This document shows, one piece after another, positions 1 to 64,000 of a stretch of 64,000 bases of DNA (its first letter is position 1; each line of letters opens with the position of its first letter). A program made the position numbers and the translations under genes. The stretch spans positions 1 through 64,000 of the forward strand of contig JAFGIX010000027.1 of assembly GCA_016929395.1 (NCBI GenBank), given 5' to 3'. The notes under the pieces were generated by a model. It saw only the letters and a list, made by a program, of their open reading frames with translations. It searched no databases and was not told the origin of the DNA. This DNA is from Candidatus Zymogenus saltonus (GTDB taxonomy: Bacteria > Desulfobacterota > Zymogenia > Zymogenales > Zymogenaceae).

Positions 1-367
1 ATCTTTTCGTGAGCCTCTCCGAGAGGCCCGGGTCTTCGCAGGGGAACCGGTCGCACTGGAAACAAAAATCGACCCCCTTTTCTCTTACGCAGTCCTTTAC
101 CGGACACGCGAAAAAGGCGCAATCGTCCTCCCGACATGAGCGGCACGAGCCTTTTGCAAAATATTCCAGGAGCTCCCGAAACGCGTCATAGTTCTTGAGG
201 GCGGGCGTAAACGCCGACAATCGCCCGACATACTCGCCGAAATTCGGCCCCAGAGAGTCCGCAAGCGAAATGCTCAGGCGCCTGATGTCGCCCTCCACGT
301 GCGCCAGGCATTTCCTGCAGTTGAGCCCGCACGGGGCGATATGTTTTACTATTTCCTGATATTCCAT
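1..367 (-). CDS. DUF3795-type cysteine-rich protein (3' end outside window)
   Basis: The minus-strand frame opens with ATG at 367 and runs off the left edge, so about 122 N-terminal residues are visible. It is cysteine-rich: CGLNCRKC lies near residues 13-20, CRSCREDDC near 75-83, and a CFQCDRFPC cluster near the break. This spacing is typical of DUF3795 proteins, small presumed metal or Fe-S binding proteins of unknown function common in anaerobes. It lies 85 bp downstream of the GalT-like gene on the same strand and may be co-transcribed with it. A purine-rich AAGAGAAAAGG precedes the ATG. The family call rests on cysteine spacing alone. Confidence 0.7.
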   Translation of the reverse strand, partial: MEYQEIVKHIAPCGLNCRKCLAHVEGDIRRLSISLADSLGPNFGEYVGRLSAFTPALKNYDAFRELLEYFAKGSCRSCREDDCAFFACPVKDCVREKGVDFCFQCDRFPCEDPGLSERLTKR

Positions 368-452
368 CCTTTTCTCTTACTTATAAAGATCGGCTTATCT
401 ATAAAACGACCAAATGCGGGCGGATCTCGGCGCTCGACAAAAATCAAAAGCC

Positions 453-1481
453 CTAAGCCCCGAACACCGCCCTTGCCCCCTCGGCCGCTTCCTCCGGCTT
501 TATAATGGTCAGCACCTCGTGGTGGAGCATCTCGAAGTAGTTCACGTCGCTGGCGCCCATTGGGGGGAGCTGGGTCCTCGGGACGATCCTGAGGTGGGTC
601 GGGTAGCCGGGATTTCCCGGCTCCGCAAAATAGATCGACATATTGAAGCTCGCGAAGTTCAGCGAATGAAGGTATTTTAAAACGGACACGATGCCTGATC
701 CCATCGCCGCAAACTTCTCCCTGACTTTTCCTCTAACCGCCATCATATCCTCGCCTCCCTCGAAGATTGCGAGAAACTCCGTGATTCCCATAGGGGCGAA
801 GGAGGCGAGAAACACGATTCCCTCGTCCCTCGCAATGAACCTCTCGCCGAGCCTCTCCTCTTCCCTTACCAAGTCCTCGAAATAGTTCCTGTTGTGCCTT
901 TTTGTGTAGCCCGTCGCCCTCTCGGAAAGCTCCCGCTGGTAGTTGGTGGGTATGTCCCCTGCAATTATCTGTATGTGGGGGTGGATTATGCTCCCCCCGG
1001 CCGTGGGCATGTAGTTCATGTTGATCGAGTGGTGGCGATATTCCGGGTATTTTTTGTAGACCCTTTCCATGAAATTACAGGCGGCCGAAAATGCGTCCGA
1101 AAAAAGTTCGGGAGTGAAGGAGTCCATCGGAACGAAGTGCTCCTCGCCCACTACCCCCACTACGCTGAAGGCGTCGTAAGGAAAGGCGTTTGGGAAGAGA
1201 ACCGAGCTTCCGACCTCTATCCTCCCTTCTGGGACCAGCTCCTCGACGAACCTGGGCGTCTTTTCAAAGACCGCCGGCCTGCAGAAGGGACAGAAGGGCT
1301 TCGTGGCATCGGCTATAGGCCTCTGGTCGGGCGGCGGGGGCAGCGTCACAGGAAAATATATGATCCTTATGCTCCTTCCAAAGAGGGGATCGGTGCGGAT
1401 CTCGGTCGGCCTCTTGGTCAGCTTGAACTCGTTGAAGGGATCATAGAATTCGGCATCCTTTACAATCTTTTTGAACTCCAT
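453..1481 (-). CDS. Galactose-1-phosphate uridylyltransferase-like (HIT superfamily) protein
   Basis: This 342-aa protein resembles GalT, which transfers UMP between UDP-glucose and galactose-1-phosphate. A CPFC pair at residues 64-67 matches the zinc-binding N-terminal motif. An HPHIQ motif at about 167-171 matches the HIT/GalT nucleotide-transfer centre, where the second His of H-x-H is the covalent nucleophile. A downstream segment with paired histidines (MLHHEV) closes the fold. The length is near that of classical GalT (about 350 aa), but the sequence is divergent. No Leloir-pathway genes lie nearby, so the substrate could be another sugar phosphate or the enzyme could be an ADP-type transferase. 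It sits upstream of the DUF3795 gene on the same strand. Confidence 0.7.
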   Translation of the reverse strand: MEFKKIVKDAEFYDPFNEFKLTKRPTEIRTDPLFGRSIRIIYFPVTLPPPPDQRPIADATKPFCPFCRPAVFEKTPRFVEELVPEGRIEVGSSVLFPNAFPYDAFSVVGVVGEEHFVPMDSFTPELFSDAFSAACNFMERVYKKYPEYRHHSINMNYMPTAGGSIIHPHIQIIAGDIPTNYQRELSERATGYTKRHNRNYFEDLVREEERLGERFIARDEGIVFLASFAPMGITEFLAIFEGGEDMMAVRGKVREKFAAMGSGIVSVLKYLHSLNFASFNMSIYFAEPGNPGYPTHLRIVPRTQLPPMGASDVNYFEMLHHEVLTIIKPEEAAEGARAVFGA

Positions 1482-1500
1482 ATCCTGTTTCCTTAAAAAA

Positions 1501-2142
1501 TTATTCTTTCCCCGAACTTCTTTTCCTCCTCTTGATTACCTTCTTGACAAACAAGAAGATGATGTAAAGAGCGGTAATAATGGATAGAATCGTAAAGATC
1601 GTATACGAGTAGACTTCGAGGTAGTATTTAAGCTCCTCCCACTTGAGTCCCGCCCGATAGCCGATGAACATGATTCCGCAGTTCCAGACAATCACGCTCG
1701 TCAGGCTGTAGACGGCGACCTTTATCGCCGGCATCTTGGCTATTCCGGCCGCCACGAAGAAGAAGGAGCGAAATCCCGGCGTGAAGCGATTCAGGACGAT
1801 TATCGCCCCGCCCCACTTGCGTCTGAAGGCGTTTTCGAGGGCCTGTACCCTCGATGCGGAGAAAAACTTGAAGTTTTTCTTGAGGAAATACTTCCTCCCC
1901 TTCGTCGCCCCAAAGGCGTAAAGGGCCATTGAGCCGGCGAAGCTCCCGAGGGTTGCGCTGATAAACACCCAGTGGAGGGGGAGAAAATTTCTTCCCACAA
2001 GGAAGGCGCCGAAAAGAAGGATGGTATCTCCCGGGAACGGGGGAAAGAAATATTCGGCGGAGGAGGCAAAGAAGATAAAAACGAAGACGACGGACACGGT
2101 CTTCGTTTTCATTATCTGCATAAAAAATTCTGTAAAATCCAT
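1501..2142 (-). CDS. DedA/SNARE-associated family inner-membrane protein
   Basis: This 213-aa polytopic membrane protein has the DedA pattern: an N-terminal hydrophobic helix, then an FFPPFPGDTILLFGAFL segment near residues 31-47 (the re-entrant E/PxPGE-like region). A GSFAGSMALYAFG helix follows, then a basic loop and an RFTPGFRS motif near residue 120, and two C-terminal helices before a Lys/Arg-rich tail. DedA proteins are linked to phospholipid flipping (undecaprenyl phosphate or phosphatidylethanolamine) and membrane homeostasis. The gene ends 19 bp before the GalT-like gene begins on the same strand, so the two may share a transcript. The exact lipid substrate cannot be told from sequence. 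Confidence 0.85.
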   Translation of the reverse strand: MDFTEFFMQIMKTKTVSVVFVFIFFASSAEYFFPPFPGDTILLFGAFLVGRNFLPLHWVFISATLGSFAGSMALYAFGATKGRKYFLKKNFKFFSASRVQALENAFRRKWGGAIIVLNRFTPGFRSFFFVAAGIAKMPAIKVAVYSLTSVIVWNCGIMFIGYRAGLKWEELKYYLEVYSYTIFTILSIITALYIIFLFVKKVIKRRKRSSGKE

Positions 2143-2375
2143 CCGAGAGCTAAATGAAATGACCCTTTGAACTTTTCCCCTGCTTTAAGGGGGCGTTATT
2201 ACTCGTATTTAGATACATTGTAAATAAGCAGCCGTCCCCCGGCAGTCGACAAGAAACTTCTGCCGGAATCTCCGATGATAACCCCCGCCGCTGGCACCCC
2301 TCATTATTTCGATACAGACCGACAATATGCGTCGATTCGAACCGCCCTAAAACACTTTGGTTCCCTTTTAAAGGA

Positions 2376-2921
2376 TCACTTCGATATTTTTTTAAAGTAT
2401 TCCACAACCTCGTAGGAATCCCACGCCCTTCCGCCGACCAGACGGGCCTCTATAACGCCTTTCTTATCTATGATGAAGGTCGTGGGAATGCCATCAATAA
2501 AGTAGCTCTTCGCAACGTCCTTGCTGACGTCGTGCATGACGGGAAAGCTGTACCCTCCCCTATTAACAAAGCTTTTCACTTGATATGTCGACTTCATGTC
2601 TATGCTGACGGCCAACATCGCAAAATCTTGGTTTTTCATAGCCTTGTGGAGATTTTCCATCGCCGGCATCTCACTCGTGCACGGCTTACACCATGTGGCC
2701 CAGAAATTCAGGAAAACGACCTTTCCCCTGTAATCCGACAGGGTAACGTTCTTACCGTCAAGCGTCACCAGGGTAAAATCTGGGGCTATCGCTCCCTTTT
2801 TAGGTATAACCGTCGCATTTGCAGGAGGCTCACCCTCACACGCAAAAAAAACAGCGACAATAAAAAATGTCATCATCAAGATGAATCGCCTGCGCGGCTT
2901 TAAACTCGATCTTATTCTCAT
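2376..2921 (-). CDS. TlpA/ResA-like thiol-disulfide oxidoreductase lipoprotein
   Basis: The 181-aa protein starts with a basic stretch and a hydrophobic helix ending in a lipobox-like FFAC (Cys28), so it is probably a lipid-anchored periplasmic protein. The remainder is an AhpC-TSA/Redoxin thioredoxin fold: APDFTLVTLDGKNVTLSDYRGK leads into LNFWATWCKPC (Cys78, Cys81). A GIPTTFIID segment carries the cis-proline of the family. Such proteins reduce disulfides on apocytochromes or other extracytoplasmic substrates. No cytochrome maturation genes are adjacent. It is divergent from larE, separated by about 150 bp of A+T-rich promoter region. Confidence 0.88.
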   Translation of the reverse strand: MRIRSSLKPRRRFILMMTFFIVAVFFACEGEPPANATVIPKKGAIAPDFTLVTLDGKNVTLSDYRGKVVFLNFWATWCKPCTSEMPAMENLHKAMKNQDFAMLAVSIDMKSTYQVKSFVNRGGYSFPVMHDVSKDVAKSYFIDGIPTTFIIDKKGVIEARLVGGRAWDSYEVVEYFKKISK

Positions 2922-3020
2922 AGTTTTTTCTCCTTCTTCCCCTAAAGCTTCCTCCCAAATACAGTTTTAGTACTGGTTGATATTTATATCATACGGTTTC
3001 AAAATTGACCATCTTTTTTT

Positions 3021-3049
3021 TTACAAGATTCGTATTAATTTGATATAAT
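3021..3049 (+). promoter_or_regulatory. Predicted sigma-70 promoter of larE
   Basis: TTACAA (3021-3026) is followed after 17 bp by a perfect TATAAT (3044-3049). The first base of larE lies 26 bp further on, giving a short leader. The -35 matches four of six consensus bases. The region is strongly A+T-rich against a G+C-rich background. Confidence 0.5.
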
Positions 3050-3074
3050 GTTTTAATAGCTACTCCGTAAGATT

Positions 3075-3926
3075 ATGAAAAAAGATTGTTTCGACGCAAA
3101 TACCGGCCCAAAGGCCCTGACCGACTGTATTAAGTCACTAAATCGGGTCCTTATCGCCCACTCCGGTGGGGTCGATTCGACCCTTCTGGTCAACATCGCA
3201 AAGAGTGCCCTTCCTGAGGGTACATTCGCCCTCTCGATAAAAAGCCCCCTCATACACGATTTCGAGATCGAAGCCGCGATCCGCGAGGCCGAGAGGATCG
3301 GCGTCCCCCACTACGTCATAGACTTCAATCCTTTTGAAATGGACCACATCAGGAAAAATCTAACCGACAGATGCTACCACTGTAAGAGGGAGATCTTCAG
3401 GATCATATTGGGGGCGGCCAGGGAGCTCGGCATAGAGCACGTCCTGGACGGAACCAACGCCGACGATACCGATGACTACCGGCCGGGGATGAGGGCGCTT
3501 TCGGAGCTGAAGATCGAGTCCCCCTTTCTTGAGCTTGGGATCGGAAAGGAGATGATCAGGGAGATGTCGAGATCGCTAAATATCCCAGGGACCGAAAGGC
3601 CGCCCATGGCGTGTCTCGCCACGAGGTTCCCCTACAATGATGAGATCACCTTGGAGAAGATCGACGGCGTCAAAAAGGCGGAGCTTGTATTAATGAGTCA
3701 CGGGTTTAAGACGGTAAGGGTCAGGCACCTCGGTGGCCCGCCGAAAACGGCTAAGATCGAGGTGGGCGAATCGGAGATAGAGAGGCTTTTGTCTCCCGAT
3801 TTGAGGGATCGGATATACTCCGAGATAAGGCGCCTGGGATTTTCGTCCGTGACCGTTGACCTCGGCGGGTATCGCTCAGGGAGGATGAACGAGGGGCTTG
3901 AAGGGCCGGACTCGGATAAGCCTTGA
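3075..3926 (+). CDS. larE: LarE-type ATP-dependent sacrificial sulfur transferase
   Basis: The 283-aa protein has an N-terminal PP-loop ATP pyrophosphatase motif SGGVDST (residues 30-36) and a DGTNADD segment near 126-132, both typical of LarE. LarE adenylates the carboxylated nicotinic acid adenine dinucleotide precursor and donates sulfur during synthesis of the nickel-pincer cofactor of lactate racemase and its relatives. Cysteines occur at CYHC (100, 103) and in MACLATRFPY (Cys180), the latter in the region that supplies the sulfur atom. No larA, larB or larC is in the window, so the partner enzymes would be elsewhere. It is monocistronic here. Confidence 0.88.
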   Translation: MKKDCFDANTGPKALTDCIKSLNRVLIAHSGGVDSTLLVNIAKSALPEGTFALSIKSPLIHDFEIEAAIREAERIGVPHYVIDFNPFEMDHIRKNLTDRCYHCKREIFRIILGAARELGIEHVLDGTNADDTDDYRPGMRALSELKIESPFLELGIGKEMIREMSRSLNIPGTERPPMACLATRFPYNDEITLEKIDGVKKAELVLMSHGFKTVRVRHLGGPPKTAKIEVGESEIERLLSPDLRDRIYSEIRRLGFSSVTVDLGGYRSGRMNEGLEGPDSDKP

Positions 3927-4265
3927 ATCCCCCACCGCAAAATTAAGCCGCAGAGCAGTTAATCGCGGACAAACCCCACAGGGGCACGTCATTATGATTG
4001 TGCAAGTTTGTCTGCGCCGCCCGTCGTGTATCATTCCCGCGTAAGCGGGAACTTAGGGGGAGGGTGCCTGTGTGCCGGGCGCCGGGCGGCACTGTCAAAC
4101 GCCGAATTGTCGGTGGAAATTGAACCGATACGCTCAGGCTTTTTTGCCAAATCCCCCTGTTATCCGGCCTCTTGGATTGCCGGAAACCCCCGCCTTAATA
4201 TTATCGGCGGCCCTAAAATCCGGCGGATGAGCGTCTCACGATTTTTTTATAAGGAAACCGATAAC
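3927..4265. other. Intergenic region with one palindromic repeat
   Basis: No gene is apparent in these 339 bases between the convergent larE and GT39 genes. A perfect 7-bp stem with a 4-base loop, TTCCCGC/GTAA/GCGGGAA, lies at 4034-4051. It is the same hairpin family as the arrays at 12.4 and 49.7 kb. The rest shows no coding signal or recognisable RNA. Confidence 0.6.
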
Positions 4266-5834
4266 CTATTTCCCACTATTGCTGAATTCAAAGAGATAGA
4301 CGAAGGAGCCGACCTCTTCATGAAAATCGAGCACCCTGCCGCCGTAGCCTTCTATAAGGACTGATTTAATGCTTTCCACCTCTTCCAGCTTCTTCTTGTC
4401 AAAAACGTGCGAGAATAGAATCCAGACCCTTTCATGTCCCAATATGGTATTAAGATTAAAACTATAGCGCGGCGGATTTTCCCGAATCTTGGCATCGGTG
4501 TAGCATCGATTTATATCAAAATCATATCTCTTTGCGTAATACAAAAATTGGTCAAATGCGCCGTAATAGACATAGACTATATCCCCCTCCCTTTGATGCT
4601 CCTTGATATATACCAAGACGGGCTTGATCTCCTCCCTCGTAATGGGCTTGAAGAAATAGTCCTCCCCGACGAAAAAGGAAGAGAAGAAAAGAAGCCCTAT
4701 TAGAAACACTCCTATAATAGTTGATACGACAGTTGTTATTGGTTTGCCCCTTTTTAACTCAAAGATCTCCCACAACCCCACGGAGAGAAATATCACTATC
4801 GCCGGGGTGATGAAGAGGAGGAGCCTTCCGTAAAAGGGATACCTATGGAGGCTTGAAGCGATCAACGTAAGGAAAATCGGCGTGATCAAGAGGAAGAGGC
4901 CTTCCCTATTTTTCAAAATAAGCGATAAACAGCCGACGAGGGAGACGACGGCCCATAGAATCGGATTCGCAAGATTCATCAGGTCCTTGTTTTCAAAGAT
5001 GCCCATCAGGTTATCGGCATACCATTTGAGATCGGAGATCGAGGCGGGCACGAGGGGCGCAAAGTGGTGCTTGCTCCAATACGACTGGAGGAGCTCGTTT
5101 GAGGTGAGATGTCTCAGGATGAAAAAATATACTGCGGCAAAGCTGGTGAGCCATACCAAGGAGGCGGCAGTGACCCGAGAGAAGCTCTTCCATTCCTTTT
5201 TGAGAAGGGACGACACCGTGAATGTCAGCCCTATGCCGCCCAGGATAAAGACCGAGGGATGGGAGAACCATATGAATACCGCGCCGACAAGTGCGATAAG
5301 TATGGTCCCGATCAGATCGAACTTTCTCTCGTAAAGGTAGAAGGCCAACGAGTAGAGGATAAGGGCTGCGGCGACGTCGCTTGAATATTGCTTGAGCTCC
5401 GTGGAGAAGTAGATAAGGGAATAGGTACAGCAGAAGAGGAGGAGGGCGACGGGGACTATCCTTTTATCGAGGAGCCTCTTTATCACATAATAAAAGGCGA
5501 ACAGCGCGATTATCCCCGAGATCAGCGGAAAGAGCCTCAGCGCATATTCGCTGCTTCCGAACAGGATCGTGCTTGCCTTTTCGATTACCAAAAAACCTGG
5601 CGGAGGGGGCTTTGAAACCGGCCCGAGAAAATCGCTCAATCGACTGTCCAATATCAGCAGCGAGAGCTTTGCCTCGTCCCTCCAGAGAGACCTGTTGCAG
5701 AGATATTGATAGAGGCGAAAGAATATCCCCAGACCGATAATATACCAGGGGAGCCTCTTCGAGAGATAGAAGCGATTCAGGGATTCGACCAGGCCCTTTA
5801 ATTTCTTCTTGCAGTCATCGACACGATTTGTCAT
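4266..5834 (-). CDS. GT39/ArnT-like integral membrane glycosyltransferase
   Basis: This 522-aa GT-C fold membrane protein has a cytoplasmic N-terminus, about 10-11 predicted transmembrane helices over residues 30-410 and a soluble C-terminal domain of about 110 residues. The first periplasmic loop carries LWRDEAKLS (Asp53-Glu54), the acidic pair used by PMT/ArnT-type enzymes to bind a polyprenyl-phosphate sugar donor and divalent metal. It probably transfers a sugar from a lipid-linked donor to protein or lipid on the outer face of the inner membrane. The downstream-strand neighbour is a DPM1-like GT2, which could make the polyprenyl-phosphate sugar donor. The acceptor is unknown. Confidence 0.8.
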   Translation of the reverse strand: MTNRVDDCKKKLKGLVESLNRFYLSKRLPWYIIGLGIFFRLYQYLCNRSLWRDEAKLSLLILDSRLSDFLGPVSKPPPPGFLVIEKASTILFGSSEYALRLFPLISGIIALFAFYYVIKRLLDKRIVPVALLLFCCTYSLIYFSTELKQYSSDVAAALILYSLAFYLYERKFDLIGTILIALVGAVFIWFSHPSVFILGGIGLTFTVSSLLKKEWKSFSRVTAASLVWLTSFAAVYFFILRHLTSNELLQSYWSKHHFAPLVPASISDLKWYADNLMGIFENKDLMNLANPILWAVVSLVGCLSLILKNREGLFLLITPIFLTLIASSLHRYPFYGRLLLFITPAIVIFLSVGLWEIFELKRGKPITTVVSTIIGVFLIGLLFFSSFFVGEDYFFKPITREEIKPVLVYIKEHQREGDIVYVYYGAFDQFLYYAKRYDFDINRCYTDAKIRENPPRYSFNLNTILGHERVWILFSHVFDKKKLEEVESIKSVLIEGYGGRVLDFHEEVGSFVYLFEFSNSGK

Positions 5835-5889
5835 ACAAAAATCCCAAAACGATACGGGAAACGGACAGCCTTATCAGGTTGACGGCCGA

Positions 5890-6528
5890 TCAGTCGAAAA
5901 ACCGAAACCAGAAGATCAGGAAGACCGCCTTTACACCGTCCCACCAGGAGATCTTTTTCCCCTCGGAATTGCTCCTGGCACAATAGCTTATCGGGACCTC
6001 GTAGATCTCGAATCCGGCCCTCGCGACCTTTGCGGTAAACTCCGGTTCAAACCCGAAGCGGTCCGAACTGATCGTAATTTGATCCAGAACCTCCCTCCTG
6101 AAAACCTTATAACAGGTCTCCATGTCCGTCAGTTTTATGTTGTTGAGCATATTGGAGAGGCGGGTCAAAAAGAGATTCGCCACGTATTTTACAGGAGGGA
6201 GGCCCTTGCGGCCGCCTTCGAGGAATCGGGAGCCGTAGACGACATCCGCCCTCCCGTCGAGAATGGGGGTTATGAGGCTTGGGTACTCCTCGGGATTCAG
6301 CTCGAGGTCGGCGTCCTGGATTATAACTATATCGCCGGTCGCGGATTCAAATCCCGTCCGGAGAGCGGCGCCCTTCCCCTTATTCCTGTCGTGATATATG
6401 GCCTTGATATTTTTCTTGATATTTTTCCTTTTGGCGATCTCCCTTACCCGATCCCTGGTCCCGTCCGTGGAGCAATCCTCCACGATTATGATCTCCTTTT
6501 CCAAGGGACTCCCCTCGACCCTGGCCAC
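5890..6528 (-). CDS. Family 2 glycosyltransferase (polyprenyl-phosphate sugar synthase-like), 5' end interrupted
   Basis: The open frame from a GTG at 6528 encodes 212 aa with EDCSTDGT, the DxD-type motif QDADLELNP, GSRFLEGG and GFEPEFTAKVA, matching DPM1/DpgS-like GT2 enzymes. The same frame continues upstream without a stop and encodes the expected N-terminus KLSVIIPAYNE, but it has no normal start codon. An ATG at 6614 is one frame off. One extra base in the A6 run (6600-6605) or in the adjacent G5 run would join it, giving a 241-aa protein of normal length. The gene is therefore either a fresh frameshift, a phase-variable homopolymer or a sequencing error. It sits 55 bp upstream of the GT39 gene and probably supplies its donor. 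Confidence 0.72.
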   Translation of the reverse strand: MARVEGSPLEKEIIIVEDCSTDGTRDRVREIAKRKNIKKNIKAIYHDRNKGKGAALRTGFESATGDIVIIQDADLELNPEEYPSLITPILDGRADVVYGSRFLEGGRKGLPPVKYVANLFLTRLSNMLNNIKLTDMETCYKVFRREVLDQITISSDRFGFEPEFTAKVARAGFEIYEVPISYCARSNSEGKKISWWDGVKAVFLIFWFRFFD

Positions 6529-6614
6529 TATCTCGTCGATGGTTTTGACCTCGTTATAGGCCGGAATGATTACGGATAGCTTTATCTTATCTCCCCCACT
6601 TTTTTGATCGACAT

Positions 6615-7021
6615 CTCTATATCTCGATATCTTAATCTATTAAGAAGTCCCTCCAGCCCTTATCTCAATCTCAATCTCAATCGGCAATCGGTCGGCCCCC
6701 GGCCAATAGAAAAAAGAAGAGGTGTCCCGCCGGTTTTGCTGCGGGAAATCCGCCCTCGCTGATTCAGGTCACATATTATTGTTATACATGATAAAAAAAA
6801 ACATAGAATATGTAAATCCCTAAATAGGAGAAAGATAAAAAAAGGGCGCATCGCAATACGCCCCTAAAAGTCAAATAATTTTCATTGTGGCTTGTTGGAA
6901 AGGCAAGCCCTTCCGCAATTCTTTTGTTGATCGGCCAACTACGGCCCCCGGTCGAGCAATCCCCGGTATCTAAAAGCCACTCGGAGGTTCAGAAATCTCC
7001 AACTTAAAACCACCCGCCTCC
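6615..7021. other. Non-coding region upstream of the GT2 gene
   Basis: No convincing gene is present. A short run of CTCAAT hexamers lies at about 6664-6681. An A+T-rich stretch at 6775-6845 could hold promoters. From about 6930 the plus strand becomes strikingly C-rich and G-poor and grades into the repeat array that starts near 7025. Confidence 0.5.
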
Positions 7022-7024
7022 TCC

Positions 7025-7490
7025 AACAGACAATCAGCCTACCCCCCATCATCCAACCCTAAATATCATCAACTACCTAAATCGACAATCGGCCGACCCC
7101 TCAAAACCCAACTTTATACACCTCCTACGGCCCCCAACAGACAACCGACCAACCCCCCATCGGCCAATCCTGCGTATCACCGGCGGCCTCAACAGACAAC
7201 CGCCCGACTCCCCTCACCTAATCCTACATATCACCTGCGGCCCAAACAGAAATTTGGCTCCCCCCCCCCTTAAACAGACAATCGAATAAACCCCCATCAG
7301 CCAACCCTACATATCACCGGCGGCCCACAACACTCAATTGGCCATCCCCCATAATAAACAATCGGCAGACCCTTCATCATTCAGCCCCACAAATTACCCC
7401 CGCCCCCCCCAACAAACATTCAGCCTCCCCCCCCATCATCCAATCCCGCGTATCACCGATCCCCCAAACAAACATTTAGCCAACCCCGCT
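7025..7490. repeat. Degenerate C-rich minisatellite, ~56-bp unit with ~28-bp half-units
   Basis: The motif AACAGACAAYCGRCC and its variants recur at about 7025, 7079, 7135, 7191, 7244, 7272, 7328, 7356, 7411 and 7468. Spacing is 53-57 bp, or half of that (28 bp) in two places. Between them a second motif, CCTACATATCACCGGCGGCC and variants, recurs. Units are contiguous and diverged, and the plus strand is extremely poor in G. No open frame spans the array. It ends at the stop codon of the DUF1858 gene. Confidence 0.75.
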
Positions 7491-7706
7491 TTAAGCGGAT
7501 GCGCTCTTGTTCAGCTCGTCCAGGATGAAATCCACGTCGAGGCCGTGCACCGCGGCCCCCTCCCCTATCGACTCCATCCTCGATGCAGGACATGCAAAGC
7601 ACCCGCCCTGGAAATGCTTCTTGATTACCTCCTCGGTTTCCGGGTACTTCTTCAAGACCTCGAATATAGTCATATCCGACGTTATTTTCTTTTCCGTGTT
7701 TCCCAT
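7491..7706 (-). CDS. DUF1858 (hybrid-cluster-protein-associated) small redox-disulfide protein
   Basis: The 71-aa protein has the DUF1858/prismane-associated pattern. A KITSDMTIFEVLKKYPE segment is followed by GGCFACPAS with two cysteines spaced CxxC, then a helical tail DVDFILDELNK. The family is thought to be a small thiol redox or metal protein and often stands alone in anaerobes. The ATG at 7706 is chosen because AAGGAG lies nine bases upstream; an in-frame TTG three codons earlier falls inside that ribosome site. It is divergent from the MMPL transporter gene. Confidence 0.85.
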   Translation of the reverse strand: MGNTEKKITSDMTIFEVLKKYPETEEVIKKHFQGGCFACPASRMESIGEGAAVHGLDVDFILDELNKSASA

Positions 7707-7897
7707 TGAAATCAACTCCTTTTTAAAGAAAGTTCCTTTATGTATAAGTTATAATGGTCTACTGTTTTTGTCAAGTAATTTGTTGGGCTCTTTTCACTTT
7801 TTGTGGATAAAATTAGAGAAAAGGAGGCCGCACATTTTATACACGATTTATTTTGTAAAGATATTTTCAAAAAGGGGCCAAAAAGCCCTGTTTCGAC

Positions 7898-7926
7898 TTG
7901 ACTTTGTACAATAGACTCTATATAAA
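7898..7926 (+). promoter_or_regulatory. Predicted sigma-70 promoter of the MMPL transporter
   Basis: TTGACT (7898-7903), a 17-bp spacer and TATAAA (7921-7926) make a near-consensus promoter about 105 bp upstream of the GTG start at 8032. The rest of the 7707-8031 gap, between divergent genes, holds no gene that I can see. Confidence 0.6.
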
Positions 7927-8031
7927 GGGGCTTTAAAATTGATCGGTCAAAACGACCGTCCCCAGGGGAGATCGCCCCGATAATGCAGCGGCTCCCTCTT
8001 TATTTATTGGAGACTCAGAGGTATTCGTCGA

Positions 8032-10623
8032 GTGGAAAAGGGCCAGCTTATCAAAAAGAGACACGCGCTTTACAGGCGCCTGGCGGTCCTCGTGACCGAC
8101 CACCCCATGATCGTCATCGGCCTTGTCTCTTTGATAACGGTTTTCTTTGCGATCAACATCTTCAGGCTCAAGATAGATCCCGACCCCTGGAAGATGCTGC
8201 CCCAGGACGACCCGGCCGTCATCTACTGGGAGGAGGTCGAGGAGCTGTTCGGCAGGTCCGACGCGGCGATCGTTGCCGTTGTGTCTCCGGGCACGATCTA
8301 CAACGAAACCTCCCTCGGGAAGATCGAAGCCCTCACCGAGATGATGGAGAAGCTGATCGTTGTTGACGAAAAGGATTTGGAGACGATCGAGGAGCTTATC
8401 GAAGAGACGGACGGCGAGGTGAAGGAGCTTCTGTCGAAGGTCCCTGAAGGCGGCCTAACGAAATCGGACATTGGCCCTGTCAAGAACGCCCTCAGGATTC
8501 TCAGGGCGGAAGACGACCCCGACGAGGGGCTCATTGAGGAGCTTGAGGGTATCAGGATCGGCCTCGAGCCCTTCAAGGAAGTGATGAGCCTTTCCACGGT
8601 CGAGAACATCGAAAGCATAGGCGGCGTGCTTGACACCGGCCCGATTATGGAGGATGTCCCTGAGACGTTTAATGATATTAAGCTTTTGAGGGACAAGATT
8701 CTCGGCAACGATATGCTCGCCAAAAAGATCGTCTCGGAAGACGAAACGGCCACGATCATCTTTACCAACCTCACGTTCACCAGCCACGAAGAGAGGACCA
8801 TAGCCATCTACAAGGCCCTAAAGGATATGGCTGTCAAGCTGGGCGGGCCCGAAGAGTACTACGTCTCAGGAACTCCCATGATATTGGGCCGCGAGGCGAG
8901 CTACATGAAGGACGACATGTCTCTTCTGATCCCCGCCGTCATCCTGCTGATAATGGTGATACTATTTGTAGTCTTCAGGAACCTGAGGGGGATGGTAACC
9001 CCTTTGCTCGTCGTGCTGATCAGCACGATATGGACGATGGGGCTCATGGCGATCCTCGGCTATTCGATCTCTATCATATCCACCACCCTGCCGGTAATAC
9101 TCGTGGCCATAGGGTGCGCCGACGGGATACACATCATCACCGAATTCTACGGGAGGCTCTCCGGGGGGGGCAAAAAGCGGGATGCGATGGTGGACACCAT
9201 GGAGGAAATATCGTCTCCCGTGATTATGACTTCGCTCACCAGCATGGCCGGGTTCGGGTCTCTTGTGACGTCGAGCCTGAGCCCCATCCGGGAGTTCGGC
9301 GCGTTTACCGCCTTCGGCATCTTAGCCGCCATGATCTTTTCTCTGATTTTCATCCCCGCCATGATGATGATATTGAAGACTCCGCCGAAGCTCGGCATGG
9401 CCGTTGACAGGAACCACAGCACAACTCCCCTTACAAGCTTTTTGGATACATTGGGGCGGGTATCGATCAACAGGCGCCGCTTAATCTTCGCCTTGATGAT
9501 CCCCGCCTTCATCGCGGTGATCTTCGTGGCCACAAGGGTGGAGGTCGGCTACGGATTCATGAACGACTTCAAGAAGAGAAGCGAGATCGTCATCGCGGAT
9601 GAGCTGATAAACGAGAAGTTTCCGGGAAGCACAAGCCTCAACATCATTATCGATTCCGGGGCGCCGGACGGCATCAAGGACCCCGATTTTTTAATGAGGG
9701 TCGAGAGGCTCCAAGATTATCTCGCTTCAGACGAACTTGTCGGATCGACGAGCTCCATAACCGATTTCTTAAGAAGGATGAACTACGTCATGAACGACAA
9801 CGATCCTAAGATGAACAGACTCCCTAATCCGACCGAGGAGATAACCGTAGAGGGAGAGGACGGAAAAACGGTAAAAGAGGTCATCAGCGGGCGGGACATG
9901 AACGCCCAGTACCTCCTCCTTTACGAGAACTCAGGGGGCGAGGACATGGAAAAAGTTGTCGACTTCGAGTACCGAAAGGTGAACCTGGTCATGCAGCTGA
10001 AATCCTCCTATTCCCGGGACATCATGCACCTCCAGAAGATGGCGGGGGAATTCATCGACGAGAATTTCGGCGATGGCGAGGAGGTCCACCTTACGGGCAC
10101 CGGTCACATGGTAGTGGTGATCTCCCACTACATCATAAAGAGCCAGATCATCAGCCTCGCGACCTCCCTTATCGTAGTCTTCCTGATGCTGGTTTTAGTC
10201 TTCAGGTCAATCAAGGCCGCCTCTTTTTCCATGCTTCCCCTAATCTTCACGATATTCTCCAACTTCACCCTTATGAGGATTTTCGATGTAAACCTCGATG
10301 TGGCCACCGCGATGATCGCGTCGATGGGGTTAGGAATAGGGATAGATTACTCGATCCACTTTGTATCGAGGTACAGGATAGAGACGGCAAAGGGGCTCGA
10401 CGTAAACGACGCCCTCTTCGAGACCATCCACAATACCGGGCGCGCCCTCGTCTTCAACGCCGTTGCCGTGGCGGCCGGCTTCATCATTCTCGTCCTTTCA
10501 AACTTCAAGCCGATCATGAACGTGGGCTGGCTGGTCTCCGCGACGATGATCATAAGCGCATCGGCGACCCTGATCATCATCCCCGCCCTTGTCTCCATCT
10601 TCAAGCTCGACGCGGGAAGGTAG
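8032..10623 (+). CDS. MMPL/RND-family membrane exporter
   Basis: The 863-aa protein has the duplicated RND/MMPL architecture. A transmembrane helix near residues 22-45 is followed by a large extracytoplasmic domain to about 295. A block of five or six helices (about 298-450) follows, then a second helix at about 480-500, a second extracytoplasmic domain and a final helix block (about 705-855). GxxxD-type segments (AIGCADGIHIITEF and GLGIGIDYSIHFVSRY) occur in the fourth helix of each half, where the proton-relay Asp sits in this family. It probably exports lipids or hydrophobic compounds using the proton gradient. Translation starts at a GTG preceded by AGAGGT. No periplasmic adaptor or outer-membrane partner is adjacent. 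Confidence 0.87.
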   Translation: MEKGQLIKKRHALYRRLAVLVTDHPMIVIGLVSLITVFFAINIFRLKIDPDPWKMLPQDDPAVIYWEEVEELFGRSDAAIVAVVSPGTIYNETSLGKIEALTEMMEKLIVVDEKDLETIEELIEETDGEVKELLSKVPEGGLTKSDIGPVKNALRILRAEDDPDEGLIEELEGIRIGLEPFKEVMSLSTVENIESIGGVLDTGPIMEDVPETFNDIKLLRDKILGNDMLAKKIVSEDETATIIFTNLTFTSHEERTIAIYKALKDMAVKLGGPEEYYVSGTPMILGREASYMKDDMSLLIPAVILLIMVILFVVFRNLRGMVTPLLVVLISTIWTMGLMAILGYSISIISTTLPVILVAIGCADGIHIITEFYGRLSGGGKKRDAMVDTMEEISSPVIMTSLTSMAGFGSLVTSSLSPIREFGAFTAFGILAAMIFSLIFIPAMMMILKTPPKLGMAVDRNHSTTPLTSFLDTLGRVSINRRRLIFALMIPAFIAVIFVATRVEVGYGFMNDFKKRSEIVIADELINEKFPGSTSLNIIIDSGAPDGIKDPDFLMRVERLQDYLASDELVGSTSSITDFLRRMNYVMNDNDPKMNRLPNPTEEITVEGEDGKTVKEVISGRDMNAQYLLLYENSGGEDMEKVVDFEYRKVNLVMQLKSSYSRDIMHLQKMAGEFIDENFGDGEEVHLTGTGHMVVVISHYIIKSQIISLATSLIVVFLMLVLVFRSIKAASFSMLPLIFTIFSNFTLMRIFDVNLDVATAMIASMGLGIGIDYSIHFVSRYRIETAKGLDVNDALFETIHNTGRALVFNAVAVAAGFIILVLSNFKPIMNVGWLVSATMIISASATLIIIPALVSIFKLDAGR

Positions 10624-10824
10624 CTGGTTAATCCCCCACTCCTACTGCTCCCCCCTACCACTATTGTTCATAATATACTACTTTTCGTTATTGCCTGCAC
10701 TGAAATCCTACAGGGGCCGTTATTTCCAACCGAGTCGGTTCGTTGAACCCGCCTTGCAGACCGGGTGGGTCGTTCGGTAGAGTCCACTTTTTCCCGTCTT
10801 GAACCATTTATCTTGATCTCCACC

Positions 10825-10853
10825 TTGAAATTTCAATTGATAATGGCTATATT
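10825..10853 (+). promoter_or_regulatory. Predicted promoter for xerC-hslV(-hslU)
   Basis: TTGAAA (10825-10830), 17 bp and TATATT (10848-10853) form a good sigma-70 match. Transcription would start near 10860. That argues against the upstream in-frame GTG (10856) as xerC start and favours the ATG at 10871 or 10880. Confidence 0.5.
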
Positions 10854-10870
10854 ATGTGTTAGCCTTGTCC

Positions 10871-11818
10871 ATGGACTCGATGAATGAGCGAAACGGTAAG
10901 AAAAACCCCATTGATCTCTTCTCCGAGTACCTGTCTCTCGAGAGGGGGGCGTCGCCCCACACGATCAGGAGTTACGTGAAAGACATCCGCCAGTTCGAGG
11001 ATTTTATAACCAGGGGCGAGGGGAAAGATAAATGCGGGGGGAAGCTGCTTAACGCCTCCCCGGACGATGTCCGGTCGTACCTCGGCTCGATCATCGGGAA
11101 AAGGGAGCGAAGCTCCGTATCGAGGAAGCTTTCCAGCCTGAGGACGTTTTACCGCTTCCTACTGAAGAGGGGTTTTATCGAGAGAAGCCCCGCCGCCGTC
11201 GTGTCCTACCCGAAGGGGGAGACGAAGCTCGTCGATTACCTGACCGTCGACGATGTCTTCAGGCTCATAGAGTCCGCCGGGGGGGAGGCGCCCTCGGACA
11301 GGCGCGACAGGGCGTTGCTCGAATTGCTCTACTCCACCGGCATAAGGGTGAGTGAGCTTGTTGGGCTTAATCTTTTGGACGTGGACTTTACGGAGTCGGT
11401 CCTCAAGGTGTCGGGCAAGGGGAAAAAGGAGCGGATCGTGCCGGCGGGGGCCCCGGCGCTGTCGTCATTGAAAGAATACCTGGGAGTCAGGAGCGGAGAC
11501 AACTTCGGAGACGCAAAAAAGCGGATCGACGACAAGGCCCTGTTCCTGAACATGCGCGGCGGCAGATTGACGGCAAGGAGCGTAAACCGGATCGTCAAAA
11601 AATATATCCTCTTGGGATCCCTGACGCTGAACGTCAGCCCCCACAAGCTGAGGCATGCCTTCGCCACCCACCTCCTCGAGATGGGGGCGGGCCTGAGGGA
11701 TATCCAGGAGCTTCTGGGACACGAGTCGATCGGCGCGACCCAGAAGTACACCCACGTCACGATAGACAGGCTGATGGAGGTCTACGACAAGGCCCATCCG
11801 AGGTCAAAAAGGAGCTGA
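10871..11818 (+). CDS. xerC: Tyrosine recombinase XerC
   Basis: The protein has about 315 aa, the usual length for XerC/XerD. The N-terminal SAM-like DNA-binding domain contains the SLERGASPHTIRSYVKDIRQ-type helix. The C-terminal catalytic domain shows the whole active-site set: Arg in STGIRVSEL, Lys in GKGKKER, His-x-x-Arg in HKLRHAFATH, His in LGHESI and the nucleophile Tyr in TQKYTHV. It resolves chromosome dimers at dif with XerD. Six bases separate it from hslV, an order (codV/xerC-hslV-hslU) conserved in many bacteria. The start is chosen downstream of the predicted promoter. Confidence 0.92.
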   Translation: MDSMNERNGKKNPIDLFSEYLSLERGASPHTIRSYVKDIRQFEDFITRGEGKDKCGGKLLNASPDDVRSYLGSIIGKRERSSVSRKLSSLRTFYRFLLKRGFIERSPAAVVSYPKGETKLVDYLTVDDVFRLIESAGGEAPSDRRDRALLELLYSTGIRVSELVGLNLLDVDFTESVLKVSGKGKKERIVPAGAPALSSLKEYLGVRSGDNFGDAKKRIDDKALFLNMRGGRLTARSVNRIVKKYILLGSLTLNVSPHKLRHAFATHLLEMGAGLRDIQELLGHESIGATQKYTHVTIDRLMEVYDKAHPRSKRS

Positions 11819-11824
11819 ACGTAT

Positions 11825-12409
11825 ATGAGAGACATTTACAGAGACCCTGCCATCACAGGGGAAAAAGGAGAGCCGGAAAACAGGATCAGGTCCACGACGA
11901 TCGTGGCCGTAAGGAAGGACGGCAAGGTGGCCATTGCGGGCGACGGCCAGGTGACGATGGGGGAGTCGATTGCCAAGGGGGGGGCAAAGAAGCTGAGACG
12001 CCTCTACGGCGGGAAGATAATCGCCGGATTCGCCGGCTCCACCGCCGACGCCTTCACCCTCTTCGAGCGCTTCGAGAGCAAGCTCGAGCAGTACAGCGGA
12101 AACCTCGTCAGGAGCGCCGTGGAGCTCACCAAGGACTGGAGAATGGACAAGTACCTTAGGCGGCTCGAGGCCCTACTCGTCGTTGCGGACAAGGAGACAT
12201 CGCTCGTCATCTCCGGGGGCGGGGACGTCCTGGAACCGGACGATGAGGTGATCGCCATCGGATCCGGCGGGGGGTATGCCCAGGCCGCCGCCAGGGCGCT
12301 GATCAAGCACTCGAAGCTCTCGGCGGAGGAGATCGCAGCCGAGTCGCTGAAGATCGCCGCCGGGATATGCATCTACACCAACGACAACATCCAGATCGAG
12401 GTGTTGTAA
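11825..12409 (+). CDS. hslV: ATP-dependent protease peptidase subunit HslV with N-terminal leader
   Basis: The 194-aa protein carries the HslV core [20 protein letters not shown] with the Thr-Thr that forms the N-terminal nucleophile in the HslUV (ClpQY) protease. The [14 protein letters not shown] motif and the C-terminal conserved segment are also present. In most bacteria Met directly precedes, or nearly precedes, the Thr. Here about 22 residues come before it, and no other start codon lies closer. AAGGAG lies 10 bases before the ATG, so the start looks real. A propeptide would have to be removed to expose the catalytic Thr. It follows xerC in an operon and is separated from hslU by a repeat array. 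Confidence 0.92.
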
Positions 12410-12428
12410 TTCTATAGACGGGGAAAAT

Positions 12429-12645
12429 GCCATCCCCTTGGAAAGCGGGGATCCAGTTTGATATTCACTGGATTCCCAGTCAAGCTGGGAATGACAGTAT
12501 AAACCCCAAGTCAAGTGGGGAATGACAGTACAGAAAAGCAATTATTTGTCATTCCCGCGCAAGCGGGAATCCAGATTGATATTCACTGGATTCCCAGTCA
12601 AGCTGGGAATGACAGAATAGATTCCCAATCGAATTGGGAATGACA
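12429..12645. repeat. Array of six palindromic REP-like hairpins between hslV and hslU
   Basis: About six imperfect inverted repeats sit at 12431-12454, 12468-12497, 12502-12528, 12548-12574, 12586-12615 and 12620-12645. They are of the form CATTCCC...GGGAATCCAG or its reverse, CTGGATTCCC...GGGAATGACAG. Stem centres differ (AGT/GCT, GCG/GCG, AAT/ATT) but remain complementary. The same family occurs at 4034-4051 and 49749-49945. No gene lies in the 305-bp gap. Confidence 0.85.
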
Positions 12646-12714
12646 GAACTAAAAAAATCAATGAGAAGAAATTTCTAAACTCTTTAAAGCAGACCTTTAT
12701 CACAGGAGAGACCA

Positions 12715-14157
12715 ATGCAGACCTTTACGCCCCGGGAGATAGTCTCGGAGCTTGACAGATACATCATAGGCCAGAATAAGGCGAAGAGGGCCGTTGCAAT
12801 AGCGTTGAGGAACCGCTGGCGCAGGATGCGCGTCCCGGAGGAACTGAGGGACGAGATTGCGCCGAAGAACATCATCATGATCGGCCCCACCGGGGTGGGA
12901 AAGACCGAGATTGCCAGGAGGCTCGCCAAGCTCTCCCAGGCGCCATTCCTGAAGGTCGAGGCCTCCAAGTTCACAGAAGTGGGATACGTCGGCAGGGACG
13001 TGGAGTCGATGATCAGGGACCTGGTCGAGCTCGCCGTCAACATGGTCAGGGCCGAGGAGATGGAAAAGGTGAAGGTGAAGGCGGAAGAGCTGGCCGAGGA
13101 GAAGATCCTCGACATTCTGCTGCCCAAGAGGAGGGCGCCCGAGGGGAAGCCCGATCTGGGCTTCACCCCGCCGGATTCCGGCGACGACGACACCGAGGAC
13201 GCCGAAGCCGGCAGGTTTGAATTAGTGGGAGAGGAAACCCAGCCCCCCCAGCTCGGCTCCGGCGACGCGAACAGCTACGAAAAGACGCGCGAGAAGCTCA
13301 AAAAACTCCTGAGAGAGGGAAAGCTGGACGACCGCCAGCTGGAGCTGGAGACCCGCGAGCGGAATATCCCGATGGTGGAGATATTTTCCGCCTCCGGCAT
13401 CGAGGAGATGGACATAAACATCAAGGACATGTTCGGAAACCTCTTCCCCGGGAAAACCAAGAAGAAGAAGGTTAAGGTAAAGGAGGCCCAGAACATCATC
13501 GCCGCCGAGGAGGCCCAGAGGCTCGTAGATATGGACAAGGTAGTGGGCCTTGCCGTAAAAAAGGTGGAGGAGTCGGGGATCATCTTCCTGGACGAGATAG
13601 ACAAGATAGCCGGGAGGGAGAGCGCCCACGGCCCGGACGTATCGAGGGAGGGGGTCCAGCGGGACATCCTCCCCATCGTCGAGGGGTCGTCGATAAACAC
13701 CAAGTACGGGATAGTCAAGACCGATCATATCCTCTTCATCGCCGCAGGGGCCTTTCATGTATCGAAGCCCTCCGACCTTATTCCTGAGCTTCAGGGGAGG
13801 TTCCCCTTAAGGGTCGAGCTTGATTCTCTTGACAAAAACGACTTCGTCAAGATACTCACCGAGCCTAAGAACGCCCTGATCACCCAGTATATGGCCCTAA
13901 TGGAGACGGAGTCGGTGACCCTCCAGTTCAACGACGACGCTATAGACGAGATCGCCCGAATGGCGGCGCAGGTGAACGAGAGGAGCGAAAACATCGGCGC
14001 CAGGAGGCTCCACACGATCCTCGAAAAGCTCCTGGACGAGGTCTCCTTCAAGGCGCCTGAGCTTTCCAAGAAAAAGATAAAGATCGACAGGGAGTACGTT
14101 CAGGAGAAGCTGAAGGACATCATCGAGGACCAGGATTTGAGCAAGTATATCCTGTAG
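12715..14157 (+). CDS. hslU: ATP-dependent protease ATPase subunit HslU
   Basis: This AAA+ unfoldase has 480 aa and partners HslV. It begins with the characteristic [21 protein letters not shown]. The Walker A is GPTGVGKTE (residues 62-70) and the Walker B is IIFLDEID. Sensor-region GRFPLRVEL and [17 protein letters not shown] follow, and the C-terminus DLSKYIL docks into HslV. The inserted I-domain (about 110-245) is longer and more acidic than in Escherichia coli HslU (443 aa), which accounts for the extra length. A ribosome site, AGGAGAG, lies just upstream of the ATG. The REP array in the preceding gap may affect relative expression of hslV and hslU. Confidence 0.95.
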
Positions 14158-14506
14158 GCTGAAAGATCGACTGCCGTTCGGCATCGATCGCTCGCGGCCG
14201 AGGCGTGATTTCGTTACCCCGATCCCAAATTGATTTAGGGGATTCGTCATGAGCGGGAGCGGTGCAAAATCCTATTTGGTCAATTTCGCCCCGAAGAAAC
14301 GTCCTTTTATTCAAGCCCGTTTCGAGGGGCGGAAGGAACATACCGGAGACCTCCGCCTCATGCAAGGGAATTCACCTTCTAAAAATACTCACCCCACTTT
14401 TTCCCCCTCGAATTAATTTTAGGTGGATTTTTTCTATCTTTCCGTATATAATATCGATTTTTTAACCGGTAAAATCTAACTAAACCTTTATATTTTCGGC
14501 ACCCCC
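14158..14506. other. Intergenic region between hslU and argB
   Basis: No gene is seen in these 349 bases. A consensus -10 hexamer TATAAT lies at 14447-14452, about 55 bp before argB, but no good -35 is at the right distance (TGGATT at 14424-14429 is the closest). It may be the promoter of the arginine genes. No ARG box was recognised with confidence. Confidence 0.4.
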
Positions 14507-15406
14507 ATGAAAAAGGCAAGGGAGCTGGCGGAGATACTCATAGAAGCCCTCCCATATATCAGGGAGTTCTTCAACAAGACCATCGTTATAAAGTACGGCG
14601 GCCACGCCATGGTGGACGAGGGCCTGAAGAAAGACTTCGCCCGCGTCGTTATCCTCATGAAATATATCGGGATAAACCCGGTTATCGTCCACGGCGGCGG
14701 GCCCCAGATCGGGAAGGTCCTTAAGCAGTTCGGAAAGGAATCGACCTTCGTCAACGGGATGCGCGTCACCGACCGGGAGACGATGGACGTGGTGGAGATG
14801 GTCCTGGTCGGCCGGGTCAATCAGGAGATAGTGGGGCTGATAAACGGTCAGGGTGGAAACGCTGTGGGCCTCTCAGGGAAGGACGCAAACCTCATCCGGG
14901 GTAGAAAGCTCGTCTTGAAGGAAAAACCGAGGGACGCCGATCAAAAAAACGGCGCACTCCCTCCGGAGATTATCGATCTGGGTAGGGTCGGGGAGGTGAC
15001 GGCGGTAAACACGGGCGTGCTCGCCACCCTCGATCGGGAGAACTTCATCCCGGTGATAGCCCCCGTCGCCGCCGACGAAAACGGCGAGACCTTAAACATC
15101 AACGCCGACCTCGTCGCAGGAACCGTGGCCGAGGAGCTGAAGGCGGAAAAGCTGATCTTGCTCACGGACGTAGAGGGGGTCATCGTCAACGGCTCTCTCG
15201 TGAGCTCCATCACCGCGAAGGAGGCGAGCGAGATGATAGACAAGGGAGAGATAACCGGCGGTATGATACCTAAGGTGGAGTGCTGCATAAGCGCCCTCGA
15301 GAAGGGGGTCAAGAAGACCCACATCATCGACGGCAGGATTCACCACTCGGTCCTTCTGGAGCTCTTTACCGACGGCGGGATCGGTACCGAGATCGTGCCG
15401 GGATAG
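14507..15406 (+). CDS. argB: Acetylglutamate kinase
   Basis: The 299-aa amino-acid kinase matches ArgB, which phosphorylates N-acetyl-L-glutamate in the second step of arginine synthesis. Seen are the phosphate-binding [11 protein letters not shown], the substrate glycine loop [10 protein letters not shown] (about residues 61-70), an [10 protein letters not shown] segment and the C-terminal [10 protein letters not shown] motif. It has an N-terminal helical extension ([19 protein letters not shown]). In arginine-feedback-inhibited hexameric enzymes such a helix takes part in hexamer formation, so arginine inhibition is likely. It opens the run argB-argD-argF-argG-argH. Confidence 0.95.
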
Positions 15407-15554
15407 ATGATTCGGGGCAAAAGCAGAAAGATATGATATTTATCGATTTAAAACGCCTGACGAACGAAAATGTGAAAACATGACACCGGATAAAGCGAAA
15501 GCTTGGCAATAAAACAGTGAAGCCCGTGTCTGATAAAATGGCCGAATTAAAATT

Positions 15555-16781
15555 ATGTTGAAAGACGAAGCTAAAAGGAACTCCGAATCGAGCCTCAAGT
15601 ACGACTACGGCCACCTGATGAACACCTACAGCCCTGCCCCGATCGAGATGGAGAGGGGGGAGGGCCCCTACCTCTGGGATGTGGAGGGGGAGAGATACCT
15701 CGATTTCGTCGCGGGGATCGCCGTGATGAATCTGGGTCACTCCCACCCGAAGGTGGTTGAGGCCGTTAAGGAGCAGGCGGAGAGGCTCGTCCACGTCTCT
15801 AACCTATACCGCATACCGAGGCAGGCGGTTGTCGCCGATCTCATCTGCGACTCCTCCTTCGGCGCAAAATGCTTTTTCGCAAACAGCGGGGCCGAGGCGA
15901 TAGAGGCGGCCATAAAGCTCGCCCGGAGGTTCGGGATCAGGGAGAAGGGGGAGGACGCCATCGAGATAATCACCGCCGACGGCTCTTTTCACGGGCGTAC
16001 TATGGGAGCGATGGCGGCCACGGCCCAGACCAAGATCCAGAAGGGGTTCGGCCCCATGACGCCCGGATTCAACTACGTCCCCTACGGCAACCTCCAGGCG
16101 CTTGAGGAGGCGATAACGGAAAACAGCGCCGCGGTGATCCTGGAGCCGATTCAGGGGGAGGGGGGCGTTGTCGTGCCCCCGGATTACTACCTCGCTGGGG
16201 TAAGGGAGATAACAAACTGCGAGAACATCCTGATGATTCTGGACGAGATACAGACCGGCATGGGGAGGACGGGGACCCTCTTCGCCTACGAGGCGTTCGG
16301 GATTGAGCCTGACGCCATGGTCCTGGCGAAGGGGCTTGCCGGGGGATTCCCCATGGGGGCGCTCGTAGTCGGCAAGAAGGGCGCCGACCTCTTCTCCCCC
16401 GGCGACCACGCCTCCACCTTCGGCGGCAATCCCTTCGTCTCGGCCGCCGCCGAGGCGGTCATCACGACCACCCTGGAGGAGCGGATTTTAGAGAACTGCA
16501 GAGAGGTGGGGGACTACTTCATGAAAAAGCTTGGGGGGCTCGCCGACAAGTTCGACTTCGTAAAGGAGGTCAGGGGAAAGGGACTCCTCATCGGGATGGA
16601 GCTTGAGCTTGCCGACAAAGAGACTGCTGTGGCGATAGTCGACGAGATGAGGGAAAAGAAGATACTGATCAACCTCGTCCAGGGCCGGGTGCTCAGGTTC
16701 ACGCCCCCCCTGATCATAGAGAAGAGCCACGTCGACGAGGTGGTCACAGCCCTCGACGATGTATTGTCAAAAATTGCGTAA
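15555..16781 (+). CDS. argD: Acetylornithine aminotransferase
   Basis: This class III PLP aminotransferase has 408 aa. It converts N-acetylglutamate semialdehyde to N-acetylornithine and in many bacteria also acts in lysine synthesis. Motifs are FVAGIAVMNLGHSHP near the N-terminus, the phosphate-binding NSGAEAIEAAIKLAR, the cofactor Asp in LDEIQTGMGRTG and the Schiff-base Lys in LAKGLAGGFPMGA. Its place between argB and argF supports ArgD over related omega-transaminases. A second family member (rocD-like) lies at 32.9-34.1 kb. The 148-bp gap after argB has no gene. Confidence 0.93.
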   Translation: MLKDEAKRNSESSLKYDYGHLMNTYSPAPIEMERGEGPYLWDVEGERYLDFVAGIAVMNLGHSHPKVVEAVKEQAERLVHVSNLYRIPRQAVVADLICDSSFGAKCFFANSGAEAIEAAIKLARRFGIREKGEDAIEIITADGSFHGRTMGAMAATAQTKIQKGFGPMTPGFNYVPYGNLQALEEAITENSAAVILEPIQGEGGVVVPPDYYLAGVREITNCENILMILDEIQTGMGRTGTLFAYEAFGIEPDAMVLAKGLAGGFPMGALVVGKKGADLFSPGDHASTFGGNPFVSAAAEAVITTTLEERILENCREVGDYFMKKLGGLADKFDFVKEVRGKGLLIGMELELADKETAVAIVDEMREKKILINLVQGRVLRFTPPLIIEKSHVDEVVTALDDVLSKIA

Positions 16782-16800
16782 TCAAATGCGGGTTGTATAA

Positions 16801-17757
16801 ATGAAAACGGGAGAGAGGGGAAAGGATTTTTTGAGGCTCTCCTACCTTTCGAGGGAGGAGGCGCTCGAAATAATCGAGAGGGCCAAGGACCTCAAGAAGA
16901 GGCAGAAAAACCGGATCAGGTACAAGCCGATGGAGGGAAGGACGCTGGCGATGATCTTCGAGAAGCCCTCCACGAGGACCAGGGTCTCCTTCGAGACGGG
17001 GATATACCAGCTCGGCGGCCAGCCGATTTACCTCAGCTCCGGGGACATCCAGATCTCCCGGGGGGAAACCGTTAAAGACACCGCCCGTGTCCTCTCCAGG
17101 TACGTCGACATGGTGATGATAAGGGCGTTCTCACAGGATATGGTGGAGGAGCTCGCGGCCGAGAGCTCTGTTCCCGTAATCAACGGCCTCACCGACCTCA
17201 CCCACCCCTGCCAGGTGATGAGCGACCTCTTCACCATCGCCGAGACGAGGGACTGGAGCCTGGACAATCTCAAGGTGACATACGTCGGGGACGGGAACAA
17301 CCTGACCAACTCGTGGATCAACGCCGCAGCCCTCTTGGGCTTTGAGTTTACCGTCTCCTGCCCAGAGGAGCTGATGCCGGATGAGGTCATATTGAAGGAG
17401 GGGATTAAAAAGTCCGGGGGAAAAATAAAGATCGAGGAGAATCCTTTAGCCGGCGTCAAAGACGCCGACGTAATATACACCGACACATGGATGAGCATGG
17501 GGGACGACCCGTCCCTAAGGGAGAGAAAGCTTGATATGCTCAAAATTTATCAGGTGAACGGGGAGCTTCTGAAGTCGGCCCCCGAAAGCTGTGTCGTAAT
17601 GCACTGTCTGCCGGCGCACCGGGGCGAGGAAATAACAGATGATGTGATGGACGGGGAGCGCTCTATCGTATACGTACAGGCGGAAAACCGCCTTCACGTC
17701 CAGAAGGCGATTATGGATATATTGAACCAACGACAGGAGGCGTCGGGTGGCGGATAA
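16801..17757 (+). CDS. argF: Ornithine carbamoyltransferase
   Basis: The 318-aa protein carries all the hallmark motifs. These are the carbamoyl-phosphate site [12 protein letters not shown] (about residues 56-67), [12 protein letters not shown], the ornithine-binding WMSMGDD loop and [11 protein letters not shown] near the C-terminus. It makes citrulline from ornithine and carbamoyl phosphate. It starts 19 bp after argD, and its 3' end overlaps the argG start by 11 bp, so translation is probably coupled. Confidence 0.95.
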
Positions 17758-18961
17758 TACAAAGAAGGTTGTTGTTGCATATTCCGGGGGTCTGGATACC
17801 TCGGTCATTCTGAAGTGGATAAAGGAGAACTACGGCGCATACATAATCGCCTTTGCGGCGGACGTGGGACAGGGGAAAGAGGAGCTCGAGGGTCTCAAGG
17901 AAAAGGCGCTCAAAACCGGCGCGGACAAGGTCTACGTCGATGACCTCAAGGAGGAGTTCGTATCGGACTACGTCTACCCGATGCTTCGGGCAAACGCAGT
18001 CTACGAGGGGACCTACCTCCTGGGAACTTCGATAGCGAGACCCCTCATCGCCAAGCGCCAGATCGAGATAGCCATAGCCGAGGGGGCCGGGATGGTCTGC
18101 CACGGCTGCACCGGCAAGGGAAACGACCAGGTGAGGTTCGAGATGGCCTACCTCACCCTGAAGCCGGACATCCAGATCATCTCCCCCTGGCGGGAGTGGG
18201 AGTTCAAGTCGAGGGTGGAGCTGATGGAATATTCCGAAAAACACAAGATACCGATCGTCGCCACTGCGGAAAAGCCCTACAGCACCGACAGGAACCTCTT
18301 TCACATGAGCTTCGAGGGGGGAATCCTCGAAGACCCGTGGAAGCCGCCCCCGGCGGAGATGTTTAAGCTGACGAAGTCTCCGGCCGACGCCCCGGACAAA
18401 GTAACCACTATAGAGATAGACTACGATGCGGGAAATCCCGTGGCGATAGACGGAAGGAGTTACACCCCCGCCGCACTGCTTACCAAGCTCAACGAGATCG
18501 GGGGTGAAAACGGGGTCGGGAGGGTGGACATGGTGGAGAACCGCTACGTCGGGATGAAGTCGAGGGGCGTTTACGAAACCCCCGGCGGGACCATACTCCA
18601 GGTCGCCCACAGGGCCGTCGAGTCGATCACCATGGACAGGGAGGTCATGCACCTGAGGGACTCCCTGATCCCGAAATACTCGAACCTCATCTACAACGGG
18701 TACTGGTTTTCGCCGGAGCGGGAGCTCCTCCAGGGCCTGATCGACGATACGCAGGAGGACGTGACGGGCAAAGTAAGGCTCGATCTCTACAAGGGGAACG
18801 TGACCGTGACGGGGAGAAAATCTGAGACGTCCCTATACCACGGCGGATTCGCCACATTCGACAAGGACTCGGTTTACAGCCAGAAGGACGCCACCGGATT
18901 CATCAGGCTCAACGCCTTGAGAATGAGGATAAGAGCGATGCTGCAGAGTGGCAAGGGCTAA
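17747..18961 (+). CDS. argG: Argininosuccinate synthase
   Basis: The 404-aa protein begins with the N-type ATP pyrophosphatase loop [14 protein letters not shown]. It contains the citrulline/aspartate-binding [15 protein letters not shown] and the [20 protein letters not shown] segment. It joins citrulline and aspartate with ATP hydrolysis to AMP. The GTG start at 17747 overlaps the end of argF and has AGGAGG eight bases upstream. The length is typical of the non-fused class (about 400 aa). Confidence 0.96.
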
Positions 18962-19264
18962 TTTTTAGGGGGATAGCAGAATCTCGAATTTTATAGTGGG
19001 CGGCTCTTTAGGGCCGTCGACTTTGGCGATCGAGACCTATCGTAAAATTCTTTAAAGATCCTGCTAAAATAGAAAAAAGTTGGGGAAGATATTTTTCATT
19101 AAACCTCTGGAGGCGGTCGAACACTATCAAGTCATATGGTGTCATGGTATTTTAGACTAAAAATACATTTTCCTCTTTCAGAAACTCAAATGTAAAACAG
19201 TATCTTTTTACATCTCGAAGCTTTCAGATAGAGAATTAGGATAATTTTTTCAGGGTAATCTCCG
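18962..19264. other. Gap between argG and argH
   Basis: These 303 bases are more A+T-rich than the flanking genes. I see no gene, no RNA and no clear terminator hairpin. argH may have its own promoter here, but no strong -35/-10 pair stands out. Confidence 0.4.
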
Positions 19265-20650
19265 ATGAAAAAACCGTGGGGGGGCAGGTTCAAAGACGAT
19301 ACGAGCGGAGAGGTGGAGGCGTTTACCTCCTCCATATCATTCGACGCGCGCCTTGCCCCATACGATATTGGAGGGAGCATAGCCCACGCGAAGACCCTCG
19401 AGAGGGCGGGATTGATAAGCAAAGAGGAGGCTAATGACCTTATCTCAGAGCTTGAAAGAATCGCTAAAGAGATCGGTAAAGAGAAATTTCGCTTCAAAAA
19501 CGCCCTCGAGGATGTCCACATGAACATAGAGGCGGCCCTGATAAAGAGGCTGGGCGAAGACGTGGGGGGGCTTATCCACACCGCCAGGAGCAGAAACGAC
19601 CAGGTGGCCGTGGACACCCGGCTCTTCGTAAAGATGGAGGCGAGAAGGGCGATCGATCTCCTCAAAGAAATCAGGATTACGATCATAGACCTCGCCGATA
19701 AAAACATCGAGGTCGTGATGCCCGGTTACACCCACCTCCAGCGGGCGCAGCCGATTTTGCTCTCCCACCACCTCCTCGCGTACTGGGAGATGTTTCACAG
19801 AGACTCCTTGAGATTCAAAAACGTTTTGACGGCCGCCGACGTGATGCCCCTCGGCTCCGGGGCGCTGGCCGGCGTCCCCTACCGACTCGACCGGGAATAC
19901 ACGGCAAAGCTCCTCGGATTCTCCCGGATATCGACAAACAGCGTGGACGCCGTGAGCGACAGGGACTACATCCTGGACTACCTCGCCTCGGCCTCGATTG
20001 CCATGATGCACCTCTCCCGCCTCGCCGAGGAGCTGGTGTTGTTTTCCAGCGCCGAGTACGGCTTCGTAACGCTCCCCGACCGCTACGCCACCGGCTCCTC
20101 CATCATGCCCCAAAAGAAAAACCCGGACGTCCCGGAGCTGGTGAGAGGAAAGACGGGAAGGGTGATCGGCAACCTCGTCTCCCTTCTCACCACGATGAAG
20201 GGGCTGCCGCTCGCCTACATGCGGGACATGCAGGAGGACAAGGAGGCCCTCTTCGACGCCGTCGACACGCTGAACGCCTCCCTGTCGATCATGGAAGGGC
20301 TCCTCTCCGCCGTTCGGTTCAACGGCGATAAAATGAAAGAGGCCCTGACCGGCGGATTCATCACCGCCACCGACGCCGCCGACTACCTCGTAAGAAAGGG
20401 GGTCAGCTTCAGGGAGGCTCACGGGATCGTGGGGAAGATCGTGGCTGATGCGGAATCGAGGGGGAAAACCCTCTTTGACCTGAGCGTCTCCGACTGGCGG
20501 GAGTTCTCCCCCAGGTTCGACGACGACATCATCGATGCGGTCAAGGTGGAATCGTCCATATCGTCGAGGAACATCGTAGGCGGCACGGCAAGAGAGCGGG
20601 TGGTGGAGACCATCAAGACACTGCGCAAGCTTGAAAAGGGGAAGGAGTAG
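19265..20650 (+). CDS. argH: Argininosuccinate lyase
   Basis: The 461-aa fumarase/aspartase-superfamily enzyme opens with KPWGGRF and has TARSRNDQVAVDTRLF, GYTHLQRAQP and the signature GSSIMPQKKNPD (about residues 279-290) that carries the catalytic Ser loop. It cleaves argininosuccinate to arginine and fumarate, the last step of the pathway encoded upstream. It is separated from argG by 303 bp and so may be a separate transcript. The order argH, lipoprotein, lysA that follows is common in deltaproteobacteria. Confidence 0.95.
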   Translation: MKKPWGGRFKDDTSGEVEAFTSSISFDARLAPYDIGGSIAHAKTLERAGLISKEEANDLISELERIAKEIGKEKFRFKNALEDVHMNIEAALIKRLGEDVGGLIHTARSRNDQVAVDTRLFVKMEARRAIDLLKEIRITIIDLADKNIEVVMPGYTHLQRAQPILLSHHLLAYWEMFHRDSLRFKNVLTAADVMPLGSGALAGVPYRLDREYTAKLLGFSRISTNSVDAVSDRDYILDYLASASIAMMHLSRLAEELVLFSSAEYGFVTLPDRYATGSSIMPQKKNPDVPELVRGKTGRVIGNLVSLLTTMKGLPLAYMRDMQEDKEALFDAVDTLNASLSIMEGLLSAVRFNGDKMKEALTGGFITATDAADYLVRKGVSFREAHGIVGKIVADAESRGKTLFDLSVSDWREFSPRFDDDIIDAVKVESSISSRNIVGGTARERVVETIKTLRKLEKGKE

Positions 20651-20940
20651 TATTAATTCGAGGCAGGTATTTATCAAGCTTAAGTGATAGCGGCAGATCA
20701 AGGTTGCTTCTCGGCGCGAGGGAATGACATACAAACTTGAAATTCAACACGGGCTTGAATTATAACTGCAATTGAAGTAAAGAGATAATTGATACGGGGG
20801 CCGAGGGAGGCGAAAGTCGATATGTCGATATATCGATATAACAATTTAGAATTGCGGGGCATCCCGACTTTATTTCAACCGTTTTCAACTTGCTCAAACT
20901 GTGATATTATTGGCCTGAAATAATCAGTTTTTACAGACCC

Positions 20941-20969
20941 TTGAATTAAAGACGGACAATCAATATATA
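20941..20969 (+). promoter_or_regulatory. Predicted promoter for the lipoprotein-lysA pair
   Basis: TTGAAT (20941-20946), 17 bp and TATATA (20964-20969) lie about 45 bp before the lipoprotein ATG at 21014. The rest of the 363-base gap after argH holds no gene. Near 20822-20842 there is a self-complementary stretch, TCGATATATCGA, of unknown meaning. Confidence 0.5.
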
Positions 20970-21013
20970 GATAATCAGAATCAACCTACATAATGACCAA
21001 GGAGGTATTGGAT

Positions 21014-21481
21014 ATGTATAGACTATTTCAAAGACTTTTAATATTAGCCGCACTGTTAATCTTCATCGCGTCCTGCGGAGTCAAGGGGCCGCCCCTCCCG
21101 CCCGAGTACGTCGTGCCGGAAAAAATCAAGGACCTGAAGGTAAAGCTGGTCGAGGGAGGCGTCATCCTCAGGTGGACGATCCCGGACAAGAACAGTGACG
21201 GGACTCAGCTGACCGACCTCTCCGGCTTCAAGGTTTTCAGAAAGGACGTCCCGGACGAGGAAATCGACTGCCCACCCTGCACCAAGAAGTTCGAGGAGAT
21301 ATTCGACTTTACGCTTGCCGTCCCCGGAAAGGCGAAGGTTGAGAAGGACAGGATCTACATCGAAGACCTCACTCTCCTCCCGAACATCTCATACACCTAC
21401 GTGGTCGTATCCTACAACACCGCCGGCTACCACAGCGGCTACTCCAACACGGTCGACGTATACTTCAGGAGAGCCGAGTGA
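21014..21481 (+). CDS. LptM-like lipoprotein with fibronectin III-type domain
   Basis: The 155-aa protein has a type II signal peptide ending in the lipobox IASC, followed by GVKGPPLPPEYV. This mature N-terminus resembles the C-G-x-KGP-x-xPP start of LptM/YifL lipoproteins, which are also encoded next to lysA in Gammaproteobacteria. The rest looks like one fibronectin type III beta-sandwich (WTIPDKNSDGTQLTDLSGFKVFR ... YTYVVVSYNTAGYHSGYSN). The ATG at 21014 is chosen because AAGGAGGT lies seven bases upstream; an ATG at 20993 lies before that site. The stop overlaps the lysA start. A role in outer-membrane assembly is only an inference. Confidence 0.8.
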   Translation: MYRLFQRLLILAALLIFIASCGVKGPPLPPEYVVPEKIKDLKVKLVEGGVILRWTIPDKNSDGTQLTDLSGFKVFRKDVPDEEIDCPPCTKKFEEIFDFTLAVPGKAKVEKDRIYIEDLTLLPNISYTYVVVSYNTAGYHSGYSNTVDVYFRRAE

Positions 21482-22713
21482 ACTATTTCAACTACGTCAA
21501 TGATGTGCTTCACGCCGAGGATATCCCGATAACCAGGCTCGCAGAAAAATTCGGGACGCCCCTCTACATATACAGCGCCAAGACCCTGAGGCACCACTTC
21601 AGGGTCTTCGACAACGCCTTTTCCGGCATCGAGCACCTGATCTGCTTTGCTATGAAGGCTAACTCCAACCTCGGCGTCCTGAGGCTCTTCGCGAAGATGG
21701 GCGCAGGGTTCGACATCGTCTCCGGCGGCGAGCTCTTTAGAGCCTTAAAGGCCGGCGGCGACCCGAAGAAGATCGTCTACAGCGGCGTCGGAAAGACGAC
21801 CGACGAGATCAGGGAGGCGCTAAAAGCCGACATCCTGATGTTCAACGTCGAGTCGTTCGAGGAGCTGGGCGTCATAAACGAGATCGCGGGAACGATCAGG
21901 AAAAGGGCGAGGATATCCCTTCGCGTAAATCCGGACGTGGATCCCATGACGCACCCGAAGATATCCACGGGACTCAAGGAAAACAAGTTCGGCATCGACA
22001 TCAAAAAGGTTATCGATGACTACGAGGAGGCGGGGAGGCTCCCCAACATCGAGGTCATCGGCGTGGACTGCCACATCGGCTCCCAGATAACGGAGATCGC
22101 TCCCTTCGTGGACGCCCTCGAGCGCCTTAAAGAGCTGGTCTTCAAGCTTCGCGAGAGGGGCTTCAATATCCGCTGGTTCGACATCGGCGGGGGGCTGGGC
22201 ATCACCTATCAAAACGAGTCCCCCCCCGATCCCTCCCAGTACGCGGCGGCGATAAAAAAGAGCGCCGAAGACCTCAACGTCGCCTTCATCCTCGAACCGG
22301 GGCGGGTGATCGTCGGGAACGCCGGCATAATGGTGACAAGGGTCCTCTACACCAAGCGGAACGGGAAGAACTTCGTCGTCGTGGACGCCGGGATGAACGA
22401 CCTGATGCGCCCGGCGATGTACGACTCCTTCCACGAGATAAAACCCGTGATAAAAAGCAACAACAGCAAGATCACCGCCGACGTGGTGGGGCCGATCTGC
22501 GAGTCGGCCGATTTCATCGCCAAGAACCGCGAGATAGCCGACGCCAAGCGCGGCGACCTGCTGGCCGTAATGAGCGCCGGCGCCTACAGCTTCTCGATGG
22601 CGTCAAACTACAACTCCCGCCCCCGCGCCGCGGAGCTTTTGATCGACGGCAAAGTGCCGCACCTCGTCAGGAAACGGGAGAGCTACAAGGATTTGATTCT
22701 GAGGGAGGATTGA
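21478..22713 (+). CDS. lysA: Diaminopimelate decarboxylase
   Basis: The 411-aa fold-type III PLP enzyme shows the cofactor Lys in CFAMKANSN (about residue 59), the HIGSQI segment, a GGGLGI phosphate-binding loop, and the second-subunit CESADF and YSFSMASNYNSRPRAAE motifs. It makes L-lysine from meso-diaminopimelate. The start is a GTG overlapping the TGA of the lipoprotein gene by four bases (GTGA), with AGGAGAG upstream, so the two are translationally coupled. A decayed copy of its last about 70 bp occurs 915 bp downstream. Confidence 0.95.
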   Translation: MNYFNYVNDVLHAEDIPITRLAEKFGTPLYIYSAKTLRHHFRVFDNAFSGIEHLICFAMKANSNLGVLRLFAKMGAGFDIVSGGELFRALKAGGDPKKIVYSGVGKTTDEIREALKADILMFNVESFEELGVINEIAGTIRKRARISLRVNPDVDPMTHPKISTGLKENKFGIDIKKVIDDYEEAGRLPNIEVIGVDCHIGSQITEIAPFVDALERLKELVFKLRERGFNIRWFDIGGGLGITYQNESPPDPSQYAAAIKKSAEDLNVAFILEPGRVIVGNAGIMVTRVLYTKRNGKNFVVVDAGMNDLMRPAMYDSFHEIKPVIKSNNSKITADVVGPICESADFIAKNREIADAKRGDLLAVMSAGAYSFSMASNYNSRPRAAELLIDGKVPHLVRKRESYKDLILRED

Positions 22714-22853
22714 GGGGGGGGGACAAATAAACTGAATATCACAAAAGGTATTTTAGCCAGAAGATCTATGTGTATTATAAAATTACACTTGAAATAGTAT
22801 GAATATCGCAAGATAATTACTGATTTCATTTTAAATAAAACCTTTAAATAGAA

Positions 22854-23501
22854 ATGGAAATTTGGGAATTTGTGGAAATTTGGGAATTTGTGATCAAAAT
22901 CGCTTTTGGTTTAGGAATACTATTTGGATTACCATTAGCTGCAAAAAAACTATACAAAGAGTTTAGGAGAGAATATAGAATAGTAGATGGATTTCTAGTT
23001 CCTTTTATTACCCCCAAAATAAGAGATCTAGCTTTTTTCGTCCCTACAATTGAAATAAGAAAATATTATGAGGGGTTAATACACATTCATAAAGCTTGGT
23101 TGCTTTTCAGAGATAACAATGGTGAAGTTTATTTATATGAAGCTAACCATAAGTATATAAAACCAAATGAAATTAGCAATACTGGGAATGTTGAATTCGG
23201 CAACTTCTTTTTACCTCCACAATTCTATAATACTATTTTGAATAGCAATGTATACTTCTGCATAGAAGATGGAAAGGGTAAGCAATCTTATTTCTGTCTA
23301 AATAGAATAGATACATCTAGATTATGTAATTTTCTTTCATATCAATTAATGAATCGAAAACGTTACATAACTCAATTTTTAGTGGGAACCCAAGAAACGA
23401 AAAATGAGGAAGGTAAAATAATTGAAAAGAAGCCTATTATTTGGTGGGCAAAAGCAAAACGTGGACAAAAATTAGGAGGGAAAGTAATTATTGAAAAATG
23501 A
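22854..23501 (+). CDS. A+T-rich orphan protein with N-terminal membrane helix
   Basis: I do not recognise this 215-aa protein. It has one hydrophobic helix (about residues 11-28), then a basic juxtamembrane stretch and a soluble domain rich in Tyr, Phe and Asn, ending with KAKRGQKLGGKVIIEK. The first codons are a perfect 18-bp tandem duplication (GAAATTTGGGAATTTGTG twice, encoding EIWEFV EIWEFV). Base composition is far more A+T-rich than the neighbours, which suggests recent transfer. It lies between lysA and a decayed copy of the lysA 3' end. It could be a single-pass accessory or defence protein, but nothing in the sequence proves this. Confidence 0.65.
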   Translation: MEIWEFVEIWEFVIKIAFGLGILFGLPLAAKKLYKEFRREYRIVDGFLVPFITPKIRDLAFFVPTIEIRKYYEGLIHIHKAWLLFRDNNGEVYLYEANHKYIKPNEISNTGNVEFGNFFLPPQFYNTILNSNVYFCIEDGKGKQSYFCLNRIDTSRLCNFLSYQLMNRKRYITQFLVGTQETKNEEGKIIEKKPIIWWAKAKRGQKLGGKVIIEK

Positions 23502-23638
23502 TTTTTCGGAAATTCCCAACAGGATAGTTACGAATGATTTTGCATAATCACATAACATCCTAATCCTCTAAAAAACTTAACATGGATACATGTTTTTCCC
23601 ACCCGCCCCGTCCGCAACCGATTTTTATAACCGGCGGC

Positions 23639-23709
23639 GTGCCGCACCTCAAAAGAGAGCGGGTGAGTTACAAGGATTTTTATTCTGAGGGAGGGTTGAG
23701 GGGGGGGGA
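23639..23709 (+). pseudogene. Decayed duplicate of the lysA 3' end
   Basis: This stretch aligns with the last codons and trailing G-tract of lysA (22654-22723). It shares GTGCCGCACCTC, CAAGGATTT, ATTCTGAGGGAGG and TTGAG plus eight Gs. There are scattered substitutions and one inserted T that breaks the reading frame. About 60 of 70 bases match. It has no start and is not a functional gene. The two copies form direct repeats around the A+T-rich gene at 22854-23501. The rest of the 23502-23827 gap contains no gene. Confidence 0.8.
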
Positions 23710-23827
23710 ACTTATTAATCAAAAGATGTTAGTCTTGATATTGTTTAAAGTGATAAATTCTTATAACATCTTCTGCCTTTTTTCGTTAAATGATAGTAGT
23801 TTTATTCTGTCTTTTTTACTATATTGA

Positions 23828-24259
23828 TTAAAAACTCAAGGTAAATGTATTTATATATCCAGTATAGATAAAAACACTATGCGAAAGCAAATCTCTACCT
23901 ATTAAGCATTGGATATGCTGGTTTTTTAGAGGTGCTGCTATTGCAATGACTTCTGCTATAACATTATTTGGAAATAAAACCCTAATTAGATACTCATAAC
24001 ACAAAACATTAGTTGACGATGGAGTGTTTACATAAATATACCCTATCGTCTTCAAATTGAGATGATCAACAATATCTTCCCGAATAACAGTTGAGCTTGC
24101 GCCAGTATCAATCATAGCTGTTGCGTTAAATGGGTCAGGTATTTTCTTCTTTCCCTTCTTCAGTGTATCCTCAATGATTTTCCCTACAGCAATTCTAACC
24201 TCAACAATAGGTCCTTGTGTTTGTAAATTTGGAAGTTGTAGAGTAAACGAGGGGGTCAT
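23828..24259 (-). CDS. Retropepsin-like aspartic protease
   Basis: The 143-aa protein has the single-domain aspartic protease pattern. An AMIDTGASSTVI segment (about residues 48-59) holds the catalytic Asp-Thr-Gly, and QCLIGRDLLSHSVF near residue 115 matches the Ile-Gly-Arg-Asp strand of retropepsins. Such proteins work as dimers, like viral proteases. There is no signal peptide. Codons are A+T-rich. The ATG lies one base after the stop of the small upstream gene, so the two form a translationally linked pair. The natural substrate is unknown. Confidence 0.78.
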   Translation of the reverse strand: MTPSFTLQLPNLQTQGPIVEVRIAVGKIIEDTLKKGKKKIPDPFNATAMIDTGASSTVIREDIVDHLNLKTIGYIYVNTPSSTNVLCYEYLIRVLFPNNVIAEVIAIAAPLKNQHIQCLIGRDLLSHSVFIYTGYINTFTLSF

Positions 24260-24260
24260 T

Positions 24261-24515
24261 TTAAATCCCTAAAAGATTTGAAACAAAATTAGATGGTGTT
24301 TCAATCCGGAAAATCTGTTTTACTAAAAAAGCTTCATGCCCATATTTTTCATAACCTTGTTTAATTGCATCCATTCTATTTTCATAGATTCCTACGACTT
24401 CATCATTTTTGATTAAAACAAATTTTCCCTCGGCTTTTCCAATAAGCTCCTCTTTGTTTTTCTCATAAGTTTCCATTTCTATTTTTAGTGCTTCACACAT
24501 TTTCCCCTCCTTCAA
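24261..24515 (-). CDS. Small protein paired with the retropepsin-like protease (DUF5678-like)
   Basis: The 84-aa protein has an N-terminal helical segment and then GKFVLIKNDEVVGIYENRMDA and YGHEAFLVKQI, a pattern I associate with DUF5678-type small proteins. It has no membrane segment. The stop is one base from the ATG of the aspartic protease. This tight pairing suggests that it is a partner, inhibitor or substrate of the protease, but nothing demonstrates which. It is A+T-rich like its partner. AAGGAGGGG sits just before the ATG. Confidence 0.65.
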   Translation of the reverse strand: MKEGKMCEALKIEMETYEKNKEELIGKAEGKFVLIKNDEVVGIYENRMDAIKQGYEKYGHEAFLVKQIFRIETPSNFVSNLLGI

Positions 24516-24711
24516 TATAAACCCGTGATAGGCTTACACGATAACTTTTTTCCTCCTATTCTATTAATAATATTACTTCAATATATAATGAAATATACCA
24601 TTAATGTTACGTCAATGTAAAGCTAAAAGTATTGCCCACCCTACCCCCCAGCCCAACATCAAGCCGCCGCGCCGATGCGGGCGTTTGCAATCAGCAGAAA
24701 TAAATCAAAAT

Positions 24712-25584
24712 TCATTTGAACCATCTTTCCGCAGCCTCATCGATCTCCTCCTCCCCGACCTCCATGACGACGGGGGCGTCCGCGGGACAGATCTCGTCCC
24801 TCCTATGCGTCGAGATCATCCGAATCTTTCCTGACTCGTCGGCCCTGTATGTCCCCACCGATGTCATGTAATTGTACGGGAAGATTGGGAGATTGTTTGC
24901 GAGCATATAGATCGTGAAGTGCTCTCCGTCATCATCGTATTCCAAGCGGATATCCTGATTGAAGCTGAAGAAATCTTTATAGACATCGCTGTCTTTCGCA
25001 ACCTTCGGATATAACGGTCTTCCGTCCTCGGTGTTGTGAAGCCGTGAGTAGGCAATGTGATATGCCGTGAACTCCTTCAGCTTCATTTCCTTGTATCCAT
25101 CCGCCGGCCACCGAGAAGCAAGGGCCAGACCCATGCCGGAAACAAACAGGGTAATAAGGATAAGGAGAAGACCCGACGTCAACAGGCGCCAGTGAACCGC
25201 GCCCTTCAGATATTCCGGGACGCTCTTTGACAAGAGGCGCCTTGTTCCCCAGAAAATCATTCTTAACCCTCTCGCTATGGCTATAACCCCGAAGATAATC
25301 ACAACCAGGACTCCAAGACCAATGTTTATCGTAGAAATAATAACGGCAAGGACGGCGGCGAGAATGGGAAGAAGTCTCCATTTTTTGGGTTTCTCCCTTT
25401 GCAGCTTCATTATCGCATACCCCCCGCCCAGAAGAGTGAACAGCGCCATGACGGGAAGGATTATGACGGTGGCGAGAATGGTCTGCGGTCCCGGGGGCTG
25501 GTTGGCAAAGGCACTGGTTGCCTGAAGTAACATAAACAGCGGCGTAAAAAGAAAAACCGCAAAAGCTGTTTTAAAAATTCTCAT
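24712..25584 (-). CDS. Polytopic membrane protein with soluble C-terminal domain, unknown function
   Basis: The 290-aa protein has a probable signal peptide or first helix (residues 7-27, ending ATSAFA), then helices at about 37-58, 73-103 and 133-155. A soluble C-terminal domain follows (about 160-290). That domain has RLHNTEDGRPLYP and FNQDIRLEYDDDGEHFTIYM, ending with acidic residues. I do not recognise a family with confidence. Its start overlaps the stop of the upstream gene by four bases (ATGA), so the two are co-translated. Composition is intermediate between host genes and the A+T-rich islands. Confidence 0.6.
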   Translation of the reverse strand: MRIFKTAFAVFLFTPLFMLLQATSAFANQPPGPQTILATVIILPVMALFTLLGGGYAIMKLQREKPKKWRLLPILAAVLAVIISTINIGLGVLVVIIFGVIAIARGLRMIFWGTRRLLSKSVPEYLKGAVHWRLLTSGLLLILITLFVSGMGLALASRWPADGYKEMKLKEFTAYHIAYSRLHNTEDGRPLYPKVAKDSDVYKDFFSFNQDIRLEYDDDGEHFTIYMLANNLPIFPYNYMTSVGTYRADESGKIRMISTHRRDEICPADAPVVMEVGEEEIDEAAERWFK

Positions 25585-26183
25585 GGTTTAACCTCCCAGG
25601 AAAAGCGCCAGTCGCTTTTCGGCATGAAGTTGGTTTGACTAAAAAACAGAGAATCGGACGCTTCTCCTTCAAGTGTGTAATTGGATGAAATAATCTTCAC
25701 AGTCCCGGGAAACAATCTATACATACCCCTGTCAAGGGGGTGTCTCCAGGCTCCCGTCGTGGTGAGGATATAGCGGGCGTCCCTCTTCGGGGCGTGCTGG
25801 CAATATCGAACCAGGACCCTTACCTCCCCCCTTGGCTTGAACTTCAGATCGAAGCGGTGTTTTCCCAAAATGTACCTGATCGGGATATCCCTGCTTTCGG
25901 GATAGATTTCACAAGCACTCAAGAGTACAGGATGGGGATGGTCCAGGTCGACGGGGAGCGGGATGCTCATTCCCTGCATGACCGGAAAGGGTAATGGATT
26001 GGAGTAAATATATGCTCCTCTCATCTCTATATGGTCTTGGTGGACAAAGATGTCGATCTCTTCTTCGGTAAATCGAACGATGGGGCAGAGGCCGGCAAGA
26101 AATGGAAACAGCAGGATGATGACAGCAATGGGGAAAAGGAGGTAGAATGAATACCCCCGTTCATCAGACCGCCTGCTTTTCAT
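25581..26183 (-). CDS. Single-pass membrane protein, unknown function
   Basis: The 200-aa protein has one membrane helix (about residues 13-31) and an extracytoplasmic domain containing FVHQDHIEMRGAYIYSNPL, several His and Pro residues and beta-rich segments. It resembles no family I can name. It is the first gene of a two-gene unit with the polytopic protein at 24712-25584, with a four-base overlap. The pair probably forms a membrane complex. No signal of mobility was seen. Confidence 0.6.
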   Translation of the reverse strand: MKSRRSDERGYSFYLLFPIAVIILLFPFLAGLCPIVRFTEEEIDIFVHQDHIEMRGAYIYSNPLPFPVMQGMSIPLPVDLDHPHPVLLSACEIYPESRDIPIRYILGKHRFDLKFKPRGEVRVLVRYCQHAPKRDARYILTTTGAWRHPLDRGMYRLFPGTVKIISSNYTLEGEASDSLFFSQTNFMPKSDWRFSWEVKP

Positions 26184-26480
26184 CGAAAAATTTCCTCTTG
26201 ATGTGGGTCGTTAATACCCATTCTACTCCTTTTTCAGGCCCGTTTCTATATCTTTCTTTTATGACTTTCACTGTTTAATCCCTTTTGTGAAATATCCGGC
26301 ATGTTTTCAAAAAACCATCAGCTATTTAATGTAAATCCGCCCGCCCCACCCACAACCGATTTTTGTAATCAATTGCGGGCCGGGGCAGGCGTTCGTTTGT
26401 TATAGATAGATTTGTTGAGATCGATCGAGATCGATCGACCGGTTGACTCATAGCCTCATCGCCTCGTTGATATTTTCACC

Positions 26481-26687
26481 TCACTCGTCGATCCCCTCGA
26501 TCTTCGACCTGCCCATCGCTATCCCGCCCCCCTTTGCGAGCTCGGCCTTCATCACGTCGCGAAGCTTTATCAAGGAATTCAGCGTCTTCTCCTGGTCGAC
26601 CGATATCTCCCCCGCGCGAAAGCTCACCGCCTTCAGGTTTGCGATCTCAGTCTCCACCGCGACGAGCTGCTCGTGTGTAAAAGCCAT
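26481..26687 (-). CDS. gpW-like small phage head-tail joining protein
   Basis: The 68-aa protein begins MAFTHEQLVAVETEIANLKA and continues with two short helices and a central strand. This size and pattern resembles gpW-type head-completion proteins or the similar small phage proteins found after the capsid gene. Its ATG overlaps the TGA of the preceding gene (TGATG) and has GGAGGTG upstream. It is the last gene of the capsid half-module on this strand. The next 206 bases contain only repeats of AGATCGATCG and no gene. The specific gpW assignment is tentative; the phage context is good. Confidence 0.55.
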   Translation of the reverse strand: MAFTHEQLVAVETEIANLKAVSFRAGEISVDQEKTLNSLIKLRDVMKAELAKGGGIAMGRSKIEGIDE

Positions 26688-26980
26688 CAGTACACCTCCA
26701 GCCTGTAGGGCTCGGCGCCGCTCTCGCCCCGAAGCCAGATCGACCCCTGCCGCCTGAACGCCATCACCTTCGGCTGGCTATCGGTGTCCTTCACCCTCCC
26801 GTGGACGGCCGCGCCGTCGAACGAGTACTCGATGTAGGCGCCCGTCGCGTCGTTCGCAAGCGCAATGCAGAACGACTGGAAGCCGAACTCCTGCTTCACG
26901 AAGGACGTCGTGAGGGCGGTGCCGGACTGATCCTGGAAGTAGCTGTTCGCCGACATCTCTATCCCCGTAATTATCGCCAT
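26687..26980 (-). CDS. Phage-type small structural protein, unknown
   Basis: The 97-aa protein starts at the ATG at 26980, which has AAAGGAGGGAGAC directly upstream; the open frame continues further 5' but lacks a ribosome site. The sequence (TGIEMSANSYFQDQSGTA, AYIEYSFDGAAVHGRVK, EPYRLEVY) is beta-rich and looks like a virion accessory protein. It lies between the major capsid gene and the gpW-like gene. A strong hairpin separates it from the capsid gene, which may lower its expression relative to capsid. Confidence 0.6.
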   Translation of the reverse strand: MAIITGIEMSANSYFQDQSGTALTTSFVKQEFGFQSFCIALANDATGAYIEYSFDGAAVHGRVKDTDSQPKVMAFRRQGSIWLRGESGAEPYRLEVY

Positions 26981-27026
26981 GTCTCCCTCCTTTCCTTTTT
27001 TTGGCAACCCCCGATATCCCAAAAGC

Positions 27027-27052
27027 GGGCGGGGGGATGCCTCCCCCCGCCC
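27027..27052 (-). terminator. Strong GC hairpin downstream of the capsid gene
   Basis: A perfect 11-bp stem (GGGCGGGGGGA with its complement) and a 4-base loop occupy 27027-27052, 16 bp beyond the capsid stop codon. Read on the minus strand it is followed by GCTTTT, a short U-tract. It could act as a partial terminator or RNA stabiliser, so that capsid mRNA exceeds mRNA of the genes beyond. Confidence 0.6.
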
Positions 27053-27068
27053 AAAATCAATTTCAATA

Positions 27069-28055
27069 TCAGCTCGTCGAGAGGTTGCATCCGTACCAGT
27101 ATCGCCACTGCACAACGCCGACGCCGAAGCGCCTCTTGATCTTCGCAAACCAGGTGTCGGTCTTTTCGTCCCGGTAGACCGTGATCTTCGCCGGCAGCCT
27201 GTCGTAGAACTTGATCCCCTTCTTCGCCTTGCCCATGAACCAGGCGTCCTCGTCCTCGATGTAGCGCCAGTAGACCAGGTCGAACATCCCCTCTAAGACA
27301 TTCTTGTTGCCGTACTTGTCGATCTCGTATTGGGACTGGACTATCTGGTCGAGCTGGAAGCGGTTCTTCGGGTTGGTGATGATTACGTTAGGCTCGATCT
27401 TGATCCTCTCGCCCCGCTCGTTGAGGGCGTTGGTCACCGTCATGGCGGAAAAGACCGTCTGGACGTTGGCGTAGGAAATCTCCAACGACTCGGTCAGGTT
27501 ATTTAGCTTGACCGTGGGCTTCAGCTTGAACGGGTGGCCGTACGTGGCCCCCGTCCCGAAGAAGGGCTTCCCGTCGTAGATGTGCTTCGGGTAGGGGTCG
27601 TCGTTGTTGGTGAACGAGCCGTTAAACGTCTCCCCGTCGCCGGCGGTCAAGGCCCCCTTGTTGAAGAGCGCCGACACCGCCTCTTCCTCGGTGTTCCTCA
27701 CGCCCTCCCCCCACCCTCTGGCGAACTCCATCAGGTCGGAGTTGAGCTTTCCCTCCTTCATGTCGGCGATCATGTCGTCGGTGACGGCGATCTGATCCTT
27801 GAACGTCTTAAACCTGATGTGCCAGGTGTATCCCTCCGCCGGCTCGGTCAGGGGTATCTCCTGCCCGTCCGGGACCTCCTTCAGCTTGGAGACGCCGATG
27901 ACCTCGGTTCCCTTGGTCCCGTCCCCCGTATCGACCGGCACGATCTCCGCTATCCTGTCGTATATCGTCTCCTCATTGTCGTACGCCTCGAAGTACCACT
28001 CGTAAAGGTCCTGGGTTAAAAGCTCTGGAAAGTTACTCGATACCATAATTCCCAT
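27069..28055 (-). CDS. Phage major capsid protein
   Basis: The 328-aa protein has features of HK97-fold/Mu-like major head subunits. It has an N-terminal FPELLTQDLYEWYFEAYDN helix and an EIVPVDTGDGTKGTEVIGV strand. It also has TWHIRFKTFKDQIAVTDDMI (the E-loop/P-domain region), DPYPKHIYDGKPFF, and a C-terminal A-domain segment VIITNPKNRFQLDQIV followed by KNVLEGMFDLVY. AAAGGAGGT six bases before the ATG is the best ribosome site in the window, fitting a highly expressed coat protein. It follows decoration-like and scaffold-like genes in normal phage order. No frameshift is visible and codon use is host-like. Confidence 0.82.
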   Translation of the reverse strand: MGIMVSSNFPELLTQDLYEWYFEAYDNEETIYDRIAEIVPVDTGDGTKGTEVIGVSKLKEVPDGQEIPLTEPAEGYTWHIRFKTFKDQIAVTDDMIADMKEGKLNSDLMEFARGWGEGVRNTEEEAVSALFNKGALTAGDGETFNGSFTNNDDPYPKHIYDGKPFFGTGATYGHPFKLKPTVKLNNLTESLEISYANVQTVFSAMTVTNALNERGERIKIEPNVIITNPKNRFQLDQIVQSQYEIDKYGNKNVLEGMFDLVYWRYIEDEDAWFMGKAKKGIKFYDRLPAKITVYRDEKTDTWFAKIKRRFGVGVVQWRYWYGCNLSTS

Positions 28056-28068
28056 CTTGTTACCTCCT

Positions 28069-28539
28069 TTAGGCGACGCCGTAGTCTACGGGAGTTGCTG
28101 CCCCGACGTCGGTAAACGGCCCCTTGAACATAACGTAGGCGAGCCCCGCTCCTTCGTCCACCTCGACGATCCAGGCGTTCTGGTATGTGTCGGCGTCGAA
28201 GTCGATCGACTGGGCGCCGTCGATGTCGCAGCACTGGTAGCAGGCTCCCTGGGTGATTCCTGTGGCAGGGTAGACAAAGACGCTCCCCGGAAGTGCCAAC
28301 GCGACCTGGATCGACTCGTCTCCGTCGGCCGACGGTGCGATGTCGACCTTCTCCAGCGCCACCCCCACAATCGGGTCGGACGCCGCCGACCACTTCTTGA
28401 CGTAGCCGGAGCCCTCGTCACCTCCCACGGCGTCCAGAACCACGATGTCCCCATCGTCGATTGTCCCGGTGTCGGACACCTTCGCCGTTATCACAACCCT
28501 CGGCCCGTAGCTGTAGCCGTATTTCATATAGGTTGACAT
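28069..28539 (-). CDS. DUF2190-like capsid decoration protein
   Basis: This 156-aa beta-rich protein has VSDTGTIDDGDIVVLDAVGG and DPIVGVALEKVDIAPSADGD, then VALPGSVFVYPATG. This GDxV...GVAL pattern is typical of DUF2190/capsid cement proteins that sit on the outside of phage heads. It lies 13 bp upstream of the major capsid gene on the same strand and 28 bp downstream of the scaffold-like gene. AAAGGAGGAT is near the ATG. Confidence 0.72.
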   Translation of the reverse strand: MSTYMKYGYSYGPRVVITAKVSDTGTIDDGDIVVLDAVGGDEGSGYVKKWSAASDPIVGVALEKVDIAPSADGDESIQVALALPGSVFVYPATGITQGACYQCCDIDGAQSIDFDADTYQNAWIVEVDEGAGLAYVMFKGPFTDVGAATPVDYGVA

Positions 28540-28567
28540 TTTTTATAAATCCTCCTTTTTACGGTTT

Positions 28568-29305
28568 TTAGACAAGGCCGGTTCGCCTCGTCTTCTTCGG
28601 ACGTCTCCATATCTGGGAGAGTCCAACCCTTTCGCCCGTCCTCTCCGATCTCTGCCTGGAGAGCTCCTCCGCAAACTCGGCGGTAACCCCCAGTTCGCCG
28701 GCGAGCTCCTCGATCTCGCTGGAGTACTGGATACGCCCCTTCAAGGGATTCGTCTCGCTGCCAATGTTCTGCACGGCAGTACTCCTGACCGAAAGAAGGT
28801 ACGCCTTTTTCTCCAGGAGGCTCTTGACGGCGTCCGCCGCCCCTGTAACCTCCCTCGATTCGAGGTCGACCACAACCCCGTCGAGCTCCGCGAGCTTGAA
28901 GGCGTCGGGCAATATCTCCGCGCTCAACCCCGCCCTTGTCGCCTCCGATGCGAAGGCGCTGTAGACAAGCGCCTCCTCTGCAGCCTTCAGGCCCTCCTCG
29001 GCCGCCCTCTTTATCTCATCGAGGCCGGCCGAGTCATCGAAGTCGAAGTACCGGGAGAGCGCATCCTTGAGCGACTTGAGGCTTATGTTCAGGGCGTCCA
29101 TCTCCGCCCTGAGTCTCTGATTTTCGAGGCGTCTCTTCCTGTTCTCCTCCCTCAGCTCCTTCACGTACCGGGCGCCAAAGTCGCTCTCATCGCCTTCGGG
29201 GGAGACGGCCTCAGCCGTCTCCTCTCCACCGGTCTGCGGGAGGTCGTCCCCCGCCTCCCCCAAGTCCGGGCCCATCTCCGGCCCTTCTTTGATAAAATCA
29301 TCCAT
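28568..29305 (-). CDS. Phage scaffold-like protein
   Basis: The 245-aa protein is acidic at its N-terminus (GPDLGEAGDDLPQTGGEE). It then has a long predicted coiled coil (about residues 45-80, YVKELREENRKRRLENQRL) and a mainly helical middle, and it ends in a basic segment RRPKKTRRTGLV. This layout, directly upstream of the decoration and capsid genes, fits scaffolding proteins of the gp20 type. The basic tail would contact capsid. It starts this capsid half-module. In an intact phage the portal gene would precede it, but that gene lies 12.4 kb away at 41755-42996. Confidence 0.65.
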   Translation of the reverse strand: MDDFIKEGPEMGPDLGEAGDDLPQTGGEETAEAVSPEGDESDFGARYVKELREENRKRRLENQRLRAEMDALNISLKSLKDALSRYFDFDDSAGLDEIKRAAEEGLKAAEEALVYSAFASEATRAGLSAEILPDAFKLAELDGVVVDLESREVTGAADAVKSLLEKKAYLLSVRSTAVQNIGSETNPLKGRIQYSSEIEELAGELGVTAEFAEELSRQRSERTGERVGLSQIWRRPKKTRRTGLV

Positions 29306-29485
29306 CGTCTTTATCCTCCTTGAACGTTATAATTTATCTACATTCTATGGGGATTTGACGGCCGATATTAAATATATGAATTTTCAAAACGTATGAATTT
29401 TTGTGGACAAATATTTACTCCTTAGGATAATATTGGCCAATATTAGATAGCATTGAACAGGTTTTTTTAGGAGGATGAGAAGAAC

Positions 29486-30064
29486 ATGGACGTTATTGAC
29501 GCGATCTTAAAGCGGAGGACGATCAGGAGGTTTACGCGGGATAGGGTCGACCGGGAGATCCTGATTGAGTTTGTCGACTACGCCCGGCTTGCGCCCTCGA
29601 CGCTCAACTACCAGGCGCTGGAGTTCATCGTGGTCGACGAGGTCAAGACGGTCGACGAGATGTTTAATAACGTCAAGCTCGCCCTCTTTTTACCCGAGGA
29701 TCAGAGGCCGACTTTCGACGAGCGCCCGGCCGCCTACATCGTGATCCTCGCCAATACCGACGTGATGAAAAAGAACTTCGAGCGGGACGTGGGGGCGGCG
29801 GCCGAGAACATCCTCCTGGGGGCTTTAGCCCGGGGCCTGGGCGGCGTCCTTATGTGGAGCGTGGACCGGGATGCGGTGAGACGCCTCCTCAACGTCCCCG
29901 ACAAATACGTGATCGACTCAGCCATTGCGCTGGGGCGCCCGGCCGAGGAGGCGAAGATAGTCGAGCCCGTGGACGGTAGCCTTCGCTATTACAGGGACGA
30001 CAAGGGCGTCCACAACGTCCCGAAGCGGCCGCTGAAAACAATATTGCACTTGAACGGATTTTGA
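29486..30064 (+). CDS. Nitroreductase-family flavoprotein
   Basis: The 192-aa protein opens with VIDAILKRRTIRRFT and has LAPSTLNYQALEFIVV and GAAAENILLGALARGLGGV, the FMN-binding segments of NfsB/NADH-oxidase-like nitroreductases. These dimeric enzymes use NAD(P)H to reduce diverse electrophiles. A ribosome site, AGGAGGATGAG, precedes the ATG. Its stop is one base from the next gene's start, so it is translated together with the glycoside-hydrolase-like gene. The substrate is unknown. Confidence 0.88.
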   Translation: MDVIDAILKRRTIRRFTRDRVDREILIEFVDYARLAPSTLNYQALEFIVVDEVKTVDEMFNNVKLALFLPEDQRPTFDERPAAYIVILANTDVMKKNFERDVGAAAENILLGALARGLGGVLMWSVDRDAVRRLLNVPDKYVIDSAIALGRPAEEAKIVEPVDGSLRYYRDDKGVHNVPKRPLKTILHLNGF

Positions 30065-30065
30065 T

Positions 30066-31049
30066 ATGGCGGATAAAGAGAGTATATCCCACGCGGTTCA
30101 CCCAGGCCGCTTCACCTGGGACTTCTGGTACCACTACGACGCAGGGAAAAGGATCTTCCACGTCCTATACCTCAACGCCGAGAGGGAGCTGGCGAAAACC
30201 GACCAGCACCACTTCCACTCCGTGGTCGGCTACGCAAAAACGGCGGACTTCGAGAAGTTCGACTGGGTGAATGACGATGTCTTCACGGCCGATAGCGGCT
30301 CGTGGGACAACACGTCGATCTGGACGGGGGACGTGGTCAGGGTAAAAAACGGCTATCTCATGTTCTACACGTCGAGGGACGCGAGGGAGGAGAGCGAGGG
30401 GGACTTCCTGACGCAGAACGTGGGCGCGGCGCTATCGGCCGATTTCATAAGCTGGGAGCGGATACCCGATTTCAGGATAGCCCCCGACGCGAGATACTAC
30501 GAGACGGCGCATGTTGACGGCGACACCACGATACAGGCGTGGCGCGACCCGTTCGTCTTCAGGCACGGGGGCGAGACATGGATGATAATCGCGGCGAAGG
30601 CGAAGGCGCTGGAGGTTGGGAGGAAGGGAGCCGTGGGGCTGCTCAAGGCGAAGCGTGGTTCCTTGACCCAATGGGAGGCGATGCCGCCCATATACCCGAC
30701 ATCAGCTCCCGGTATCTATGACGAACTGGAGGTCCCCCAGGCCTACATTGATAAGGATGGGAAGCTGACGCTCGTCTACTCGATGAAGGACGTATACGAC
30801 CACGCGCCGGGGACGGGGGGCAAAGGCGGCCTCCACGCGGTGAGCGTGGGAGACCCGGCGGAAGCGGTCGAGGAACAACAACCGGAGGTCGTCCTCGGCT
30901 ACTCCTCCGGCGTATACGCCGCAAGGGTGATCCCGGAGCTCGGGGGGGTCGTCGTCGGCTTTGACCTGAAGGATGGGGGGTTCGTGAAGAGCGGCGTCAC
31001 GACCGGCCTTAGGAGCACCGACCGCGATTTTTCGGGGATTGGGGTGTAG
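30066..31049 (+). CDS. GH32/GH43/GH68-clan five-bladed beta-propeller hydrolase-like protein
   Basis: This 327-aa protein has no signal peptide and shows clan GH-J/GH-F features. FTWDFWYHYD near residue 18 sits where the nucleophile Asp motif is expected, WTGDVV follows near residue 87, and a clear WRDPFVF holds the transition-state-stabilising Asp. IYDELEVPQ lies in the place of the EC acid/base motif. It may hydrolyse or transfer fructose or other furanose sugars in the cytoplasm. Tight coupling to a nitroreductase is unusual for such an enzyme. No transporter or sugar kinase is next to it. Family placement is moderate. Confidence 0.62.
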   Translation: MADKESISHAVHPGRFTWDFWYHYDAGKRIFHVLYLNAERELAKTDQHHFHSVVGYAKTADFEKFDWVNDDVFTADSGSWDNTSIWTGDVVRVKNGYLMFYTSRDAREESEGDFLTQNVGAALSADFISWERIPDFRIAPDARYYETAHVDGDTTIQAWRDPFVFRHGGETWMIIAAKAKALEVGRKGAVGLLKAKRGSLTQWEAMPPIYPTSAPGIYDELEVPQAYIDKDGKLTLVYSMKDVYDHAPGTGGKGGLHAVSVGDPAEAVEEQQPEVVLGYSSGVYAARVIPELGGVVVGFDLKDGGFVKSGVTTGLRSTDRDFSGIGV

Positions 31050-31072
31050 GGGGGGGTAATTATAAAGTTATA

Positions 31073-32356
31073 CTAATTTTTTTTCGCCTTTGAACTTTCT
31101 TTTATCTCCTTGATCGCGTTTTGGAAATAGTCCTTTCCATAATCCATACCATATTTGTCTAAAATTTCAAGCGCCTCACGGAGGTATTCTTGAGCCTTTT
31201 TGAAATCCTTTTTTTCTTTGTAAGCGAGTCCGATATTACCAAGAGTAGTTGCCTCTCCCTCTATGTTACCAATATCCTTGTTTATTACAAGAGCTTCATT
31301 GAAGTACTTCAACGCCTCATCCATTTCTCCCTTTGCTCCGTAAATAAGACCGATATTACCTAGTGCTATACCTTCACCTTTCCTATATCCTATATCCCTG
31401 TGAACTAAAAGGGCGTCATTATAGTACTTCATTGCATTATCTAAATCCCCTTTATCTTTATAAATATTCCCTATATTTCCAAGGGCAATAACTTCTCCTT
31501 GCTTATGCCCTATCTCTATATTGATTTGGAGATTTTTTTTATAATATTCAAGCGCTTTCACTTTTTCTTCCTTTAAATAGTAGATATTTCCGATACTTCC
31601 TAGGGCAATAGCTTCTCCCCTTTTGTCACTAATCTCTTTAAAAACTTTTAAAGCTTTTTCTTGGTAATTCATAGCTTTATTAAGATCAACTTTTGTACCC
31701 TTTGAAATATATACATTTCCAATATTTGTGAGGTCATTAGCTTCTCCCCGCTTATCTCCATTCTCTTTATGTATTAAAAGGGCATTGTTGTAATATTCTA
31801 ACGCTGTGTCTAAATCTCCTCTATCTTTATAGACAATACCAATATTCCCAAGGGATTTAGCTTCACCTTCTCTGTAACCAATCTCTCTACTTAACTCAAG
31901 TTCTTTACTAAAGTATTCAAATGCTTTATCTTGATATCCACTCGTCAAGTAAATTTTTCCCATTTTTCCAAAGCAGATGATTTGAGTCTTTTTGTCTCCT
32001 GAAAATTCAGCTTGTTCAAGAGCTTCGGTATAGTATGTTATTGATTTGGACATATTTCCCTGAAAATACTCTATATCTCCAAGATTAATTAATAAACTTG
32101 TTTTTGGGGGGGTTGTCTGTTCTTCAAGTAACTTCTCAAGTTTCTTAACCTTGTTCATTTCTTCAAGATTCAAAACCTCGTATTTATTAGGATCTAAAGA
32201 AATCTTAGTCTCATTAAAATATTCTTTAAGTTCTTTAGATAATTTCTCAAGCACTTCTCTTTGATGTCGCAAAGATATCCGATAGAATATATGAGTAAAT
32301 AGAAAAGCTACTAGTGCTCCAAGTATTAGTAGCAATATGCTATAAAAAGTTGACAT
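31073..32356 (-). CDS. Membrane-anchored tetratricopeptide-repeat protein
   Basis: The 427-aa protein has an N-terminal transmembrane helix (residues 3-24). A helical linker and then about eight TPR units of 40 residues follow, each with variants of GEAIALGNIGNIYKDKGDLD and ALEYYNNAL. The 40-residue period matches the kinesin-light-chain/TPR_12 class, common in signalling and accessory proteins. Codons are A+T-rich, in contrast to the flanking rocD and GH genes. It lies 24 bp downstream of a small membrane/coiled-coil gene on the same strand. High similarity between repeats points to recent internal expansion. Confidence 0.82.
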   Translation of the reverse strand: MSTFYSILLLILGALVAFLFTHIFYRISLRHQREVLEKLSKELKEYFNETKISLDPNKYEVLNLEEMNKVKKLEKLLEEQTTPPKTSLLINLGDIEYFQGNMSKSITYYTEALEQAEFSGDKKTQIICFGKMGKIYLTSGYQDKAFEYFSKELELSREIGYREGEAKSLGNIGIVYKDRGDLDTALEYYNNALLIHKENGDKRGEANDLTNIGNVYISKGTKVDLNKAMNYQEKALKVFKEISDKRGEAIALGSIGNIYYLKEEKVKALEYYKKNLQINIEIGHKQGEVIALGNIGNIYKDKGDLDNAMKYYNDALLVHRDIGYRKGEGIALGNIGLIYGAKGEMDEALKYFNEALVINKDIGNIEGEATTLGNIGLAYKEKKDFKKAQEYLREALEILDKYGMDYGKDYFQNAIKEIKESSKAKKN

Positions 32357-32380
32357 TTTTTGAATTTACCAAAAATAGTG

Positions 32381-32701
32381 TTATTTTTTACTTCTCTTTT
32401 TTTGCTTAACTTTTTCAAGTATTTCTGGCTTCTTTAATTCTCGCTCATAAAATCTATCTAAATGCTTGAGTTGCATTTTATCTTTCTCTATAAGCATTGA
32501 TTCAATAATTCTATCTTTCCTTGCAATTATTTCTTCTTTTTTATCTATTGTTTTACGCAAAGCTCTTTTTTCAAATTGATCTTTTATAACGATTATGAAC
32601 AATATAATTGATAATAAAAGGATAATTATTATAAGAACTGCTATAGTAGGCCCAAATTCCTCTGATAATATTCTAAAAAGAATGGGTATAAAATCAAACA
32701 C
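32381..32701 (-). CDS. Small single-pass membrane protein with basic coiled coil
   Basis: The 106-aa protein has an N-terminal hydrophobic helix (about residues 17-42) and then a Lys/Glu-rich coiled coil with a strongly basic end (KVKQKKRSKK). I cannot assign it to a family. It is co-oriented with and 24 bp upstream of the TPR protein, and both are A+T-rich, so they probably entered as one unit. The basic tail is presumably cytoplasmic. The following 214 bases to the rocD stop contain no gene. Confidence 0.6.
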   Translation of the reverse strand: MFDFIPILFRILSEEFGPTIAVLIIIILLLSIILFIIVIKDQFEKRALRKTIDKKEEIIARKDRIIESMLIEKDKMQLKHLDRFYERELKKPEILEKVKQKKRSKK

Positions 32702-32915
32702 GACTATTCCACTTTTAAAAAGCTATTCAATAGCAATCTAGCACATTTTACTATTATTCAAGTAAACAGTATAAATTAATATGACCAATAGATCAAATAT
32801 TTTAATATCGAATTAATCCCAACCATTCAATTCCCAACAAAGACAAACATACACTGCAACAAATAATAAGTCAATAGGGAAATTTACGCACCTATTAAAG
32901 ACCAAAACCATCCCC

Positions 32916-34118
32916 CTACGCCTCCCTCAACACCTTATTAATCCTCTCCAGCGCCCAGTCCACCTCGTCCCTCTTGATTATCAAGGGCGGCGCAAAGCGG
33001 ATCACGTTCTTATGCGTCTCTTTTGCCAAAACCCCTTCTTTCATCAGCGCCTCGGTGAAGCGCCTGGCGCCGCCGGCGTCCGGGTGAAGCTCCACGCCGA
33101 TGAAGAGCCCCCTCCCCCGGATCTCCCTGACGTGGGGGCTCTTTACGTCCATCAGCCCCGCCTTCAGGTACTCCCCCATGACGGCGGAGTTCTCTATCAT
33201 CTCCTCCTCCTCCAGGACCTTGAGCGCCGTCCTGGCGATGGCGCACGCCAGGGGGTTGCCGCCAAAGGTACTGCCGTGCTCCCCCGGCATGAAGACGCCC
33301 AGGACCTCCTCGTTGGAAAGGATGACCGAGATCGGGTAGAACCCCCCGGAGAGCGCCTTTCCTATCAGCGTCACGTCCGCCTCGATCCCGTCGTGCTCCT
33401 CGGCCAACAGCTTTCCGGTGCGGCCCAGGCCGGTCTGTATCTCGTCGGTGATAAGCGTAATCCCCCTCTCCGTGCAGATTTGCCTCACCTCCCTGAGGTA
33501 GCCCTTCGGCGGGATTATCACCCCCGCCTCCCCCTGGATCGGCTCCACCAGGAAGGCCACCGTGTTCGGGCCGACCGCGGATCTCAAGGCATCGGCATCG
33601 CCGAAGGGGATAGTCACGAATCCGGGCGTGAACGGCCCGAAGCCGTCCCTGCTTCCCCTGTCCGTCGAAAAGCCGATGATCGTGATCGTCCTCCCGTGGA
33701 AGTTGTTCCTGCAGACAATCACCTCCGCCTTGTCCTCGGGGATTCCCTTGGTCTTGTACCCCCACTTCCTGACCGCCTTGATCGCCGTCTCCACCGCCTC
33801 CGCGCCGCTGTTCATCGGAAGCGCCATGTGGGAGTTGGTCAGCCTGCACAGCTCCTCGTAGAGGAGGCCCAGCTGGTCGTTCCTGAACGCCCTTGAGGTC
33901 AGCGTCAGCCTCTGGGCCTGTTCGACCATCGCCTTCATGATCTTCGGGTGGCAGTGCCCCTGGTTCACGGCGGAATAGGCGGCGAGGCAGTCCATATACT
34001 TCTTCCCGTCGACGTCCCACACCCATATCCCCTCACCCCTTGTGAGGACTACGTCGAGGGGCTTGTAGTTCATCGCTCCGAATCGGTTTTCGAGGTCAAT
34101 ATAGTACTTTGTGTCCAT
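32916..34118 (-). CDS. rocD: Ornithine aminotransferase
   Basis: The 400-aa class III PLP aminotransferase resembles ornithine-oxo-acid transaminase more than Arg[18 protein letters not shown] and RAFRNDQLG near the N-terminus, [17 protein letters not shown], the cofactor Asp in [14 protein letters not shown] and the Schiff-base Lys in [12 protein letters not shown] are all visible. It converts ornithine and 2-oxoglutarate to glutamate semialdehyde and glutamate, linking arginine to proline metabolism. No catabolic partners (arginase, P5C dehydrogenase) are close by. It stands alone. Confidence 0.9.
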
Positions 34119-34312
34119 TCATCCTTCCATCTATCCTTGGTCATCATACGCATCACACGATTTTTATTGATGATACTAATTAAGTGCCGCCGTAAAGTCA
34201 AGTCAATAAGATATGGGTTTTAATTTATCCAACAGGCCCAATCAACTATCTTGACCGGCACCCCGCCCTGTGATATTCTTATAAAAACAAATAAACGATT
34301 AAGGAGCTACCG

Positions 34313-35347
34313 ATGAAAAGGAGAAATTTAACGTCCGCACTATGTTTCATATCCATACTCATAATCTCTATCACGTCCTGCCAAGGGAAGTACCCGGTGG
34401 AGCCGGAGGTGGCTATAAAGCCGTCGTTAAGCGACGTCGACGACTTCTCGGACGGGATGGCGATGATAAAGGTAAAAGGCAAAACGGGATTCATCGACAA
34501 AACGGGAAAGATGGTGGTCGAGCCGCAATTCGAGGGCGCGGGGATATTCTCAGAGGGGCTGGCGATGGTCGTTGTCGAAGGGAAGCGGGGCTTCATCGAC
34601 AAAACCGGGAAGATAGTCATCGAGCCTAAGTTCGACGGCGCATGGCCCTTCAGCGAGGGGCTTTCCAACGTCAAGGTCGACGGGAAGTACGGCTTCATCG
34701 ACAAGACGGGCGAATACGTGATCAAGCCGGAAATCCAGGGAACAAGGGACTTCCACGAGGGGCTTGCCCGGGCGGCCGAAAAGGGGAGGTGGGGATATAT
34801 CACGAAAGATGGCGCTGTCGCCGTCATGCCCGTCTATTACGACTCCGGCGACTTCTCCGAGGGACTCGCCGCCGTCAACCGGAACAATAAAAAGTGGGGA
34901 TACATAAACGACAAGGGGATGACGCTCATCCAGCCCAAGTACGACGAGGCTGGGGAGTTCAAAGAGGGGCTTGCGGCGGTCAGGATCAATAAAAAGTGGG
35001 GCTTTATCGATGAAGTGGGAAGGTACGTCGTCGAGCCGAAGTACTACAAAGTCGGGAACTTCTCCGAGGGGCTGGCGCCGGTCTTTATCAGCACCGGAAC
35101 GCTGGGCAAGTGGGGATACATAGACAAGAAGGGCAAGGTCAAGATCGAGGCAAAATTTCAGGAGGCGAGGGATTTTCGCGAGGGGCTGGCGCGGGTGAAG
35201 CTCTCCGACAAGTACGGCTTCATCAACAAGAAGGGGACCTTCGTTATCGCGCCCCGCTACAAGGGAGCCGGGCCGTTCAGGGAGGGGCTGGCCCCCGTGA
35301 CTACCGACGGCGTGCTGTGGGGGTTTATTAAGAATCCGGTTAGGTAG
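34313..35347 (+). CDS. WG-repeat lipoprotein
   Basis: The 344-aa protein has a lipoprotein signal with lipobox ITSC (Cys about 23). Eight complete WG/KWG beta-repeats of about 35 residues and a partial ninth follow, each of the form F-EGLA-V, then GFIDKTGK or KWGYIDKKG, then VIEPKF. WG repeats are beta-rich modules of unknown function found in secreted proteins of many bacteria. The last repeat ends in GFIKNPVR and lacks its second half. It is probably anchored in the outer or inner membrane facing the periplasm. GGAGCTACCG precedes the ATG. Confidence 0.88.
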   Translation: MKRRNLTSALCFISILIISITSCQGKYPVEPEVAIKPSLSDVDDFSDGMAMIKVKGKTGFIDKTGKMVVEPQFEGAGIFSEGLAMVVVEGKRGFIDKTGKIVIEPKFDGAWPFSEGLSNVKVDGKYGFIDKTGEYVIKPEIQGTRDFHEGLARAAEKGRWGYITKDGAVAVMPVYYDSGDFSEGLAAVNRNNKKWGYINDKGMTLIQPKYDEAGEFKEGLAAVRINKKWGFIDEVGRYVVEPKYYKVGNFSEGLAPVFISTGTLGKWGYIDKKGKVKIEAKFQEARDFREGLARVKLSDKYGFINKKGTFVIAPRYKGAGPFREGLAPVTTDGVLWGFIKNPVR

Positions 35348-35428
35348 GGGGGGGGAGGTAGCGAAGGTGTATTTCAGTTTGGACTGTCCGCTTAAAATAA
35401 AAATAAATAAACAAATCGGGTGCGGGCC

Positions 35429-36502
35429 ATGCAGAGAATGTCTAATATATTGAAAAAGGTAGCCCACAAGTCGGGGTCGCCCCCCGGGTCTCTGATACAC
35501 ACTGGCGAAAAGAAGGTCGAGAGGACCAAGATATCGATCATCGATTACGATAAAGACGACTACTCCATTCTTGACGATACAACGATCGAGGAGTGCTTCA
35601 AATACAGGGATAAGCCGACGACGACGTGGATCAACGTCTCCGGCCTCCATGATGAAAATATCATGGAGGAGCTGAGCGACCGGTTCAGATTCCACTCCCT
35701 GACGCTGGAGGACGTGATGAACACCGGCCAGCGGGTGAAGCTGGAGGACTTCGAAGACCACACGCTGATCATCATCAAGGCGATCTACTTTTCGGGAGAC
35801 GGCGACGAGATAATAGAGGAGCAGCTGAGCCTCATATTCGGGAAGGGATTTGTCGTCACATTCCAGGAAAACAACTACGATCCCTTGAGCCCCCTCATCG
35901 ACAGGATCAAGAGCAACAAGGGATTCATAAGGAAGATGGGTGCCGACTATCTGACATATTCGATAATCGACACGGTGGTGGACGGCTACTATCTGATACT
36001 TCAGGGGATCGCCGAAAAGGTCGAGTACCTCGAGAGGGAGCTTATCAGAAATCCGGACATGAATATATTGAACGAGATCAATAGATTGAAGATCGACACA
36101 TCGCTCCTCTACAAGTCTATCTGGCCGCTCAGGGCTATCTTGAGCAAATTCGAGGCGGGAGGGGCGAAATACATAAGCAAATCGACCGCGGTCTTCATCA
36201 GAGACGTCTACGACCACACCCTTCAGATACTCGAGATAACCCAGAGCTTCAGCGAGATGCTCACCGGGATGATGGAGATTTACATGTCGAGCGTCAGCAA
36301 CAAGATGAACGAGATCATGAAGGTCCTGACCATCATAGCCACGATCTTCATGCCCCTTTCGTTCATCGCCGGCATTTACGGAATGAACTTCGAATACATG
36401 CCGGAGCTTAAATGCAAACTGGGCTACTTCTCCGTGTGGGGCGTGTGTATTCTGGTCGCCCTCGGTATGCTCCGTTACTTCAGAAAAAAGGGGTGGATAT
36501 AG
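35429..36502 (+). CDS. corA: CorA-family magnesium/cobalt channel
   Basis: The 357-aa protein has the large cytoplasmic alpha/beta funnel domain followed by two C-terminal helices. The signature YGMNFEYMPEL holds the GMN selectivity motif between the two helices, and ILTIIATIFMPLSFIAG is the pore-lining helix. Such pentameric channels import Mg2+ (some carry Co2+ or Ni2+). The start at ATG 35429 is chosen; a GTG nine bases upstream and an ATG nine bases downstream are alternatives. It lies downstream of the WG lipoprotein, but a run of Gs and about 80 bp separate them. Confidence 0.92.
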   Translation: MQRMSNILKKVAHKSGSPPGSLIHTGEKKVERTKISIIDYDKDDYSILDDTTIEECFKYRDKPTTTWINVSGLHDENIMEELSDRFRFHSLTLEDVMNTGQRVKLEDFEDHTLIIIKAIYFSGDGDEIIEEQLSLIFGKGFVVTFQENNYDPLSPLIDRIKSNKGFIRKMGADYLTYSIIDTVVDGYYLILQGIAEKVEYLERELIRNPDMNILNEINRLKIDTSLLYKSIWPLRAILSKFEAGGAKYISKSTAVFIRDVYDHTLQILEITQSFSEMLTGMMEIYMSSVSNKMNEIMKVLTIIATIFMPLSFIAGIYGMNFEYMPELKCKLGYFSVWGVCILVALGMLRYFRKKGWI

Positions 36503-36565
36503 CTGACCGTACCTAAATATTTTCGGATTTGTTTTTTGAACTGATTTTATATCAAGGGGGTATCA

Positions 36566-37018
36566 GTGGATTTTATTCTGGATAAATTCTGGCTTATGTG
36601 GGCGATCATCGCCATGGCGTTTATCATCGGGGAGGTTTTCACGGCCGGTTTCTTCCTGATGTGGTTCGGGATCGGCGCCGCAGCGGCGGCCGTAATGGCC
36701 TTTCTGGGATTTGGCATCGCCTGGCAGCTCGGGACTTTTGCGGCCGTCTCCATCGTCCTTTTTATGTCGACGAGGAGACTGGCCGACAAGATCACCAAAG
36801 AGCAGCCCCCAGGTACCGGGGCGGACAGGTTGATCGGGAAGACGGGGGTGGTGCTGGAAGAGATCGACAACTTCAAGAACACCGGCAAGGTCAGGATCGA
36901 CAAGGACGAGTGGAGGGCCGACAGCGCCACTGACGACAACATCCCGACAGGCGAGAGGATCGTGGTCACCGGGGTCGAGGGCGTTCACCTTATAGTAAAA
37001 GTTCACAAAAAACAGTAA
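36566..37018 (+). CDS. NfeD-family membrane protein
   Basis: This 150-aa protein has three hydrophobic segments (about residues 8-30, 36-51 and 53-70). A beta-barrel OB-fold C-terminal domain follows, with GADRLIGKTGVVLEEIDNF and VRIDKDEWRA, the typical NfeD C-terminal sequence. Short NfeD proteins pair with an SPFH/flotillin-type protein, exactly as here (40 bp gap to the next gene). The GTG start is preceded by AAGGGGG. It probably forms a membrane microdomain complex with its neighbour. Confidence 0.9.
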   Translation: MDFILDKFWLMWAIIAMAFIIGEVFTAGFFLMWFGIGAAAAAVMAFLGFGIAWQLGTFAAVSIVLFMSTRRLADKITKEQPPGTGADRLIGKTGVVLEEIDNFKNTGKVRIDKDEWRADSATDDNIPTGERIVVTGVEGVHLIVKVHKKQ

Positions 37019-37057
37019 TGAAAAAATAGAATAGTATTCAAACAGGAGGAAAGATTA

Positions 37058-37993
37058 ATGGGAGCACTATTTGGAGTTCTTTTCTTTTTCGGCTCGATCT
37101 TCGCAATTATAATAATTGCAATGGGCCTGAGGATCGTCAGGCCCTGGGAGAAGGGGCTCGTAGAGCGTCTCGGTAAATACCAGCGCACGGTCGGAAGCGG
37201 ACTTACCATCGTCGTGCCGTTTCTCGAGCTACTGAGAAAGGTCGATATGAGGGAACAGGTGGTGGACGTGCCGCCCCAGGACGTCATTACTAAGGACAAC
37301 GTCGCCGTCTCGGTGGACGCGGTCGTCTACTACGAGGTGACCGACCCGGTAAAAGTGACCTACAACGTGGCGCATTTCTACACCGCGGCCACAAAGCTCG
37401 CCCAGACAAACCTGAGAAACCTCGTGGGCGACCTGGCGCTTGACGAGTCGCTTACATCGAGGGAGCTCATCAACACGAAGCTTCGGGAGATACTGGACGA
37501 CGCCACAGACAAGTGGGGGACGAAGGTTACCAGGGTGGAGCTCCAGAGAATAGAGCCGCCCCAGGACGTAACGGACGCGATGCACCGCCAGATGAAGGCG
37601 GAGCGGGACAGGCGCGCCATGATCCTCGAGGCCGAGGGTCACAAGAAGTCGGCCGTTCTCAAGGCCGAGGGAGAGGCGGAGGCGATAATGAAGGTGGCCG
37701 ACGCCGAAAAATACAAGAAGGTGGCAATAGCCCAGGGAGAGGGGGAGGCGATCGAGACGGTCTTTTCGGCCATCCACAAGGGCGGCCCCACAAACGACCT
37801 CATCGCCGTGAAGTATCTCGAGACGCTGGGGAACATTGCTGAGGGGAACGCCACAAAGATATTTCTCCCCTACGAGGCGACCGGAATCATGGGGAGCATC
37901 GGGGGTATAGCGGATCTCTTTGGGGATAAAAAGGAAGGGGCCAAGACACCGACCCCGCCCAGGCCCAAGCCGCCCCAGAAGCCGACACCTTAA
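37058..37993 (+). CDS. SPFH/band 7 paraslipin (QmcA-like)
   Basis: The 311-aa protein has an N-terminal membrane helix (about residues 5-25). [20 protein letters not shown] then opens the SPFH domain, which continues through [27 protein letters not shown] coiled coil rich in AEGEAEA-type repeats follows, and a Pro/Lys-rich tail ([14 protein letters not shown]). This is the paraslipin/QmcA class that partners short NfeD proteins. AGGAGGAAAG lies just before the ATG. It probably oligomerises into membrane cages and scaffolds membrane proteases. Confidence 0.92.
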
Positions 37994-38023
37994 GAATCGC
38001 AGAAAAAACAGAGCATAATAAGA

Positions 38024-38118
38024 GTGTCATTGCGAGGAAACATTTAATATTAACACGAGCGACGAAGCAATCTCGACCCTCATGCAATCAATTGGAGATT
38101 GCTTCGCTCCTTTTTATA
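38024..38118. repeat. Inverted-repeat element of the 'gaagcaatctc' type
   Basis: GTGTCATTGCGAGGA at 38024-38038 is followed by GAAGCAATCTC (38064-38074) and its perfect inverted copy GAGATTGCTTC (38095-38105), with a 20-base loop. This matches a family of short, non-coding palindromic elements that I know from several deltaproteobacterial genomes. No gene overlaps it. Confidence 0.7.
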
Positions 38119-38257
38119 AACAGCCTCCGTCCGCAATTGCATTGGATAGAGGTTTTTTAAGAACGCCTGAATCAGGAGTAAACATCCGGCAAAGGGTTGA
38201 GCAGAGATATGGTAGACTTATTTTTCAATCCACAAAATGTGATGAGGACTTGACATA

Positions 38258-39328
38258 ATGTCAAAAAAGAAACTCTTCATCGCCGTTACCGCCGCGCTCT
38301 GTATCGCCGTTGTCGCAACATATGTCCTCGTCACGACAAACCGCCCAAAGCTCCTCTGGAAGTACAAGACCGACAGCATCATCACATCGTCCCCCGTTGT
38401 CGATAACGACACCGTCTATTTCGGCGGCTGGGACGAGCGCTTCTACGCCCTTGACCGACTTACGGGAGCCGAAAGGTGGACCATCAAAGTCTCGGGGCCG
38501 GTAGTTTCATCTCCCGTCATGAAATACAGCATTCTCTTCTTCGGCTGCACCTTCGGCGATTTTTACGCGGTTAACGCAAGGTCCGGGGAAGTCCTATGGA
38601 AGTTCGAAACGGGCGCCGAGCAGCTCTTCTCCCCCGCCGTCTCGGGCGACGCCCTCTTCTTCCAGTCCTCCGCAGGCGACGTCTACGCCCTTGAAGTAGC
38701 CACCGGCAGAAAGCTTTTCGACCTGGAAAGGGGGAAGTGGCTTCCGGATACCCTGTCGGTCTCCGACGGCGTCCTCTACGTGGCGGGACTCGATAACTGC
38801 CTCTACGCCCTCGACCCGTCGACGGGGGAGGCGCTCTGGAAGCTCCCCCTCGAAAGGTACGTCTCCACATTTGCCGTTGCAAAAGACGGGATTGTTTACT
38901 TCGGCGGGTTCAGCTCGGTCTTCGCGGTAAAGATCGATACGCTGGCCGTCAAGTGGGAGTTCACCGATTTTTTCTCAAACAGCACCGGCCCAAGCACGGC
39001 CCCGGTCATCTCGGGCGACACGATAATCTTCGGCGGGGACGACAACTACTGCTACGCCCTCGATATCGAGACCGGAAGGCTCAAGTGGAAGTACTATGCG
39101 GGGGAGACGCTCAGCAGTATGCCGATAAATACGATCCCCGCCGTGCTTAATGGGGTGGTCTACTTCGGGAGCTATTATCATCACCTCTTTGCCGTGAAGC
39201 TTAAAAACGGCGGATTGAAGTGGCAGTTCGAGACCGGAGGCGTGGTCAACTCATCACCGGCGATTGCGGACGGCGTGATATATTTCGGAAGCGGAGACGG
39301 ATACTTCTACGCGTTGGATCTGCAGTGA
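38258..39328 (+). CDS. PQQ-like beta-propeller repeat protein (GC-rich copy)
   Basis: The 356-aa protein has an N-terminal signal anchor (residues 6-27) and then about eight PQQ/BamB-type blades. Each has the pattern GTVYFGGxDxxFYALDxxTGxxxWK. These blades build a beta-propeller that may bind other proteins or, in some families, a quinone; no enzyme domain is present. It is probably periplasmic and anchored to the inner membrane. A related but A+T-rich gene lies 1.1 kb downstream, beyond the DUF1611 gene. Confidence 0.85.
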   Translation: MSKKKLFIAVTAALCIAVVATYVLVTTNRPKLLWKYKTDSIITSSPVVDNDTVYFGGWDERFYALDRLTGAERWTIKVSGPVVSSPVMKYSILFFGCTFGDFYAVNARSGEVLWKFETGAEQLFSPAVSGDALFFQSSAGDVYALEVATGRKLFDLERGKWLPDTLSVSDGVLYVAGLDNCLYALDPSTGEALWKLPLERYVSTFAVAKDGIVYFGGFSSVFAVKIDTLAVKWEFTDFFSNSTGPSTAPVISGDTIIFGGDDNYCYALDIETGRLKWKYYAGETLSSMPINTIPAVLNGVVYFGSYYHHLFAVKLKNGGLKWQFETGGVVNSSPAIADGVIYFGSGDGYFYALDLQ

Positions 39329-39388
39329 TGCTTTTTGGAAAGGCGCTGCTTTAAAATAGAAAATATTTGTCATCGAAGGAAATTTATT

Positions 39389-40444
39389 GTGAATCATTTT
39401 GAGCCGAAAAGGGCCGTTCTGGTCTACCGGCCGGGTAGCGACAAGGCCCTCTACAACCTGCTGAAATACTCCAGGGTCGTCATCGAGACGGTGCTCCTCG
39501 CCGAGTTCGACCTGCCGATGGAAGAAAGGAAGCGCTTCACCGACCTGAATCCGAACCTCGTCTTCACCGATAATGTGGACGAGGCGCTTGACACCGACTC
39601 CGACACGTTCCTATGGACGCGGGAGGTCTTTGAAGCTAAGGACGACTACAGGCTGTGGCGCGATATTCTCCTCGCGGCGGTCAAAAAGGGAAAGAACATC
39701 TACAACATGGCAAAGCTCCCCACCATCGATACGGAGCCGGAATTGCACAAGGCCATATCGGAAAAGGGCGTGAAATACTGGAGCGCGTCCGACCACGCCC
39801 GGGCGATGGGCGAGGTGGACATCTTCGGGCCGTACCCGGACCTAAAAATTAAGGCAAAGGTCGTGACGCTCTTAGGGACCGGGAGGCGCTGCGGGAAGTT
39901 CACCACAACAAAGCTCGTCCGCGCACGCCTCAACAATGCGGGGATAAAAGCAGCCGAGCTCGCCACGGAGCCGTACGGCCTTCTGACCGGCGCCGACTAC
40001 ATGATGGTTCCCCACGTCATGCCGATGTGGCGCTCCGCCCCCGCGATAAAAAACGCCCTTATCCACCTGGACAAGACCCTGAAGCCGGACGTCATCCTGG
40101 TCTCCTCCCAGTCCGGCTTTCGGGCCGACCCGCTTACCGCCCCCGGCAGGTGCGGCGGCGTGGTGGCCGTAACCATCGCCGAGGCGTCGGCTCCGGACGC
40201 CGCAATCCTGAGCGCCCCTATCGAATACTTCCCCTCCGTTACGGATGAGATAAGGTGCATAGAGTTTCTCCTCGACTGCCCGGTAATCGGCGTATCTGTC
40301 AAGGGCGGGGAGTACACAGACGAGGAGATAGACGGAGTCTTGAGGGAGCTTCACGCCGCCACCGACCTCCCTGCCTTCGACCCGGTCAGAAGCCCGGAGG
40401 GCGTTGAGGGGTTGATTCGGGCGATAGTCAAGATGGTTGGGTGA
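39389..40444 (+). CDS. DUF1611-family (DgcN-like) P-loop protein
   Basis: The protein (351 aa from GTG 39389) has an N-terminal Rossmann-like domain and a C-terminal P-loop domain. The latter begins LLGTGRRCGKFTTTKLV, a nucleotide-binding loop typical of DUF1611. This family includes DgcN, which acts with DgcA in D-glutamate or amino-acid metabolism, and many uncharacterised members. QSGFRADP and GGVVAVTIAE are further conserved segments. The GTG is preferred over an upstream TTG because GAAGGA lies about nine bases before it. It lies nine bases upstream of the next gene on the same strand. The substrate is unknown. Confidence 0.72.
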   Translation: MNHFEPKRAVLVYRPGSDKALYNLLKYSRVVIETVLLAEFDLPMEERKRFTDLNPNLVFTDNVDEALDTDSDTFLWTREVFEAKDDYRLWRDILLAAVKKGKNIYNMAKLPTIDTEPELHKAISEKGVKYWSASDHARAMGEVDIFGPYPDLKIKAKVVTLLGTGRRCGKFTTTKLVRARLNNAGIKAAELATEPYGLLTGADYMMVPHVMPMWRSAPAIKNALIHLDKTLKPDVILVSSQSGFRADPLTAPGRCGGVVAVTIAEASAPDAAILSAPIEYFPSVTDEIRCIEFLLDCPVIGVSVKGGEYTDEEIDGVLRELHAATDLPAFDPVRSPEGVEGLIRAIVKMVG

Positions 40445-40453
40445 GGAGCTGAG

Positions 40454-41653
40454 ATGAAGAAGTTACTTTTAGCAGTAATTGCGCTATCTTTGGTTACACC
40501 ACTATTTTTTGGATGTGACAGAATCACAAATATAAAAAGTCCCGTCAAATTAAAGTGGCGTAATAAAGTCGCCAGTTTATTTATTAATTGTTATCCTGTA
40601 GTAATGAATGGCGTAATCTATGTGGGAAACAGTCCGTACTATATTTACGCTATAGATAAAGAAACAGGTAAGTTAAAGTGGGAATTTTATGAAGATGAGA
40701 TTTCATTCGACTCCCCCAAGGTGGTTAATGATGTGGTCTATGTAGTAGGATCAAGACGTGGGGCACAAGTTAAACACTACCTTTATGCCATAAATGCTAC
40801 AAGTGGTAAGCTGAAGTGGCGTTTTTGTTTGGGAGTTTCTGGAATGCATTACTATTCACCTGCAATAGTTAACGGTATAATCTATATTATAGGTGCGAAT
40901 TATTACCTTTATGCTGTGGATGCTAATAGTGGTGAGTCATTGTGGTACTTTAAGACAGAAGATGCAATAACTTCTTCCACTCCAGCAGTTGTTGATGGCG
41001 TGTTATACATTGTAAGTGAAAATCATCTATTTGTCATTGACGCTAATAACCGTGAATTAAAAAGGAGATTCAAGGTACGAAAACCTTTAAGTGTTTTCCC
41101 TTCTGTAGTTAAAGGCGTTGTCTATGTAGGGAGTTTGGATGGTTATCTTTATGCAATAGACACATACGGCGGTGAACAAAGGTGGTACGTTAAAATGGGC
41201 AGTTTTAATGTCTCCTCCAGCATTGTTGATAATGATGTTCTCTACATCAAAGATGGAAGAAAATATTTTTTCGCTATTGATACAAATAATGGTGAGTTGA
41301 AATGGCGTTTTAAAACTGGAAGTTATATAGCTGCAACTCCTACTGTGGTTGATGGTGTGGCCTATGTGGGGAGTTTTGATAATTGTCTTTATGCCATTGA
41401 TGCCGATACCGGCGAGTTGAAATGGCGCTTTGAGACGGGAGGAGTTATTTTTTATTCTTTCTCTGTAGTTGATGGTATTGTCTACGTGGGAAGCAGGGAT
41501 AAAAATCTTTATGTTGTAGATGCCAATAGTGGTGAGTTAATCTGGAAGTATAGTACAGAATATTCAATAACTTCCAATATTATTGTCGATGATGGTGTTA
41601 TCTATTTCGTAACCGAGGATGGTTATGTATATGCCCTGAAAATAAAAAAGTAG
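40454..41653 (+). CDS. PQQ-like beta-propeller lipoprotein (A+T-rich copy)
   Basis: The 399-aa protein has a lipoprotein signal (lipobox FFGC, Cys about 21) and eight or nine beta-propeller blades of the form GVVYVGSxDGYLYAIDxxxGELKWRF. It is related in design to the protein at 38258-39328, but its codons are strikingly A+T-rich, so the two copies have different histories. It begins nine bases after the DUF1611 gene. It is convergent with the portal gene, which ends 102 bp away. The gap between them holds homopolymer runs of C and A and no gene. Confidence 0.85.
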   Translation: MKKLLLAVIALSLVTPLFFGCDRITNIKSPVKLKWRNKVASLFINCYPVVMNGVIYVGNSPYYIYAIDKETGKLKWEFYEDEISFDSPKVVNDVVYVVGSRRGAQVKHYLYAINATSGKLKWRFCLGVSGMHYYSPAIVNGIIYIIGANYYLYAVDANSGESLWYFKTEDAITSSTPAVVDGVLYIVSENHLFVIDANNRELKRRFKVRKPLSVFPSVVKGVVYVGSLDGYLYAIDTYGGEQRWYVKMGSFNVSSSIVDNDVLYIKDGRKYFFAIDTNNGELKWRFKTGSYIAATPTVVDGVAYVGSFDNCLYAIDADTGELKWRFETGGVIFYSFSVVDGIVYVGSRDKNLYVVDANSGELIWKYSTEYSITSNIIVDDGVIYFVTEDGYVYALKIKK

Positions 41654-41754
41654 CTTTTTAAAAATGTTTATATCGATTAGTTAAAAAATCAATCCCAGGA
41701 CGCCCGACCCCCCCCAAAAAAAACCCCCCGGGAGGCCGGACGCCCCTTCAGCAT

Positions 41755-42996
41755 CTACTTTTTTACCGCCCCCTCTTCTGCAATTTCTTTCTCGAAGCCG
41801 ATCTCTTTCAACGCCTCGGCCTCCATCCCCCGCTCCGCCAAAAACCGGGCGCGGTTGAGCGTGTGCTCCGGGTCCTCCCTGTCGAGCGAGGGAAAGCTGA
41901 TTGTTACCTTAAAGTCGTCCCTATTGTATGCGATCTTGAGGTACTTCAGGATCATCTCCTCGAGGCCGCGCCTCATGTAGACGAGCTTCCTCTCGGTGTA
42001 GCGCTTCAGCCACTCCAGCATCGAGTTCAGCGCCTTCGCCGAAGTCGACGCCCTTAGCATGTCGTCCTTGAGCCGCCTCGACACGCTCCCAAGCCTGTAG
42101 AGGTGGTCCAACGCGTCGTCCAGCTCCCTCTCCACCGCCGAGAGGTCGACGTCCCCCCCCACCGCCTCGATCGGTATGGGGGAGAGCGCCCCGGGCGATA
42201 TCCTGATCGTCGTCCCCGACTCTATGTAGCCCGCCTCCTTCGGCGCCCAGACCCGGAAGCTGTTGTACTTGGTCGCCCATGCCCTCTTGGTCAGCGCCAT
42301 GTTGACGTTCTGCTGTGCCTCGATCAAATCCTCGATCCCGGAGCGACCGTAGGGGCTCCCCTCCACCTCCTCCCGAAGAATCCTCACCACCGGCACGAAC
42401 CCAAAGCGGTGCTCCTCGGACTTCACCAGCCTCCCGTCGGCGGTTATGGTGAAGGATTTATCGTTGATCTCCTCTGTCATCTTCACAACCCTGCTGCCGC
42501 CCCCCTCGAGATCGATCCTCTCCCCCCACGAAAAGACGTACTTCAAAACATCGAGGTAGTTCTTCTCGTCCACAATCACGTCCACGTCGTCGGAGTACAT
42601 CTTCTGCACCGAGACCCCCCCGTCTTTCACAAAGAGCTTGAGGAACACGGTGCCGCAATTCTCCTGTGTGAGACAGAGTCCCGGAAAGGCCTCCCAAAAA
42701 GTCCTCCCGCCGCCGAAGTTTCTGGAGTCGAGCCACTCCCTTACCCTATTGGTGATCGGCTCGTTCGGCCCACTCTCCTCCCTTCTCGACACAAAGACGT
42801 CGAAAGTCTTCGGCATGAAGCTTACCCTCGTGTCCTGAATGACCCTGATGTCGTTCTGAAAGTAGAAGTCGTTTATCGATATTCGCTCGTCCGCGCGAAC
42901 GCCCCCTGAAACCCGCCGGGCGATGAAGTGCCTGAAGATGGCGTCGGCGTTCCCCTCGTAAAAGTCGCTCTGGAGCCTTTGATTCTCTCTTTTCAT
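41755..42996 (-). CDS. Phage portal protein (SPP1 gp6-like)
   Basis: The 413-aa protein resembles SPP1/DUF1483-class portals. It has an N-terminal helical region with DFYEGNADAIFRHF, NENCGTVFLKLFV-type strands and HRFGFVPVVRIL. The central GRSGIEDLIEAQQNVNMALTKRAWATKYNSF helix is typical for portals, and a C-terminal helical part VYMRRGLEEMILKYLKIAYN follows. The portal is the ring through which terminase pumps DNA. It follows terminase in the usual order on this strand, but no capsid gene follows it here. No frameshift is seen. Confidence 0.8.
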   Translation of the reverse strand: MKRENQRLQSDFYEGNADAIFRHFIARRVSGGVRADERISINDFYFQNDIRVIQDTRVSFMPKTFDVFVSRREESGPNEPITNRVREWLDSRNFGGGRTFWEAFPGLCLTQENCGTVFLKLFVKDGGVSVQKMYSDDVDVIVDEKNYLDVLKYVFSWGERIDLEGGGSRVVKMTEEINDKSFTITADGRLVKSEEHRFGFVPVVRILREEVEGSPYGRSGIEDLIEAQQNVNMALTKRAWATKYNSFRVWAPKEAGYIESGTTIRISPGALSPIPIEAVGGDVDLSAVERELDDALDHLYRLGSVSRRLKDDMLRASTSAKALNSMLEWLKRYTERKLVYMRRGLEEMILKYLKIAYNRDDFKVTISFPSLDREDPEHTLNRARFLAERGMEAEALKEIGFEKEIAEEGAVKK

Positions 42997-43048
42997 CTTT
43001 CACTCCCCGTAAATTGTTTTTACCTTTGATCAGATCGATCAGACTCGA

Positions 43049-43252
43049 TCAGAGGGTGACCCCCTTGACAAAGTCCTTCTGATCGATCCTCTTCTCCTTC
43101 CCGAGCTGTACCCACCTGATCTCCCGTCCGGGCACCGTCACGCTCCTTCTCCCCATCCTCCTTATGACGATAAAATCGCCGACGATCTTGATCCTCCACA
43201 CCTTAGCATAGGTTCTCGTCTCGCCGTCCGTAAACTTCACCTTGGCAAACAT
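43049..43252 (-). CDS. Small conserved phage-module protein, unknown
   Basis: The 67-aa protein is basic and beta-rich (MFAKVKFTDGETRTYAKVWRIKIVGDFIVIRRMGRRSVTVPG). It sits between terminase and portal on the same strand, 52 bp from the portal gene. I do not recognise a family. Its strand pattern looks like an SH3 or head-accessory fold, but this is a guess. The ATG is preceded by GGGAGGAT. Confidence 0.55.
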   Translation of the reverse strand: MFAKVKFTDGETRTYAKVWRIKIVGDFIVIRRMGRRSVTVPGREIRWVQLGKEKRIDQKDFVKGVTL

Positions 43253-43328
43253 GGTTCATATCCTCCCGTTCAATAACCAACATTTCCCTTTATCAAACAA
43301 CTAAAACCAAACACCTAAAATTAAATAC

Positions 43329-44564
43329 CTAAAACCGCCTGAATCCTGACCCGTCGAAGTCGGCCTGGGAGACGTGGATCCCCCTCATCCCCCAGAGCGC
43401 CAGGGCCAGCGATACGACGCAGTCGTCGTGGTGGCCGGACGGGGCCGAGTAGGTAACGTATCCGGTCTCGGTAATCTTTTTCTCGAACATCATAAGCTCA
43501 TCCACAAGGACCTCGATGTGGGGAATCATTATTCTCCCCTCCTCTATCCCGAGGATCAGGTTCTCTATCAAAGGCCCTTTGGAGAGCCTGGTGAACGCGT
43601 AGCCCCGGGCGTCGATCCCGCTCCTCCTCAGGTTTTCCAGAAACGGGTCGCCGACGCCTGTGGAGTCGACCCATACGACGGCGTTGTTGTACCTCTTGAG
43701 GGCGGCGACGACCCTCCCCTTTATCATACTCCAGGAGCACTTGTTGAACCTGTCGAAGTAGACGAGGGAGCCGGTGGAATTCAGGATCGTCAGGACGGTG
43801 TAATCGGTGTGCCTCGCTATATCGAGGCCGGCGAAGTAGCTCCTCTTGGCGACCGGCTCCTGGAGCCCGCCCCTGATTATCTCCCCCACGCCCGGGAAGA
43901 CCATCGAGGCGTCGTCGATGAACTCGGCGAGATACTCCTGGCGAAACCTCTGGTCGGAGAGGTCTTTTTTCGCCTCCTCGATCTCCTCCCCCTTGATGAA
44001 GGGATTTCCCGATGTGGGAAACGTGAACGACTCCCAGTTCGTATCCTCGGCGTCCCTTCCCCGCGTGAAGAGGCTGTAAAACCAGTTCCTCCCCTTCGGC
44101 GTGCTGATGAAGAGCGCCCTCCCCTCCCTGTCGGAGAGCGCGGGGCGCATGACGTCCTCCCAGACCAGCTTCGGGAGAAAGGCGCACTCGTCCAGGACGA
44201 GGAAATATATCCCGAACCCCCTCAGGTTTCTTGGGATCTCCGCCGACCTGAACTCAATAACCGAGCCGTTTCTTAAGGCAACCCGCATCTCGCTTGTAAG
44301 GATTTTTGCGACCGCCCCCTTCGGCAGGCTCTTCCTGACGAGGTCAAAGGCGATCATGCTCTGCCTGTAGACCGGGGCCACCCAGAAACAGAGGGTCCTC
44401 GGCGCCTCCCAGGCGTGCTTCACGATTTCGTTCGTTGCGGCGACCGTCTTTCCCCAGCGCCTCCCGCAGGCCGCCACGCGAAACCTGGCGCTGGATGCGT
44501 GAAGCTCCTTCTGCCCCGGGTGGGGTGGATAAAGGAGGAGCTTAATTCTTTTTGTCTTTGTCAT
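43329..44564 (-). CDS. terL: Phage terminase large subunit
   Basis: The 411-aa protein has an N-terminal ATPase and a C-terminal nuclease. The Walker A variant CGRRWGKTVAATNE lies near residue 33, and Walker B IYFLVLDECAFL near 123. A coupling motif FISTPKGRNWFY follows. The RNase H-like nuclease has GLDIARHTDYTVL (first Asp), VWVDSTGVGDPF and a final HHDDCVVSLALAL with the last catalytic Asp. It would package DNA into a procapsid through the portal. It overlaps the preceding small gene by 23 bases. All catalytic residues seem present, so the enzyme is probably functional. Confidence 0.9.
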   Translation of the reverse strand: MTKTKRIKLLLYPPHPGQKELHASSARFRVAACGRRWGKTVAATNEIVKHAWEAPRTLCFWVAPVYRQSMIAFDLVRKSLPKGAVAKILTSEMRVALRNGSVIEFRSAEIPRNLRGFGIYFLVLDECAFLPKLVWEDVMRPALSDREGRALFISTPKGRNWFYSLFTRGRDAEDTNWESFTFPTSGNPFIKGEEIEEAKKDLSDQRFRQEYLAEFIDDASMVFPGVGEIIRGGLQEPVAKRSYFAGLDIARHTDYTVLTILNSTGSLVYFDRFNKCSWSMIKGRVVAALKRYNNAVVWVDSTGVGDPFLENLRRSGIDARGYAFTRLSKGPLIENLILGIEEGRIMIPHIEVLVDELMMFEKKITETGYVTYSAPSGHHDDCVVSLALALWGMRGIHVSQADFDGSGFRRF

Positions 44565-44871
44565 CTACAAACTCCGTCTCGTAAACGACCTCCTCGTCCT
44601 CCTCATCTTTTCCGGTCTTGCTGAATACGTCGATGTACTTGAGATACAGCTCCTGCTGTTTCGCCTCCCCCTTCTTCGCCTGCCTCACGATGGTCTTGAG
44701 GACGCCCCTTCCGTTATCGTCGTTGTCTTCATTTATATCGGCCCCGTTTTCGTCCATTTTCCCGGAGACGGCCTTATCCTCCGGCAACAGATCGCCTTCG
44801 TGTAAATCTCCCCTTTTCTCACCCCCCTTTTTTCCCCTTTTGACCATCTTCTCTTCATTCCTCTTCGTCAT
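44542..44871 (-). CDS. Acidic/basic 109-aa protein upstream of terL (small-terminase candidate)
   Basis: The protein starts with a strongly basic segment (KRNEEKMVKRGKKGGEKRG). It then becomes acidic (DENGADINEDNDDNG), has a helical stretch VLKTIVRQAKKGEAKQQELYLKYIDVF and ends acidic. The helical portion resembles the oligomerisation part of some small terminases. The gene overlaps the HTH gene at its start (17 bp) and terL at its end (23 bp), so translation is coupled across all three. It is likely part of the packaging initiator, perhaps together with the HTH protein. Confidence 0.55.
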   Translation of the reverse strand: MTKRNEEKMVKRGKKGGEKRGDLHEGDLLPEDKAVSGKMDENGADINEDNDDNGRGVLKTIVRQAKKGEAKQQELYLKYIDVFSKTGKDEEDEEVVYETEFVDDKDKKN

Positions 44872-45082
44872 TTATCCATCTCCTCAGATAGACAGATGTC
44901 TTGCCCAAATGATACGCTACATCCGACTGAGTGACCCCCAGCTTTGCCCCGATATACTCCTGTGTGTATCCCTGTCGATACATAAGCCATATCCAGAGCT
45001 GGTGATCGGGCAGGGTCATCAACGCCCGCTCGTAATCGATGGTGAACTCCTGTTCCGACAAAACCGCGTTCTTCATTTCCAT
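44855..45082 (-). CDS. HTH protein at head of packaging operon (sigma-70 region 4-like)
   Basis: The 75-aa protein has a C-terminal helix-turn-helix (GYTQEYIGAKLGVTQSDVAYHLGKTSVYLRRW) resembling sigma-70 region 4 or small-terminase DNA-binding domains. It shares the LWIWLM core and the GVTQS helix with the protein at 62235-62495. It could be the DNA-recognition half of a split small terminase or a late-gene regulator. Its position just upstream of the 109-aa gene and terL supports the first option. GGAGGGAAAT lies just before the ATG. Confidence 0.65.
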   Translation of the reverse strand: MEMKNAVLSEQEFTIDYERALMTLPDHQLWIWLMYRQGYTQEYIGAKLGVTQSDVAYHLGKTSVYLRRWINDEEE

Positions 45083-45256
45083 TTCCCTCCTCGATTTTTT
45101 ACTGCAATTCTACATTCAAATCTTTACCGGTATTAGTTTTATGAACGCCTAAAAGGTTCGGAAAAATTTTTTTTGAGGGCGAAACGAAGTTGACAAATCG
45201 GCGCCCCTGTGTTACCGATAAATATCTTTTGAAAAGAGGAGAGGATAAAAATTTAA

Positions 45257-46675
45257 ATGACTTCGACAAGGACGAGATTCGCTCCCGCCCCCACCGGCTA
45301 CCTCCACATAGGCGGGGCGAGGACCGCGCTGTTCAACTGGCTCTACGCCAGACACACAAACGGGAAGTTTATCTTGAGGATCGAGGACACCGACCGGGAG
45401 CGCTCCAAGGACGAGTACAGAGACGCGATACTGAGGAGCATGGAGTGGCTCGGCCTCGACTGGGACGAGGGGCCCTTTTACCAGAGCGAGCGGGACGACC
45501 GCTACCGTGAGGGGATCGAGAAACTCCTCGAGACGGGAAACGCCTACCGCTGCTACTGCACCGTCGAGGAGCTGGAGCGAAAGCGGGAGGAGGCCCTGAA
45601 GCGCGGGGAGAAGCCTAAGTACGACGGGACGTGCCGGGACAAGGAGTTCCCGGAGCGGAACGAGCCGCACGTTATCAGATTCAAGACTCCGCTGACCGAC
45701 GTTACCGAGTTCAACGACCTGATTAAGGGGAAGATAAGCTTTGACAACGGCGAGCTGGACGACCTGATCATCCGAAGGACGAACGGCACGCCCACATACA
45801 ACCTCACCGTGGTTATCGACGATGCGGACATGGGGATGACCCACGTCATAAGGGGAGACGACCACGTAAACAACACCCCGAGGCAGATCGTCATGTTCGA
45901 GGCGCTGGGACTCACGATTCCGAAGTACGCCCACGTCCCGATGATCTTTGGCTCTGACCAGAAGAAGCTCTCCAAGAGGCACGGGGCGCTCTCGGTGACC
46001 GAGTACAGGGACGCCGGGTACCTCGCCGAAGCGGTCGTCAACTACCTCGTAAGGCTCGGCTGGAGCCACGGCGACCAGGAGATATTTTCGAGAGATGAGC
46101 TTATCGAGAAGTTCGATATCGCAAACGTCGGGAAATCTGCGGGGATATTTAATTTCGAGAAGATGGAGTGGCTGAACTCCCACTACATAAAAACCGCCGA
46201 CCCCAAAAAGCTCGCGGGGGAGCTGACCCCCTTCATAGAAAAGACCGGCTACAAGATCGATGATATTACATGGCTGGCGTCCGCCGTAGAGACCCTCCAG
46301 GAGCGGGCTAAGACGCTCGTTGAGATGGCGGCCATGAGCGAGTTCTACCTCAATGACAACATCGAGTACGAAGAGACGGCGGCCAAAAAGTTCTTAACCG
46401 TGGAAGTAGTTGAGCCGTTCAGGCTCTTGACGGGGAGGCTCGACTCCCTGGTGGATTGGAACACAGACAACATCGAGGGCGTCTTCACGAAGCTCTTAGA
46501 GGAAACCGGGCTGAAGCTAGGGAAGGTCGCCCAGCCGGTCAGGGTCGCGCTCACCGGAGGCACGGTCAGCCCCGGCATCTACGAGATAATTTACGTCATC
46601 GGAAAAGAGCGCGTCGTAAAGCGGATTAATAGGGCGGTCGACTATATCGAGGGACAGTATGGCGAGGGGAGGTAG
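45257..46675 (+). CDS. gltX: Glutamyl-tRNA synthetase
   Basis: The 472-aa class I synthetase begins RTRFAPAPTGYLHIGGARTALFNW, containing the HIGH-type motif, and has GSDQKKLSKRHGALSV with the KMSKS-type loop. It attaches glutamate to tRNA-Glu and, in bacteria lacking GlnRS, also to tRNA-Gln. A TTGACA at 45190-45195 upstream may be the -35 of its promoter, but the -10 is poor. The gene is divergent from the packaging operon, whose first gene starts 174 bp away. Length and motifs are normal. Confidence 0.95.
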   Translation: MTSTRTRFAPAPTGYLHIGGARTALFNWLYARHTNGKFILRIEDTDRERSKDEYRDAILRSMEWLGLDWDEGPFYQSERDDRYREGIEKLLETGNAYRCYCTVEELERKREEALKRGEKPKYDGTCRDKEFPERNEPHVIRFKTPLTDVTEFNDLIKGKISFDNGELDDLIIRRTNGTPTYNLTVVIDDADMGMTHVIRGDDHVNNTPRQIVMFEALGLTIPKYAHVPMIFGSDQKKLSKRHGALSVTEYRDAGYLAEAVVNYLVRLGWSHGDQEIFSRDELIEKFDIANVGKSAGIFNFEKMEWLNSHYIKTADPKKLAGELTPFIEKTGYKIDDITWLASAVETLQERAKTLVEMAAMSEFYLNDNIEYEETAAKKFLTVEVVEPFRLLTGRLDSLVDWNTDNIEGVFTKLLEETGLKLGKVAQPVRVALTGGTVSPGIYEIIYVIGKERVVKRINRAVDYIEGQYGEGR

Positions 46676-46804
46676 GGGATCGTGATTGAGGAGGCATATC
46701 ATCAATTTATGGGCCGGTAAAGTGAAAGACGATCTATTAAAACCATTTGATGACATTAGAAAACATGGACGATATAACTGTCTTTCCCCTCTGATCTAAA
46801 TCCC

Positions 46805-46834
46805 TTGCCGAAACAGAGTCTTTAATGTTATAAT
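46805..46834 (+). promoter_or_regulatory. Predicted promoter of the DNA methyltransferase
   Basis: TTGCCG (46805-46810), an 18-bp spacer and a perfect TATAAT (46829-46834) lie about 44 bp before the methyltransferase ATG. Confidence 0.45.
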
Positions 46835-46877
46835 ACGCCAAAAATAATTCGCCCAAAAATAGTTGGATATATAACCA

Positions 46878-47675
46878 ATGAAGCCGACCCTGCCAAGAAA
46901 CACGATAATCTGCGGTGACTGCGAGGAAGTCCTTCGCTCCTTTCCCGACAACAGCGTCGATCTGATCGTCACCTCGCCCCCCTACGCCGACAGCAGGAGG
47001 AACACCTACGGGGGCGTTCATCCCGACAGATATGTGGAATGGTTTCTGCCCAAGTCGGAGGATTTCCTAAGGGTGCTGACCGAAACGGGGACCTTCATCT
47101 TGAATATCAAGGAGCGTGTCGCAAACGGCGAACGGCACACCTACGTGATCGAGCTCATCCTCAAGATGAGGAAGCAGGGATGGCTCTGGACGGAGGAATA
47201 CATCTGGCACAAGAAGAACTGTTTCCCCGGCAAATGGCCCAACCGCTTCAGGGACGCCTGGGAGAGACTTCTCCAGTTCAACAAAAATAAGCAGTTCAAG
47301 ATGTTTCAGGAAGAGGTCATGGTCCCCATGGGGGATTGGGCGAAGACGAGACTGAACAATCTTAGCGAGACGGACAAAACAAGGGATGAATCAAAGGTGG
47401 AAAGCGGCTTCGGGAAGAACATCTCCAATTGGGTCGGGAGGGAGATGGCCTATCCCACAAACGTCCTCCACCTCGCCACCGAGTGCGCCAACAGAAGCCA
47501 CAGCGCAACCTTCCCTTACGCCCTTCCCGAATGGTTTATCAAGCTGTTCACTGAAGTGGGCGACGTCGTATTGGACCCGTTTCTGGGCTCCGGCTCCACG
47601 GCGGTCGCCGCAAAGAGGCTGGGGAGATCATACATAGGGATCGATATCGACGAGGAGTACTGCAGGCTGGCTTAG
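46878..47675 (+). CDS. Type II DNA methyltransferase (N4-cytosine/N6-adenine, beta class)
   Basis: The 265-aa enzyme has the catalytic motif IV TSPPYADS near residue 34. The AdoMet-binding motif I, LDPFLGSGSTAVAAKRLGR, is near the C-terminus; this order (IV before I) marks the beta class. It methylates an exocyclic amino group of a base in a short site. A restriction-endonuclease gene follows 41 bp downstream but is frameshifted, so the enzyme may act now as an orphan methylase. The target sequence cannot be deduced. Confidence 0.88.
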   Translation: MKPTLPRNTIICGDCEEVLRSFPDNSVDLIVTSPPYADSRRNTYGGVHPDRYVEWFLPKSEDFLRVLTETGTFILNIKERVANGERHTYVIELILKMRKQGWLWTEEYIWHKKNCFPGKWPNRFRDAWERLLQFNKNKQFKMFQEEVMVPMGDWAKTRLNNLSETDKTRDESKVESGFGKNISNWVGREMAYPTNVLHLATECANRSHSATFPYALPEWFIKLFTEVGDVVLDPFLGSGSTAVAAKRLGRSYIGIDIDEEYCRLA

Positions 47676-47716
47676 GAGGAGCTGGGCAAAAATGAATTGA
47701 AGCAGAGCAGACTGCT

Positions 47717-48456
47717 ATGAAAAAATTTTCTCTGGAAAAGGTTAATGAATTTGTTAACGATAATATTGTTATATTCCACAACAACAAAATCAAATCGCTA
47801 CAATCTTTAAACTTAAAAAGCATATTGAGGAAGAAAAATCCCTACCTGTTTAAAGCGAAGAATATCGGAATCGCTTCCGAACTTATAAAAAGCACTCTTG
47901 ATGCCTTTCTATCCTCCTCCGAAGAAAAGCTTTTCGGTGACTTCCTTGAGGAACTTGCTATTTTCATTGCAGGTGAAACCTGCGATGGTCAGAAGTCAGC
48001 CGCCACCGGTGTGGACTTGGAGTTTTTCAATAATGATATTCATCATCTCGTCTCCATAAAGTCTGGGTCCAATTGGGGAAACAGCTCACAACATCGGAAA
48101 CAGGATGAAGATTTTAGAAAAGCTTTACAAGTTCTGAAGCAATCAAAACAAAAATAAATACTCAAGCCGTTCTCGGTATATGCTACGGACGAGTAAAAAC
48201 AAGTTTCGTAAGGAGTTATATGAAGGTTGTCGGCCAGAATTTCTGGTATTTAATAAGCGAAAACCAGAACCTATATACGGATATTGTAGAGCCACTGGGT
48301 TACAGGGCAAAGCAATATAACGATGACTTTGTTAAGCAAAAGGATAGGGTTTTAAATATATTCACTGAGGAGTTTATCAAGGATTTTTGTGATAACGGCG
48401 AGATCAACTGGAAAAAACTCGTCGAGTTCAACAGCGGAAATCTCGACCTGACGTGA
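47717..48456 (+). pseudogene. Type II restriction endonuclease (PmeII-like), single-base frameshift
   Basis: Two reading frames, 47717-48157 and one continuing from 48155 to 48456, together encode one protein of about 246 aa. The first carries a nuclease core GVDLEF, HHLVSIKSGSNWGNSSQ, which resembles the family I remember as PmeII-type enzymes. It stops right after an A5 run at 48150-48154. With one more A the frame reads on through INTQAVLGICYGR and joins the second part, which ends near NSGNLDLT. The gene is A+T-rich and sits just after its methyltransferase. It is either inactivated, subject to slippage, or affected by an assembly error. Confidence 0.8.
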
Positions 48457-48485
48457 TTTTATAATTCTTCTCCCCCCCCTCCTCC

Positions 48486-49724
48486 TCACAGCACATAAAA
48501 AACCACCAGATACGTAGCCAAAGCAAAGCCCAAGACAACGGCCACGGGCTTTACTATCTCCCTGTAGACCGCCCCCAGGTCCGCCTTGAAGTACTCCGCC
48601 GTAAGGACGAGGCACATGTGCACGGGAGACAACATCACACCGGCGTAACCCCCGGCGTAGGCCAGCATAAAGGCGACCATCCCATAATCCCCCGTCGTGA
48701 AAAAGGGAAGGAGGATCGGAAAGGTGATCCCCACATACGCCATCGTGAGGCCGGTGGAGACCCCGATGATGAAGGGGAGGATGATAAGGACGAGGTATAC
48801 CGGGATGCCGAATGTGTTTAGGTCTGATGAGATGTCCTGAACCGCGCCTGTGGCCTCCAATATCCCCTTGAAGATCAAAATCCCGATCACGATCAGGACG
48901 AACTTAATAGAGAAGTTCGCCTTGACTATCTCCCATATATCCTTCGGCCCGATACGGTAGAGGATGGCCGAGAAGGTAAAGACCACCGCGAGGCTTATGT
49001 TTAGGACCAAGAGGGAGCCGAGGACCGATTCGGTCTTGATGGAGAGAACGGCCGCGATGACGACAATCAGCGGAAGAGCGCTTATGATGAAGTCGGATAT
49101 TAGCTTTCCGCTTATCCCCCCGTCCCATCCCTTATCGTGTTTGATCCCCCTCATGCCGAAGAAGAGGCCGGAGGCCAGTGCCACGATAGTCAGGGGGAAG
49201 TTCGCCTTCGCCACGTCCCGAAGGCCGATATCGAGGATCGCCGCCGAGAATATCACGCCCGGGTAGGTAGGAAAGATATACTCCCAGAGATGCCTGAACC
49301 AGTAGTTGAGGAAGGTCTTCCTGGGGGCGGTGAGCTTCAGCTCCTCGGAGGCCTCCTCCACCATAGGCGCCGAGATAATGGCGCCTCCGATTATCGGGAG
49401 AAGTCCTATCATCGCCGGGACCAGGGTAACCACGCCCCTGGGGTCCCCCAGCATCGACCTTAGCGACGATACGAGGGTCTTTATCCTCCCCGCCTTTTTC
49501 ATCAGCTCCGACAGGAAGATGATCATCATAACGGCGGTAAGAAGCAGAAGCCCCATGACGTTTATCGAAGATTTGAACAGTGCCACGCCGAGATCTACCG
49601 GCGCCATCTGGTACATGAGCCCCAGGCAGACGGCCGCGATCATGAGAGACAGCCCGAGATCGAACTTCTTCTTGATCAACAGGATCAAGAGAAACGCCAC
49701 CAGTGAAAACCTTAAGACTCCCAT
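48486..49724 (-). CDS. DUF401-family membrane permease
   Basis: The 412-aa protein has about 11 membrane helices and the GntP/CitMHS-like (ion transporter) pattern of DUF401, with LIPAMIGLLPIIGGAIISAPMV-type and GVSTGLTMAYVGITFPIL segments containing the glycine-rich re-entrant loops. Such proteins are presumed transporters for small anions, substrate unknown. It is convergent with the restriction enzyme remnant, which ends 30 bp away. It stands upstream of no other gene on this strand. No regulator is adjacent. Confidence 0.75.
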   Translation of the reverse strand: MGVLRFSLVAFLLILLIKKKFDLGLSLMIAAVCLGLMYQMAPVDLGVALFKSSINVMGLLLLTAVMMIIFLSELMKKAGRIKTLVSSLRSMLGDPRGVVTLVPAMIGLLPIIGGAIISAPMVEEASEELKLTAPRKTFLNYWFRHLWEYIFPTYPGVIFSAAILDIGLRDVAKANFPLTIVALASGLFFGMRGIKHDKGWDGGISGKLISDFIISALPLIVVIAAVLSIKTESVLGSLLVLNISLAVVFTFSAILYRIGPKDIWEIVKANFSIKFVLIVIGILIFKGILEATGAVQDISSDLNTFGIPVYLVLIILPFIIGVSTGLTMAYVGITFPILLPFFTTGDYGMVAFMLAYAGGYAGVMLSPVHMCLVLTAEYFKADLGAVYREIVKPVAVVLGFALATYLVVFYVL

Positions 49725-49748
49725 TCAGTTAATACTCCATCATATATT

Positions 49749-49945
49749 GTCATTCCCAATATCATTGAGAATCCATTATATCGTCATTCCCAACGCCATT
49801 GGGAATCCATTATACTGTCATTCCCAACCTGATTGGGAATCCAGATTAATATTAATCCCTGCATACGCAGGGACAGGCTGGATTCCCGTTTGCGCGGGAA
49901 TGACAGTATACTATTTCACTGGATTCCCGTTTCCTAAGGGAATGA
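49749..49945. repeat. Array of six palindromic REP-like hairpins
   Basis: Units lie at 49749-49773, 49783-49807, 49817-49842, 49855-49873, 49877-49906 and 49919-49945. They have the form GTCATTCCC...GGGAATCCA or the reverse. One inner unit, ATCCCTGCATACGCAGGGA, has a different stem. Spacing is about 34 bp in the first three. The family is the same as in the hslV-hslU gap. No gene is present between the DUF401 and acyl-CoA synthetase genes. Confidence 0.85.
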
Positions 49946-49960
49946 TAAAATAATATCGCC

Positions 49961-51334
49961 TTACCTGTTCAAATCCCTCAGCGCAGAGACGACGGAGACG
50001 ATGTGGTTGAGCTCTTTGAAGACCGGCACCCCCGCCCCCTCGAAATTCCTCTTGAACTTTTCAAAGGAGGGGATAAATCCGAACATCCAGGTCAAGACGG
50101 GCTTTTTCGTCTCCATCATCGCCCTTTCGAAAATCCCCGTATCGATATTCTCCGTTATCGGGGAGGCGAAGGGGAGGAGTATCACGGCATCGATATTTTC
50201 ATCCGCCATAACTACGGGCACCACCATCTCCAACGCCTCGTTGATCCCCCTTATCTCCATGGTGGGCCAGATATCCACCGGATTTTTCGGGGGCATCCAC
50301 GGGGGGAATATCTCCTGGAGCCTTGCCGTAGTCTCACGGGTAAGCTCCGGCACGTCGATCCCCCTGTCGTTTAATAGGTCTGCCGTAACGATCCCGGCGC
50401 CGCCGCTGATGGTGATTATCCCGATCCTCTTCCCGCCGTTCCACGTCGGCAGTAGCGACAGCGCCCTTCCCACGTTCATCATATCTATAAAGCCGCACAC
50501 CCGGGCGACGCCTGCCTGGTTGAGCGCCCCTGCTATCAGCCCGTCGTCTCCCGCAAGGGAGCCGGTGTGGGAGAGGGCAGCGTTTACCGCCACGGGGCTT
50601 CTACCCCCCTTCAAAAGCACGATCGCCTTTTTACCCTTCAGCCTTTCCGCAACCTCTAAGAACTCCCTCCCCCGGTTTATAGATTCCAGATACATCAGGA
50701 TGATCCCGGTCGTGTCCTCCCCGGCCAGGTACTCCAGGATGTCCACCTCGTCGACGTCCATCTTATTGCCGATGGCGGCCGCCTTGTCTATGCCGAAGTA
50801 GTTGCTGTCCAGGACCTGTACCAAAAAGCCGGCCGCCAGCATCCCGGTCTGGGTTACGATGCTGACATTGCCTTTAACCAATTTCTCGCCGAGGTTCATA
50901 ACCGGCATGAAAGGGGCGAAGAAGAGATTGTCGGAGTTAACGGAGCCGGTGCAGTTGGGGCCCCATATCCGAATGCCGTTCTCTTTTGCGATCTTCATCA
51001 CCCGGTCTGCGAGCAGCTTTCCATCGTCTCCCGTCTCGGCGAAGCCCGCCGCCTGGATCTGCACCCGCTTTATGCCCAAAGAGGCGCTCTCCTCGACGAT
51101 CGCAGGAATGGTTACCGCCGGTGTGAAGATGATGACGAGTTCCACGATTTCCGGAAGCTCCGAGACGGAGGGGTAGACCTTGTGGCCGTCGATCTCGGTG
51201 TAGTTTGGATTTACCGGATATACCCTGTCGTTGTAGTAGGAGACAAGGTTGTTAAAAATATGGTAGCCCCCCTTCATCTTGTTTCCCGTGGCCCCCACCA
51301 CGGCAACGCTCTCGGGGGCGAAAAAACTTTTCAT
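49961..51334 (-). CDS. ADP-forming acyl-CoA/acetyl-CoA synthetase, alpha-type subunit
   Basis: The 457-aa protein has an N-terminal CoA-binding Rossmann domain (VAVVGATGNKMKGG) and a GIKRVQIQAAGFAETGDDGK segment. A second, succinyl-CoA-ligase-like domain carries NAALSHTGSLAGDDGL, in which the His is phosphorylated in this enzyme class. There is no ATP-grasp domain, so a separate beta subunit would be needed, and none is in the window. It would convert acyl-CoA and ADP to acid and ATP, as in fermenting or syntrophic anaerobes. It is the sole gene between two repeat-rich gaps. Confidence 0.83.
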   Translation of the reverse strand: MKSFFAPESVAVVGATGNKMKGGYHIFNNLVSYYNDRVYPVNPNYTEIDGHKVYPSVSELPEIVELVIIFTPAVTIPAIVEESASLGIKRVQIQAAGFAETGDDGKLLADRVMKIAKENGIRIWGPNCTGSVNSDNLFFAPFMPVMNLGEKLVKGNVSIVTQTGMLAAGFLVQVLDSNYFGIDKAAAIGNKMDVDEVDILEYLAGEDTTGIILMYLESINRGREFLEVAERLKGKKAIVLLKGGRSPVAVNAALSHTGSLAGDDGLIAGALNQAGVARVCGFIDMMNVGRALSLLPTWNGGKRIGIITISGGAGIVTADLLNDRGIDVPELTRETTARLQEIFPPWMPPKNPVDIWPTMEIRGINEALEMVVPVVMADENIDAVILLPFASPITENIDTGIFERAMMETKKPVLTWMFGFIPSFEKFKRNFEGAGVPVFKELNHIVSVVSALRDLNR

Positions 51335-51488
51335 ATCAAGTCTTGAACCTGTTCAACAATTACATCCACAATATCGGATCAACATAAAAGGTTATAGTAT
51401 ATCACACATCGAATCGAAATGAAAGATGGACGTGATAATTTTTTTGAGATTTTTCACTGTATAGAAAAGAGACGACAAAAATTTTTCG

Positions 51489-51517
51489 TTGATACCAAAT
51501 CGATTAAGTGGTATTTA
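51489..51517 (+). promoter_or_regulatory. Predicted promoter of the ICMT-like gene
   Basis: TTGATA (51489-51494), 17 bp and TATTTA (51512-51517) lie about 40 bp before the ATG at 51556. The ribosome site AGAGGTG is just upstream of that ATG. Confidence 0.4.
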
Positions 51518-51555
51518 TACACTATCTAACAAAACAAAAACAAGAGGTGTATCTT

Positions 51556-52116
51556 ATGGATTTAATACCGGAGCTTCGACTGGGACTTGTAAACGGCTGG
51601 TGGTTCTCCTCCGCGTACCTTTTGATCAACGGGGCGGTCATGGCGTTAATCCCCAGGGAGGCCGCCAGGCGCCTGACAACGCACCCGTCAAAGAATCTAT
51701 TTGAAAAGATTTTCTTGACAATCCAGATGATCCTCTTTTTCGGGACCATCGTATTTGCGATATTTGTGCCGGTGAAGCCGGGCACAGTCTGGTTCTGGTC
51801 GGGGCTATCGGTCTTCGTTATCGGGATGGCCGCCTATGTAGTCTCGATGTTTAATTTCGCCAAGGCGCCAATGGACAAGCCCGCCTTAAATGGGCTGTAC
51901 CGCATCTCCCGAAATCCGATCCACGTATTTTCCTTTGTAGCATGGATCGGGATCGGGATCGCCGCAGCCTCCTGGATTATCCTTTCCGCCACCGTAATAG
52001 TGCAGATAATGATGCACAAAACGACCCTGGAGGAGGAGAGATTCTGCCTCGAGGCGTACGGCGACTCATACCGCAAATACATGAAAGAGGTTCCCCGCTA
52101 TCTCCTCTTTTTCTGA
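51556..52116 (+). CDS. Isoprenylcysteine carboxyl methyltransferase/PEMT-like membrane protein
   Basis: The 186-aa protein has about five membrane helices. Its C-terminal signature is GLYRISRNPIHVFSFVAWIG, followed by LEEERFCLEAYGDSYRKYMKEVPRYLLFF. The R-NP and E-E-R-F residues form the AdoMet site of this membrane methyltransferase superfamily. Bacterial members methylate lipids or small molecules, not prenylated proteins. It lies 15 bp upstream of the AraC/ABC chimera. The acceptor is unknown. The start is set by AGAGGTG nine bases upstream. Confidence 0.82.
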   Translation: MDLIPELRLGLVNGWWFSSAYLLINGAVMALIPREAARRLTTHPSKNLFEKIFLTIQMILFFGTIVFAIFVPVKPGTVWFWSGLSVFVIGMAAYVVSMFNFAKAPMDKPALNGLYRISRNPIHVFSFVAWIGIGIAAASWIILSATVIVQIMMHKTTLEEERFCLEAYGDSYRKYMKEVPRYLLFF

Positions 52117-52131
52117 GGCCCGATTTAATCT

Positions 52132-53136
52132 ATGAAGGCTATGGGGATGGATAAAATCAAGGACAACGACAGGTCGAAATTCCTTCGAGACGAGTACATC
52201 TCTCGGATAAACCGCGTTGTCGACTACATCGAGCTTAATATCGACAAGGACCTCTCCCTCGAAAAGCTGGCCTCTGTCGCTAACTTCTCCCGCTTTCACT
52301 TCCACCGGATATTCAAGGCGATCATGGGCGAGACCCTGAACCGGCACATACAGAGGATCCGGGTCGAGAAGGCGGCCGTACAGCTCATCAATAATCCTAA
52401 GAAGACGATCACCGAGATCGCCTTCGACTGCGGCTTCTCCGGGTCGGCTCCGTTCGCCAGGGCCTTCAAGGATTTTTTCAAGATGAACGCCAGCCGGTGG
52501 CGCCGGACGGGGAACCTCTACGAGGGCAATATTGGTAAAATCGACAGCAATAAGGGTAAAGCGATAAGCAAGATTCGGCAAGACTTCGGCGTCTTCTCAT
52601 CGATCATCGCCTCCAAGATCGTCGCAAAGGAGATCGAGGAGAACACTATAGACATCCTCCTTTCGTGCCCGATAACGAGGGCGGGGTTAATCCTGATCAG
52701 GCTTATCGCCGCGGCGATTATACTGGCGCTGGCGACCCTCCTGACGTTCGCCTTCACGATAATCGGGCTCGTCATCCTCGGGATGCCGGTGAGGCTCGAC
52801 ATCCTCGCCGCCGCCTTCCTCTCCGGATTTCTCCTCTGCCTTGCCTTCGGCTCCGTCTCGCTCCTCGTCTCGGTTTTTATCCCCCAGCAGAACTACACCC
52901 TCTTCATCACGATCGGGATAATGTTTGCCATGTTTGCCTACGAGGAGCTTTTGATAAAGGTGATCTCGTTTCTGGAGTATCTCCCGTTCTTGAGCCTCTT
53001 CCACTTCTACAGGCCGGGCGAGATATTGATCCACGGCTCGATCTCGGCGGCAAATCCCCTTATCCTGTTGGGATACTTCGCCCTGTTCTCCCTAATTGCC
53101 GTGGCGCTCTTCAAGGGGAAGGACATTCCCGTGTAA
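52132..53136 (+). CDS. Chimera of AraC-type regulator and ABC-2 permease C-terminal half
   Basis: Residues about 20-130 are an AraC-family DNA-binding domain: SRINRVVDYIELNIDKDLSL, then FSRFHFHRIFKAIMGET and ITEIAFDCGFSGSAPFARAFKDFF. After KAISKIRQDF (residue about 152) the sequence changes abruptly. It becomes KEIEENTIDILLSCPITRAG followed by five membrane helices, the C-terminal half of an ABC-2 permease. AraC proteins of this kind usually end in a GyrI-like domain, and permeases of this kind begin with about 100 residues that are missing here. The junction near 52580-52592 is in frame with no stop. A deletion fusion, or an assembly join, is the simplest explanation. Confidence 0.75.
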   Translation: MKAMGMDKIKDNDRSKFLRDEYISRINRVVDYIELNIDKDLSLEKLASVANFSRFHFHRIFKAIMGETLNRHIQRIRVEKAAVQLINNPKKTITEIAFDCGFSGSAPFARAFKDFFKMNASRWRRTGNLYEGNIGKIDSNKGKAISKIRQDFGVFSSIIASKIVAKEIEENTIDILLSCPITRAGLILIRLIAAAIILALATLLTFAFTIIGLVILGMPVRLDILAAAFLSGFLLCLAFGSVSLLVSVFIPQQNYTLFITIGIMFAMFAYEELLIKVISFLEYLPFLSLFHFYRPGEILIHGSISAANPLILLGYFALFSLIAVALFKGKDIPV

Positions 53137-53397
53137 TTGAAGGCAGGTGTGATGAAACGGGCTGCTCTTTAATGCAAGAAAGGGTGACGGGTATCCAGTC
53201 TCTTTCAGGGCAGTTAATATCGGACGGGCGGGGCGGAGAATTTTGTTCATAGACGATAAGGGGGCAACCGCCCCCACCGACCTCCCCCCACCGATAAGAT
53301 AACGGTTTTAAAGGAATTCGAGGATTTGTGAGAAGTTGATTGCGTCCCGAATTTTAACCGAAACCCTTGAAGAACCAGAAAACATAGAGGGCGCGAG

Positions 53398-53931
53398 CTA
53401 CACCTCCATCTCCATGAACGTGACCGTAAACGGCAGATGGTCAAACCTCTTTCTCCCCTTCACCCGAAAGCCCCACCCCTCGTACCAATGCTGAAGCTCG
53501 GCCTGCTCCGATATAATTCCGATCTCGACCCGATGCGCCCCGAGCGCCACCGCCTCATCGACGGCGCGGCCGAGCAGGAGACCCCCGGCGCCCCTTTTCC
53601 TGAATTCAGGAAGGACGGAAAGCCTCTCGGCGTAGAAGACGCCCGGCGATTTCCCCGATTCCTCGAGGGCGACGGTACCTATCGCGTTATCCCCATCCTC
53701 CAAGATAAAAAAGGCGGTCCCCTTTTCCATCGCCCCCCTTATCTTCTCCTCGGTCATGTACGCCGGGTGCGTCGGGGTGTTTTCTTTGGTCAGACCGAAC
53801 CTGTCCGCCACGTCTATAAACGACCTTCGGATGATCGACGTAATGAGGGAAACGTCATCTGTCGTCGCCCCCCGGATTTCGCAATTTTCAAGCCCCATAC
53901 TACATCCCATTTCACCTATTTCATATTTCAA
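53398..53931 (-). CDS. GNAT-family N-acetyltransferase
   Basis: The protein (up to 177 aa) has the GNAT core: NCEIRGATTDDVSLITSIIRRSF, FFILEDGDNAIGTVALEE, and the acetyl-CoA loop VLPEFRKRGAGGLLLGRAVDEA with its R/Q-x-x-G-x-G/A pattern. AELQHWYEGWGFRVKGR follows. The acceptor amine is unknown. The start is uncertain: ATGs at 53931, 53910 and 53898 are in frame, and the last (MGLENCEIRG) is closest to the fold. The region between it and the chimera (53137-53397) has a GGGGGC hairpin at 53260-53275 and no gene. Confidence 0.82.
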   Translation of the reverse strand: MKYEIGEMGCSMGLENCEIRGATTDDVSLITSIIRRSFIDVADRFGLTKENTPTHPAYMTEEKIRGAMEKGTAFFILEDGDNAIGTVALEESGKSPGVFYAERLSVLPEFRKRGAGGLLLGRAVDEAVALGAHRVEIGIISEQAELQHWYEGWGFRVKGRKRFDHLPFTVTFMEMEV

Positions 53932-53992
53932 TATTAATCTTCGTCTTCCGGTTTATTGCCCGCCAACTTAGCGATTCCCGAAATTATTCATG

Positions 53993-56431
53993 CTACCTCC
54001 CGCTCTCCAAGAACCGCCTCGGGTCGACCTCCCCCCCCTCGTAGAGGATATCCGCCAGCACCTCGACGATGGGGAGCCTCACATCGTATTTCTCAGATAG
54101 CTTTACCGCCGCCCCGACAGCGCTGTAGCCCTCCACGTTCTTCTTCTCCTCCTTGAAGCGCCTCAGGGCGAAGGGTGCCGACCACTTGGTCAGTGACCTC
54201 CCGAACTGGCTGTTCCTCCCCCCCTGGGCCGTGGCCAGAAAGTCGGCCATCCACGCCTGTCCCTCCGGGCCGAAAGTTTCTTCGTCCGCCCCCATTGCCA
54301 GTGCGAGGGTTTTTATCTCTGCAGATATTCTGGTGACGAGAGTAGAGGTGAAGTTGACGGAAACCTCCTTCGACCCCGCCGAGATGCCGTAGGCGATGGC
54401 GTAGACGTTCTTCATGGCGGCGGCGAGCTGCGTGCCGACGAGGTCACGGCTTAAGTGAACGATGAAGTTGGGAGTCTCCAAAAGCTCCTTGAGATTCAGC
54501 GCCAGCTCCTCGTTTTCGGCGGCGAGCTGAGTGGCGGTTATCTGCCCGCTGATGATCTCATCGGCGAGGTTCGCGCCGGAGACCACCGCAAGCCTTATGT
54601 CGTCCTTCCTGACTCTCTTCTCCAGCTCCTCCCAGACGACCTCGACGGGAAGGAGCGCCGTCTCCACCTCGAATCCCTTCGTGGCGATCAGGAGATCGAA
54701 GGGGTCGGGGTTGGCGTCCAAAACGGCGGTTATGGCCTTTCTGAAGTAGTGGGACGGGGTCACGATCAGCACGAGATCTGCCTTTCTCACCGCAGACTTC
54801 AGGTCGGACTCCACGTGAACCACCTTCGGAAGCGTATACCCCTTGAAGAAGGTCGGGTGCTGACGCTCCTCCGCGATCGCCTCGACAAGGCCGGGCCTTG
54901 CGTCGTAGAGGATCAGGCCGTAATCTGTGTACTCGGGATTATTGTCGAATTTTCTCCCTAAATGAACGGCAAGCGTATATCCGAAGGCACCGGCGTTTAT
55001 GACGGTCACGTTCTCCTCCGCCTTCAGGGGGTATACCCTGTGGTCGGCCTGATTTGCGTAGAAGAGGCCCAGCTTCAAATCCCTTATCCAGTACCTCTTT
55101 CTGAATCCGGCCGTGGAGGAGACTATCTTTCTCTTCAAAAATGGCTTCAACCCCTCCTCGATAACCCTATCCATCCCCAAGGAGAAGGTCGAATCGAGGT
55201 ACGGGTCCCTCTTGTACCTCTCCCGATAAAATTCCGTTATCTGTTCCAGCTCCTCCTCGGCGGAGTGCTTCAGCTCCCTTACCGAGAGGATCTCCCTGCC
55301 GTAGAGGGACTTCGCCACCAGGTGGGTCGGGAGCACCATCTTGTTCTTCGCCACCCCCTCGAGGACCGTCCTCCCTATGACGTCCCCCGGAGCCACGCTC
55401 TCCTTCAGGTCACCTATGAGGTCTTTAACGTTAAACGGCTCCCCCATCGTCACAAACGCCCTCCCGTAGACCCCCTCCATCCCATCGAAAACGGCCGACA
55501 AGAGCCTCGAGAAATATCCCCGCCCGAACCTCACATACTCGCCCACCGGGATATCCACCGCCCTGTCTCTTAAGGTCACAAATCCGCTCAAGGGGCTCCT
55601 GTGGGTGAGGGAGCGGTCTTCCGGAACTCGAGAGAGGGAAAGCGAGAGGGGAACCACGGTGACATCCCCCTCCGTCTTCAAGAGGGCTTCCACAATCCAG
55701 TCCGGAACCGCGGCCCGAAGGGAGCCGTCGATGCTCCTGGTGGTGTAGCGGGAGGCTTCCGCATGAACCACGAGGGAGGCCCCGATCTCGAGGAGCGCCC
55801 TCAGATATGCCGCGAGGACTCCCTCGTAGGCCTTTCTGGCCGGGCTCCAGAGGAGCTTCTTTGTTACCTTTACTATCTTGAGATTTTTGAGCTCCTCCTC
55901 GATCTCCTGATTCGGGATTAACAGGTCCCCCAGGGCCGAAAAGGGAAGGCCCAGCCCCAGTGAGTCCAAAAAGACGTTTATCACAACGCTGTCGAGATGG
56001 GAGTTATAGCTCGGCAGGTAAAGGACGCCCCCCTTGGCCCCCTTTATCTTATCCAAAATATCCGCCCCTCTCCCTTCGGGGGAAAAGGGTCTTTCGGGAT
56101 CCGGGTGGGAAAAAAGGTACTTGGAAAGAAAATATGCGACTCTTCGGGCTCTTAGGTGTATGGCGGGATCGTAGCCCGCCAGTGTGTCCTCAAGGGCTTC
56201 GGCGGCGTCAAAGGTGAATTTGTAATAATATTCCAAATAATAGACGCCCGCATCCTTGAGGTATTTTTCGGCAAGATCGAAGGCCCTCTCCCCCTCGTCC
56301 CCCCTCTCTTCCACCATCGGTCCTATATTTTTCGTCAGGATGGGATACTCGTCCCTCCCCTCAAAGAAACTGAAAATCTCGTCCGCCGAGAGCCTCTTTA
56401 AGAGGAGTCTTATCAGGGGGTGTTGGGACAT
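53993..56431 (-). CDS. PlsB-like acyltransferase fused to NAD(P)-dependent glycerol-3-phosphate dehydrogenase
   Basis: The 812-aa protein joins an N-terminal glycerol-phosphate acyltransferase-like domain (to about residue 470) to a C-terminal GpsA domain. The latter has VINAGAFGYTLAVHL as its nucleotide-binding start, then LVLIVTPSHYFRKA, LIATKGFEVET, VVSGANLADEI with the catalytic-Lys region VGTQLAAAMKNVYAIAYGI, and TAQGGRNSQFGR. The two activities, dihydroxyacetone-phosphate reduction and glycerol-3-phosphate acylation, are consecutive phospholipid steps. In the acyltransferase the usual H-x4-D motif reads SYNSHLDS, so the first His is replaced by Tyr. The gene begins 12 bp after the universal stress protein gene. 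Confidence 0.85.
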   Translation of the reverse strand: MSQHPLIRLLLKRLSADEIFSFFEGRDEYPILTKNIGPMVEERGDEGERAFDLAEKYLKDAGVYYLEYYYKFTFDAAEALEDTLAGYDPAIHLRARRVAYFLSKYLFSHPDPERPFSPEGRGADILDKIKGAKGGVLYLPSYNSHLDSVVINVFLDSLGLGLPFSALGDLLIPNQEIEEELKNLKIVKVTKKLLWSPARKAYEGVLAAYLRALLEIGASLVVHAEASRYTTRSIDGSLRAAVPDWIVEALLKTEGDVTVVPLSLSLSRVPEDRSLTHRSPLSGFVTLRDRAVDIPVGEYVRFGRGYFSRLLSAVFDGMEGVYGRAFVTMGEPFNVKDLIGDLKESVAPGDVIGRTVLEGVAKNKMVLPTHLVAKSLYGREILSVRELKHSAEEELEQITEFYRERYKRDPYLDSTFSLGMDRVIEEGLKPFLKRKIVSSTAGFRKRYWIRDLKLGLFYANQADHRVYPLKAEENVTVINAGAFGYTLAVHLGRKFDNNPEYTDYGLILYDARPGLVEAIAEERQHPTFFKGYTLPKVVHVESDLKSAVRKADLVLIVTPSHYFRKAITAVLDANPDPFDLLIATKGFEVETALLPVEVVWEELEKRVRKDDIRLAVVSGANLADEIISGQITATQLAAENEELALNLKELLETPNFIVHLSRDLVGTQLAAAMKNVYAIAYGISAGSKEVSVNFTSTLVTRISAEIKTLALAMGADEETFGPEGQAWMADFLATAQGGRNSQFGRSLTKWSAPFALRRFKEEKKNVEGYSAVGAAVKLSEKYDVRLPIVEVLADILYEGGEVDPRRFLESGR

Positions 56432-56443
56432 CGGAGTTTTTCC

Positions 56444-56881
56444 CTAACGGACCACCATCACGGGACACGGTGCGAGGTGAATGACCCTGTCCGCGACGCT
56501 CCCGATGAGGGGGCGGGTGGCGCCGCGCTTCCCGTGCGTCCCCATGACAATCAGGTCGACCTTGCTCTTCTTTGCGTAAGTCACGATCTCGTCGGCCGGA
56601 AATCCGGCCTTCAACACCTCGACGACCTTAACGTCGGCCTCCTTGGCTTGCTCCTTGGCGTCCCTGAAATACTTCCTCCCCTCCCCCTTCAGCTTTTCTA
56701 TAACCTCCTTCGACTCCAGCTTTCCCAGCCGCTTAAAGTTGTCGACCACGATCTCTGAAATTACGAATATCGTGTGCATCTCTGCGCCGAACTGTCCGCA
56801 CATGTCCACGGTGAGCTTGACCGCCTTGTTGGAGCAGCTCGAGCCGTCTACCGCAACGAGGATTCTCTTATATAAGGACAT
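56444..56881 (-). CDS. Universal stress protein
   Basis: The 145-aa protein has the UspA fold: YKRILVAVDGSSCSNKAVKL at the N-terminus and VMGTHGKRGATRPLIGSVADRVIHLAPCPVMVV with the ATP-binding G-x2-G-x9-G(S/T) pattern near the C-terminus. ATP-binding Usps form dimers and appear under growth arrest or energy stress. It is upstream of and probably co-transcribed with the PlsB-GpsA gene (12 bp gap). GGGGGAGTC lies upstream of the ATG. The A+T-rich region 56890-57100 must contain its promoter, but no single -35/-10 pair is decisive. Confidence 0.93.
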   Translation of the reverse strand: MSLYKRILVAVDGSSCSNKAVKLTVDMCGQFGAEMHTIFVISEIVVDNFKRLGKLESKEVIEKLKGEGRKYFRDAKEQAKEADVKVVEVLKAGFPADEIVTYAKKSKVDLIVMGTHGKRGATRPLIGSVADRVIHLAPCPVMVVR

Positions 56882-57177
56882 CTTTGACTCCCCCTTTTGA
56901 TATTATAAATCGGCTAAAATTGTAAAATGAGCGCTCAATAGATTTTACTTTGTATATAATAATATAGCACCAGATAAAAAGGTCAAGATAAAAGGTGTTT
57001 GGAGATTTAACGGGCTTGACGGCGATTTAACCAAAACACCCCGATCTATAAATTGTTGACAGCTTGACTATTCATCGAATAGTATGAGGCTTGACCGTTG
57101 GATCGATCCGCTTTAATACTAATACGAGAGCGGAGAACTAAGAAGATCTCTAAACTCTGCACGGCTGAAGGTAAACC

Positions 57178-58398
57178 ATGAAGGCGAGAATTAACAAAGG
57201 ACGCCTGAGAATTGCGGTTTTCATTTTCCTGCTTCTTGTCGTCTCCGCTGTATGGGCGGGGATCGATACTATCGGGGCCGAGCCCGGCGGGAGGGAGCTG
57301 AAGGTCAGGATTCTCGAAGGGAGGATCGAGGGGGATGCGGTCATTTCCTCAAACGGCCCTCTAACCGTATCCTTTAAGAGAAGAGAGATTGTAATCAAAA
57401 ACGAGAAGCTCCCTATCACCGCTTCGGAAGGCGGAAGACTTTCCTTGAAGTTTGGAAACGGGGAGCACAAGACGACGGGTGAGATCGAAATCAGGTCGAA
57501 GGGCGGAGCGCCCCTGACCATCGCCTCCGACCGAGGTGGAATGAAATCCCGCAGCTACAGGGGGCGGCTTCGCATTTACAACGACGGGGTCACGGTCGCC
57601 GTCATAAACATCGTTCCCGTAGAGGACTACCTATACTCGGTGGTGGCCTCCGAGATCTCCGCGCGGGAGCCGGAGGCGGTGAAAGCCCAGGCGATCCTCT
57701 CCCGGACGTACGTACTCGGAAACATGGGGAGGCACGGCGTTTACGACTTCTGCGACAAGACCCACTGCCAGCACTACGGCGGGGCGGGGGTCGAGACCGC
57801 CCTCTCGGTAAGGGCGGTCGACGAGACAAGAGGTCGCCTCCTTCTCTTTAATGGGAAGCCGGCCCGGGTTTTTTACCACGCCTGCTGCGGCGGCGTCACC
57901 ACCACACCGGCCCACGTCTGGGGGGGAGACGACCTCCCGTACCTCAAGCCGGTCGTGTGCAGGCTCCCCGGCCGCGGCGGCTATCTTTGCGGCGGGAGCG
58001 GGCACTTCAGGTGGGAGGCGAGGATCGACGGCGAGACAATGAGGACGCTTCTATCCGACTCATTCGGCGTTAAGGCAGAGGGCCTAAAAATAATTTCGAG
58101 GGATCCCTCCGGAAGGGTTGAAAAGATGGAGATAACGGGGCCTGAGGCCAGGGTGATCTCCGGGGAGGAGTTCAGGATCGCCGCAGGCAGGGCGCTGGGG
58201 TGGAGCACGATAAAGAGCGCCCTCTTCGAGATGGATATTTCCGGCGGTTACTATCTATTTAAGGGCCGCGGCCTAGGCCACGGCGTGGGGATGTGCCAGG
58301 AGGGGGCTATTCGGCTCTCGCGGCTGGGCCTGAACCACGAGGAGATCATCGAGTTTTACTTTCCCGGGGCGAAGGTGGGGGAGGCAAAAGATTGGTAA
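57178..58398 (+). CDS. SpoIID/LytB-domain protein
   Basis: The 406-aa protein has a signal peptide (hydrophobic residues 11-26), then a beta-rich region and the SpoIID domain. The domain runs from VEDYLYSVVASEISAREPEAVKAQAILSRTYVL through ACCGGVTTTPAHVWGG to GRGLGHGVGMCQEGAIRLSRLG. The Glu in VASEIS and the H-C-C residues are the conserved lytic features. SpoIID in endospore formers is a lytic transglycosylase of peptidoglycan; Gram-negative homologues act in the periplasm. It stands alone, and about 300 bp precedes it without a gene. Confidence 0.88.
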   Translation: MKARINKGRLRIAVFIFLLLVVSAVWAGIDTIGAEPGGRELKVRILEGRIEGDAVISSNGPLTVSFKRREIVIKNEKLPITASEGGRLSLKFGNGEHKTTGEIEIRSKGGAPLTIASDRGGMKSRSYRGRLRIYNDGVTVAVINIVPVEDYLYSVVASEISAREPEAVKAQAILSRTYVLGNMGRHGVYDFCDKTHCQHYGGAGVETALSVRAVDETRGRLLLFNGKPARVFYHACCGGVTTTPAHVWGGDDLPYLKPVVCRLPGRGGYLCGGSGHFRWEARIDGETMRTLLSDSFGVKAEGLKIISRDPSGRVEKMEITGPEARVISGEEFRIAAGRALGWSTIKSALFEMDISGGYYLFKGRGLGHGVGMCQEGAIRLSRLGLNHEEIIEFYFPGAKVGEAKDW

Positions 58399-58606
58399 AA
58401 GGCTTTTGAGAGTTGATAAGCCGGACGTTATTGCCTATTTCCTTTTCAATGCGCCGATCAGAGAGCAACCTTTTTTTCTCCTTTAAATCAATCGATTTGC
58501 ATCTTTTGCCATTAAGTCATTGAAAGACCGGCGTAAATACCCTGAATATCGGCCGGAGGATTGAGAATCGGAGTTTGTCCCCCACTATTATCCTAATGAT
58601 TTATCC

Positions 58607-58635
58607 TTGACAAAACCCATATTATCTTATACTAT
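58607..58635 (+). promoter_or_regulatory. Predicted promoter of the small membrane protein gene
   Basis: TTGACA (58607-58612), a perfect -35, is followed by a 17-bp spacer and TACTAT (58630-58635). AAGGAG sits seven bases before the ATG at 58663. Confidence 0.55.
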
Positions 58636-58662
58636 TATCCCTATTAGTATAAGGAGTCAATT

Positions 58663-58860
58663 ATGTCCTGGCATATCCTGACGGTTGTCTTCGGGGGTCT
58701 ACTGCTTTTAATCTGTTTCAATCCGGCGCTGCTGGGCGATTTCAACAAAATAGTCCTTTTGGGCAGGACGATCTATCTCACTTTTATATTAGCTGCCCTT
58801 GTCGTCATCTTCGCCTCGATGTCTCTCGAAAGCTACAGACGCCTGACCAAGAAGAAGTAG
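58663..58860 (+). CDS. Small two-helix membrane protein, unknown function
   Basis: The 65-aa protein has hydrophobic segments at about residues 5-22 and 33-52 and ends with RRLTKKK. I do not recognise a family. Support comes from a strong promoter, a good AAGGAG ribosome site and a composition like the host's. It probably sits in the inner membrane with a basic cytoplasmic tail. Confidence 0.6.
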   Translation: MSWHILTVVFGGLLLLICFNPALLGDFNKIVLLGRTIYLTFILAALVVIFASMSLESYRRLTKKK

Positions 58861-59459
58861 TCAGATATACAGGCTCAATAAGATCGGCAGCCGCTGCGGC
58901 TTTCCGATTAAACGGGACATCTTTCCGGAGTTGACGGGAAATCGGCGATTTTTTCATCATAAGCCGTTGGCCATTGGCCATTAGATATTCGAGCATCACC
59001 GATATATCAGAGGGGCAGAGGGGACGATATTATCCTTTTTGGATTTACACGATCACGTCCAGTTTGCCCGTCATCGAGAATAAGCCTCATATTATATGGG
59101 CATTTGGGGTCCACACTTTCAATCGCCCGCCGTCGAGAGCCGGGTTATCTTTTAATACCTTTTTTGTTCATGTTTCACGGCGAATTGAGTGCAAAAATCG
59201 TATCGGCGACACTCCTTTTCCTCGCCATTTTCCCCGTCAAGCCGATATTTGCGGAGGGATGAAATCCCCTCAATCCGCCGAAGCTTCGGCAATCGCTCCC
59301 TTAAAGGCCTGAGCGGCTCCTGCGGCGCAAACGGTTTTTACGTGGATGTGCGATGAATCTGAAGCGGCCGGTCCACATTCCCGGAAACTGCCCGCCGTTA
59401 AAGGATAGACCTTTTGTCGGGGTGCCCTGTCTTGTCTGTCCTGCCGGCCTATTTTCCGG
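58861..59459. other. 599-bp intergenic region without a clear gene
   Basis: A frame of about 112 codons (58974-59312) is open on the plus strand. It lacks a ribosome site and its protein looks like random translation. A short CCATTGGCCATTAG repeat lies near 58970. No RNA gene or terminator is recognised. Confidence 0.4.
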
Positions 59460-60533
59460 CTAATCAGCTTGAGCCTTCAGATGTCCTGAAAGGTAAGACC
59501 TGATGCTCGACTTCGGGGCCAGGATGATAGATCCGTCCGGTATAGGCTCGTTGTATGCCGAGAGGGGGGTTTTAACGAACTCGTTGAATCTCTCGGGATC
59601 CACCGGATAGAAGGGCCTTAAGATCGCCTCGAAGCCGTAGTCGAACTCCTCGTTCATCAAGAGTGAGAAGGCCTTGAAGTAACCGTGCCGCTCGAACTGT
59701 TCTGCGAAGAGGGGGTCGTCACCGCCCTTTACGCAGAACAAAATGTGGCTGATGTAATGTCTGGGGTAGTTGGTCTGGTTGTAAAGCCCCACAACAATAT
59801 CCCCCTCACGAGGGATGTATCTAAAGCCCTCCACCATCGGGAGTCTCACCCTTATTGGGAGGTCTTTCTTGTTGTTCTTCCAGTAATCGAAGCCGTCCAC
59901 GCTCGACTCCGGGTCGTATTTCATCGCCACGACCCACCGCTTGTTGTACATCCGCTCGAAGGCGATCCACGAAAACTCGGCGTGGTTCAGCCCCATGTAG
60001 TCGAAGAAGGAATAGAAGTCCCTCTTCTTCGAGCGAACTATCGATGCGTCAACGTTCCCTGCGTTTTTGAGGATCAGCTTTCCCCGCAACACCTCGGTAA
60101 AGACCTTTCCGTAGTAGACCATCTCCACCGGATTTTTATACCCGAACTCCCTCGCCAGGGCTGTGACCCACTTATGATAATTGAGCTGAAGTCCCCCGAG
60201 GCAATTCGGCTTTTCGTCTTCCGTTTCGAGTATCTCGAAGTGGGCGGGAGAAAATTTGTCCCAGAAGGGGGTGCGGTAAAAGGGGAACTCCTTTCCCATA
60301 AAGTCAAAAGATTGGCTTGAGTGGTTGATGATATTCCCGGAGATATAGGGATTGGTCTTCTCGACGACTCCCATTGCGTATCTTTGAAGCTCCCTCTCGA
60401 TGGGCGCCGTTGCTGAGGGCGTCGTCTTCACGGCCAAGGTGCATGCCGATGAGAAAACCGCAATTGATATTAATATTATTAAAGACCTAATGATGGCGCC
60501 TTCCTTGCGCCTTTTATCCGTCTCTCTTTTCAT
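59460..60533 (-). CDS. Lipoprotein of unknown function
   Basis: The 357-aa protein has a basic N-terminus, a hydrophobic helix and a lipobox SSAC (Cys31). The mature part contains aromatic-rich segments such as FPFYRTPFWDKFSPAHFEILE, DYMGLNHAEFSWIAFERMYN and DIVVGLYNQTNYPRHYISH, but I recognise no family. It is probably anchored in a membrane facing the periplasm. It follows the LCP protein gene on the same strand, though 301 bp apart. It could act in envelope assembly by context only. Confidence 0.65.
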   Translation of the reverse strand: MKRETDKRRKEGAIIRSLIILISIAVFSSACTLAVKTTPSATAPIERELQRYAMGVVEKTNPYISGNIINHSSQSFDFMGKEFPFYRTPFWDKFSPAHFEILETEDEKPNCLGGLQLNYHKWVTALAREFGYKNPVEMVYYGKVFTEVLRGKLILKNAGNVDASIVRSKKRDFYSFFDYMGLNHAEFSWIAFERMYNKRWVVAMKYDPESSVDGFDYWKNNKKDLPIRVRLPMVEGFRYIPREGDIVVGLYNQTNYPRHYISHILFCVKGGDDPLFAEQFERHGYFKAFSLLMNEEFDYGFEAILRPFYPVDPERFNEFVKTPLSAYNEPIPDGSIILAPKSSIRSYLSGHLKAQAD

Positions 60534-60834
60534 ATTTCAAAAACTCTTAGATATTTTTATACTTCAATAAAAAAGTTTCTCTTTTATCTGTAACCCACGC
60601 CGCGTAATTCAAAAAGTCCGCCGCACAACCGAAGTCCGTGCAATATTTGGTATCGTCCTCTAAGTTCAAGCATCGTCCCTCTGCTCAAGCATCTCCCCCT
60701 GCTTTACCCCCCCCTGCTTCAGCCCATCTGCTCAAATCCCGCCCCTCCCCCCCGGTTAAATATCACCCACCACACAAACCACCGATCTCCCCTAAATCTG
60801 GATCATCGGCTATCGATGATAAACCAGTCGGCCC
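60534..60834. other. C-rich intergenic region
   Basis: No gene is seen in these 301 bases. From about 60655 the plus strand is C-rich and G-poor, with repeated CTGCTCAAGCATC/CTGCTT words and a run of seven Cs. It resembles in style the minisatellite at 7.0-7.5 kb but is too diverged to call the same family. Confidence 0.45.
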
Positions 60835-62073
60835 TCACTTCTCAGACGAGTTGGCATAGAGCTGCTCCTCGCAATTCATTATCATCCGACCGATCTTTTC
60901 CTTGTAATCCATGTTTATGAGGTCAAGAGACCGCTCATCCATAAACGACTGGGCTATGCTCCGGGCCTGTTTATACTCCCCCAGGTTGAAGTGGGCCTGA
61001 TACATAAGCTCCGTGAACTCGAAGTGGAGCTTCTCCGAGAGCTTTTCGTTTTCTACCTGATACCAGAGGTGTTGTTCGTATTTGATGCCGTTTCTCGAGA
61101 TTATCCCCCTGTCGTCCTTCCCAAGGTACCTCTTGTTGTAATTAATAAGGCCGGCAAGATACTGGGACATGGGAGGGGCGTCCTCCTCCTTAGTCTCCTC
61201 GATGTTTTCCACGGCCTCTTCGCATTTATCGAGCATCTTCTTTTGATCTCTGAGGACCGAATCAACTGTCTCGGGGGTGATGCTTATATCTTTGACCTGC
61301 TTCTCGTGATTTTGCGGCTTCATCGCCAACGTCATTTCCTTTATTCCATTTTCGAGATAGAGGTCCGTTATCTGCACCATAACCTCGAAGGGCATGTTCG
61401 TATCGACGATTTCGTGGGCCACAAACAAGAGGGCGCGCCCGACGGTGGGATACTTCTTGAAGTAGGGGTAGTTCCTCATTATCTCGTTGGCCATAAAGAG
61501 TGCCTGATTGTGGGACCTCTGGGGATCACCTATCCCGTAGGCCTTTCGGGAGCGGAGCACCTGCAGGGTCTTCTCGCCGTTGTAGCCGAGTTTCTCAAAT
61601 ATCGCCTGGGCCTCGGAAAAACCGACGATCACGTAGTAATCGACCTTGAGGTCAAGATATTCCTCAACGGATTCGATCGTCAACTCTTTGCCGCCGAGGG
61701 AATAGGTGTTTGCGATGATCTCTTTTCCCTCCATTATCTTTTCGCTCATGGTGCCCCTGGGAATGGAGACGATCTTTATCTTTCCCTGATACGGATAAAG
61801 GGTGAAACAGTGAATGGCATCCGACCGCCTGTTCTTCTGGCCCCTCCTGCCGTCGAGCCCTAAGATGAGAATATCGACCTTTTTCTTTACGGGAGGGAGG
61901 TCGGGAAGAAATATCAGTTTTTCCAAGAGGTCTTGATAATAGATGATCTTATCCTTCCACTCGTCAAACCAGTTGCCTGAAAAGGCGGGGGTCTGAAAGG
62001 AGAGAAGGATAACCAACGTAAAGACAACGATCCGATAAGTCTTTTTTGCAGAATTTGGTTTATTTGCTACCAT
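60835..62073 (-). CDS. LytR-CpsA-Psr (LCP) family protein
   Basis: The 412-aa protein has a signal-anchor helix (about residues 15-32). The LCP core follows: DILILGLDGRRGQKNRRSDAIHCFTLYP, IKIVSIPRGTM and VDYYVIVGFSEAQAIFEKLG. The RSDA and IPRG motifs carry the arginine and acid residues that bind polyprenyl pyrophosphate. LCP proteins transfer glycopolymers from lipid carriers to cell-wall or other acceptors. The C-terminal half (about 240-412) is helical and extra to the minimal domain. In Gram-negative bacteria the acceptor is unclear. It sits upstream of the orphan lipoprotein. Confidence 0.8.
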   Translation of the reverse strand: MVANKPNSAKKTYRIVVFTLVILLSFQTPAFSGNWFDEWKDKIIYYQDLLEKLIFLPDLPPVKKKVDILILGLDGRRGQKNRRSDAIHCFTLYPYQGKIKIVSIPRGTMSEKIMEGKEIIANTYSLGGKELTIESVEEYLDLKVDYYVIVGFSEAQAIFEKLGYNGEKTLQVLRSRKAYGIGDPQRSHNQALFMANEIMRNYPYFKKYPTVGRALLFVAHEIVDTNMPFEVMVQITDLYLENGIKEMTLAMKPQNHEKQVKDISITPETVDSVLRDQKKMLDKCEEAVENIEETKEEDAPPMSQYLAGLINYNKRYLGKDDRGIISRNGIKYEQHLWYQVENEKLSEKLHFEFTELMYQAHFNLGEYKQARSIAQSFMDERSLDLINMDYKEKIGRMIMNCEEQLYANSSEK

Positions 62074-62234
62074 ATATTTTTTTCTTTTTCCTATTCTTAC
62101 CCTTACTTACCCTTTTTGACCAATTCTCCTCTTTCAAAATCGATGAAGAGAGGTTGGCCTTAATTGGTGTACGAAATAAAAACCCTATTATTATATTATC
62201 TCTGTGAATAAAAGTCAATCAAAATAGAAGACTT

Positions 62235-62495
62235 TTAAACACCGACACGCCCTGCCCTTGAATCAGCCTGCCTCCTGTTTCCCATGATCTTCCCCTTGAA
62301 GTAGTCATCTATCTTCTTTTTCCTGTGGCTTACGGCGGACTGAGTAACCCCCATCCTTTCGGCAATCCACTCTTGACTCTTCCCTGCCCTGTGCATCAAC
62401 CATATCCAGAGATCTTCATCGCGAAGCTCCATCAATGCCTCCTCGTACACCAAGAAATAATCCTCTGTAGGTAAGTAGTAGTCGGGGTTGAACAT
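62235..62495 (-). CDS. HTH protein paralogous to the packaging-operon HTH
   Basis: The 86-aa protein has YEEALMELRDEDLWIWLMHRAGKSQ followed by EWIAERMGVTQSAVSHRKKKIDDYF, a sigma-70 region 4-like helix-turn-helix. It aligns along most of its length with the 75-aa protein at 44855-45082, sharing LWIWLM and the GVTQS recognition-helix start. It is divergent from the Xre repressor gene, and 321 bp of operator-rich DNA separate the two. It could be a regulator or a small terminase-like protein. No packaging gene is next to it. Confidence 0.65.
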   Translation of the reverse strand: MFNPDYYLPTEDYFLVYEEALMELRDEDLWIWLMHRAGKSQEWIAERMGVTQSAVSHRKKKIDDYFKGKIMGNRRQADSRAGRVGV

Positions 62496-62544
62496 CTTCT
62501 TCTCCTATGAAAAAACCTCCCTGTTCATCGCCTTTTTTAAGCAG

Positions 62545-62612
62545 ATTACACGATAGTGTAATGTTGACTAAATGTCAACTTCGGAATCAGGCAATGTTGA
62601 CTAATTGTCAAT
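62545..62612. promoter_or_regulatory. Cluster of palindromic operator-like sites
   Basis: Three palindromes lie between the divergent HTH and Xre genes: ATTACACGATAGTGTAAT (62545-62562), GTTGACTAAATGTCAAC (62563-62579) and GTTGACTAATTGTCAAT (62596-62612). The last two share TTGAC-N5-GTCAA and lie 33 bp apart (three helical turns). A half-site GTCAAC lies near 62638. The pattern fits cooperative binding by a dimeric repressor, perhaps the Xre protein. The 62496-62816 gap has no gene. Confidence 0.7.
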
Positions 62613-62689
62613 AATATTCCCTAAATATTCCCATTTACGTCAACTTAACTCATTTATTCCCTTAATTATTCTTTTTTTCAAAAAAGTTG

Positions 62690-62718
62690 TTGACATGATG
62701 GAAACTTATATGTAAAAT
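62690..62718 (+). promoter_or_regulatory. Predicted promoter of the Xre repressor gene
   Basis: A perfect TTGACA (62690-62695), a 17-bp spacer and TAAAAT (62713-62718) lie about 100 bp before the ATG at 62817. The -35 is part of a GTTGAC word like the operator half-sites upstream, so the repressor could also bind here. Confidence 0.65.
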
Positions 62719-62816
62719 GATCAATAAATATGGAGAAAACAGAAATCTGAAAACAGTGGGAGTGATTTGGATATAGAGTAACCAAAATTCTTTAACTACT
62801 CTTTACGGGTAACGTT

Positions 62817-63320
62817 ATGAATGAAGGTGAAAATTTGAAGTTGTTCAGGAAGAAGAAAAACCTGACACAACAGGAATTGGGGGAGATGCTGGGGGTAAAG
62901 AAATCTACGGTGAGCAGGTGGGAGAGCGGCGAGCGTGCGATGACCGTCGAAAACATCAAAAAGGTATCTCACGTACTCAACGTTCCGGTCAACGCTTTCC
63001 TGAGCGACAACGACTCCTACGAAAGCACAAGGAGATGGGACAAGGAAAATCCGCCGGATGACGGGCAAGACAACTCGGTAATCCCTAAGGAGGAAATTCC
63101 CGCCGATCAGAGCTTCGAGATCGTTCGGGAGGACAAGGGTGAATTCGTGTCGGATGAAGCGCGTCTTTCCCTTCCCAAGATCGACGACCCGGAGATCATT
63201 CAGGCCTTCGAGGGATTTAAGGAGTACGACAAGCTGACCCCTGAAGACAAGGATGATATCAAGGATATTCTCAAGCTCGCGCTGAAGATTATAGAAAAGC
63301 GCACTGTTTCCGATAAATAG
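62817..63320 (+). CDS. Xre/Cro-type repressor (ImmR-like)
   Basis: The 167-aa protein has an N-terminal HTH_3 domain (LKLFRKKKNLTQQELGEMLGVKKSTVSRWESGERAMT, residues 7-43). An acidic, Asp/Pro-rich linker and a helical C-terminal segment (KYDKLTPEDKDDIKDILKLALKIIEK-like, about 135-163) follow; the latter may dimerise. It faces the small HTH gene across an operator cluster. An ImmA/IrrE metalloprotease gene starts 437 bp downstream. This pair recalls the ImmR repressor and its cleaving anti-repressor in ICEBs1 and related phages. Confidence 0.85.
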   Translation: MNEGENLKLFRKKKNLTQQELGEMLGVKKSTVSRWESGERAMTVENIKKVSHVLNVPVNAFLSDNDSYESTRRWDKENPPDDGQDNSVIPKEEIPADQSFEIVREDKGEFVSDEARLSLPKIDDPEIIQAFEGFKEYDKLTPEDKDDIKDILKLALKIIEKRTVSDK

Positions 63321-63757
63321 AGTTACTATCCAATCGGTTTTTGAACGGCCCATAGAAAGACACGAAAAACGATTCTTTCAAGCGGCAAAGATTCTGCGGC
63401 GAAGCTTTTGTCGATGAATTAACGAAATAATACAATAAAGGAAAATATAGGGAACTAATTAGAGTCTGAATACCTAAAACGAATCGATCGCTAAATACTG
63501 GATATGATTATTGGTTTTAGATCTCAACGGCAGAAATACGCCGAAAAGACCCGATTATCCCAAAAAGATCTGCCATGAATCTTGATGGTTTGATCATCCT
63601 CCCTCGTTTTTCCCCGTCAAAGTCGACATGGAGAGGAGGTAAAACGATCGATTTTTCGCTTTGATATTGGCTTTGATACTGGCTTTGATACTAGCTCTGA
63701 TATTCAATTTTACCGTAGTTCAAAACTCGACAATGAACCGTTTCATTTGAGATCGCC
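63321..63757. other. Intergenic region with 12-bp tandem repeat
   Basis: No gene is seen in these 437 bases. At 63661-63708 there are four head-to-tail units of 12 bp, variants of TTGATACTGGCT (TTGATATTGGCT, TTGATACTGGCT, TTGATACTAGCT, CTGATATTCAAT). They end 50 bp before the ImmA/IrrE gene and could act as binding sites for a regulator. Elsewhere only A+T-rich stretches are found. Confidence 0.6.
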
Positions 63758-64000
63758 ATGCCGTTGATTTCCGAAATTATTGAACAGTTAAGCTCAGAAA
63801 TACCCGGCTACAACGAGAGGTCCCTGACATACAGAGACTTCGAGGATCTCTGCCAGAGAGAAGGAATTGTCACCTTCGAGCACAGGATGCCGGCCAGGGG
63901 CTGGTATTTCACGATGTGCGGCCATCCATTCATAGTAATCAACAGGAAATTGCTCTCCGGCCACAAGACATTCGTAGGCTTTCACGAATATTTCCACCAC
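63758..64000 (+). CDS. ImmA/IrrE-family metallopeptidase (3' end outside window)
   Basis: The first 81 codons are visible: an N-terminal helix (PLISEIIEQLSSEIPGYNE), then FEDLCQREGIVTFEHRMPARGWYF and an INRKLLSGHKTFVGFHEYFHH end. HEYFH fits the HExxH zinc site of ImmA/IrrE peptidases, which cleave a partner HTH repressor after stress. The gene is cut by the right edge, so the third zinc ligand and any C-terminal domain are not seen. It follows an Xre-type repressor gene, as the family usually does. Confidence 0.8.
   Translation, partial: MPLISEIIEQLSSEIPGYNERSLTYRDFEDLCQREGIVTFEHRMPARGWYFTMCGHPFIVINRKLLSGHKTFVGFHEYFHH

Follow-up and report, generated by a model that had tools for sequence, protein, structure and literature searches.

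The open reading frame at 52132-53136 of the window, by which we mean the whole 64,000-nucleotide stretch analysed here, joins the DNA-binding part of a Rob-like AraC regulator in frame to the C-terminal two thirds of an ABC-2 permease. We believe that this chimera was probably made by a lineage-specific deletion or rearrangement and that it is best regarded as a young loss-of-function relic. The features on which this reading rests are the following.

51556-52116, forward strand: PEMT/isoprenylcysteine-methyltransferase-like gene, 186 aa (PF04191, 7e-10), ending 15 bp upstream of the fusion ORF
52132-53136, forward strand: fusion ORF, 334 aa, ATG start, by ORF reading
52132-52587, forward strand: AraC (Rob/MarA-type) part, residues 1-152, complete two-HTH DNA-binding domain plus linker
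52582-52602, forward strand: junction; AraC identity ends at F152 (52585-52587) to V154 and permease identity begins at G153 (52588)
52588-53133, forward strand: ABC-2 permease part, C-terminal two thirds, with the end of TM2, the cytoplasmic loop and TM3-TM6 (ABC2_membrane_2 match, hydropathy)
53398-53931, reverse strand: GNAT acetyltransferase gene (PF00583, 3.6e-12), convergent, downstream of and outside the fusion

The fusion ORF and its two parts

Pfam matches and alignments agree with an earlier note on this DNA that the protein switches from an AraC DNA-binding domain to the C-terminal region of an ABC-2 permease near codon 152, and the uninterrupted frame described there is borne out, as no internal stop occurs across the 334 codons. 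The AraC-type two-HTH DNA-binding domain, which is the defining feature of AraC/XylS (Rob-like) regulators, is present in the fusion: HTH_18 matches residues 46-125 (profile positions 1-79 of 80, E 1.5e-20) and HTH_AraC matches in two stretches. Its relatives in the PDB include MarA, SoxS and Rob, and we therefore assign it to the MarA/SoxS/Rob type. The linker at the end of the AraC part leads into a GyrI-like domain in relatives. Beyond it, ABC2_membrane_2 (PF12679) matches residues 152-332 (profile positions 78-283 of 283, E 2e-18), and both profile and alignments indicate that TM3-TM6 with the conserved loop of ABC-2 permeases have been kept, as have the conserved P and Q positions of the family.

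Both parts are real coding sequence, because their codon usage is host-like and the other forward frames at the locus have negative codon scores. The two parts score 0.42 and 0.57, respectively, as compared to 0.13-0.60 for 22 neighbouring genes, and have GC3 values of 0.77 and 0.83. Since a random join keeps the frame with a one-in-three chance, the in-frame state is by itself unremarkable. Seen in one genome, the lack of decay in the hybrid frame is compatible with a young join and with selection on the product alike.

Hydropathy predicts four TM segments in the fusion, whereas a full-length permease encoded by the same genome has six. As two segments, an even number, were lost, the DNA-binding domain at the N-terminus is expected to have stayed on the cytoplasmic side. 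The product, if made, is thus predicted to sit in the inner membrane with four TM helices, its DNA-binding domain being cytoplasmic and unable to sense a ligand. Modelled from its single sequence, the whole fusion gives a poor structure (pLDDT 54), and the fold of the permease part is moderate (pLDDT 73.5), with NosY (7o0z_D) as its top but weak fold match (E 0.03).

The junction

At the position of the join the AraC orthologs of three other genomes read KIR[QK]DFDVSSYYID, whereas the window reads KIRQDFGVFSS (KIRQDFGVFSSIIASKIVAKEIEENT). When scanned with Pfam, the orthologs of the AraC part run on into the GyrI-like domain. From the other side, residue 83 of a full-length permease of Natronococcus aligns with G153 and the alignment then continues through to the C-terminus. 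Because AraC identity ends and permease identity begins there, we place the join to within a few bases of 52588.

Comparison within the genus was with one other genome (G001), in which a PEMT gene is followed by an intact 335-aa AraC-GyrI gene, the same gene pair as in the window; the PEMT ortholog (locus L059, 4941-5501) is 73% identical, and the AraC-GyrI protein is 79% identical to the AraC part over residues 6-159. DNA homology between the two genomes extends from the PEMT gene through the AraC part (1.1 kb at 73%) and ends at 52598. Its last 17 bases (GACTTCGGCGTCTTCTC in comparison to GACTTCGACGTCTCCTC) contain two mismatches, a similarity with which a short microhomology at the breakpoint would possibly be compatible. 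The DNA of the AraC-GyrI linker (window 52514-52598 against L059) is 85% identical between the two genus members, which is above the 73% of the whole PEMT-AraC match. The junction sequence occurs once in the window, and the 201 bases around the join match the rest of the genome in stretches of only 16-30 bp with weak E-values.

Missing domains and partner gene

The earlier note had also held that the regulator's GyrI-like domain, the N-terminal half of the permease and its ATPase gene are missing, and had suggested looking for the lost domains elsewhere in the genome. The GyrI-like domain is indeed absent from the fusion ORF and, by family search, from the whole genome, which is 99.6% complete; the same search, run as a control, found matches in 8 of 14 control genomes, and the domain is present in the AraC orthologs of G001 and of the family member G003. 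An N-terminal piece of the permease is gone as well, but alignment to the Natronococcus permease shows this to be about the first third (~82 of 261 residues, TM1 and part of TM2) rather than half, and ABC2_membrane_2 profile positions 1-77 are accordingly absent from the fusion. The genome contains seven ABC2_membrane_2 matches including the fusion, and the other six include no N-terminal fragment by which it could be completed. With regard to the ATPase, none of the genome's 37 matches to PF00005 lies on the contig of the fusion (143.8 kb), in line with the earlier claim. As the Natronococcus permease gene lies directly behind its ATPase gene, such a gene has probably been lost here too. Taken together, the GyrI domain and the permease front appear to have been lost rather than displaced.

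Gene order and relatives

In G003, homologs of the CoA-ligase-like gene at 49961-51334 and of the GPAT/GpsA-like gene at 53993-56431 lie 360 bp from each other and enclose no further gene; in the window, the PEMT gene, the fusion and the GNAT gene lie between the two. In G001 the AraC-GyrI/PEMT pair adjoins hslU. When two G001 contigs (C11 and C300) are combined, the 8107-10623/xerC/hslVU group has GPAT/GpsA, Usp and SpoIID-like genes on its upstream side; this order, which depends on a single gene divided between two contig ends, differs from the order in the window. Because of this difference the region is, judged from gene order, rearranged within the genus. The GPAT/GpsA-Usp-SpoIID (53993-58398) and xerC/hslVU (7525-14157) groups are ~40 kb apart in the window, ~55 kb apart in G003 and seemingly adjacent in G001.

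A simple inversion between hslU and the fusion locus was considered and rejected: in the window, hslU is not flanked by the second junction, which would combine the GyrI half with the permease front, and the genome as a whole lacks GyrI.

The surroundings of the AraC relatives in five genomes (G392, G259, G078, G003 and G033) contain no homologous permease. Searches of 395 genomes of the phylum with the permease part and with the whole fusion found no other fusion covering both parts, and among 72,556 plasmid records no place covers 80% of the fusion. Thus, in related genomes, where the earlier note had proposed to look for the junction, we find the intact AraC-GyrI gene of G001 and no second fusion among the 395 genomes of the phylum. 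The closest permease relative within the family is 28% identical, those within the phylum are 24-32% identical, and residues 83-261 of the Natronococcus permease, which is encoded on a plasmid of this haloarchaeon, are 27% identical end to end with the permease part. Those permease relatives whose sequences were read have a TM1-TM2 region of their own at the N-terminus. The family, phylum and plasmid searches found no donor of the permease part.

Several further observations concern the surrounding genes. The ORF 53993-56431 encodes a protein of 812 aa. Its C-terminal half is a GpsA-like glycerol-3-phosphate dehydrogenase with both the N and the C domain of Pfam, whereas its first ~470 residues have no Pfam match at 1e-3 but look like a PlsB-type acyltransferase by reading (motif NSHLDS). 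Conservation of this long form in G003 and, to the limit of the contig, in G001 makes it a shared fusion, unlike the AraC one. At 46878-48456 a DNA methyltransferase-like ORF (TSPPYADSR motif) is followed by ORFs 47717-48157 and 48220-48456, which might represent a single restriction-endonuclease-like gene that was interrupted and is now in two pieces. Finally, G003 carries a second, degenerate AraC-like stretch with stops (L060, contig C9, 5940-6128) ~2.7 kb upstream of its intact AraC-GyrI gene.

Origin and fate of the chimera

How would such a gene have arisen? A deletion or rearrangement is suggested by the sharp point at which the two domains meet, the intact gene pair in the same genus, the absence of the missing pieces, the rearranged gene order and the lack of a second fusion. 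Its breakpoints would lie inside two genes, at AraC codon 152-154 and at permease codon ~83, so that codons 1-152 of a Rob-like AraC-GyrI gene would have been joined in frame to the permease from codon ~83 onward. By comparison with the relatives, the event would have removed the GyrI ligand-binding domain, the permease from TM1 to mid-TM2 and, if one existed, the ATPase gene. The gene still stands behind PEMT and has probably retained the transcription of that gene. The earlier note favoured a deletion joining two neighbouring genes: a join with loss of domains fits the intact AraC-GyrI gene of the same genus and the absence of the missing pieces, but the prior adjacency of the two genes is unsupported, given that five relatives have no permease nearby. 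We infer the state before the deletion, since no relative with the AraC gene beside a permease was found, and in view of the lack of a neighbouring permease in those five relatives, the lack of close permease kin and the differing gene order, a local deletion and a larger rearrangement are inseparable here.

Might the join instead be an artefact of assembly, with the AraC gene wrongly connected to a permease gene that belongs elsewhere or stems from a co-occurring strain? The genome is a draft of 92 contigs, gene order varies in this region among relatives, and AraC and permease genes lie side by side in no relative examined. We nevertheless regard a misjoin as unlikely, mainly because the missing pieces appear lost rather than displaced: it should have left the GyrI half and the permease front somewhere, and neither is found in the genome. 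Moreover, the join has no long repeat to confuse an assembler, the 16-30 bp matches elsewhere being weak, the codon usage of the permease part is that of the host's genes, and the flanking CoA-ligase-like and GPAT/GpsA-like genes are true neighbours in G003.

The chimera could also be an expressed and selected membrane-tethered regulator, born by gene fusion, in which ligand control was swapped for membrane control and the four-helix part anchors or senses while the AraC domain controls genes in the manner of CadC or ToxR. A complete MarA-like DNA-binding domain, an undecayed frame with host-like codon usage and, by hydropathy, an N-terminus that should remain cytoplasmic after loss of an even number of TM segments would all suit this proposal. 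In MarA and SoxS the AraC-type DNA-binding domain works without a ligand domain, and residual DNA binding by the fusion is therefore conceivable. However, the fusion occurs in one genome only and in no other among the 395 of the phylum, it has neither a sensor domain nor a partner gene, and a permease fragment without TM1 and ATPase is a poor candidate for a sensor. A literature search for membrane-anchored AraC proteins yielded nothing on point. We thus consider both a regulator of this kind and its origin by such a swap of control quite improbable. That the fusion continues to act as a permease-like protein, carrying its AraC part as a mere passenger, we find scarcely credible, for although four TM helices and the conserved permease positions are retained, TM1 and part of TM2 are gone and no ATPase is encoded nearby.

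On the favoured reading of a loss-of-function relic, the product would lack a ligand domain and have no partner nearby for energy coupling; control by the old ligand and transport would both be lost, and any leftover DNA binding would be unregulated or absent. As an accident, the fusion would be an ordinary example of how rearrangement creates a chimeric gene, caught before visible decay, whereas a functional product would mean that a regulator gained membrane anchoring in one step.

Comparison with known systems

With NosY and other ABC-2 permeases of the ABC2_membrane_2 type the fusion shares the C-terminal two thirds, the conserved loop and TM3-TM6, but it is without their ~82 N-terminal residues and without an ATPase gene. 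Its layout, predicted by hydropathy only, would resemble that of the ToxR/CadC-type activators in that an N-terminal cytoplasmic DNA-binding domain is followed by a membrane segment. It differs from these in having four TM helices and no periplasmic sensor domain, and the winged-helix (OmpR-type) domain of ToxR and CadC is not among its Pfam matches, its own domain being of the AraC type. Like MarA and SoxS, the fusion has an AraC DNA-binding domain without a ligand domain, yet those proteins are soluble, whereas here a membrane segment comes after the DNA-binding domain. Closest to its AraC part are the Rob-like AraC/XylS regulators (AraC HTH plus GyrI-like domain, as in E. coli Rob, 1d5y), whose full architecture is found in the relatives of the AraC gene: the fusion shares their N-terminal DNA-binding domain and linker, and membrane helices replace the GyrI-like domain.
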